This document shows positions 1-35,417 of a stretch of 35,417 bases of DNA, piece by piece. Within the stretch, counting starts at the first letter, position 1. Each line of letters opens with the position of its first letter. The notes beneath the pieces were generated by a model that was given only the letters and a program-made list of their open reading frames with translations, did not search any database and had not been told where the DNA came from. The stretch spans positions 1 through 35,417 of the forward strand of contig JAJOKO010000149.1 of the NCBI GenBank assembly GCA_021129825.1. The letters run 5' to 3'. A program made the position numbers and the translations under genes. The DNA comes from Desulfotomaculum sp. GTDB taxonomy: Bacteria; Bacillota; Desulfotomaculia; Desulfotomaculales; Desulfohalotomaculaceae.

Positions 1-68
1 AAACTTTCTTTGAAAGGTACAGAAATAGTGGGGTTAGACTTTCCGAGAGTACTCCCTTTTTAAAGGAG

Positions 69-1725
69 GTGCTCAAGATAAATAAAATATTCAAAACAAT
101 CAAGCGTCTGGTGTCGACCCGCACTGGGGCCACTTCCCGGCAAGCGATAAAAGTAGTAGCGGGGTTTAAACCGGCACCTGCTAAAAAAGTGGACAACCAG
201 AAGACCCCATTATCCCATAATTTAGATGCTAATTTATCCGGTGTTCGCCAGGCACTGGGTTCTGCTTCCGACTTGGTGATCCGCCGGTTCAACATCGGGG
301 GGGCGAAAGGACAGCAGGCGGCGCTAATCTTTCTGGATGGTTTCGTAGACGTTAACCGTATCGGTGACCAGATTTTGCGTCCGGTTAGTGAGCGGGTGGA
401 TGCCGTTACTGTTTCCCAACTGAACCCGGGTCAATTGCTCCGGCATTTGCAACAAGATATCCTCCCGGTAGCGGATATTAAACACTACGGGATGTTGGAA
501 AAGGTACTTGAGCAGGTGTTGGGCGGCTATACCGCCTTATTTTGTGATGGTGCTAATATGGCACTGGCTATGGACACCATTGCTTTTGAACACCGCGATG
601 TGGCCGAACCTACTCAGGAAACGGTTATCCGGGGACCAAAGGAGGGGCTTAACGAAAATATCCAGAACAACATCATTATGATCCGGCGAAAAATTACTCA
701 CCCGCAGTTGCGGTTTGATAAAATTACCATCGGACGTTATTCCCAAACCCAGGTGATTGTGGTTTACATCAACGACGTGGCAGAAGCAAGCTTGGTGCAG
801 GAAGTGAAAGACCGCCTTTCCCGGGTGGATATTGACGGGGTGATCGAGTCCGGTTGCTTGGAGCAACTGATCGAGGATACTCCCTACTCCCTGTTTCTAA
901 CTATTGGCAATACCGAAAAACCAGATACCGTGGTCGCCCGTATTCTGGAGGGCAAAGTGGCAGTTTTAGTTGACGGTACTCCGGTGGCACTGACAATGCC
1001 CCATCTTTTTTTACGAAACCATTCAGACCACCGAAGACTACTATTCCCGTCATTACAGTGCCAGTATGGCGCGGGTTTTAAGATATACCCTGCTGGTTAT
1101 TACTACTATCCTACCTGCACTTTACTTAGCAATTGTAAACTATCACCCCGAAATAATTCCTACCCCCTTTGCAATTACTATTGCGGCGGCGCAGGAGGGT
1201 GTACCGCTACCGTTATTTCTGGAAATACTGATAATGGGTTTTTTTTTCGAAGGTTTACGGGAGGCCGGGGTGCGTCTGCCCCGACCTGTAGGACCAGCGG
1301 TAACGATAGTAGGAGCACTGGTCATTGGCGAGGCTGCCGTAATGGCTGGAATTGTGGGTGCTCCCTCGGTGGTGGTAACGGCCTTGGTGGATATTGCGGG
1401 CTTCGCTAGCCCAGGGTTGGGCGATGTTTTCCCGTTACTGCGTGTTTTTCTGTTAGGCCTGTCTGGTATGTTAGGTTTTTATGGTCTGCTGATCGGGCTA
1501 TTATTATGCTATGCGCATATGTGTTCGCTGCGTTCTTTCGGGGAAACCTACATGATTCCGGTAGCACCGCTACAGTTATCAGCCTGGAAGGATATCTTTG
1601 TCCGGGCACCGCTTTGGGCTTTGGATAAACACCCCGGTTTTATTACTCGCCGGAACCGTACCCGGATGGGTCCGTCAGCCCGACCCGGGCCACCGCCACT
1701 AAAGACAAAGCCTGAGAAACAATAA
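69..1725 (+). pseudogene. gerKA: Spore germination receptor subunit A, GerA/GerKA family, frameshifted
   Basis: GerA-family A subunits sit in the inner membrane of the spore and help sense germinants. Reading 69-1409 carries the N-terminal cytoplasmic domain, with family motifs such as ETVIRGPKEGL, IDGVIESG and LIEDTPYS up to about residue 315. It then loses homology after VALTMPHLF. The membrane half (LPALYLAIVNYHPEIIPTP, FFEGLREAGVRLPRP, GALVIGEAAV) continues in another frame and ends at 1725. Removing one T from the T7 run at 1006-1012 joins the halves as PHLFYETIQTTEDYYS, the expected family sequence. The Shine-Dalgarno AAAGGAGG (62-69) overlaps the only nearby GTG (69). The codon at ideal spacing is ATA (78), possibly a mutated ATG. 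The gene heads a gerKA-gerKB-gerKC operon. It is either a pseudogene or a sequence with a homopolymer error. Confidence 0.85.
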
Positions 1726-1738
1726 AGGAGTAGAATCA

Positions 1739-2826
1739 ATGTTAGAAGGAGGCAAAATCTCGGGTCGTCAGGCCGTTTACCTGCTTGTGATCACCATGTT
1801 ACCGATTACGATTTTTTCTCTGCCGCACTTGATGTATATCGAGGCCGGTCGGGATGCTTGGTTACGGGTGAGATCATTGGTCGCCTGGCAGAACGCTTTC
1901 CGAACCAGACTGTGATTAGCTACAGCCGCACCTTGCTGGGTAAGTACCTGGGTTGGGTAGTAGGGCTGGTTTTTGCCGTTTCTTTTTTCTATCTTAATGC
2001 TACCGTCCTCCGCCAGTTCAGTGAATTCATAACTACAAACTTTTTGCCGTGGACGCCGGTAGCAGTTTTTATGGTCATGACTACGGTAACTATTGTATAC
2101 ATTACTCGGCACGGGCTGGAGGTGTTAAGCCGGGTTAACGACATGGTGCTTCCGCTGGTGTTGGTATTGATTATCTTACTGCTGCTCTTAATTGCCGGCA
2201 TGGTCAAACTGGAAAAGCTCTCCCCCGTTCTTGTTGAAGGGGTGGTTCCGGTGGCACGCGGGGTGATACCGGCGGCGGCTATTTTTGCAGAAACTTTTAT
2301 TATGTTAATGCTGACCCCCTTTTTAGTACGCCCGGCGGAAACTAGGGCGGTAATCGCCAAAGCAGTACTGACGATGGGTTTTTTTCTGTTACTGATGGTC
2401 TTAGCTTCAATTACCATCCTTGGTGGTTTGCTCGAATATATGAATTTTCCTTGCTTGGAACTGATTCGCTTAGTAGTTATAGGCGGTATCGAGAACTTAG
2501 ATCTGCTGGTATTGTGCATTTGGATTTTAGGAGGAATTATTAAAATTGTGGTATTACACTACTGTTCGACATTAGCTACCACCCAGTTGTTCAAACTAAA
2601 AAACTACGGACCGGTAGCGATAATCAACGGTTTAGTTTTACTGCTGGTGGCTACTTGGAGTTTTGAGAACGTGGTGGACGTTGGTTGGGAAGATGCAGTA
2701 GAACTGGCGCACCTTGTTGCTGTTCAGGGTGTGCCTGTTTTCTTGTCTGTTCAGGTTGGCCTACCCCTGCTGCTTTTAATAATAGCCCTGATCACCGGAA
2801 AACGGGGTAAAAAGGATGACCGGTAG
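1739..2826 (+). pseudogene. gerKB: Spore germination permease subunit B, GerKB family, frame-disrupted by a small deletion
   Basis: GerKB proteins are APC-type, multi-pass inner spore-membrane proteins of the germinant receptor. ATG 1739 follows the ribosome binding site AAAGGAG and gives MLEGGKISGRQAVYLL and then the family motif EAGRDAW. Homology resumes in a different frame with EIIGRLAERFPNQTV and runs through several hydrophobic helices to the stop at 2826. Family members usually have about 22 residues between the EAGRDAW motif and RFP; only about 11 remain here. A loss of roughly 31-37 nt (length 1 modulo 3) near 1855-1860 therefore explains both the gap and the shift. The TTG at 1858 that opens the long frame is unlikely to be a true start. 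The 3' end overlaps gerKC by 11 nt, as expected in an operon. Confidence 0.82.
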
Positions 2827-3985
2827 ACTTTTGATTTTAGTTTTGCTGGTAAATTTATTAATTTTGATCCCGGGTTGCTGGGACAATAGAGAGATTGCGG
2901 ACCAGGCGATTGTTACCGGTATCGGGGTAGATAAAGGTACCCAAGACCGGTTGCGGATCACGGTGCAGATGATTATCCCGGCGGCGGTGGGCGTGGGTGC
3001 GCAGGGTGGCGGTGATGGTGCTCAAAAGACCGTGTTCGTGGCTTGGGCCGAGGCCCGGACAATCCACGAAGCCCTGAATCTGGTGGCCAAACAATCTAAC
3101 CGGGTGCTGCTTTTGTCCCATAAGGAGATCATTGTGGTTAGTGAAGAGTTAGCCCGGGAAGGTATCGTGCCGGTGATAGACTGGCATATCCGGGCCCGGG
3201 AAACACGATCGAAAAACTGGCTGGTGGTTACCTCGGCTACTGCTCAAGAAGTATTGGAACTACCGCCATCGGGGGTTGCTAACATCCCCGCCTTTAATAT
3301 TGGCGATAACATTAAGCTTTCTTTTCAACATTCCAAGGTGCCGCTGGCCCGTGTTTTTGATTTTGCCAGTGCTATCACCGGGGAAACTAAGGACCCGGTA
3401 GCGGTAGCACTGCACCTGACGAAAGATAAACCCCCGCGACCCAAAATCTCGGGCAGTGCGGTTTTTCGGGATTTCAAACTGGCCGGGTATCTCACAGAGA
3501 CCGAAACCCGGGGCTACCTGTGGGTTACCGGGGACACCAAACGAGGTTTTATTTCGGCTCGTTTGCCGGGAGTAAACAATAAGTATATCGCCTTGCAAAT
3601 GCGGGGATCTAAGATTAAAGTGCAGCCAGAATTCCAAAACGGTATTCCGGTGATCAAGGTCAACATAGATATAAAGAGTGCCCTTGACGAAACTGCGGAG
3701 CTGGCTTTGAAACTGGACCGGCCGGAGGTAATTGATGAGCTGGAAGCACTAATGGAGCGGCAGATTACGATGGAGGTCGAGGCCGCCGTTACCAAAGCGC
3801 AGCAGTTGGATGCAGACATCTTTGGCTTCGGTGACAGCATTAAACGCAAACATCCCGCAGTCTGGGAGGATCTAAAGTACGACTGGGAGTGGATCTTTCC
3901 CGTTCTGGAAGTAGAAGTAACCGTTAAATCAATTATCCGGCGCACCGGGATGCTTGCTACGCCAATTCGCCGACCTGGTTCATAA
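2816..3985 (+). CDS. gerKC: Spore germination lipoprotein subunit C, GerKC/Ger(x)C family
   Basis: GerC subunits are lipoproteins on the outer face of the inner spore membrane and are needed for GerA-type receptor function. The 389-residue protein has a lipoprotein signal peptide with lipobox LIPGC (acylated Cys at residue 21) followed by WDNREIADQAIVTGIGVD, the conserved start of the Ger(x)C family. Other family segments are the KEIIVVSEELAREGI region and a C-terminal domain ending with an EVEVTVKS strand. ATG 2816 overlaps the end of gerKB, implying translational coupling, with AAAGG just upstream. It looks intact although both upstream partners are broken. Its stop lies only 3 bp from the convergent penicillin-binding protein gene. 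Base composition is clearly richer in GC than the genes after 6400. Confidence 0.9.
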   Translation: MTGRLLILVLLVNLLILIPGCWDNREIADQAIVTGIGVDKGTQDRLRITVQMIIPAAVGVGAQGGGDGAQKTVFVAWAEARTIHEALNLVAKQSNRVLLLSHKEIIVVSEELAREGIVPVIDWHIRARETRSKNWLVVTSATAQEVLELPPSGVANIPAFNIGDNIKLSFQHSKVPLARVFDFASAITGETKDPVAVALHLTKDKPPRPKISGSAVFRDFKLAGYLTETETRGYLWVTGDTKRGFISARLPGVNNKYIALQMRGSKIKVQPEFQNGIPVIKVNIDIKSALDETAELALKLDRPEVIDELEALMERQITMEVEAAVTKAQQLDADIFGFGDSIKRKHPAVWEDLKYDWEWIFPVLEVEVTVKSIIRRTGMLATPIRRPGS

Positions 3986-3988
3986 AAC

Positions 3989-6298
3989 CTAGTTTGTAGT
4001 AATTTGCTCTTCTGCCGGTTGTTCCGGCGGTATATTCCAAGGCATATCCCAAGGGTCGGGGTTAAAATGCGGGAAGTCCGGCAAGTCTGGTGCTATAGGT
4101 AACCACTCATCATGTTCTACTGCGATACAAGTAGCACACATTTCAGTAGGGGCGCGCAAATGAAAGTCCGCTACTTTTGCACTAACAGTATAAGGTAGTT
4201 TGATGAATACTTTAGGTACCCGGTTTTGGCAGTATTCACCGGATAATTTTCCGGTAGTACCGCAAACTTCCATCAATACATGAACATTATCTGTTTTAGT
4301 AGGTACAGTACCGCGAGCGAACAAATCAGTAACCAGATGTTCCGGTGGTGTATATGGTCCCGGTAATAAGCCGGATTTACTGTCTACGGTAGCGGAAACA
4401 ATTTCCGGTGGTCTACTGAAATCGCGTACCGGTAGTCCCTCGTGAGCTACTACCATTATTTCTTGCCACAAGCGAGCGGTGTGAGTACCACCAAAATAGT
4501 TTCTGGGTAAAGGCTTATTTTGGTTTTTGTTACCAATCCAAGTTGCCCCTACCAAATCAGCAGTATAGCCTACAAACCAGGTGTCACTGGTCCGACCGTC
4601 TTTATTTTCAGCAGTACCGGTTTTGCCGGCTACCGGACGGTTCATTCTAGCAGCAGTACCGGTGCCGCCGGTTACCGCAGACTGGAGCATATCAGTAATT
4701 AAATAAGCGGTGGTGGGCTTCATAGCCCGGTGTTGTTTAGGTGTAATTTCTTCCAGTAGAGTGCCGTCTAATCTTTCTACTCGTCTGATAATAATTGGTT
4801 CAGTATAAATGCCGTTATTGGCAAAAGCGCCAAATGCAGCAGCCATTTGTAGCGGGGTTACTCCTTTATCTAAACCACCTAGCGCGGCAGCTAACCCGGC
4901 TATCTTTATCTGTTCTTGGTTTTGTTCAAAGCCTAAACCGGCAGCAAAAGCAACTGCTTGATTCATGCCCGCTGTTCTCAAAGCTTTAACCGCAGGTATA
5001 TTTACAGAAAGACGCATCGCATGGCGCATGGTTATTAAGCCACGATAAGCGTGATCAAAATTTCTAGGCGAATACTTGCCGACGGTAAGAGGAATATCGT
5101 CAAAGATTGTTGCTGGTGCTTGACCCAAAAATTCAATTGCCGGACCATAGGCAATGATCGGTTTGAAGGCTGAACCAGGCCGGCGTTTTTCATCAGTAGC
5201 CCTGTTCCAACCACGCTGGGTTAAGTGCTCTCTACCACCAACCAAAGCCTTGATATGACCGGTATGGGGGTTTAAGACAACCGCAGCAGAGTTAGGTTGC
5301 CAATTACCATGCTGATCTTTGGTGGAACCCGGGAAATTATTTTCATTACCGAGAGCAATTTCCGCCGCCTGTTGGATGTTGGGATCTAATGTTGTGTAAA
5401 CTTTTAACCCGCCTTTAAACACTTTCGTTTCTCCGTATTGATCAATTAAAGTTTCGATAACATAGTCAATAAAATATGGATAAGGGTAGTCTTTAGCAGT
5501 AAGTTTACCAGGATTCAGGACGATCTTTTTTGCTTGAGCTTCGCTGGCTTGGGTTTTAGTAATATAACCATGCACGGCCATTTGATTCAACACTATATTG
5601 CGCCGGTTTTCAGCAGCCTCAATATTCCGTAAAGGATTATAAGCACTGGGAGCTTGAGGTAATCCGGCTAATACAGCTGCTTCTGCCAGTGATAATTCAC
5701 TGACATCTTTATTGAAATAGATATGCGCAGCGGCTTGGATGCCGTGAGCTCCTGCGCCAAAATAAATGCCGTTTAAATAATGTTCTAAAATTTCATTTTT
5801 AGTGAAGTGGCGTTCCATCTGGATAGCCAAAATCATTTCTTGTATTTTTCTTTCAAAAGTTCTTTCGGTACCAATATCGGTAGCCCGGCGCACTAATTGT
5901 TGGGTGATGGTACTGCCGCCCTGCCGCAAACTTTCTGCTTTAATATTTGCCCAAGCAGCACCAAAAATCCGGTAAATATCAATACCCATGTGTTGGTGAA
6001 AACGATGATCTTCAATTGCCAAAAATGCTTCTTGGACCATTTTTGGTACTTGTTCAATATCTACCGGCACCCGGTTTTGGATACCAACCCGGGCTACTAA
6101 TTGATCATTTTTATCGTAAATATCAGTAGAAGCAGCAAAATGGATATCTGCTGGGTCAAAGGCAGGCATATCTGCTACACTCTTGTATATGTAGCTACAA
6201 GCGATAGTACAGGTAGCTACTACCATTAAGAATAAAATTATTAAAGCTAAACGGAATAAATTCAATTTTTTACGCCGTTTCTTATTAGTCTTTTCCAT
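3989..6298 (-). CDS. Class A penicillin-binding protein 1A (transglycosylase/transpeptidase)
   Basis: A bifunctional peptidoglycan synthase of 769 residues, anchored by one N-terminal membrane helix (about 14-38) after a lysine/arginine-rich tail. The glycosyltransferase 51 domain (about 60-240) shows the catalytic Glu96 in IEDHRF, then GGSTITQQL (127-135). The transpeptidase domain (about 290-620) shows the serine motif SAFK (376-379), SVN (431-433) and KTG (559-561), so both activities should be present. The C-terminal tail is proline- and acid-rich with several cysteines. It is the only minus-strand gene. Translation starts at the ATG whose complement is 6296-6298, with AGGGAGGT upstream at a longish spacing of about 12 nt. 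The 6299-6504 interval is a divergent promoter region shared with tyrS. pbpA, ponA and mrcA are used inconsistently for such proteins, so no symbol is assigned. Confidence 0.95.
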   Translation of the reverse strand: MEKTNKKRRKKLNLFRLALIILFLMVVATCTIACSYIYKSVADMPAFDPADIHFAASTDIYDKNDQLVARVGIQNRVPVDIEQVPKMVQEAFLAIEDHRFHQHMGIDIYRIFGAAWANIKAESLRQGGSTITQQLVRRATDIGTERTFERKIQEMILAIQMERHFTKNEILEHYLNGIYFGAGAHGIQAAAHIYFNKDVSELSLAEAAVLAGLPQAPSAYNPLRNIEAAENRRNIVLNQMAVHGYITKTQASEAQAKKIVLNPGKLTAKDYPYPYFIDYVIETLIDQYGETKVFKGGLKVYTTLDPNIQQAAEIALGNENNFPGSTKDQHGNWQPNSAAVVLNPHTGHIKALVGGREHLTQRGWNRATDEKRRPGSAFKPIIAYGPAIEFLGQAPATIFDDIPLTVGKYSPRNFDHAYRGLITMRHAMRLSVNIPAVKALRTAGMNQAVAFAAGLGFEQNQEQIKIAGLAAALGGLDKGVTPLQMAAAFGAFANNGIYTEPIIIRRVERLDGTLLEEITPKQHRAMKPTTAYLITDMLQSAVTGGTGTAARMNRPVAGKTGTAENKDGRTSDTWFVGYTADLVGATWIGNKNQNKPLPRNYFGGTHTARLWQEIMVVAHEGLPVRDFSRPPEIVSATVDSKSGLLPGPYTPPEHLVTDLFARGTVPTKTDNVHVLMEVCGTTGKLSGEYCQNRVPKVFIKLPYTVSAKVADFHLRAPTEMCATCIAVEHDEWLPIAPDLPDFPHFNPDPWDMPWNIPPEQPAEEQITTN

Positions 6299-6338
6299 GG
6301 CAGATACGGTACCTCCCTATAACGGTTATCGTGTTGGT

Positions 6339-6344
6339 ATTATA
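6339..6344 (-). promoter_or_regulatory. Putative -10 box for the penicillin-binding protein gene
   Basis: On the minus strand this reads TATAAT, about 40 nt before the start codon. No convincing -35 lies at the right distance. A second TATAAT occurs on the same strand at 6354-6359. Either could serve, so the exact promoter is uncertain. Confidence 0.4.
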
Positions 6345-6415
6345 GCACATTAAATTATAACATATTTACAGATTAATTTCATAAATAAAATTTACCAAGA
6401 TACTATTTATAAGTC

Positions 6416-6445
6416 TTGTCAGAACTTAAAATATTTTGATATAAT
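6416..6445 (+). promoter_or_regulatory. Sigma-A promoter of tyrS
   Basis: TTGTCA (6416-6421) and TATAAT (6440-6445) are separated by 18 bp, a near-consensus housekeeping promoter. The resulting leader to the TTG start at 6505 is only about 50 nt. That is far too short for the T-box riboswitch that often controls tyrS in Firmicutes. Confidence 0.7.
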
Positions 6446-6504
6446 GTTTAGCAAAGACTAATTATATCAGAATATTATCAAATTCGAAAGGAGTAATATT
6501 TAAA

Positions 6505-7740
6505 TTGAGCTTAATAGAACCAGATTTAGAAAAACAGTTACAGCAAATTCAGCGTGGAACTGCCGAAATTATACCAGAAAATGCCTTAGTGGAAAAGTTA
6601 AAAAAGTCAATAAAAAATAATAAACCACTAACTGTAAAGTTAGGTTTGGATCCTACCGCTCCGGATATTCACCTGGGTCATACGGTAGTATTGCAAAAGT
6701 TACGCCAATTTCAAGATTTGGGTCACCAGATAATTATTATTTTAGGAGATTATACTGGTCGTATTGGTGATCCTACTGGAAAATCGGAAACCAGAAAACA
6801 GTTAATGACAGCAGAATTAATGGAAAATGCCGCTACTTACCAGCAACAAATATATAAAGTACTTGATGCTGAAAAAACAAAAATTGTTTTTAATAGTGAA
6901 TGGTTGGCACCATTAACTTTTGAACAGGCTATTAATCTGGCCTCTAAGTATACGGTCGCCCGGATGTTAGAACGGGATGATTTTCAAAAGCGTTTTAAAA
7001 CTAATTTATCGATTGGTATTCATGAATTTTTTTATCCTTTAATGCAGGGTTATGATTCAGTAGCTTTGAAAGCAGATATAGAATTGGGTGGTACAGATCA
7101 AAAATTCAATTTATTAATGGGGCGTCATTTACAAAAAGAATATCATCAAGAGCAGCAAATAGCGGTGATGATGCCAATCTTAGAAGGTTTAGACGGTACC
7201 AATAAAATGAGTAAGAGTCTTGGTAATTATATTGGTATTGATGAACCGCCTCACGAAATGTACGGTAAGATTATGTCAATGCCGGATCAATTGATGTTGA
7301 GATATTTTGAACTGGTCACCAGCGAATCTGTAGAAGAAATAGCTAGGATAGCAACCGGCTTGCAAGACGGTAGTAGGCATCCCCGGGATATTAAAATGAG
7401 GTTAGCCCGGGAAATAGTTAGTATTTACCATAGTGTTCAGGCAGCCAAGCAGGCCGAAGAACATTTTAAGCAAGTATTTCAACAACACAAAAATCCGGAT
7501 GAAATGCCGGTATTTAAAATAACGGGTGCAGTGATAGAAGATGGTAAAGTAGTGTTGCCTAAATTACTGGCTACTGCCAAATTGGTCAGTGGCACCAGTG
7601 AAGCCAGAAGAATGGTTAAACAGGGTGCCGTTAGAATAAACGGGGTAGTTGTTGAGGATGTTAACTTGAGATTTGTGCCAGAACCAGAAACTATTATCAA
7701 GGTAGGCAAACGTAAATTTATTAAATTACAAGCACCATGA
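6505..7740 (+). CDS. tyrS: Tyrosyl-tRNA synthetase (TyrRS)
   Basis: A class I aminoacyl-tRNA synthetase that charges tRNA-Tyr with tyrosine in the cytoplasm. The 411-residue protein has the HIGH-type motif HLGH (56-59), the [17 protein letters not shown] segment of the nucleotide-binding fold, and KMSKS (234-238). A C-terminal S4 RNA-binding domain lies at about 345-405 ([21 protein letters not shown]). The [15 protein letters not shown] sequence resembles the TyrZ-like branch rather than the short TyrS branch. The start is TTG at 6505 behind GAAAGGAG (6486-6493); no ATG fits. It has its own sigma-A promoter and no T-box leader. yunB follows after 40 nt. Confidence 0.97.
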
Positions 7741-7761
7741 GTACTAAACCTCCATAATATA
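7733..7761 (+). promoter_or_regulatory. Possible sigma-K/sigma-E-type promoter of yunB
   Basis: CATAATATA (7753-7761) matches the mother-cell -10 form CATAnnnTA, and CACC (7733-7736) lies 16 bp upstream, as in sigma-K -35 boxes (mACm). It overlaps the end of tyrS and ends 19 bp before the yunB ATG. Short motifs like these occur by chance, so it is only suggestive. It would fit the known mother-cell expression of yunB in Bacillus. Confidence 0.35.
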
Positions 7762-7780
7762 TAACTTGGGGGGTGGGTGG

Positions 7781-8513
7781 ATGTTTAAAAAAAGATGGCG
7801 CATATTGGGTGCGGTTTTGCTTGTTAGTGCGGTAATCTTCATTTTTTTTTATTGCTGCTATAACTGTATATTTTACGGTGGATAGAAATTTACAACCTAC
7901 TATTATGGCTATGGCTGAAGCACGGGCAATTTTTAAAATTAATGAAGCGGTTAGTGGAGCAGTAAAACGGCAATTAGCAGAAGAAAATTTACACTATCAA
8001 AATTTAGTAGGGATACATAAAGATAATAACGGTAGAGTAGTAATGATGCAAGCTAATACGGTGCAGATAAACCAAGTAGCAGCGGATATTACTCTGGCAG
8101 TCAATGAAACATTAGAGCAAATTAAAGATCAAAAACTAAATATTTCGTTGGGTCAGGCTGTAGGGAGTCACTTTTTAGCCAACTACGGACCAGATGTTAA
8201 TGTTAGCATCTTACCGGTAGGTAGCGTTAAGGTTTTAGTGGCAGATGAATTTGATGCTGTTGGTATTAACCAGGTTAGGCATCGCCTGGCGTTAGATATA
8301 AACACTAAAATAAAAGTGGCAGTACCTTTTTATACTAATAATGTTACTGTACATACCGTAATACCTTTAACGGAAAATATTATTGTAGGTGAGGTCCCTG
8401 AAACTTGGGTAAGTATTCCCGGTGGTTTATTTGGCAAAAGCAGCTTGGGCGAAACGATATTAGGAGGATGTTCGAAAAGTCCGTGCGAAATACCCGGCGA
8501 ATTTCTGCGTTGA
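7781..8513 (+). pseudogene. yunB: Sporulation protein YunB, frameshifted, with a C-terminus altered by an insertion
   Basis: YunB is a sporulation protein of unknown biochemical role, made in the mother cell in Bacillus. ATG 7781 (preceded by GGGTGGGTGG) opens a basic N-terminus and membrane helix, but this frame stops near 7883. The rest of the family sequence (VDRNLQPTIMAMAEARA, IPLGSV-like core, VIPLTENIIVGEVPETW) lies in the +1 frame from 7878. Deleting one T from the T9 run at 7842-7850 restores a continuous helix, IFIFFIAAITVYFTVDRN. At the other end a MITE-like element inserted at 8464. Removing it and one target copy gives ...LGETILGK and a stop. The present frame instead adds about 15 foreign residues and stops at 8513. 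Slippage on T9 could still yield some full product. Confidence 0.85.
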
Positions 8514-8616
8514 CTTGGTAATGGCGGCGCTTACGTATTGTTTATACGCTTCACCCCACCATTACCAAGTCGCCTTGAACTTCTTGGGTCTATCGTACTC
8601 CTTTTCGAACACGCAC
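8464..8616. mobile_element. MITE-like element, copy 1, flanked by 5-bp duplication ATTAG
   Basis: This is a 153-bp non-coding element. The right end is CTTTTCGAACACGCAC (8601-8616). The left end, GAGGATGTTCGAAAAG (8464-8479), is its inverted repeat with 13 of 16 matches. ATTAG occurs immediately on both sides (8459-8463 and 8617-8621), a 5-bp target-site duplication. Inside is a perfect 13-bp inverted repeat, GACTTGGTAATGG (8512-8524) and CCATTACCAAGTC (8559-8571). A smaller CGTAT/ATACG pair (8534-8538, 8544-8548) lies within its loop. It encodes no transposase, so it would need one supplied from elsewhere. It interrupts the last codons of yunB. Confidence 0.8.
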
Positions 8617-8648
8617 ATTAGGTAAATAACTCCAGTAATATTTTTGAT

Positions 8649-8676
8649 TTGCACAAACTCTAAATTGTGATAAAAT
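8649..8676 (+). promoter_or_regulatory. Putative sigma-A promoter of nadE
   Basis: TTGCAC (8649-8654) and TAAAAT (8671-8676) are spaced by 16 bp, just upstream of the nadE ribosome binding site. It is a moderate match. It lies downstream of MITE copy 1, which would otherwise separate nadE from tyrS-yunB transcription. Confidence 0.4.
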
Positions 8677-8714
8677 CACCTTATTAATTACTATTTCGGT
8701 TGGAGGGTATTATT

Positions 8715-9449
8715 TTGTCGATAAGTACGATAGCAAATAAACTTACAGCGTGGTTAGAAACGAAATTAGTGGAAACGGAATCAAGGTGTTTTATCGTAGG
8801 ATTAAGCGGTGGTGTTGATTCTGCGGTGGTTGTCGGGTTGTGTCAACGGGTAAGACCTCAAGATACATATGGTATTATTATGCCTTGTCACAGCAATGCT
8901 AATGATGCTAAGCATGCTAATATGGTAGCTGAAAAATTCAATATACCAATTAAAGAGGTAGTGTTGGATAGTGTATTTGATTTATTAGTATCAAAATTAA
9001 CTGCTGAACAATATCAAGATAATATTACAAATTTAGTTTTTGCTAATATTAAGCCCCGGTTACGGATGACCACTTTATATTTCTATGCTTCTAAATATAA
9101 GGGGTTGGTAGTGGGAACAAGCAACCGGGCTGAAATTACTGTGGGCTTTTATACTAAACACGGTGATGGTGCTTGTGATCTCCAGCCGATAGCTAACTTA
9201 TTGAAAGGTCAAGTATTTGAACTGGCTGCCTACTTAGGAGTGCCCCAACCAATTATTGACAAAAAACCATCTGCTTCCTTGTGGCCTGGGCATGATGATG
9301 AACAAGAAATGGGCATTACTTACCAAGAATTAGATCATTACATTCTTACCGGTGATGGAGAACCTAGGGTGAAAGATAAAGTGGGGAAACTGCATCGTAA
9401 AAGTGAGCATAAAAGACATTTGCCGCCGGAACCACCGGATTTTCAATAA
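8715..9449 (+). CDS. nadE: NAD synthetase, ammonia-dependent
   Basis: Catalyses the last step of NAD synthesis, converting deamido-NAD to NAD with ATP and ammonia. The 244-residue protein has the PP-loop ATP-binding motif SGGVDS (31-36), GTSNRAEITVGFYTKHGDGACDLQPIANL-type substrate-binding sequence and the KKPSASLWPG segment. It has no N-terminal glutaminase domain, so it is the short ammonia-using type. The start is TTG 8715, spaced 7 nt after GGAGGG (8702-8707). A TTG at 8700 is in frame, but the Shine-Dalgarno would then be inside the gene. It follows MITE copy 1, and yebC follows after 40 nt containing a lone arm of the same element. Confidence 0.95.
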   Translation: MSISTIANKLTAWLETKLVETESRCFIVGLSGGVDSAVVVGLCQRVRPQDTYGIIMPCHSNANDAKHANMVAEKFNIPIKEVVLDSVFDLLVSKLTAEQYQDNITNLVFANIKPRLRMTTLYFYASKYKGLVVGTSNRAEITVGFYTKHGDGACDLQPIANLLKGQVFELAAYLGVPQPIIDKKPSASLWPGHDDEQEMGITYQELDHYILTGDGEPRVKDKVGKLHRKSEHKRHLPPEPPDFQ

Positions 9450-9459
9450 AAGTGCAAAA

Positions 9460-9475
9460 GTGCGTGTTCGAAAAG
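9460..9475. repeat. Solitary terminal inverted repeat arm of the MITE-like family
   Basis: GTGCGTGTTCGAAAAG here is identical to the left arm of copy 2 and the complement of the right arm of copy 1. No partner arm is seen nearby, so it is probably a remnant of a deleted element or a solo end. The AAAAGGGG that serves as the yebC ribosome binding site starts within its last bases. Confidence 0.75.
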
Positions 9476-9489
9476 GGGATATTTTATTT

Positions 9490-10221
9490 ATGGCCGGTCA
9501 CTCTAAATGGGCAAACATTAAACACAAAAAAGCTAAAGTAGATGCTAAGCGTGGTAAAGTATTTACTAAATTATCTAAAGATATTATTTTAGCGGCTAAA
9601 TTAGGTGGTGGTGATCCCGCTGCCAATGCCCGGTTAAAAACAGCGGTAGAAAAAGCTAAAGCGGCTAATATTCCCAATGACAATATTAAACGTGCGATTA
9701 TGAAAGGTACCGGTCAGTTGGATGGTACTAATGCGGCAGAATTAATGTATGAAGGGTATGGACCAGGTGGAGTAGCGATAATGGTCGATATTATAACTGA
9801 TAATCGCAACCGCACCGCTGGTGAAATCCGCCATATTCTTGCTAAAAATGGTGGCAACTTAGGTGAAAGTGGCTGTGTAGCGTGGATATTTGAACGTAAA
9901 GGATTGTTATTTATTGAAAAAGAAAATATTGGCATATTAGAAGATGAACTGGTGATGCTGGCTTTAGAATGTGGTGCCGAGGATATAAAAGTTGAAGATG
10001 ATCGGTATGAAATATATACTACCCCGGATAACTTGGAAACGGTATTAAAACAATTGACAGCTCAAAATATCCAATCAATTGAAGCTGAAATAACGATGGC
10101 ACCTCAAAATACTGTTAAATTACAAGGTGTAGAAGCGGAAAAGATGATTAAAATATTGGAAATATTAGCAGAACACGATGACGTTAATAACGTATATGCG
10201 AATTGTGATATTAGTGATTAA
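9490..10221 (+). CDS. YebC/PmpR-family protein (TACO1-like)
   Basis: A member of the YebC/PmpR/TACO1 family. It was first described as a transcriptional regulator and is now linked to relieving ribosome stalling on difficult sequences. The 243-residue protein starts with the family signature MAGHSKWANIKHKKAKVDAKR and continues with GGGDPAANARL, NIPNDNIKRAI and the EGYGPGGVA segment. Length is typical. ATG 9490 is chosen because this signature starts the family. An in-frame upstream extension to 9403 would overlap nadE and translate the solo repeat arm. The ribosome binding site AAAAGGGGA (9471-9479) is partly supplied by that repeat. hemW follows with only 10 nt between. Confidence 0.96.
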   Translation: MAGHSKWANIKHKKAKVDAKRGKVFTKLSKDIILAAKLGGGDPAANARLKTAVEKAKAANIPNDNIKRAIMKGTGQLDGTNAAELMYEGYGPGGVAIMVDIITDNRNRTAGEIRHILAKNGGNLGESGCVAWIFERKGLLFIEKENIGILEDELVMLALECGAEDIKVEDDRYEIYTTPDNLETVLKQLTAQNIQSIEAEITMAPQNTVKLQGVEAEKMIKILEILAEHDDVNNVYANCDISD

Positions 10222-10231
10222 GATTACAAAT

Positions 10232-11368
10232 ATGGGAATTGCGTTATACGTTCATATACCTTTTTGTGTGCAAAAGTGTCGCTATTGTGATTTTGTTTCT
10301 TATAATTATAGTCCGGATTTAGCCCAAGCTTATCTAAAAGCATTGGAGCAGGAAATGCTTTTTTATGCTTCATCTGAATTAGTTAGCAATAAAAAGATTA
10401 ATACTGTATTTATTGGCGGTGGTACGCCTACAGTGTTGGCAACGGTCGAATTAGAAAGATTATTGGTAATTTTAAAAACATATTTTTCTTGGTCTAAAGA
10501 GACCGAAGTTACGGTAGAAGCTAACCCGGGTACTTTATGTAAACAAAAATTAACAGTTTTAAAAAATGCCGGTGTTAATCGTCTGAGCCTGGGGGTGCAG
10601 GCTTGCCAGTCCAATTTGTTAGCGTTATTAGGGCGAGTTCATAATTATGATCAGGCAGTGCAAGCGGTAGAATGGGCCCGGCAAGCGGGGTTTGATAATT
10701 TAAACTTAGATTTGATTTTTGCTATTCCGCATCAAACGATTAAAGAATGGCAAGAATCATTGACGTTGTTAGCAGATTTACAACCAGAACATTTGTCTTG
10801 TTACGATTTACAGTTAGAAGATAATACGCCTTTGAGTGTGGCTGTAGAGCAAGGCAAGTTGCTGGCTTGTTCAGAAGAAAGTGCGTTAGCAATGTATCAG
10901 GAAACCATTGCATTTTTAACTGGCAAAGGTTATTCGCACTATGAAATTTCTAATTTTAGTAAACCTGGTTACCAGTCCGAGCATAATTTATGTTACTGGC
11001 ATAATAAGCAATATTTAGGTTTGGGACTAGCGGCACACTCTTATATAAATAGCACAAGATGGGCTAATACCGGTAATTTAGAGCAATATATCACTAAAGT
11101 ATCAAAAGAGTTTTTACCGGTGGATGAGCGTCACCAACTTACTACCTCGGAAATGATGTCAGAAACAGTTTTTATGGGCTTGCGGTTAATTAATGGTTTG
11201 CAATTAGATGATTTTAGTAGCCGATTTAATTGCCGGGTGACAGATGTATGGTCGGAACAAATTAACAAATTAATGAAACAGGGTTTATTGGCAATGACAG
11301 CTACGCATTTAAAATTAACTAAAAAAGGGCTACCGTTGGCTAATGTTGTTTTTAGGGAATTTGTATAA
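10232..11368 (+). CDS. hemW: Heme chaperone HemW (radical SAM, coproporphyrinogen III oxidase-like)
   Basis: HemW is a radical-SAM family protein that binds heme and is thought to deliver it to targets such as respiratory enzymes. It was formerly annotated as oxygen-independent coproporphyrinogen oxidase. The 378-residue protein has LYVHIPFC followed by the iron-sulfur cluster motif C12-x3-C16-x2-C19 (CVQKCRYC). GGGTPTVL and the HemW-like C-terminal domain (ELMKQGLL region) follow. It lacks the extra N-terminal extension of HemN. ATG 10232 gives the canonical MGIALYVHIPFC start; a longer frame from 10178 would overlap yebC. The gene sits directly before the CIRCE-controlled hrcA operon, a common Firmicutes arrangement. 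Confidence 0.93.
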   Translation: MGIALYVHIPFCVQKCRYCDFVSYNYSPDLAQAYLKALEQEMLFYASSELVSNKKINTVFIGGGTPTVLATVELERLLVILKTYFSWSKETEVTVEANPGTLCKQKLTVLKNAGVNRLSLGVQACQSNLLALLGRVHNYDQAVQAVEWARQAGFDNLNLDLIFAIPHQTIKEWQESLTLLADLQPEHLSCYDLQLEDNTPLSVAVEQGKLLACSEESALAMYQETIAFLTGKGYSHYEISNFSKPGYQSEHNLCYWHNKQYLGLGLAAHSYINSTRWANTGNLEQYITKVSKEFLPVDERHQLTTSEMMSETVFMGLRLINGLQLDDFSSRFNCRVTDVWSEQINKLMKQGLLAMTATHLKLTKKGLPLANVVFREFV

Positions 11369-11406
11369 TGGTTATACTAATATAAAAGTGTTTTTTAGAA
11401 TAATAC

Positions 11407-11435
11407 TTGACAAAAATCCTGCTAAATGCTATGTT
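11407..11435 (+). promoter_or_regulatory. Sigma-A promoter of the hrcA heat-shock operon
   Basis: TTGACA (11407-11412) and TATGTT (11430-11435) are spaced by 17 bp. Transcription would begin near 11442, so the CIRCE operator starts at about +8 and a bound HrcA would block initiation. Confidence 0.75.
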
Positions 11436-11448
11436 TTACAAAGAAGTA

Positions 11449-11475
11449 TTAGCACTCATGAACATAGAGTGCTAA
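11449..11475. promoter_or_regulatory. CIRCE operator (HrcA binding site)
   Basis: A perfect consensus inverted repeat, TTAGCACTC (11449-11457), 9-nt spacer, GAGTGCTAA (11467-11475). It lies just downstream of the hrcA -10 box and before the ribosome binding site (AGGAGGTG, 11477-11484). It implies HrcA repression of the operon, relieved on heat or misfolding stress. Confidence 0.97.
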
Positions 11476-11491
11476 CAGGAGGTGCTTCTTA

Positions 11492-12529
11492 GTGGAAATG
11501 GATGCTCGCAAAAAAAAAGTACTGTTGGCTATCATTCATGATTACATTTCTACTGCTGAACCGGTGGGTTCTAGGACTGTTTCCCGTAATTATGATTTAG
11601 GAGTAAGTCCGGCTACTATTAGAAATGAAATGGCTGATTTAGAAGAGTCCGGTTTTATTGAACAACCGCATACTTCGGCTGGACGAGTGCCTTCTGACTT
11701 AGGTTATCGCTATTATGTAGATTATTTAATGCCCAGAAAAGCATTAACTATGAAACAAGAAGAAATGATTTGGCGTAATTATCAAGATAAGCAATTGGAA
11801 ATTCATGAAATAATTAACTGTACCAGCCAATTATTAGCCAGTTTAACTGATTACGCGGCAATGATTATAGCCCCGGCGGTGACATTGGTAGCTACTGTTA
11901 AACATATTCAACTAGTTTTAATGAACCCCACCAGAGTGATGATTATTATAGTACTGGATACTGGGATATTACAACATCACTTAGTTGAATTGACAGAAGT
12001 TATCAGGCAATCAGATCTAGAGCAGATTTCAATGGTGCTAAATAACAAACTAGCCGGGTTGAATTTTGATGATATCCGGGTAACGGTTATTAAAAAGATT
12101 CGCTTAGAATTATCAAGATACAAGTTTTTTTTAGATTTAGTGTTAGAAATGATTCAAAATACTCTAACTATAAGGACGCCAAGTAAAATTCATTTAGGTG
12201 GAGTATACAATATTTTGAATCAACCTGAATTTCATAATATAGAGCGGGTGAAAGCTTTGCTAACCCTGTTAGAGCAAAAAGAATTATTGTATGAAATGCT
12301 TGCTGACAGGGGAGACGAAGATTTATCTGTTTGTATTGGTGTGGAAAATATTCAAGAACAGATGAAGGATTGTACAATGGTTACAGCCACGTATTACACC
12401 GGTGATAAAATGGTGGGTGCTATTGGTGTATTAGGACCTACCCGCATGGAATATGCCAAGGTGATTACCATTGTAGAATATTTAGCTAAAATATTGAATC
12501 AAACTTTGGAAAAAATTCAAAGAAAGTAA
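11492..12529 (+). CDS. hrcA: Heat-inducible transcription repressor HrcA
   Basis: Represses class I heat-shock genes by binding CIRCE; its own activity depends on chaperonins. The 345-residue protein has the N-terminal winged helix (about 1-90), with SRTVSRNYDLGVSPATIRNEMADLEESGFIEQ-type sequence and the HTSAGRVPSDLGYRYYVD motif, then the GAF-like dimerisation domain. The CIRCE site immediately upstream shows autoregulation. The start is GTG 11492, 9 nt from AGGAGG; ATG 11498 is also possible. A run of nine A near 11510 is in frame and undamaged, unlike three other homopolymers in the window. MITE copy 2 separates it from the chaperonin gene. Confidence 0.97.
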   Translation: MEMDARKKKVLLAIIHDYISTAEPVGSRTVSRNYDLGVSPATIRNEMADLEESGFIEQPHTSAGRVPSDLGYRYYVDYLMPRKALTMKQEEMIWRNYQDKQLEIHEIINCTSQLLASLTDYAAMIIAPAVTLVATVKHIQLVLMNPTRVMIIIVLDTGILQHHLVELTEVIRQSDLEQISMVLNNKLAGLNFDDIRVTVIKKIRLELSRYKFFLDLVLEMIQNTLTIRTPSKIHLGGVYNILNQPEFHNIERVKALLTLLEQKELLYEMLADRGDEDLSVCIGVENIQEQMKDCTMVTATYYTGDKMVGAIGVLGPTRMEYAKVITIVEYLAKILNQTLEKIQRK

Positions 12530-12546
12530 GCGTTATTTCACTCAAA

Positions 12547-12741
12547 GTGCGTGTTCGAAAAGTATGTTTGTGGTAAAACCCCCCTCCCCTTAATCCCCTC
12601 CCACGAGGGGATTAAGGGGAGGGGGGAACTAAATCTCCTCCCCCTTGATGGGGGAGGGTAGGGTGGGGGTGTGTTTTAAGGTTGATTGGATTAATATGTA
12701 AATTTTAAATGTACTAAATGGTACCCTTTTCGAACACGCAC
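12547..12741. mobile_element. MITE-like element, copy 2, flanked by 5-bp duplication TCAAA
   Basis: This is a 195-bp non-coding element with perfect 16-bp terminal inverted repeats: GTGCGTGTTCGAAAAG (12547-12562) and CTTTTCGAACACGCAC (12726-12741). TCAAA flanks both ends directly (12542-12546 and 12742-12746). The interior differs from copy 1. It holds a perfect 22-bp C-rich/G-rich inverted repeat (12579-12600 with 12605-12626, loop CCAC) and a second hairpin, CCTCCCCC/GGGGGAGG (12637-12644, 12650-12657). The interior resembles C/G-rich intergenic repeats common in bacteria, so the element may be composite. Confidence 0.85.
12579..12626. repeat. Perfect 22-bp GC-rich hairpin inside MITE copy 2
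   Basis: Arms 12579-12600 and 12605-12626 are exactly complementary with a 4-nt loop (CCAC). RNA from either strand would form a very stable stem. No clear T-tract follows on the plus strand, so it is not a classic terminator. It could pause polymerase, protect RNA ends or reduce readthrough from hrcA into the chaperonin gene. Confidence 0.85.
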
Positions 12742-12781
12742 TCAAAACCTTGTGGTATTTTTAAAATGGAGGGAAAAATAC

Positions 12782-14350
12782 TTGAGTTTAAAACAACAGG
12801 CTAGTCCAGCTTCTGAGGTTAATGAAAAAATGGCGGCTTTAATTACTAATGCCAACGCAGTACGGGCTATTGCTTCAGCGGTGGAAGGTACGCTGGGTCC
12901 TAAGGGACTGGATACTATGCTGGTAGACCGGTTTGGCGAAGTAGTGATTACAAATGATGGTGTAACCATTTTAACAATGATGGAAGCCAGTCACCCGGCA
13001 GCTAAGCTGGTTATTAATATTGCTAAAGCACAACAGGAAGAAATTGGCGATGGTACCACTACAGCCACCATCATGGCCGGCACACTGGTCGATACCGGTG
13101 TAAATCAAGTAGCTAAGGGGGTGCCGGTAGCTTGGGTGATTGCAGGATTGAAAATGGGTCTGGCACGAGCCCGGCAGGTGATCGCCACACAAGCGCGATT
13201 AATAGCTAATCTTGATGATGTAGCGATCAAACAAGTGGCAGTGGTAGCCGGGCGGGAACATCAAGATATTGCTGACTTGGTGGTGCAGGCGGCTATTTTA
13301 ATTGGTGAAAAAAAGCTAAAAGATCCTAATTTTAAATTATCAGACACTGTTTTAGCGGAGGAAGGGGCAGAAAACCAAGTATTTGATGGTGTAATCATTA
13401 CCAAGGAACGTTTGAATAAACAAATGCCTCTAAATTTAGAAAAGGCAAAAGTACTGGTAATTGATGATGCTTTAGAACCGGAAGAAATGGAAGAAGAAGC
13501 CTTGGGTACCGAAAGTGGTTTTACCCGTTACTTAGAGTTACAGAATGAGTTTCGCAATAATCTGCAAAAAATCATTGATTTAGGGGTACACTTAGTGCTG
13601 GTAGACCGGGGGGTAGATGATATTGCCGAAGAAATGCTTACTGATGCTGGGATAATAGTGTTGCAACGAGTGGCTAACAAAGAACTGGAAAAAGTAGTGG
13701 AACACTGCGGGGTGCGTATGATCAAACGCACTGGTTTGAAAAAAAATAAATCAGATTTAGAAAAATATATTGGTAGTGCTCAAAAAATAATCAGTAAAGA
13801 AAAACTAGCACAAGTTTGGATTATTGGTGGCAGTGGCAAAGCAATGGCCAGTGTGTTAGTTGGTGCTGCTACTACTGAAGTGGTTGGTGAACGCCAGCGT
13901 ATTGCTAAAGATGCGGCAGCAGCAGTGCAAGCAGCAGTGCGTGGTGGTGTGGTAGCCGGTGGTGGATCGCTGGAATTAGCGGTGGTGCGGGAAGTAGAAA
14001 AATTACGTGAAGGCACTCGCAGCATGGCTTCTTTTGGCGTGGATTGTGTAATAGAAGCTTTAAAGCGTCCGCTAGCCCAAATTGTGACTAACGCCGGTTT
14101 TAATCCTTTGGAAAAAATCAGTGATGTGCTGGTGGCCCAAGCGGAAACAAGTCAAACAGCTTTAGGCGTTAATTGTGACACTGGTGAAGTAGTAAATATG
14201 TTTGAATTAGGGATAGTAGATCCGACTTTGGTTAAAACACACGCCCTAAAAGCAGCCGGTGAAATTGCGGAGGCGATATTAAGGATAGATACTATTATTA
14301 AAATGCGGGATGAAAGTAGTGGTTTAGCAGATGCTGGTGAACCAGCATAA
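12782..14350 (+). CDS. Archaeal-like (group III) chaperonin of the thermosome/TCP-1 family
   Basis: An ATP-driven protein-folding chaperonin expected to form a double ring with a built-in lid. The 522-residue protein is of the archaeal/eukaryotic type, not GroEL. It has [14 protein letters not shown] and NDGVTIL near residues 37-64, the nucleotide motif [12 protein letters not shown] (89-100), a late [22 protein letters not shown] segment, and no GroEL-type GGM tail. The family is known from some Firmicutes such as Carboxydothermus hydrogenoformans, where it is linked to the dnaK operon. The start is TTG 12782, 8 nt after GGAGGG (12768-12773); an in-frame upstream GTG at 12752 would put that site inside the gene. 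It lies between hrcA and grpE, so HrcA/CIRCE control is likely, although MITE copy 2 intervenes. Confidence 0.95.
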
Positions 14351-14380
14351 AAACACGCATTAGAAGTGAGGTGATATTTT

Positions 14381-14944
14381 TTGACGAATGAGCAAAAAAA
14401 ATCTACTGTTTCACCCGAATTACAGCAGGATGATACTAACCAAAATGAAGTTATAAATGAAGCCGGATTTTCAGATGAAACACCTTCAATTGATGAACTA
14501 CAACAATTATTAGAGCAGAAAATGCTTTTAGCGGATGATTATTATAGCCGGTTAGCTCGTATCCAAGCTGATTTTGATAATTTTCGCCGGCGTACCAGTG
14601 AAGAACGTGGAAAATTGCTTAATTGTGCTAATGAAGCTTTAGTTACTGATATATTGCCGGTATTAGATAATTTCCAAAGAGCATTGGACACTAAGGAACA
14701 TGGTAGTGAAGAGTTTTTTGCTGGTATGAAAATGATTTATAGCCAATTGCTAGATATTTTAGATAAAGCCGGTTTAGAAGAAATTACTGTGTTGGGAACA
14801 GAGTTTGATCCCAATAAGCACGAAGCGATTATGCAGGTAGCAAGTGACGAGCACAGTGAAAATATAATAGTAGCAGAATTGCGCCGGGGCTATTCATTAA
14901 AAGGCAAAGTGATTCGCCCGGCGATGGTTAAAGTAGCGAAATAG
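14381..14944 (+). CDS. grpE: Nucleotide exchange factor GrpE
   Basis: Releases ADP from DnaK and so drives the DnaK-DnaJ cycle. The 187-residue protein has an acidic, low-complexity N-terminus (1-35), a long helical coiled-coil with LARIQADFDNFRRRT, and the C-terminal beta domain with the family ending RRGYSLKGKVIRPAMVKVA. The start is TTG 14381, about 6 nt after the ribosome binding site GTGAGGTGAT; the nearby ATG at 14388 is out of frame. It lies 30 nt after the chaperonin gene and 78 nt before dnaK, in the heat-shock operon. Confidence 0.97.
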   Translation: MTNEQKKSTVSPELQQDDTNQNEVINEAGFSDETPSIDELQQLLEQKMLLADDYYSRLARIQADFDNFRRRTSEERGKLLNCANEALVTDILPVLDNFQRALDTKEHGSEEFFAGMKMIYSQLLDILDKAGLEEITVLGTEFDPNKHEAIMQVASDEHSENIIVAELRRGYSLKGKVIRPAMVKVAK

Positions 14945-15022
14945 CTATCAGCAAAAGATTTTAAAGATTTTAAGCTGAACGCTGACTAGTAAATTAAAAC
15001 TTTTGGAGGTTGATTTGTTTAA

Positions 15023-16915
15023 ATGGGTAAAATAATTGGGATTGATCTGGGAACAACTAACTCTTGTGTAGCGGTGATAGAAGGTGGCGAGCCGGTAATC
15101 ATCCCTAATGCTGAAGGAGCACGCACCACCCCTTCGGTTGTTGGTTTTTCCAAAACAGGCGAGCAGTTAGTAGGACAAATTGCTAAGAGGCAGGCAGTGA
15201 GTAACCCTGACCGGACCATTAGTTCTATTAAACGACGCATGGGTACTGATTATAAAGTTAATATTGATGGCAAAGACTATTCTGCGCCAGAAATTTCGGC
15301 GATGATTTTGCAAAAAATGAAAGCAGAAGCGGAAGCATATTTGGGTGAAAAAGTAACCCAAGCGGTGATTACTGTGCCGGCTTATTTTTCTGATGCCCAG
15401 CGTCAAGCCACTAAAGATGCCGGAAAAATAGCCGGGTTAGAAGTATTGCGGATTATCAACGAACCAACTGCCGCCGCTTTAGCTTACGGAATGGATAAAG
15501 GAGACGATCAAACCATTTTGGTTTATGATTTGGGTGGCGGTACTTTTGATGTTTCTATTTTAGAACTTGGTGACGGGGTATTTGAAGTTAAGGCTACCAG
15601 TGGTAATAACCGGTTAGGTGGTGATGATTTTGACCAGCTAATTGTCAATTGGATGGCTGCCGAATTCAAAAAAGACAGCGGGATTGATTTGAAAAATGAT
15701 CGTATGGCGATGCAGCGACTGTATGAAGCGGCAGAAAAAGCGAAGATAGAATTATCCGGGGTGATCACCAGTAATATTAATTTGCCGTTTATTACTACTG
15801 GTGAGGATGGTCCTAAACACTTGGATTTAAACTTAACCAGAGCTAAATTTGATGAGTTAACTGCTGATTTGGTAGAGAAAACAATAGGGCCAACCCGTCA
15901 AGCGATGGCAGATGCCGGGTTAGAACCTAAGGATATTAACAAAATATTACTGGTGGGTGGTTCAATCCGTATTCCGGCGGTGCAAGAGGCTACTAAAAAG
16001 TTTTTGGGTCAAGATCCCGATAAAGGAATAAATCCAGATGAATGTGTGGCTCTGGGTGCTGCTATTCAAGCCGGTGTTTTGGGTGGAGAAGTTAAAGATG
16101 TCTTACTGCTAGATGTGACCCCGTTATCTTTGGGTATCGAAACATTGGGCGGTGTATTTACTCGCCTAATTGAACGCAACACTACTATTCCGACTGCCAA
16201 AAGCCAAGTATTTTCTACTGCTGCTGACAGCCAGCCTTCTGTAGAAATTAATATATTACAAGGTGAACGCCAGATGGCGGCAGATAATAAAAGCATCGGG
16301 CGGTTTACTTTAACCGATATTCCGCCGGCACCAAGAGGCATACCGCAAATTGAAGTTAAATTTGATATTGATGCTAACGGTATTGTCAATGTATCCGCCA
16401 AAGATAAGTCTACCGGTAAAGAGCAAAGTATTAGTATTACTAGTAGTGGTGGATTCAGTGATTCTGAATTAGAAAAAATGGTTAAAGATGCCGAAATTTA
16501 TGCTGAAGAAGATCAAAAACGCAAAGAAACAGTAGAAGTACGGAATAGTGCAGATAGTATGCTTTACCAAACTGAAAAAACAGTTAAAGAATTTGCAGAA
16601 AAAGCAGATAAAGCGATGATTGAAAATGTGAATAAAGCGGCGGAAGAATTACGCACCGCATTAAGTGGTACAGATATAGAAGCAATTAAGCAAAAAACTG
16701 AAGAATTAACCAAACCTCTTTTTGAATTAACTACAGCCATGCACCAGCAATCTGCGCCGCCAGAAGATAATCAAGAACAAGGTTGCCAAGGAGGAACTTG
16801 TGGTACGCAATCTGGCGATGAGCAAAAAAAGGAACCGGTAGATGCTGAGTTTGAAGTTAAAGATAAAGAAGATGACAAAAATAAAGAAGACAAGAACGAG
16901 GACAAAAATAAATAA
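15023..16915 (+). CDS. dnaK: Chaperone protein DnaK (Hsp70)
   Basis: An ATP-dependent chaperone. The 630-residue protein has the actin-like ATPase domain (1 to about 370) with [43 protein letters not shown] and [12 protein letters not shown]. The linker [15 protein letters not shown], substrate-binding beta domain and helical lid follow. The disordered C-terminal tail is odd. It contains a cysteine pair (GCQGGTCGT, about residue 592-600) and, after the usual VDAEFEV ending, a Lys/Asp/Glu/Asn tail encoded by the start of a DNA repeat array that continues past the stop. ATG 15023 follows GGAGGT by about 12 nt and gives the canonical [12 protein letters not shown] start. Confidence 0.98.
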
Positions 16916-17037
16916 GACAAGAACGAGGATAAAGGAACGAGGAACTAGAATAAAGGAACGAGGAACTAGGATAAAGAAAAAAGCTAGAGCCTAGAGCCTC
17001 GAACCTCGAACCTAGTTCCTCGAACCTCGAACCTAGT
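16889..17037. repeat. Tandem and inverted repeat array across the dnaK-dnaJ border
   Basis: Units: GACAAGAACGAGGA at 16889-16902 and 16916-16929 (27-bp step), TAAAGGAACGAGGAACTAG at 16930-16948 and 16951-16969 (21-bp step), and a 20-bp unit beginning CCTCGAACCTCG at 16997-17016 and 17018-17037 (21-bp step). The two halves are inverted: CGAGGAACTAG (16938-16948 and 16959-16969) pairs with CTAGTTCCTCG (17012-17022). RNA from here should form a long imperfect hairpin between dnaK and dnaJ. The first unit is inside dnaK and encodes part of its tail. Confidence 0.85.
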
Positions 17038-17070
17038 ACTTCGCTTCTCAAAAGAAAGGTGGTGGCATCA

Positions 17071-18198
17071 CTGGCTAAACAGGATTATTATGAAATTTTA
17101 GGTGTAAACAAAGATGCCTCCGGTGACGAAATCAAAGAATCATATCGTAATTTAGCACGAAAATATCACCCTGATGCTAATCCGGATGATCCGGGAGCAG
17201 AAGCTAAATTCAAAGCACTTTCTGAAGCTTATGCAGTACTTAGTGACTCTGAAAAAAAAGCTAAATATGATCAATTTGGTCATGCTGGGGCTGATGGTCA
17301 AGGTTTTGGTGATTTTGATGCCGGTGCAGCTGGTTTTGGTGATCTAAATGATGTTTTTGATATGTTTTTTGGTGGCGGCGGTGGTGGACGCCGGCGTGGC
17401 GGACCGCAAAAAGGAGCCGATTTAAGACTGGATATGCAGCTTTCTTTTAAAGAAGCTGTTTTTGGTGTAGAAAGAGATGTCCAAGTGCCCCGTACCGAAA
17501 CTTGCCAAACTTGTAGTGGTAGTGGTGCTGCTCCGGGCACATCTCCCCAAAAATGCCAAGTTTGTAGAGGTGTTGGGCAAGTACAAGCAACTGTCAACAC
17601 CCCGTTTGGTCGTATTCAGCAATCACGCACCTGTAGTAATTGTAATGGTAGTGGAAAAATAGTTAAAAAGCCTTGTGCTACTTGCCAAGGGAACGGTCAA
17701 GTGCGGCGCACTCGTAACATTAATGTAAAAATACCTGCTGGTGTGGATCACGGTACCAGAGTGCGTTTAACCGGTGAAGGCGAGTTGGGTAGCAAAGGTG
17801 GACCGCCAGGTGATTTGTATGTATTTGTTTTTGTGCGAGATCATAAAATATTTAAACGAGAAGGTAATGATCTTTTTTGTGAGGTGCCGATTAGTTTTGT
17901 TCAAGCAGCATTAGGGGATGAAATAACGGTACCAACTCTGGAAGGGGAAGCGGTAATGAAAGTACCTGCCGGTACGCAAGCTGGATCAGTTTTTCGTTTG
18001 CGTGACAAAGGGGTTCCCTATATTAGCTCTAGTCGTTGCGGTGACCAACACGTGCGGGTAAAAATAAAAACGCCGGTTAAATTAAATAATAATCAAAAAG
18101 AGTTATTGCGAAAATTTGCTGAATTATCAGGTGAAAAAGTTCCTAAAGGATCTGAAAAAGGTTTTCTGAATAAAGTTAAGGATGCTTTTACGGGGTGA
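17071..18198 (+). CDS. dnaJ: Chaperone protein DnaJ (Hsp40), apparent CTG start
   Basis: Co-chaperone that delivers substrates to DnaK and stimulates its ATPase. The 375-residue protein has the J domain with the HPD motif (KYHPDAN), a Gly/Phe-rich stretch containing FFGGGGGG, four zinc-binding repeats (CQTCSGSG, CQVCRGVG, CSNCNGSG, CATCQGNG) and two C-terminal beta domains. The canonical family start MAKQDYYEILGV begins at a CTG codon (17071), 8 nt after GAAAGGTGG (17054-17062). The only ATG/GTG/TTG candidates are GTG codons at 17059 and 17062, which lie inside that ribosome binding site. They would add 3-4 residues and cannot be excluded. The gene follows the repeat array, and a REP-like inverted repeat lies downstream. 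Confidence 0.96.
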   Translation: MAKQDYYEILGVNKDASGDEIKESYRNLARKYHPDANPDDPGAEAKFKALSEAYAVLSDSEKKAKYDQFGHAGADGQGFGDFDAGAAGFGDLNDVFDMFFGGGGGGRRRGGPQKGADLRLDMQLSFKEAVFGVERDVQVPRTETCQTCSGSGAAPGTSPQKCQVCRGVGQVQATVNTPFGRIQQSRTCSNCNGSGKIVKKPCATCQGNGQVRRTRNINVKIPAGVDHGTRVRLTGEGELGSKGGPPGDLYVFVFVRDHKIFKREGNDLFCEVPISFVQAALGDEITVPTLEGEAVMKVPAGTQAGSVFRLRDKGVPYISSSRCGDQHVRVKIKTPVKLNNNQKELLRKFAELSGEKVPKGSEKGFLNKVKDAFTG

Positions 18199-18213
18199 AT
18201 AAACCACGGGAAT

Positions 18214-18276
18214 AAACCAAGGGGACAGTTCTTGTGGTTTGAAAACCAAAACCACGAAAAATCGTCCCCTTGGTTT
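18214..18276. repeat. REP-like inverted repeat between dnaJ and mtaB
   Basis: Perfect 13-bp outer arms AAACCAAGGGGAC (18214-18226) and GTCCCCTTGGTTT (18264-18276) enclose an inner pair GTGGTTT/AAACCAC (18234-18240, 18249-18255). The GGGGAC...GTCCCC form with inner GTGGTTT resembles repeats mobilised by Y1 (REP-associated) transposases in Firmicutes. The resemblance is from memory, not a search. Its RNA hairpin could modulate readthrough from dnaJ. Confidence 0.7.
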
Positions 18277-18313
18277 CCGGTTATCTGTTAAAGATGAAAG
18301 CGAGGGCTAGGAA

Positions 18314-19630
18314 TTGTCCCGAAAAAAAGCAGCTATCTATACATTAGGTTGTAAAGTTAACCAAACTGAATCAGTTGCTATTAGTGAAATGTTTAAAAAC
18401 CAAGATTACCAGCTGGTAGATTTTGATAAACCAGCAGATGTGTACATAATCAACACTTGTACGGTTACTCATTTGAGTGATCGAAAAAGTCGTCAAATGA
18501 TTAGACGAGCTGTAAAAATAAATCCTTCAGCACTGGTGGTAGTAACCGGGTGCTACGCCCAAATTTCTGCGGATCAAATTATGGAAATACCCGGGGTAGA
18601 TTTAGTAGTGGGTACCGGTGATAAAAATAATATTGTGGCTCTGGTGGAAAAAACCAATAAATCAACATCGCCTGTAAAGATGGTCACCAAGATATCCGAA
18701 CAACATCAATTTGTAGAAATGCCTGTTGTTACTAAGGGTAATAAAACTAGAGGTTTTATTAAAGTGCAAGAAGGGTGTAATGATTTTTGCACTTATTGTA
18801 TTATCCCGCATGCCCGTGGTCCGTTGCGCAGTCGTAAATTAAGTAGTATAATTACTGAGGTTCAACAATTATTGCAAAATGATTTTAAAGAAATTGTACT
18901 TACTGGTATTCATACGGGGGCGTATGGTTTGGATTTCCGAAATGGTCTGAATTTAGCTACTTTAGTAAAAGAACTATTATCATTACCAGGATTAGTCCGG
19001 TTACGTCTTAGCTCGGTGGAACCAAATGATATTAAGGCGGAACTAATAGCGATAGCCAGTGCTGCGAAATCTTTTTGTAAGCATTTACATATTCCGCTAC
19101 AAAGTGGAGATGATCAGATCTTAGCTACTATGCAGCGTAAATATAATACTGAATATTATGCCCGGTTAATAAATGATATCCGGGAGAAAATACCTGATAT
19201 GGCGATTACTACTGATATTATGGTCGGTTTTCCGGGTGAAAGTGAGGCCATGTTTGATAATACATATAATTTTTGTCGAAAAATGAATTTTAGTGGCATG
19301 CATGTATTTAAATATTCTTCCCGTAAAGGTACCGTAGCAGCAAATTTTTCAAACCAAGTACCGGCATCAAAAAAAAATTGGCGTAGTAACAAACTAATGA
19401 TTTTGGCTGAACAATTGGCGGCTAATTATGCGGCTAATTATTTAGGTCAAAAAACAGCAATACTGGTAGAGCAACAAATAGAAAATAAGCCCGGTTATTG
19501 GCAGGGACTTACCAGTAATTATTTGCGGGTAGAGTTTTACGCTCCCGGAAATGCAGATTTATGCGGGCAGTTTTTAAATATCCGGATAACTAAAATTGAC
19601 CACAAAAAATTGTATGGTGAAATAATTTAA
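18314..19630 (+). CDS. mtaB: tRNA threonylcarbamoyladenosine methylthiotransferase MtaB
   Basis: A radical-SAM methylthiotransferase that converts t6A37 to ms2t6A37 in tRNAs reading ANN codons. The 438-residue protein has the N-terminal UPF0004 domain with three cluster cysteines (LGCKVN Cys13, NTCTV Cys49, TGCYAQ Cys80). The radical-SAM motif C155-x3-C159-x2-C162 (CNDFCTYC) follows, then a C-terminal TRAM-like region. LGCKVNQ separates it from the related MiaB and RimO. The start is TTG 18314, 7 nt after GAGGG. The position after dnaJ is common in Clostridia and suggests a read-through operon. Confidence 0.95.
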   Translation: MSRKKAAIYTLGCKVNQTESVAISEMFKNQDYQLVDFDKPADVYIINTCTVTHLSDRKSRQMIRRAVKINPSALVVVTGCYAQISADQIMEIPGVDLVVGTGDKNNIVALVEKTNKSTSPVKMVTKISEQHQFVEMPVVTKGNKTRGFIKVQEGCNDFCTYCIIPHARGPLRSRKLSSIITEVQQLLQNDFKEIVLTGIHTGAYGLDFRNGLNLATLVKELLSLPGLVRLRLSSVEPNDIKAELIAIASAAKSFCKHLHIPLQSGDDQILATMQRKYNTEYYARLINDIREKIPDMAITTDIMVGFPGESEAMFDNTYNFCRKMNFSGMHVFKYSSRKGTVAANFSNQVPASKKNWRSNKLMILAEQLAANYAANYLGQKTAILVEQQIENKPGYWQGLTSNYLRVEFYAPGNADLCGQFLNIRITKIDHKKLYGEII

Positions 19631-19665
19631 TTATCTTAGCAGGATTTATCGAATAAGAGTGGAAG

Positions 19666-19679
19666 TAGTTTATAAACTA
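19666..19679. other. 14-bp perfect palindrome upstream of the HIT gene
   Basis: TAGTTTATAAACTA is self-complementary and lies in the 95-nt interval between mtaB and the HIT gene. It could be a small operator or chance in AT-rich DNA. No promoter boxes are clearly placed around it. Confidence 0.25.
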
Positions 19680-19725
19680 AAAAAATCTTGTTAGGAGTTA
19701 TTATTTTAAAAAGGGGGTGCAAGTT

Positions 19726-20070
19726 TTGCCGGAGTGTATTTTTTGCAAGATTATTAATAAAGAAATACCTGCCGAAATTATATACGAGGATGAACAAGTA
19801 ATGGCATTTAAAGATGTTAACCCGGTAGCTCCCGTTCATATTCTGTTGATACCAAAAAAACATATTGCTACATTGTTTGATTTGACAACAGAGGATAGTG
19901 ATGTTATTGGGCAGTTAGTTTTAACTGCTAAAAAACTAGCTGTAAAGCTAGGACTAGAAGAAAAAGGATTTCGATTAGTAGCTAACTGCAAAGAAGATGG
20001 TGGGCAAACTGTTTTTCATATCCACTTCCATTTAGTTGGTGAGAGATTTTTTGCATGGCCTCCGGGTTAG
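19726..20070 (+). CDS. HIT family protein (HinT-like purine nucleoside phosphoramidase)
   Basis: Histidine-triad nucleotide-binding protein that hydrolyses AMP-linked phosphoramidates. The 114-residue protein begins PECIFCKIINKEIPAEIIYEDE, typical of the HinT branch, and has the catalytic triad HIHFH at residues 98-102 (HxHxH followed by LVG). An N-terminal zinc-type cysteine pair (CIFC) is present. The start is TTG 19726, 8 nt from AAGGGGG (19711-19717); an in-frame GTG at 19717 would overlap that site. The location between mtaB and rpsU matches other Clostridia. Confidence 0.93.
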   Translation: MPECIFCKIINKEIPAEIIYEDEQVMAFKDVNPVAPVHILLIPKKHIATLFDLTTEDSDVIGQLVLTAKKLAVKLGLEEKGFRLVANCKEDGGQTVFHIHFHLVGERFFAWPPG

Positions 20071-20133
20071 AATACCAAAATTCGAGGTTTTCATAGTTAG
20101 CTTTTAATGGATTACCGGGGGGAGGGGAAATTA

Positions 20134-20310
20134 ATGGCGGAAGTTAAAGTAGGTAAAAATGAAACATTGGATAGTGCTCTCCGACGTTTTAAGAAATCCT
20201 GCCAAAAGGCCGGGGTTATGTCTGAAGCGCGGAAACATGAAGTTTACGAAAAACCAAGTGTTAAACGCAAGAAAAAATCAGAAGCGGCTCGGAAGCGCCG
20301 TACGTTTTAG
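20134..20310 (+). CDS. rpsU: 30S ribosomal protein bS21
   Basis: Small basic protein of the 30S subunit, involved in mRNA start-site interaction. The 58-residue protein reads [19 protein letters not shown] and ends with a very basic tail ([13 protein letters not shown]). ATG 20134 is preceded by GGAGGGG (20121-20127) at 6 nt; the longer frame from 20107 has no such support. It ends the heat-shock transcription unit, with a strong terminator at 20357-20396. Confidence 0.97.
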
Positions 20311-20345
20311 ATAGATTATCTATAAGTGTTTCTCTGTAAATATTA

Positions 20346-20375
20346 GTAATTTGGTGACCTCCTTAGGCATATAAT
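20346..20375 (+). promoter_or_regulatory. Possible sigma-E-type promoter of yqfC in the terminator
   Basis: CATATAAT (20368-20375) matches the sigma-E -10 consensus CATACAmT in 7 of 8 positions and occupies the hairpin loop. A weak -35 candidate, GTAATTT (20346-20352), lies 15 bp upstream. Transcription would start near 20382, after the 5' arm. The -35 match is poor, so this is tentative. Confidence 0.35.
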
Positions 20376-20396
20376 TAAGCCTAAGGAGGTTTTTTT
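20357..20396 (+). terminator. Rho-independent terminator of rpsU that contains the yqfC ribosome binding site
   Basis: A perfect 12-bp stem, ACCTCCTTAGGC (20357-20368) with GCCTAAGGAGGT (20379-20390), a 10-nt loop and a run of seven T (20390-20396). The yqfC ATG follows at once at 20397. The 3' arm holds AAGGAGG, the only Shine-Dalgarno available to yqfC, and the 5' arm is its exact complement. Read-through RNA would therefore both terminate and hide the yqfC start. Confidence 0.92.
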
Positions 20397-20684
20397 ATGG
20401 TCTGGTCAGGTTTTGAAAAACATATCAAAAAACAAATGGTGAATTTATTAGAAATACCCAGTGATATAATGCTGGATTTGCCTAAAGTTGTAGTTGTAGG
20501 TAATTTACAAGTGTTTATTGAAAATCACCGTGGTATTATTGAGTATACCTCTGAATTAATCAGAATTATTGTGGAAGATGGTGAAATAAACATCAGCGGT
20601 GAAAACTTATCTATCAGAAATATTATGGTGGATGAACTTATAATAGAAGGTAAAATCAAAAGTTTAGAACTGCGGGGTGGATAA
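20397..20684 (+). CDS. yqfC: Sporulation protein YqfC
   Basis: A small protein of the YabP/YqfC family, made under sigma-E control in Bacillus sporulation; its biochemical role is unknown. The 95-residue protein has family features LLEIPSDIMLDLPKVVVVGNLQVFIENHRGIIEY and a C-terminal SIRNIMVDELIIEGKI beta-rich region. It has no signal peptide or membrane helix. ATG 20397 uses AAGGAGG (20383-20389), which lies in the 3' arm of the upstream terminator. yqfD follows after 2 nt, the standard pairing. Confidence 0.94.
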   Translation: MVWSGFEKHIKKQMVNLLEIPSDIMLDLPKVVVVGNLQVFIENHRGIIEYTSELIRIIVEDGEINISGENLSIRNIMVDELIIEGKIKSLELRGG

Positions 20685-20686
20685 AT

Positions 20687-21907
20687 TTGTTTTTGTTTAA
20701 ATTGATATCTTATTTGTTTGGACATGTTTTTTTGGTAGTGAAGGGAAATTCGTTAGAAAAATTTATTAATATGGCTGCTAACCGGGGTATTTATTTGTGG
20801 GATATTACTAAATTAGGAGCAAATAGAATTAGGGTGGGCGTAAGGCTTTCGGGGATTAGACCGCTTAGACATATTGCCAGAGAAACAGCTTGTAGATTTA
20901 AAATTAAATCGCGGGTAGGAATACCTTTTATTGTTGAACGTATGAAAAAAAGAAAAATATTAGTTGCAGGAGCCTTTATATTTGTTATAGTATTATATAT
21001 ATTATCATCTTTTGTATGGTTTATTGAGATTGAGGGTAACGATAAAATATCTGGGAAAGATATTTTATTGGCGGTCCGGCAGGTTGGTTTGTCTGAGGGA
21101 GTTTGGAGAGGCGATATTGATACTGCTGTGATAGAGCAAGCGATAAAAGATAAACTACCAATAGTGGCTTGGGTAGGAGTATTTATTGAAGGAACAAAGG
21201 TCCGGATTGAAATTGTAGAGAAAAAAATAATTGGCAACGAAATCAGCGATCAACCTACTCATATAGTAGCTACAAAAACTGGCTTATTGCAGGGAATTTT
21301 AGTATTATCCGGTCAAGCAGTGGTAGCAGAAGGTGATGTTGTAGAGGTTGGCCAAGTGCTGATTTCAGGCGAAGTAATACCGGAACAAACTATCAATCAA
21401 AATAACGGGGTGATGGATTTACCCCGTTATTTGCAGGCCCAAGGGGTGGTACGGGCCCGGGTGTGGTATGAAGGATATGGAGAAGCTAAATTAGTTGAGA
21501 TGTTAATCAAACCTTCTGGTAAGCAGACAGAGCGTTTCAGTATTAAAATGGTTGGTCAAGAAATAATTTTAAAAGGACCGTCGCAAATACCATTCACAAA
21601 ATATCAAAGTGAAATTACAGTAAAAACTTTTCCTCTTTGGAGGGATTTTGCAGTGCCTGTAGAATTTATTAAGGTACAATATTTAGAATTAAAAAAACAT
21701 CGTGAAGAGCGCACTAAGACAGAAGCACGTAAACTGGCAGAACAAAAAGCGTGGTCACAAGTAAAGTTGAAATTACCAACAGAACATAAAATTTTAAAAC
21801 AACGAGTAGAGCATATTGAAACGGAACAGCAAGAAAATTTGGTGCGAGTAAAAGTATTAGTGGAGACATTGGAAGAGATCGGCACAGAAAAACCTTTCCA
21901 ACCATAA
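20687..21907 (+). CDS. yqfD: Sporulation membrane protein YqfD
   Basis: A sporulation protein of the YqfD family, co-expressed with yqfC in the mother cell and related in part to SpoIVFA-type membrane proteins. The 406-residue protein has an N-terminal cytoplasmic region with SGIRPLRHIARETACRFKI-type sequence and one clear membrane helix at about 90-112. A large external domain with IEIEGNDKISG and WVGVFIEGTKVRIEIVEK follows, and the C-terminus is charged and coiled. The start is TTG 20687, 2 nt after the yqfC stop, with GGGGTGG upstream, implying translational coupling. It is about the usual family length. Confidence 0.93.
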   Translation: MFLFKLISYLFGHVFLVVKGNSLEKFINMAANRGIYLWDITKLGANRIRVGVRLSGIRPLRHIARETACRFKIKSRVGIPFIVERMKKRKILVAGAFIFVIVLYILSSFVWFIEIEGNDKISGKDILLAVRQVGLSEGVWRGDIDTAVIEQAIKDKLPIVAWVGVFIEGTKVRIEIVEKKIIGNEISDQPTHIVATKTGLLQGILVLSGQAVVAEGDVVEVGQVLISGEVIPEQTINQNNGVMDLPRYLQAQGVVRARVWYEGYGEAKLVEMLIKPSGKQTERFSIKMVGQEIILKGPSQIPFTKYQSEITVKTFPLWRDFAVPVEFIKVQYLELKKHREERTKTEARKLAEQKAWSQVKLKLPTEHKILKQRVEHIETEQQENLVRVKVLVETLEEIGTEKPFQP

Positions 21908-21942
21908 TTTGCTTTGTGAAATTAGGAGGTATCTTGCTTATA

Positions 21943-22923
21943 TTGAAACCAAATACAGAGGTAAGAATCATCCTTGATGATATTAGGTTAGCTGCTGAAA
22001 TAATGGGTCAACATGATCAAAATATTGTTTATATAGAAAAACTACTAAATGTTAAAATGGTAATTCGTGGGGACGAACTAATTATTACCGGTACACCTGA
22101 GGCGGTGCAAGAAGCCGGACAGTTGCTAAATCAATTGTTAGCTTATTCTGATACCGGAAATAATATTACTGTCCATGAAATCAACTATGCTTTACAAGTA
22201 GTGCGTGCTGGCAGGGGAGATACCTTGGCCGATTTGACCCGGGATATAGTAGCGGTTAATGCCCGTGGAAAGCAAATCAAACCGAAAACACCGGGACAAA
22301 AACAATATATCGACGCTATTCGTAAACACGATGTAGTATTTTGTATTGGACCGGCGGGTACAGGTAAAACATATCTTTCAGTAGCTTTGGCTGTCGCAGC
22401 CTTGCGCAATAAAACGATCTCTCGGTTGGTGTTAACCAGACCGGCGGTAGAAGCAGGCGAAAAACTGGGGTTTTTGCCCGGAGATTTGCAAGATAAAGTA
22501 GACCCTTATTTACGCCCGGTTTATGATGGCTTGTACGATGTTTTAGGGGTGGAAAATACCCAAAAATACATGGAGCGAAATATCATCGAAATTGCCCCGC
22601 TGGCTTATATGCGGGGGCGAACTTTAGATGATGCTTTTATTATTTTAGATGAAGCTCAAAACACCACCCCGGAACAAATGAAAATGTTTCTGACACGCTT
22701 GGGTTTCGGTTCTAAGGCGATAATTAACGGGGATATCACCCAAATTGATTTATCTCGTGGTCAAAAATCTGGTCTAGTTGATGCTCAAATGAAGCTTAGT
22801 AAGGTGCCTGGTTTGGCGTTTAATTACATGACCGGGGATGATATAGTCCGGCATTCGTTAGTACATCAAATTATCAAAGCTTATGATTTGGCGGAGCAGC
22901 CAGCGCAAGCTGATCGGAAGTGA
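21943..22923 (+). CDS. PhoH family ATPase (PhoH-like protein YqfL/YbeZ type)
   Basis: Cytoplasmic P-loop ATPase of the PhoH family, related to the N-terminal domain of superfamily I helicases and functionally linked to YbeY and RNA metabolism. The 326-residue form has an N-terminal KH-like region, Walker A GPAGTGKT (136-143), FIILDEAQNTTPEQMKMFLTRLG (Walker B) and GDITQIDL. The start is uncertain. AGGAGG (21924-21929) lies 4 nt before TTG 21934 and 13 nt before TTG 21943, both imperfect. A GTG at 21916 precedes the Shine-Dalgarno. TTG 21943 is chosen because it gives the family-like N-terminus. It sits directly before pgpH and near ybeY. Confidence 0.92.
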   Translation: MKPNTEVRIILDDIRLAAEIMGQHDQNIVYIEKLLNVKMVIRGDELIITGTPEAVQEAGQLLNQLLAYSDTGNNITVHEINYALQVVRAGRGDTLADLTRDIVAVNARGKQIKPKTPGQKQYIDAIRKHDVVFCIGPAGTGKTYLSVALAVAALRNKTISRLVLTRPAVEAGEKLGFLPGDLQDKVDPYLRPVYDGLYDVLGVENTQKYMERNIIEIAPLAYMRGRTLDDAFIILDEAQNTTPEQMKMFLTRLGFGSKAIINGDITQIDLSRGQKSGLVDAQMKLSKVPGLAFNYMTGDDIVRHSLVHQIIKAYDLAEQPAQADRK

Positions 22924-22927
22924 AAGC

Positions 22928-25054
22928 ATGATTACTTTTAGTAAACTTGGCAGTACTATTTGGCAGGGACTGGTTTTTTTTGTTAAGCATCGCCAAGTAC
23001 GCCGTGGTAGTGCAATTATTTTTTTCTTAGCTATTTTCACTTTATTGTTGTCTTTAGACTTTTTTTACGGTAAAGTAAGTCTTGAAGTAGGAGATGTGGC
23101 TCCTCATGACATCAGGGCACCGCATAGTGTTGAATTTATAGATCCGGTAAAAACCGACGAGTTAAGACAACAAGCTGCTCAAGGAGTGGACAAGGTTTAT
23201 ACTACCGACCCTCAAATAACGCTGGCGGTGGAAAACAATATTATTAACCTGACCGCCGATATTGCCGCTATCCAGCTTGCAGAAAATTTAGATATTGATG
23301 AAAATTTACTTATTAAAGAAAAAGCCGAAAAATTAAGAGTAAGAATACCATTTACATTATCAGAAGAAGCTTTACTTAGTTTAGCCAGTGGAGTGCTAGA
23401 GGATTTATATTTAGTACAAGATAAAGTGATTAATATTGTTAATCAAAAAATGAAAACAGGAATCACTGAAGAACAATTAGAAGGTGTTCGGGGAGAGCTA
23501 ATTGCCAGTATCAATGAATTTAATTTAAACCAGGGTTATTATCAATATGCAGTAGGATTAGTGCATATTTTTTTACAACCAAATCGTTTTTATAATCCAG
23601 AACAAACTGATGCGGTGCGTCAAAAAGCGATGGCAGCAGTTGAACCGGTTAAAATTAAAATAAAGTCTCAACAAAGAATTACCAGTGCTGGAGAGATTGT
23701 CACCAGACAGCATATTCAGGCTTTACATGCTTTGAACATCTTACACCCGCGTCAGCCTTGGGTAACTTTATTGGGCACTATCTTTTTGGTAGCGGCTTTT
23801 ATGGCGGTAGTATTATTTTATTTACGCCGGCAAAACCGTAAAATTTACCAAAATACAGGTCAATTATATTTAATTGGCATTGTGATAGTAATTGTTTTAG
23901 CAGTTTCTAAATCTATCTTGGCAATTGATATCTTTCATTGGCCAGAACTGGAAGAATTGTTGGGCTACACGGCGCCGGTTGCCGCTGCCGGTATGTTAAT
24001 CGCAATTTTATTAAAAACTAGGCTAGCGGTATTAGTAGTGACTGTAACCAGTTTATTTTTAGGATTGATGATCGGTAATCAAATTAATTTTAGCGTTGTT
24101 GGTTTTTTGGGTGGTATTGCCGGTGTTTACAGTGTTTCCAGACTTAGTCAACGGGGAGATTTAGTGCGAGCAGGATTATATACCGGGATTACGGTAATGT
24201 TGGCTATATTTGTTATTGGGATGATTGAAGAAACCCCTTGGCAGTTATTGTTACTGTCTGGTTTGATGTTGGGTTTATTAAATGGCTTGTTGTCTTCTGT
24301 ATTAACCAACGGGGCTTTACCTTACTTAGAATCATCTTTTGGGATTACTTCGCCGGTTAAATTATTGGAATTATCGAACCCTAGCAACCCATTGTTACGC
24401 AAATTATTAACCGAAGTACCGGGGACATACCACCATAGTATTATGGTCGGAAACTTGGCTGAAGCAGCTACTGAAGCTGTGGGTGGTGATCATTTATTGG
24501 TGCGGGTAGGTGCTTTATATCATGATATTGGTAAAATAAAAAGACCTTACTTTTTTATAGAAAATCAAATGAGAGCGGATAATCCCCATGATAAAATCGC
24601 CCCTTCGCTTTCTACCTTGATAGTAACATCCCATGTTAAAGACGGTGTGGATTTAGCTAAAGAACACAAACTACCCCAATGTATTATTGATTTTATTGAA
24701 CAGCACCATGGTACCGGTTTAATAAAGTTTTTTTATCATAAAGCCCTAAAAGGGGAAAAACCAGAGCTTATTACCGAAAAAGAATTTAGCTATACCGGTC
24801 CTAAACCGCAAACTAAAGAAACAGCTATTATAATGTTAGCTGATACAGTAGAAGCGGCGGTACGTTCTTTAAAAACGCCTACACCCGGGCAAGTAGAAGG
24901 TTTGGTTAGAAAAATAATTAAAGAAAAACTGATGGAAGGGCAGTTAGATCAGTGTGATTTAACATTAAAAGATTTAAATACTACGGCGAAGGCTTTTTTG
25001 CGGGTGTTATCAGGAGTGTATCACTCCCGGATAGAATATCCAGAAATAAAATAA
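22928..25054 (+). CDS. pgpH: 7TM-HD family cyclic-di-AMP phosphodiesterase PgpH (YqfF)
   Basis: Membrane phosphodiesterase that degrades c-di-AMP. The 708-residue protein has an N-terminal membrane helix (about 25-42) and the extracellular 7TMR-HDED domain (about 45-275, with [16 protein letters not shown] and [12 protein letters not shown]). About seven membrane helices follow (275-475), then a cytoplasmic HD domain with [28 protein letters not shown] and EQHHGTGL. The HD metal ligands look intact. ATG 22928 lies 4 nt after the phoH stop, with a weak GGAAGTGA site. An in-frame start at 22883 would overlap phoH without a binding site. Confidence 0.93.
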
Positions 25055-25079
25055 AAGTGAGCAAAGGAGATTGCTGAGT

Positions 25080-25535
25080 ATGCCGGTACTGATAAATAAT
25101 TTACACCTAAATTTTCCAGTCCAAGAAGAATGGATCAATAACGCTGTTAAAGCTATTGAAAATATATTGGCACGACATAATCAAGCCGAGAGTGAAGTAG
25201 GTTTGATTTTGGTAGATGACCAGTATATGCACCGGTTAAATAAAGATTACCGGGGGGTAGATAGTCCTACGGATGTGCTTTCTTTTGCGATGAATGAGGG
25301 TGAAACAATGCCGGAACCAGAAGATTCAGAACAGCTATTGGGAGATGTACTTATTTCTTTAGAAACTGCTCAACGTCAAGCGGAGCAATACCAGCATTCT
25401 TTAGAACGAGAGTTAGTTTTTTTAGCATTACACGGGACACTACACTTATTGGGCTATGATCACCAGAACAAAGAAAATAAAAGTTTAATGCGGGCTCAAG
25501 AGGAAATTATTTTGACAATCATGGAGTTAAACTGA
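25080..25535 (+). CDS. ybeY: Endoribonuclease YbeY (16S rRNA maturation)
   Basis: Zinc endoribonuclease needed for 16S rRNA 3' maturation and ribosome quality control. The 151-residue protein shows the metal-binding motif [11 protein letters not shown] (His118, His122, His128) and the family segments [18 protein letters not shown] and [15 protein letters not shown] 25080 is 9 nt from AAAGGAGA (25063-25070); TTG 25071 directly abuts that site and is unlikely. The order phoH-pgpH-ybeY is conserved. A dgkA-type kinase gene that often follows in Firmicutes is absent; cdd comes next. Confidence 0.97.
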
Positions 25536-25556
25536 ATTATTAAGGAGAGCTTTGCT

Positions 25557-25985
25557 ATGAACGGAACAGGCGAAAAATTAATCCATACCGGTGGTAGTGG
25601 GTTTCCGTTAGTAAAGTTGATAAACTTAGCCAAAGCTGCTATGGAGCGGTCTTATGCGCCTTATTCCAAATTTCCGGTAGGCGCAGCTTTACTTACTATA
25701 GACGGACACGTTTACAGTGGTTGCAATGTAGAAAATGCTTCCTACGGGTTGACTTGCTGTGCGGAACGAGTAGCTATTTTTAAAGCGGTGTCTGACGGGG
25801 CAAAAGAGTTCCAAGCTTTGGTGATAATCGCCAACACCACACAGCCTTGCAGTCCGTGTGGTGCTTGCCGGCAAGTAATGGGCGAATTCGCCCCAGATAT
25901 GGTAGTTTATATGGTTAGTAAAAATGGTGACTATATTAAAAACAGTGTTAATGAATTATTGCCAAACATGTTTTCGTTACCATAA
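25557..25985 (+). CDS. cdd: Cytidine deaminase
   Basis: Homotetrameric zinc enzyme converting cytidine and deoxycytidine to uridine forms for pyrimidine salvage. The 142-residue protein has YAPYSKFPVGAAL and the zinc ligands Cys68 (CCAERVAIF, catalytic Glu70), Cys101 and Cys104 (PCSPCGACRQVMGEF). The N-terminus is about 15 residues longer than the shortest homologues (MNGTGEKLIHTGGSG). The ATG 25557 start is supported by AAGGAGAG at 7 nt. It lies between ybeY and era, as is usual. Confidence 0.97.
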   Translation: MNGTGEKLIHTGGSGFPLVKLINLAKAAMERSYAPYSKFPVGAALLTIDGHVYSGCNVENASYGLTCCAERVAIFKAVSDGAKEFQALVIIANTTQPCSPCGACRQVMGEFAPDMVVYMVSKNGDYIKNSVNELLPNMFSLP

Positions 25986-26002
25986 AAATAGGAGGCTGAA
26001 GA

Positions 26003-26893
26003 TTGACTTTTAAATCTGGCTTTGTAGCTTTAGTAGGTCGACCCAACGTAGGTAAATCAACATTATTAAACCAATTATTGGAGCGAAAAATAGCGATTGT
26101 ATCTGATAAACCCCAGACTACCCGGCATAAAATCCACTCCATCTTAAACAGAGAAAATACCCAAATAGTATTTTTGGATACTCCCGGTATTCATAAACCT
26201 AAACACAAGCTAGGTGAACACTTGGTAGATGTAGCCCTCAGTGCTTTAAGAGAAGTAGACGTAGTGTTGTTTTTGACAGAAGTCACGGCGCCGCCGGGTA
26301 GCGGTGACCGCTATATTTTAAAGCAAATGCAGGACTTGAAAACACCGGTGTTCTTAGTGCTTAATAAAATAGATTTAATTTCTAAACAAGCAATTTTAGA
26401 AATGATTACCCGGTACCGTGAAAGCTATAACTTTGCCGAAATCATTCCGGTATCAGCCTTAAAGGGGGAGAATACGGCCAGATTGATTGAAGTGCTGGTT
26501 AAGTATTTGCCAGTGGGACCACAATATTATCCTGCGGGTACGATTATTGATCGCCCGGAAACTTTTATTATGGCTGAACTAATCCGGGAAAAAGTATTGC
26601 GTTTGACCAGTGAAGAAATACCGCATTCAGTAGCGGTGGTTATTGATCAATTAGAAAAGCGTTCTGAAAACCTAATAGCAGTAGGAGCTACTATTTATAC
26701 TGAAAGGGAATCGCAAAAAGGTATTTTAATCGGCAAGGGCGGTAGTATGCTTAAAAAGATCGGTCAACTGGCCCGGCAAGAAATTGAAAATTTGCTTGGT
26801 TCTAAGATTTATTTAGAACTGTGGGTAAAAGTAAGGAAAAATTGGCGTAACCGACCGGATTACTTGGAAAGATTAGGCTATAAAAATAAATAA
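26003..26893 (+). CDS. era: GTPase Era
   Basis: Essential GTPase that binds the 3' end of 16S rRNA during 30S assembly. The 296-residue protein has G1 GRPNVGKST (12-20), G3 DTPGIHKP, G4 NKID, G5 SALKGEN, and a C-terminal KH domain with RESQKGILIGKGGSMLKKIG. The start is TTG 26003, 7 nt after AGGAGG (25990-25995). It ends the yqfC-era cluster. recO, often next in Firmicutes, is not here; a TetR-RND operon begins instead. Confidence 0.98.
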   Translation: MTFKSGFVALVGRPNVGKSTLLNQLLERKIAIVSDKPQTTRHKIHSILNRENTQIVFLDTPGIHKPKHKLGEHLVDVALSALREVDVVLFLTEVTAPPGSGDRYILKQMQDLKTPVFLVLNKIDLISKQAILEMITRYRESYNFAEIIPVSALKGENTARLIEVLVKYLPVGPQYYPAGTIIDRPETFIMAELIREKVLRLTSEEIPHSVAVVIDQLEKRSENLIAVGATIYTERESQKGILIGKGGSMLKKIGQLARQEIENLLGSKIYLELWVKVRKNWRNRPDYLERLGYKNK

Positions 26894-26896
26894 TAG

Positions 26897-26925
26897 TTGA
26901 CAATTAGCGTGATAAGCAGTATCAT
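26897..26925 (+). promoter_or_regulatory. Sigma-A promoter of the tetR-RND operon
   Basis: TTGACA (26897-26902) and TATCAT (26920-26925) with 17-bp spacing form a near-consensus promoter starting 4 bp after the era stop. Transcription would begin around 26932, just ahead of the operator. Confidence 0.75.
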
Positions 26926-26935
26926 TTAGTTAGCT

Positions 26936-26959
26936 ACAATAGACGTAGACGTCTATTGT
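26936..26959. promoter_or_regulatory. Likely TetR-family operator
   Basis: ACAATAGACGT (26936-26946) and ACGTCTATTGT (26949-26959) are perfect 11-bp inverted arms with a 2-bp centre (AG). The site lies just after the predicted start point and 26 bp before the repressor's start codon. This is the expected place for autorepression by the adjacent TetR protein. Binding is inferred. Confidence 0.8.
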
Positions 26960-26985
26960 TATAAAACGACAGATGGAGAATACTA

Positions 26986-27582
26986 ATGAAAAAATATATC
27001 AGAAAAAGTCGCCCTGAAAGAAAAAAAGAAATAATTGTAGCAGCAACACAAGTGTTTTTGCAAAAGGGTTATCGCCATACTACTATGGAGGATATTATCC
27101 AAGAAACCAGTTTGTCTAAAGGCGGTTTTTATCACTACTTTAAAAGTACCCGGGAAATATTTTTAGCGATCATGGAAGAATGTGCTCAAGAAAATGTTTG
27201 TTATTTAAAAGCATTAGAAAGCAGTTGTCAAAGTAAAGATGAATTTATTAATAAACTAGAGGAGTATTTATTAAAACGGCTTTTTGAAAAGCATGATCAG
27301 CGCGATATTTATTTAATGGGAGTAAGCGAGGTTTTTTATGATCAGGAATACTTGGGATATTTGGATAAAATAGAGCAAAAGTATATCAAAGACTTGAGCC
27401 GGTGTTGGTTGCAAAGATTTCCAGATTACACCGAAACACAAATGACGGAAAAATTAAAATTGTTATCCGAAGTTTTTCATGCGTTGATGATTAGCTGTCA
27501 TTTATTCAAAAAAGAAAAACTTTATCAAGAAAACCAGCAATATATTAAAAATATATTTTTGAATATTTTGCTGGATAAATAA
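26986..27582 (+). CDS. TetR/AcrR family transcriptional regulator
   Basis: A 198-residue repressor. The N-terminal helix-turn-helix (about 10-55) reads RKKEIIVAATQVFLQKGYRHTTMEDI followed by SLSKGGFYHYFKSTREIF, typical of TetR proteins. The remaining helical domain has several cysteines and aromatic residues and would bind the inducer, which cannot be predicted. The start is ATG 26986 with TGGAGAA upstream. With the adjacent palindromic operator it probably represses itself and the downstream RND and perhaps ABC genes. Confidence 0.93.
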   Translation: MKKYIRKSRPERKKEIIVAATQVFLQKGYRHTTMEDIIQETSLSKGGFYHYFKSTREIFLAIMEECAQENVCYLKALESSCQSKDEFINKLEEYLLKRLFEKHDQRDIYLMGVSEVFYDQEYLGYLDKIEQKYIKDLSRCWLQRFPDYTETQMTEKLKLLSEVFHALMISCHLFKKEKLYQENQQYIKNIFLNILLDK

Positions 27583-27620
27583 TTCATAAAAATTAATATT
27601 AACGGGAGAGAAATTATTAG

Positions 27621-28820
27621 ATGAAAACAAAAAAACTTTCACGAAAATTATGGTTAATACCCTTTATTGCTATATTAATAATAGGGTTACAACAAATTAG
27701 TATTGCTCAAAATGCGCCAGCACCGGTGGTGGGAAAAGATTTACATACCCATACCGTGTTGGCTACAGCAGTTAGCAAAATAACCAAAGAAAACGAACTG
27801 GTTTTAACCGGTAATATTACGGCTTATGATACAGCAGTAGTCAGTAGTAAAATAGCCGGTCGGGTCAATCAAGTGCTGGTGAAAAACGGTGCTTATGTAG
27901 TAGCAGGTCAACCTTTGGTTACGCTGGAAACCGGAGATTATAACCGGGCTTTGGAAATAAGCCAAACCCAGCTTAAAAAAGCAATCTTCGCTTTAGAAAC
28001 CAGCCAAGCTCAATTAGAAAATGCAGCAGTTGTTTTGGCAAATACCGCCAGTAACTTGGAACGCTTACAAACCTTACATCAAGCCGGGGCTATTGCTCAA
28101 AAAGATTATGATGATGCGGTGGTCGCCATGCAGCAGGCAGAAACAGCAGCACTAGTAGCTAGTGCGGGTGTGCAAATGACTGAGAGCGGTGTGCTTGCTG
28201 CTGAAATTGCGGTAACACAAGCTACGGAACAACTAGCAGATACTACTATCAAGGCTAAACTCAATGGGGTGGTAACCGGGCGTGAGGTCACGTTAGGACA
28301 GGTATTAGCTCCAGGTGTTTCTTTAATGGAATTACATCAAATAACACCTATCTATGCAGTGGTAAATATACCCCAACGAAAATTAGCTTACGTTGAACCA
28401 GGTCAGCAAGTACAGTTAACAGTAGATACTTACCCAGGGCATCAATTTACCGGTGCAGTAGAACTGGTGGAAAGAGTAGGTAATCCCGGTGCGCGTACTT
28501 TTACCACTAAAATAAAAATAGCCAATCAAGAAAAATTATTAAAACCAGCTATGTTTGCCCAGGCGCAAATTAATATGGGTGAAACAGAAGTTTTGGCGAT
28601 ACCACAACAAGCGTTTTTTAGTAGAGAAGATCAGTATTTTGTTTTTGTGGCTGAAAATGGTTTAGCTAAATCCCGGCAAGTAGAAACCGGTCAAGTAATT
28701 GGTCAATTGGTAGAGGTTAAGTCTGGGTTAACTGAAGGAGAAACAGTAATTATTACTAGTGTTAGTAAGCTAAAAGACGGAGATGCAATTATTATTGAAG
28801 ATAAAGAGGTAAAAAGATAA
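27621..28820 (+). CDS. RND efflux periplasmic adaptor (membrane fusion protein)
   Basis: HlyD/AcrA-family adaptor of a tripartite-type efflux pump. The 399-residue protein has an N-terminal signal or anchor helix (about 12-30, then QNAPAPV) and a lipoyl/barrel-sandwich half (AGRVNQVLVKNGAYVVAGQPLVTLETGDY). An alanine- and glutamine-rich helical hairpin (about 115-205) follows, then the second lipoyl half (DTTIKAKLNGVVTGREVTLGQVLAPG) and beta-barrel domains. There is no lipobox cysteine. ATG 27621 follows GGGAGAG. It sits between the TetR gene and the RND pump in one operon. No outer-membrane TolC gene is present in the window. Confidence 0.94.
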   Translation: MKTKKLSRKLWLIPFIAILIIGLQQISIAQNAPAPVVGKDLHTHTVLATAVSKITKENELVLTGNITAYDTAVVSSKIAGRVNQVLVKNGAYVVAGQPLVTLETGDYNRALEISQTQLKKAIFALETSQAQLENAAVVLANTASNLERLQTLHQAGAIAQKDYDDAVVAMQQAETAALVASAGVQMTESGVLAAEIAVTQATEQLADTTIKAKLNGVVTGREVTLGQVLAPGVSLMELHQITPIYAVVNIPQRKLAYVEPGQQVQLTVDTYPGHQFTGAVELVERVGNPGARTFTTKIKIANQEKLLKPAMFAQAQINMGETEVLAIPQQAFFSREDQYFVFVAENGLAKSRQVETGQVIGQLVEVKSGLTEGETVIITSVSKLKDGDAIIIEDKEVKR

Positions 28821-28850
28821 ATAGGTAAAGAGATTAGGGGAGAGATTGGC

Positions 28851-31800
28851 ATGTTTTTAACTAACCTTAGCTTAAAAAGACCGGTATTGATTACGGTAGT
28901 GATTTTAATCCCGGTAATTATGGGGATTATGAGTTTATTTACCATTAATATTGATGAGTGGCCAGAAATAGAAGCACCTTTTATTGCGATTACAGTAGTC
29001 CAAGTAGGAGTAGCACCGGAGCAATTAGAAACAGGTGTAGCTGAAAAAATCGAAGAAGCTATTGCCCAAGTGCCCGGGGTGACCAGTATTGTTACCCGGA
29101 TACAAGACGGGGTGAGTTTAACCTGGGCCGAGTTAACAATGGAAACAGATGTAAATATTGCGGCACAAAATATTCGAGATAAAATAAGTGCTATTCGTCA
29201 AGATTTACCGGCGGATATTGAAGAACCAATGATTACCAGATATGACCCGTTGGCAGCATTTCCGGTAATTTCACTGGCTGTTACCACTACCAGTGATTTA
29301 TCACTGGTAGAAAAAACGGTGTTAACAGAAGACTTGATTAAAGAGCAACTGGAATCTGTCAGCGGTGTAGGGGCAGTTAAAATGTATGGTGATACTCAAC
29401 GAGAAATTCAAATTAAACTGGATAAAACGAAATTAGCTGCTTACCAACTGACTATCCCAGAAATTTTAGCTGCTTTTAATAAAGAAAACATAGCTATGCC
29501 TGGCGGTAAAGTAAGTACTGGTAAACAAGAAATCACTTTGCGTACCTGTGGCAAACTAGTGGCAGTAGCAGAATTTAATCTACTACCGGTAGCAATACGA
29601 GACGGGGTGCAAGTTTATGTTCAAGATATTGCTGTTGTGATTGATGGTATCAAGGAACAACGTACTATTTGTCGTTTTCAAGGTCAACCAGCTATTGGTT
29701 TAGAAATTATCAAGCAGTCTGGTACCAATACTATTGAAGTAGTAGATCGGGTTAAAGCAGAACTTATTCAAATAAATGCTAAATTACCACCAGGGATTCA
29801 ATTAGAAGTGGTACGGGATAATTCGATTACTATTCGCCAGTCGGTAAACGATGTGGCTTTTAATTTAGTGCTGGGGGCTTTACTGGCTACTTTAACTATC
29901 TTTGTTTTTTTGAGAAATTGGCGCAGTACCGTGATCATTGCGATAGCTATTCCGGCCAGTATGATTGCTACTATATTTGTGATGCGGATAATGGATTTTA
30001 CTTTAAACACCATGTCTTTGATGGCTTTATCGATGGCTATTGGTTTATTAATAGATGATGCGATAGTGGTTATTGAAAATATAGAGCGGCATTTTAAAAT
30101 GGGTAAAAACCGCATTAAGGCCGCCCAAGAAGGAGCTAGTGAAGTGGGGATGGCAGTATTAGCCACCACTTTGGTAATTATAGCGGTGTTTTTTCCGGTG
30201 GCGATGATGACCGGTATGGTCGGGCAGTTTTTTAAACAATTTGGGATTACCGTAATTTTTGCTATTTCTTTTTCGTTGCTGATGGCTTTAACGCTGGTGC
30301 CAATGTTATCTTCCCGGCATTTAAAATCAGCAGATACTGCTAAAACATTTATTTTAATTAAACCATTGCTTTGGTTTCACCGGCAATTAGAAAGAATCAC
30401 TGTTAAGTATGTTAGTTTGTTAAAGGCGGCCTTGCAACGGCGGTGGATTACGGTGTTAGCGGCATTGATCTTATTTGGGGGTAGTTTGCTCTTAGTACCC
30501 CAGCTGGGATCTGGTTTTATACCTAAAACTGATATTGGTAATTTTACTATCACCGCCAGACTTGATGCCGGATTAAATTTAAACGGTGCCGCTGTTGTGG
30601 CAACAGAAATAGAAACTGTTATTTTAAATTATCCGGAAGTAATTAAATACTATACTACTGCTACCAGTAACGAAATTACTATTTTTGTGCAATTGCTAGA
30701 CAAAAGAGAGCGGGAGCGCGATATTGATACTATTATTTCCAGTATTCGCCGGGATTTAAATACTATTCCCGGGGTACGGGTAGCGGTCAATCAAAAGATA
30801 GGCATGATGGAAAGTGAAACAATATTATTTTATTTACAAGGTCCGGATATCAATAAAATGCAACAGTATGCCGGGCAAATCCAAAAGATTATGGAAAGTA
30901 TTCCTGGGGTGGTAGATATCAGCACTAGTTACAAACCGGGTAAACCGGAAGTGAATATTGAAATCAAACATCAAGTGGCAGCAGATTTGGGTGTCAATAC
31001 TGCTCAAACAGCTAAGACATTGCACACTTTGTTTAGCGGCTCAGTGGTCGGGCAATTTGAGGACGGTCCTGACCGGGTAGATGTACGGGTGCGTCTAGAT
31101 GAAAGCCAGCGTCAATATGCCAGTGATTTACACGGTATTTATTTACCGGGAAGTTTAAATCTAGACACCCAAAAACCGGTTATGATACCGCTTTGGCAGG
31201 TAGCCCAAACTAAGTTTACTACCGAAACCGGTGAAATTACTCGTTATAACCGGGCGCGGGATATTACTATCCAAGCTAATTTGGAGGATATTTCTTTAGG
31301 AGAATTTAATAAAACATTTCAAGAACGGGTAGCCCAAGAAATTAGTTTTGAACCGGGTTATCGTATTTTTAGCGGTGGTAACACCGAAGATATGCAAGAA
31401 ACTTTTGTCGTGATGGCTATGGCTATGGTTACAGCGATTTTATTTATATTTTTAATTTTAGCGGCTCAATTTGAAAGTTATATCAGCCCGCTAGCTATTA
31501 TGTTTGCTTTACCTTTAGCAATAATTGGGGCTGTTGGTGGTTTGTATTTAATGAATAGTGAATTAAGCATGGTATCTATGATTGGCATCGTTTTCTTAAT
31601 GGGCTTGGCCGCTAAAAACGGTATTTTACTGATTGAATTTGTTACTGCCCAGCGTGCTAAAGGAATAACACGGAATAAAGCTCTGTTAACAGCAGCTAAA
31701 ATTAGGTTTAGACCGATTATGATGACTGCCAGTGCTTTAGTAATGAGTATGCTACCGTTAGCATTAGGCTTAGGTCCTGGTGCTGAAGCGCGGGCACCGA

Positions 31801-31958
31801 TGGCTCACGCTGTAATTGGCGGGATGATTACCGCTACTATCCTTACTTTGGTGGTAGTACCGGTGATGTACAGTTTGTTGGATGACTTGCGGAATAAAAT
31901 ACAGGCGTTGGTGAGCAGGAAGCAAAGCAAAGAGTTGAAAGGGGAGATTAACCAATAG
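28851..31958 (+). CDS. RND family efflux transporter, HAE/AcrB-like
   Basis: Proton-driven efflux pump with 12 predicted membrane helices and two large external loops; full length at 1035 residues. The proton-relay pair is present in helix 4 (GLLIDDAIVVIENIERH) and the lysine in helix 10 (FLMGLAAKNGILLIEF), so it should be active. The N-terminus MFLTNLSLKRPVLITVV is typical of the family. The start is ATG 28851, 6 nt after GGGGAGAG. Substrates are unknown. In a single-membrane spore former it would work without an outer-membrane channel, possibly moving lipids or hydrophobic toxins. It is 30 nt from the adaptor gene. Confidence 0.95.
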   Translation: MFLTNLSLKRPVLITVVILIPVIMGIMSLFTINIDEWPEIEAPFIAITVVQVGVAPEQLETGVAEKIEEAIAQVPGVTSIVTRIQDGVSLTWAELTMETDVNIAAQNIRDKISAIRQDLPADIEEPMITRYDPLAAFPVISLAVTTTSDLSLVEKTVLTEDLIKEQLESVSGVGAVKMYGDTQREIQIKLDKTKLAAYQLTIPEILAAFNKENIAMPGGKVSTGKQEITLRTCGKLVAVAEFNLLPVAIRDGVQVYVQDIAVVIDGIKEQRTICRFQGQPAIGLEIIKQSGTNTIEVVDRVKAELIQINAKLPPGIQLEVVRDNSITIRQSVNDVAFNLVLGALLATLTIFVFLRNWRSTVIIAIAIPASMIATIFVMRIMDFTLNTMSLMALSMAIGLLIDDAIVVIENIERHFKMGKNRIKAAQEGASEVGMAVLATTLVIIAVFFPVAMMTGMVGQFFKQFGITVIFAISFSLLMALTLVPMLSSRHLKSADTAKTFILIKPLLWFHRQLERITVKYVSLLKAALQRRWITVLAALILFGGSLLLVPQLGSGFIPKTDIGNFTITARLDAGLNLNGAAVVATEIETVILNYPEVIKYYTTATSNEITIFVQLLDKRERERDIDTIISSIRRDLNTIPGVRVAVNQKIGMMESETILFYLQGPDINKMQQYAGQIQKIMESIPGVVDISTSYKPGKPEVNIEIKHQVAADLGVNTAQTAKTLHTLFSGSVVGQFEDGPDRVDVRVRLDESQRQYASDLHGIYLPGSLNLDTQKPVMIPLWQVAQTKFTTETGEITRYNRARDITIQANLEDISLGEFNKTFQERVAQEISFEPGYRIFSGGNTEDMQETFVVMAMAMVTAILFIFLILAAQFESYISPLAIMFALPLAIIGAVGGLYLMNSELSMVSMIGIVFLMGLAAKNGILLIEFVTAQRAKGITRNKALLTAAKIRFRPIMMTASALVMSMLPLALGLGPGAEARAPMAHAVIGGMITATILTLVVVPVMYSLLDDLRNKIQALVSRKQSKELKGEINQ

Positions 31959-32008
31959 ACGCTGATCGATAGGAATTTTTTATTAAAAAAGTAAGGAGTG
32001 ATTAACTA

Positions 32009-33753
32009 ATGGAAATAAGCAACAAAAATCCGGCATTACAAAAACAAAAATTTAAAATCATCATTGCCGGGATATTGATGACTTTAAGTATGCTGGCGGG
32101 TATTATCCCGGTTTTACTGGTGATGCAGGTGTTTGGAGAGTTGATATCTGATGTCCCCGACTTAAACAACATCAACTTTTATTTGATTTTAATGGCGGTG
32201 CTGCTGGTTTTAAAAGCAATATTATATGCGGTATCATTAATCATTTCTCATATTGCTGCTTACCAAGCTTTAGCCGATATTCGCTTGCTGATTGTGGCCC
32301 ATTTAAAAAAATTACCGGTGGGATTTTTCCAAAAAAAAAAAGCAGCGGGGAATTAACTAAAATAATCAACCATGATGTAGAACAAGTGGAATTACAATTA
32401 GCTCATGCCTTGCCGGATACCTTTGCTACTGCTTCTGTGCCGGTACTGATTTTAATAGTGGCTTTGATCATTGAATGGAAGATGGCCTTGGCACTGCTAC
32501 TTTTTTTGCCGTTAATAGCCTTAGTAATGCTGGTGTTATCCAAGTGGTGGCGAAATATGACTGCTAAATATAGTCGTAGTCTGGTAGCGATGTCAGCTGG
32601 TTTGATGGAGTTTATTGCTACTATTCCAGCGATTAAAGCTTTTAGTAAAGAAGAAAATCGCACTGCTGTTTTAGAAGAGCAGATGGCCGAATACCAACAC
32701 TGGGCTACCCGTTCGATCATTATTTTTACTGCCCCGGTCGGCATAATGGGCATTCTACTAGAAAGTGGGTTGACGGCAGCAATTATTATCGGGGCGTTAT
32801 TATTAATGAGCGGGCAAACCGGGGTAGAACAGTTTTTTATGATTATTATTTTAGGGGTGGCTTTTTGTGCTGCTTTAGTTAAATTGGCTTTTATCGGGGC
32901 CACCGGGATTACTTATAAAAATTCGCTGCAAAATATTAATTCTATTTTAACCGAAAAACCACCGGCACTAAAACCGGTTAGCGGTCAACCGGATCATTAC
33001 GATTTAGAATTTAAAAACGTCTATTTTAGTTACCAAGAAGACGTGCCCGTTTTACAAAATATTAATTTGACTCTGCCACAAAAATCACTCACTGCTATTA
33101 TTGGACCATCCGGTTCCGGTAAAAGTACTTTGGCGCAGCTGGTGATGCGCTTTTGGCTACCGCAGCAAGGTCAAATTAGCATTGGTGGTTACGACATTAA
33201 AAAATTACCGGAAGAAATCTTAGCTAAACTGGTGTCACTAGTACACCAAAACGTCTACCTTTTCAACACTACTATTGCCGAAAATATTCGTCTGGGTAAA
33301 CAAGGAGCTAGTGACCAAGCAATAATTGAAGTCGCTAAAAAAGCGCGCATTGATGACTTTATTCAATCATTACCAATGGGTTACCAAACAACAGTCGGTG
33401 AAAGGGGTGGGTTGCTTTCCGGCGGGCAAAAACAGCGTATTTCTATTGCCCGGGCTATTTTAAAGGATGCCCCGGTGATTATTTTAGATGAAGCTACCGC
33501 TGCTGTTGACCCGTATAACGAAATGTTAATTCACCAGGCGATTCAAAACCTAACTAAAGATAAAACGGTGCTGGTGATCACTCACCGCATTAGTACGGTG
33601 ATCAATGCTGATCAAATCATCCTGCTTGATCACGGTAAAATAGATGCTCAAGGAACCCACCAGCAGTTGTTAGCAACGTCTCAGCTATATCAAGAATTAG
33701 TGCAAAACCAAGCATATGTAGAACAATGGGGCTTGAAAGGTGGTGCTTGCTAG
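32009..33753 (+). pseudogene. ABC exporter half-transporter (membrane plus ATPase), frameshifted in an A11 run
   Basis: First half of a probable heterodimeric ABC exporter. Frame 1 (32009-32356) encodes two or three membrane helices and stops soon after GFFQKK. The remaining helices and ATPase lie in another frame to 33753. The A11 run at 32331-32341 is the cause. Nine or twelve A would read GFFQKKSSGELTKIINHDVEQVE, exactly the family sequence, giving about 580 residues. The ATPase has Walker A GPSGSGKST, Q-loop HQNVYLFN, signature LSGGQKQRIS, Walker B VIILDEATAAVD and ITHR. ATG 32009 follows TAAGGAGTG. The stop overlaps the next gene by 1 nt. Slippage, sequence error or true loss are all possible. 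Confidence 0.88.
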
Positions 33754-35417
33754 TGAGTGGTTTTTCTGAAATTTACCGGCGTTTGCATGCTAAAGAAAAG
33801 CGTCTTTTAGCATTATCTGTGCTGTTGTGGATACTGTGGTCGTTGGCAGGGGCATCAGTAATTATTATTACTTTGCTAATGGTTAAAGAAATACTAACCC
33901 CGGGGTATCAACTGGCAACTATTTATTACTATTGGGCGGTAATTGGTGGCGTGATTATCTTAAAAGGGATGCTACTTGCCGTGGCTAATACCACCAGTCA
34001 CTTTGCTGGGTATGCTTTGGTAGGCCGCCTACGCTCTGAATTGATTAGCCGTTTAAAATCATTTTCACTGGGTTTTTACAGTAAAGAACGGCTAGGCAAT
34101 ATTTCTACCGTAGTCCATCATGATGTTAATAGTATTGAAATCCTGGTTGCTCACTTGTGGACCCGCATGTTCAGTGATATTTTTGTAGCGCTACTGATTC
34201 TAACCGGCTTATTGATTCTAGATTGGCGCTTGGGCTTGGCGTTAATTTCTCTTTTGCCGCTGGCATTTATAGTTCTTTGGATCGGGCAAAAAAAAGGACT
34301 TGAAATTCAAAAACAAAACCAAGATAACATGGTAAACATGACTAGTGCCTTTGTGGAGTATACTAAAGGGATTCCGGTACTAAAAACTTTTAGTGAAAAC
34401 CCGGTTATTTTCCAAAAACTGCAAGATAAGATTAATAGATTTGGGCATAGCAGCAACTTGGCGGCCCGGCGAGGCGGGGTTTATATCGGCAGTTATTTCT
34501 TCTTTATGGAACTTTGTTTTGCGGTGCTAGCAGCAGCCGGTGCTTATCTATTTTTAGGGCAGAGTATTGATTTAGTAGTCTATATTATTTTTATAATTTT
34601 GGGTAGAGAATTTTACAGACCGTTAGCTAATGTTGAAGCATATTTTGTCTATTATATAGTAGTGCGGAACAGTTATAACCGGGTTAATGCTATTTTAGAA
34701 CACCCGGTAGTGCCGGAAGCGCACTCCCCGCAAAAACCGTTAAAATATAATTTGCACTTTAATATTGAGTTATTTCAGTATCAAAAAAGCAAAGATAACC
34801 AGGATAATCAAAAAACTTTTGCTTTAAAAAACATCAATTTTGCAGTGCCGGCAGATACCGTTACCGCTTTAGTCGGTCCCTCCGGTTCCGGTAAGACTAC
34901 GATTGCCAATTTACTGGTGCGCTTTTGGGATGTAAACAAAGGTGATATTAAAATCGGCGGGATAGATACCCGGGATGTAGCCTATGATCAGCTGTTATCG
35001 ACAGTCAGTTTTGTAATGCAGGATGTAATTTTATTTGATGCTACTATTTATGAAAATATCCGGACAGGTAAGCGCAATGCTACTAAAGCAGAAATTATTG
35101 ATGCGGCTAAAAAAGCGATGATTCATGATTTTATTATATCACTACCCAAAGGATATAACACTAAAATTGGTGAACTAGGTTCCCGGCTTTCTGGCGGAGA
35201 AAAACAACGCCTTTCCATTGCCCGGGTGATTTTAAAAGACGCCCCGGTAATTATTCTAGATGAAGCCACCAGTGCGATAGACCCGGTCAACGAATATAAA
35301 ATTCAAAAAGCTTTAAATAATTTAATTAAAGGAAAAACAGTATTAGTAATCGCCCATCGTTTAAAAACGATTCGCCATGTAGATCAAATTATCGTTTTAA
35401 AAGACGGGCAGATAGCA
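33753..35417 (+). CDS. ABC exporter half-transporter, partial at the window end
   Basis: Second half of the heterodimeric ABC exporter, 555 codons visible with no stop. The N-terminal membrane domain has about six helices (from residue 22; loop motif GFYSKERLGNISTVVHHDVNSIE). The ATPase domain shows Walker A GPSGSGKTT, Q-loop MQDVILFD, signature LSGGEKQRLS, Walker B VIILDEATSAID and IAHR, so the catalytic parts are complete and only the last residues are cut off. The start is GTG 33753, overlapping the preceding TAG (TAGTG), with AAAGGTGG (33736-33743) 9 nt upstream. The pair resembles Clostridial two-gene exporters of the multidrug/siderophore type; the substrate is unknown. Confidence 0.93.
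   Translation, partial: MSGFSEIYRRLHAKEKRLLALSVLLWILWSLAGASVIIITLLMVKEILTPGYQLATIYYYWAVIGGVIILKGMLLAVANTTSHFAGYALVGRLRSELISRLKSFSLGFYSKERLGNISTVVHHDVNSIEILVAHLWTRMFSDIFVALLILTGLLILDWRLGLALISLLPLAFIVLWIGQKKGLEIQKQNQDNMVNMTSAFVEYTKGIPVLKTFSENPVIFQKLQDKINRFGHSSNLAARRGGVYIGSYFFFMELCFAVLAAAGAYLFLGQSIDLVVYIIFIILGREFYRPLANVEAYFVYYIVVRNSYNRVNAILEHPVVPEAHSPQKPLKYNLHFNIELFQYQKSKDNQDNQKTFALKNINFAVPADTVTALVGPSGSGKTTIANLLVRFWDVNKGDIKIGGIDTRDVAYDQLLSTVSFVMQDVILFDATIYENIRTGKRNATKAEIIDAAKKAMIHDFIISLPKGYNTKIGELGSRLSGGEKQRLSIARVILKDAPVIILDEATSAIDPVNEYKIQKALNNLIKGKTVLVIAHRLKTIRHVDQIIVLKDGQIA

Follow-up and report, generated by a model that had tools for sequence, protein, structure and literature searches.

A promoter-bearing hairpin at the rpsU-yqfC junction of Desulfotomaculum sp. 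as a probable insulator of a sporulation gene against read-through

The sporulation gene yqfC of Desulfotomaculum sp. lies directly behind rpsU, a growth gene read in the same direction, which raises the question of how yqfC is kept silent when transcription of the upstream operon does not stop. We investigated this junction in a window of 35,417 nt, which is a whole contig of a draft genome (1.58 Mb, 86% complete) belonging to an order represented by 113 genomes. A first-pass annotation had read the junction as a terminator whose stem also locks the yqfC start, with a sporulation-type -10 element inside. The present analysis supported this interpretation, and each of its structural predictions that was open to comparison came out as predicted.

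Direct reading and folding with ViennaRNA, which supplied all folding energies, confirmed that the 3' arm of the hairpin holds the yqfC Shine-Dalgarno sequence (SD), that the 5' arm is its anti-SD, and that the T-tract reaches the ATG (Table 1). The stem spanning positions 20357-20390 comprises 12 Watson-Crick pairs and is extended by a G·U pair (G20356-U20391). The fold of positions 20330-20420 had an energy of -26.6 kcal/mol (z = -3.45), and none of 200 shuffled sequences was as stable; when the SD side was held fixed and the 61 nt upstream were shuffled, the observed energy was reached by 2 of 2000 sequences. The hairpin has the structure of an intrinsic terminator, a G+C-containing stem of 12 bp with a U-run (seven T) directly after it, and, as in locks of the phage T4 gene e type, the SD is paired in RNA initiated upstream (folds of 20330-20420 and 20340-20426), with a pairing probability of 0.9995. 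The pattern CATA..GGAGG..TTTTTATG occurs a single time in the assembly, at the yqfC junction. Simple terminator and promoter scans did not flag this element, the former because it permits loops of 3-8 nt only (the loop here has 10 nt), and the latter because the promoter is of a non-sigma-70 type.

Table 1. Features of the rpsU-yqfC junction and its flanking genes (positions in the window)
Feature	Position	Strand	Evidence
rpsU (ribosomal protein S21), co-directional growth gene facing the element	20134..20310	+	TIGR00030, E=4.9e-22; stop at 20310
Candidate sigma-E -35, TAATTTG, 14 nt before the -10	20347..20353	+	Sequence; GTnAT/TAATTT block conserved in relatives
5' arm ACCTCCTTAGGC, anti-SD and promoter spacer	20357..20368	+	Folds; arm-swap and pair-type tests in relatives
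Candidate sigma-E -10, CATATAAT; its C closes the stem, the remainder lies in the loop	20368..20375	+	Sequence; CATA position in relatives
Loop ATATAATTAA	20369-20378	+	Sequence; 10 nt
3' arm GCCTAAGGAGGT; predicted sigma-E start within (about 20382-20384)	20379..20390	+	Fold; start predicted
yqfC SD, AAGGAGG	20383..20389	+	Folds of 20340-20426 and 20383-20426
T-run of 7, both terminator tail and SD-to-start spacer	20390..20396	+	Sequence
yqfC, sporulation protein, ATG at 20397	20397..20684	+	TIGR02856, 95.1 bits (cut-off 77.8)
yqfD, begins 3 nt past the yqfC stop	20687..21907	+	TIGR02876, 316.9 bits

Sigma-E promoters of B. subtilis carry a -10 element like CATACAnT and a -35 element like kmATATT, separated by about 14 nt. 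Compared with this general consensus, TAATTTG-N14-CATATAAT matches at 5 of 7 positions in the -35 and 7 of 8 in the -10 with the expected spacing, and as a sequence it is a good candidate for a sigma-E-type promoter. The -35-like element is an addition to the first-pass annotation, which had named only a sigma-E-like -10 in the loop; the -10 is indeed present, although it does not lie wholly within the loop. The arrangement TAATTT-N14-CATAnAnT is kept in families with and without the hairpin alike, the GTnAT/TAATTT block keeping its spacing in 33 genera that have the hairpin and in 7 that lack it, and in nearly all yqfC genes of the order CATA is found 25-33 nt ahead of the start codon. This position agrees with the earlier proposal that transcripts from the promoter would begin inside the 3' arm. 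With the start placed about 15 nt downstream of the C in CATA, the sigma-E transcript is predicted to begin at the first base of the SD, with the 5' arm absent and a leader of about 15 nt, and the promoter boxes are conserved at a fixed distance; a start shifted by a few bases from the position predicted by the -10 distance would trim the SD. The predicted native RNA (20383-20426) folds weakly (-3.0 kcal/mol), and its SD is unpaired except for the last base. By analogy with B. subtilis (PMC517825) and C. difficile (PMC3789822), in both of which yqfC is a sigma-E gene, yqfC of Desulfotomaculum sp. presumably depends on sigma-E as well.

We consider it probable that the yqfC hairpin is a read-through insulator working at two levels, as a terminator and as a translational lock, and that it is bypassed by its internal promoter. 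RNA polymerase coming from the rpsU operon would transcribe both arms, and the stem and U-run would bring about intrinsic termination of the upstream RNA. In RNA that reads through, the SD would be locked in the stem, leaving yqfC untranslated; judging from the spacing of the two genes, yqfD is likely locked along with it through translational coupling. Such a block would act during growth. Sigma-E polymerase, on the other hand, would start at the promoter that uses the 5' arm as its spacer and has its -10 in the loop, and the resulting RNA, beginning at about the SD and lacking the 5' arm, would escape termination and be translated. Directly downstream of yqfD are phoH and further growth genes (ybeY, era), and if termination at the hairpin were complete, the genes from phoH to era would need promoters of their own.

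The prevalence of the element was examined in 104 yqfC genes from the 113 genomes of the order, which are drafts and in which start codons were picked by SD and position. A composite rule, which required the SD to pair with upstream bases at -14 kcal/mol or lower and CATA to lie between the two arms, was satisfied by 73 of the 104 yqfC genes and by 1 of 290 other gene starts, taken as background from 195 kb of this genome and from the relatives' loci; the thresholds were set after the yqfC set had been seen and were applied to the background unaltered. The mean SD pairing probability in 120-nt windows separated the groups more poorly than did stem energy combined with promoter position. According to the first-pass annotation, relatives whose stem and SD do not overlap would speak against its reading: the overlap extends to the 73 genes above, among cultured relatives also to the loci of Desulforamulus and Desulfoscipio type strains, but is absent from families f5, f9 and f15, where most yqfC genes face a divergent selD and there is no upstream transcript to block.

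The presence of the element followed the orientation of the upstream gene. Lock, loop promoter and T-run occurred together at 57 of 67 co-directional loci, compared with 3 of 23 divergent loci, and counting by genus gave ratios of present to absent of 27:8 and 2:10, respectively (p = 0.0004, kinship ignored, with upstream orientation partly confounded with phylogeny). The co-directional neighbours upstream of yqfC were rpsU, floA-yqfB-like genes or a small gene of 80 aa, and the divergent neighbours were mostly selD. Since the promoter boxes are kept in both orientation groups, promoter and hairpin evolve separately, and it is the hairpin that tracks the danger of read-through. That this hazard is real is shown by B. 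subtilis, where the sigma-W operon yqeZ-yqfAB reads into yqfCD (PMC3498285). Of the 10 co-directional loci that lack the element, six carry an ordinary terminator immediately behind the upstream gene. Exceptions to the pattern were one genome in which the element is present next to a divergent selD (G069), and three with a co-directional rpsU in which the element is missing and no terminator was found (G080-G082). The small 80-aa gene, located co-directionally between selD and yqfC, is intact in the majority of f4 genomes and in both f18 genomes; it is apparently degraded or lost in some (f4 loci L079, L080, L086 and L141, genomes G027, G030, G026 and G025), where the yqfC hairpin is still there.

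Pattern scans not tied to yqfC revealed the same architecture in the order's other genomes at spoIIP, spoIIM, spoVR, a cwlD-like amidase gene and a few others. The element was present in many copies of one spoIIP type among 47 spoIIP loci checked, and in several spoIIM genes among 30 loci checked; the spoIIP starts were chosen by SD strength, and the counts are not to be read as rates. When the rule was varied slightly and its energy limit dropped, 2 of 27 spoIVA and 3 of 24 cwlD genes satisfied it, and the element is therefore not universal. Outside the order, in other families of Bacillota, 8 of 63 yqfC genes satisfied the original rule, and their stem sequences are unrelated. In B. subtilis, spoIIM, spoIIP, cwlD and yqfCD are sigma-E genes (PMC517825). 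On balance, we lean towards the view that the sigma-E regulon of Desulfotomaculia-type bacteria, and of some other Bacillota, makes repeated use of an SD lock with a promoter inside a terminator, and that selection maintains this device. It would recur where spore genes follow growth operons, and one set of bases would act as spacer of the promoter, as anti-SD, as stem of the terminator and as ribosome site, so that the choice of promoter alone would set both elongation and translation.

Individual loci whose hairpin has the SD in its 3' arm and CATA in its loop, usually with a T-run before the start, were seen at spoVR (L262, L263, L249), the cwlD-like gene (L258), spoIIP (L247, L248, L253, L254, L255, L259, L261) and spoIIM (L245, L298, L307, L309, L310). 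Most genomes of the order have 2-4 spoIIP-family genes (loci L247, L248, L253-L255, L265, L269, L276, L326 and others), and the lock is seemingly limited to one type of these. At six further spoIIM loci (L302, L305, L306, L312, L315, L323), SD-locking stems of the form GCCGCTC..GGAGCGG carry CATATA in the loop and mostly have no U-run, so that from their sequence they are apparently locks without a terminator. Many spoIIM loops also contain TGGACAGG, which is similar to the SpoIIID site, whose consensus is GGACAAG.

The spoIIM stems that hold the SD without a U-run indicate that the lock is separable from the terminator, and they fit a reading in which the yqfC hairpin, too, is a translational lock only, its U-run being a spacer with weak terminating activity and read-through feeding phoH, ybeY and era while yqfC stays silent. 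The direct continuation of yqfD into phoH and more growth genes would suit this arrangement. A mere spacer, however, would need neither the enrichment of T before the start (at least six T in the last 7 nt at 72% of yqfC genes behind a co-directional neighbour and at 1.4% of the 290 background genes) nor the tie of the T-run to a co-directional context, and we regard this explanation as rather unlikely. We judge it quite unlikely that the hairpin is simply a terminator that ends the upstream operon, with the SD overlap a by-product of compact spacing. Its good stem with a U-run and the position of most elements downstream of a co-directional gene are in keeping with such a role, but space is not limiting: the distance from yqfC to the upstream gene ranges from 54 to 1525 nt (median 113), and 12 of the 57 co-directional loci with the element have a separate upstream terminator too. 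Moreover, spoIIM genes of several genera (L302, L312, L315, L323) hold the SD in a strong stem that lacks a U-run, and the register of SD, U-run and start codon at yqfC is maintained across the order.

The arms of the stem were compared among genera. RNAalifold recovered only 4 pairs from a MAFFT alignment of 69 sequences because the alignment was out of structural register, and alignment-free arm tests were used instead. Across 36 genera, a genus's own arms paired with a mean energy of -19.5 kcal/mol, compared with -15.3 kcal/mol for swapped arms (z about -9; 0 of 5000 permutations as good), and the same swap test detected no preference for own arms in the hairpin-less families. At inner stem positions, C-G, G-C, A-U and U-A pairs all occur among the genera, revealing the covariation of stem arms that the earlier annotation had proposed to look for in related genomes. 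The sense RNA was more stable than the antisense RNA in 32 of 36 genera (p = 3e-6), and non-Watson-Crick positions in the stem comprised 62 G-U pairs versus 3 A-C mismatches, which argues for selection on RNA of one strand and not on DNA symmetry. At the level of comparative sequence, these tests show that the hairpin arrangement is maintained by selection acting on RNA.

An inverted repeat around the -10 could instead be the binding site of a repressor on DNA, since operators typically show dyad symmetry across a -10, and in B. subtilis SpoIIID represses yqfCD (PMC517825). This is very improbable, as the inner stem sequence varies freely between genera with pairing kept, and the surplus of G-U pairs over A-C mismatches, like the greater stability of the sense strand, requires RNA of one strand; neither the conserved sequence nor the strand-symmetric mismatches of a protein operator were found. 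Although SD-sequestering terminators are typical expression platforms of riboswitches and attenuators, a hairpin that opens on a signal is the least credible reading, for the window gave no Rfam match at gathering scores and no conserved aptamer or alternative pairing was seen upstream of yqfC in relatives, where the promoter boxes are the only conserved block.

Protection of a gene from impinging transcription is familiar from mobile elements: in IS200, a terminator and an SD-sequestering stem-loop jointly silence external transcripts, and in IS10, transcripts from the internal promoter escape. In these elements the protected gene is a transposase gene and not a spore gene as here, and to our knowledge neither uses one hairpin fused with a promoter. 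In the present genome, the SD of an apparent REP/IS200-type (Y1) transposase gene (L156, contig C9, minus strand, start 15906) lies within a perfect CCCCTCCTAATC..GATTAGGAGGGG hairpin that has no CATA, resembling known transposase read-through locks.

Translation-initiation hairpins are described for phage T4 gene e (lysozyme), soc, 49 and I-TevI, in which the SD is locked in long transcripts initiated upstream and RNA from a late promoter close in front of the ribosome site lacks the 5' part of the structure; gene e, with a reported effect of about 100-fold, is the classic case of a late promoter bypassing an SD lock (PMC3014915). The yqfC junction resembles gene e in the predicted pairing of the SD in upstream RNA, and its own promoter is predicted to bypass this lock. 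The T4 genes are phage genes under a phage late sigma factor, and the accessible text describes no intrinsic terminator in the same hairpin (PMC3014915), whereas yqfC is carried on the chromosome and serves sporulation, and the hairpin at its start has a U-run resembling that of a terminator and, in its loop, a -10 of the sigma-E type. In B. subtilis, sigG is likewise a sporulation gene that follows a different transcription unit; there, a large hairpin that PsigG transcripts are unable to form has been proposed to keep read-through from PspoIIG untranslated (PMC5942855). That system involves a sigma-F/sigma-G promoter, a hairpin of 20+ bp and read-through from another sporulation operon (PMC5942855), in contrast to the sigma-E-type promoter, upstream growth operon and stem with a terminator U-run at yqfC. 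At the corresponding B. subtilis junction, read-through from yqeZ-yqfAB reaches yqfCD measurably, the very problem that the element would solve, and the accessible part of the report describes no hairpin lock there (PMC3498285). The principle is thus known from T4 gene e and sigG. In the open-access literature, we found no description of a single hairpin that unites the spacer and -10 loop of a promoter with a terminator and an SD lock, or of the use of such a fused hairpin across the sigma-E regulon, an absence that is not proof of novelty.

If true, the insulator would explain the growth-phase silence of spore genes embedded in dense growth operons, with no extra space or regulator, and the sigma factor that starts an RNA would decide whether that RNA is finished and translated. 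Its sequence signature would also help to spot sigma-E genes exposed to read-through in spore formers that cannot be cultured, and its compact design could be tested as an insulator in B. subtilis.

Two further observations were made outside the known sporulation genes. The sole background start that satisfied the composite rule (1 of 290) belongs to a gene of this genome identified by eye as encoding a YtaF-like membrane protein (L149:16555, contig C1). The gene starts with TTG; a T-run reaches up to the start, and GGGAGGGG lies in a hairpin with CATATA upstream. A hairpin that likewise pairs the SD and holds the promoter in its loop is found at a gene for a trypsin-like protease-like protein with a NAL1-like N-terminus (L246, L256), which may be a sporulation gene not recognised so far.
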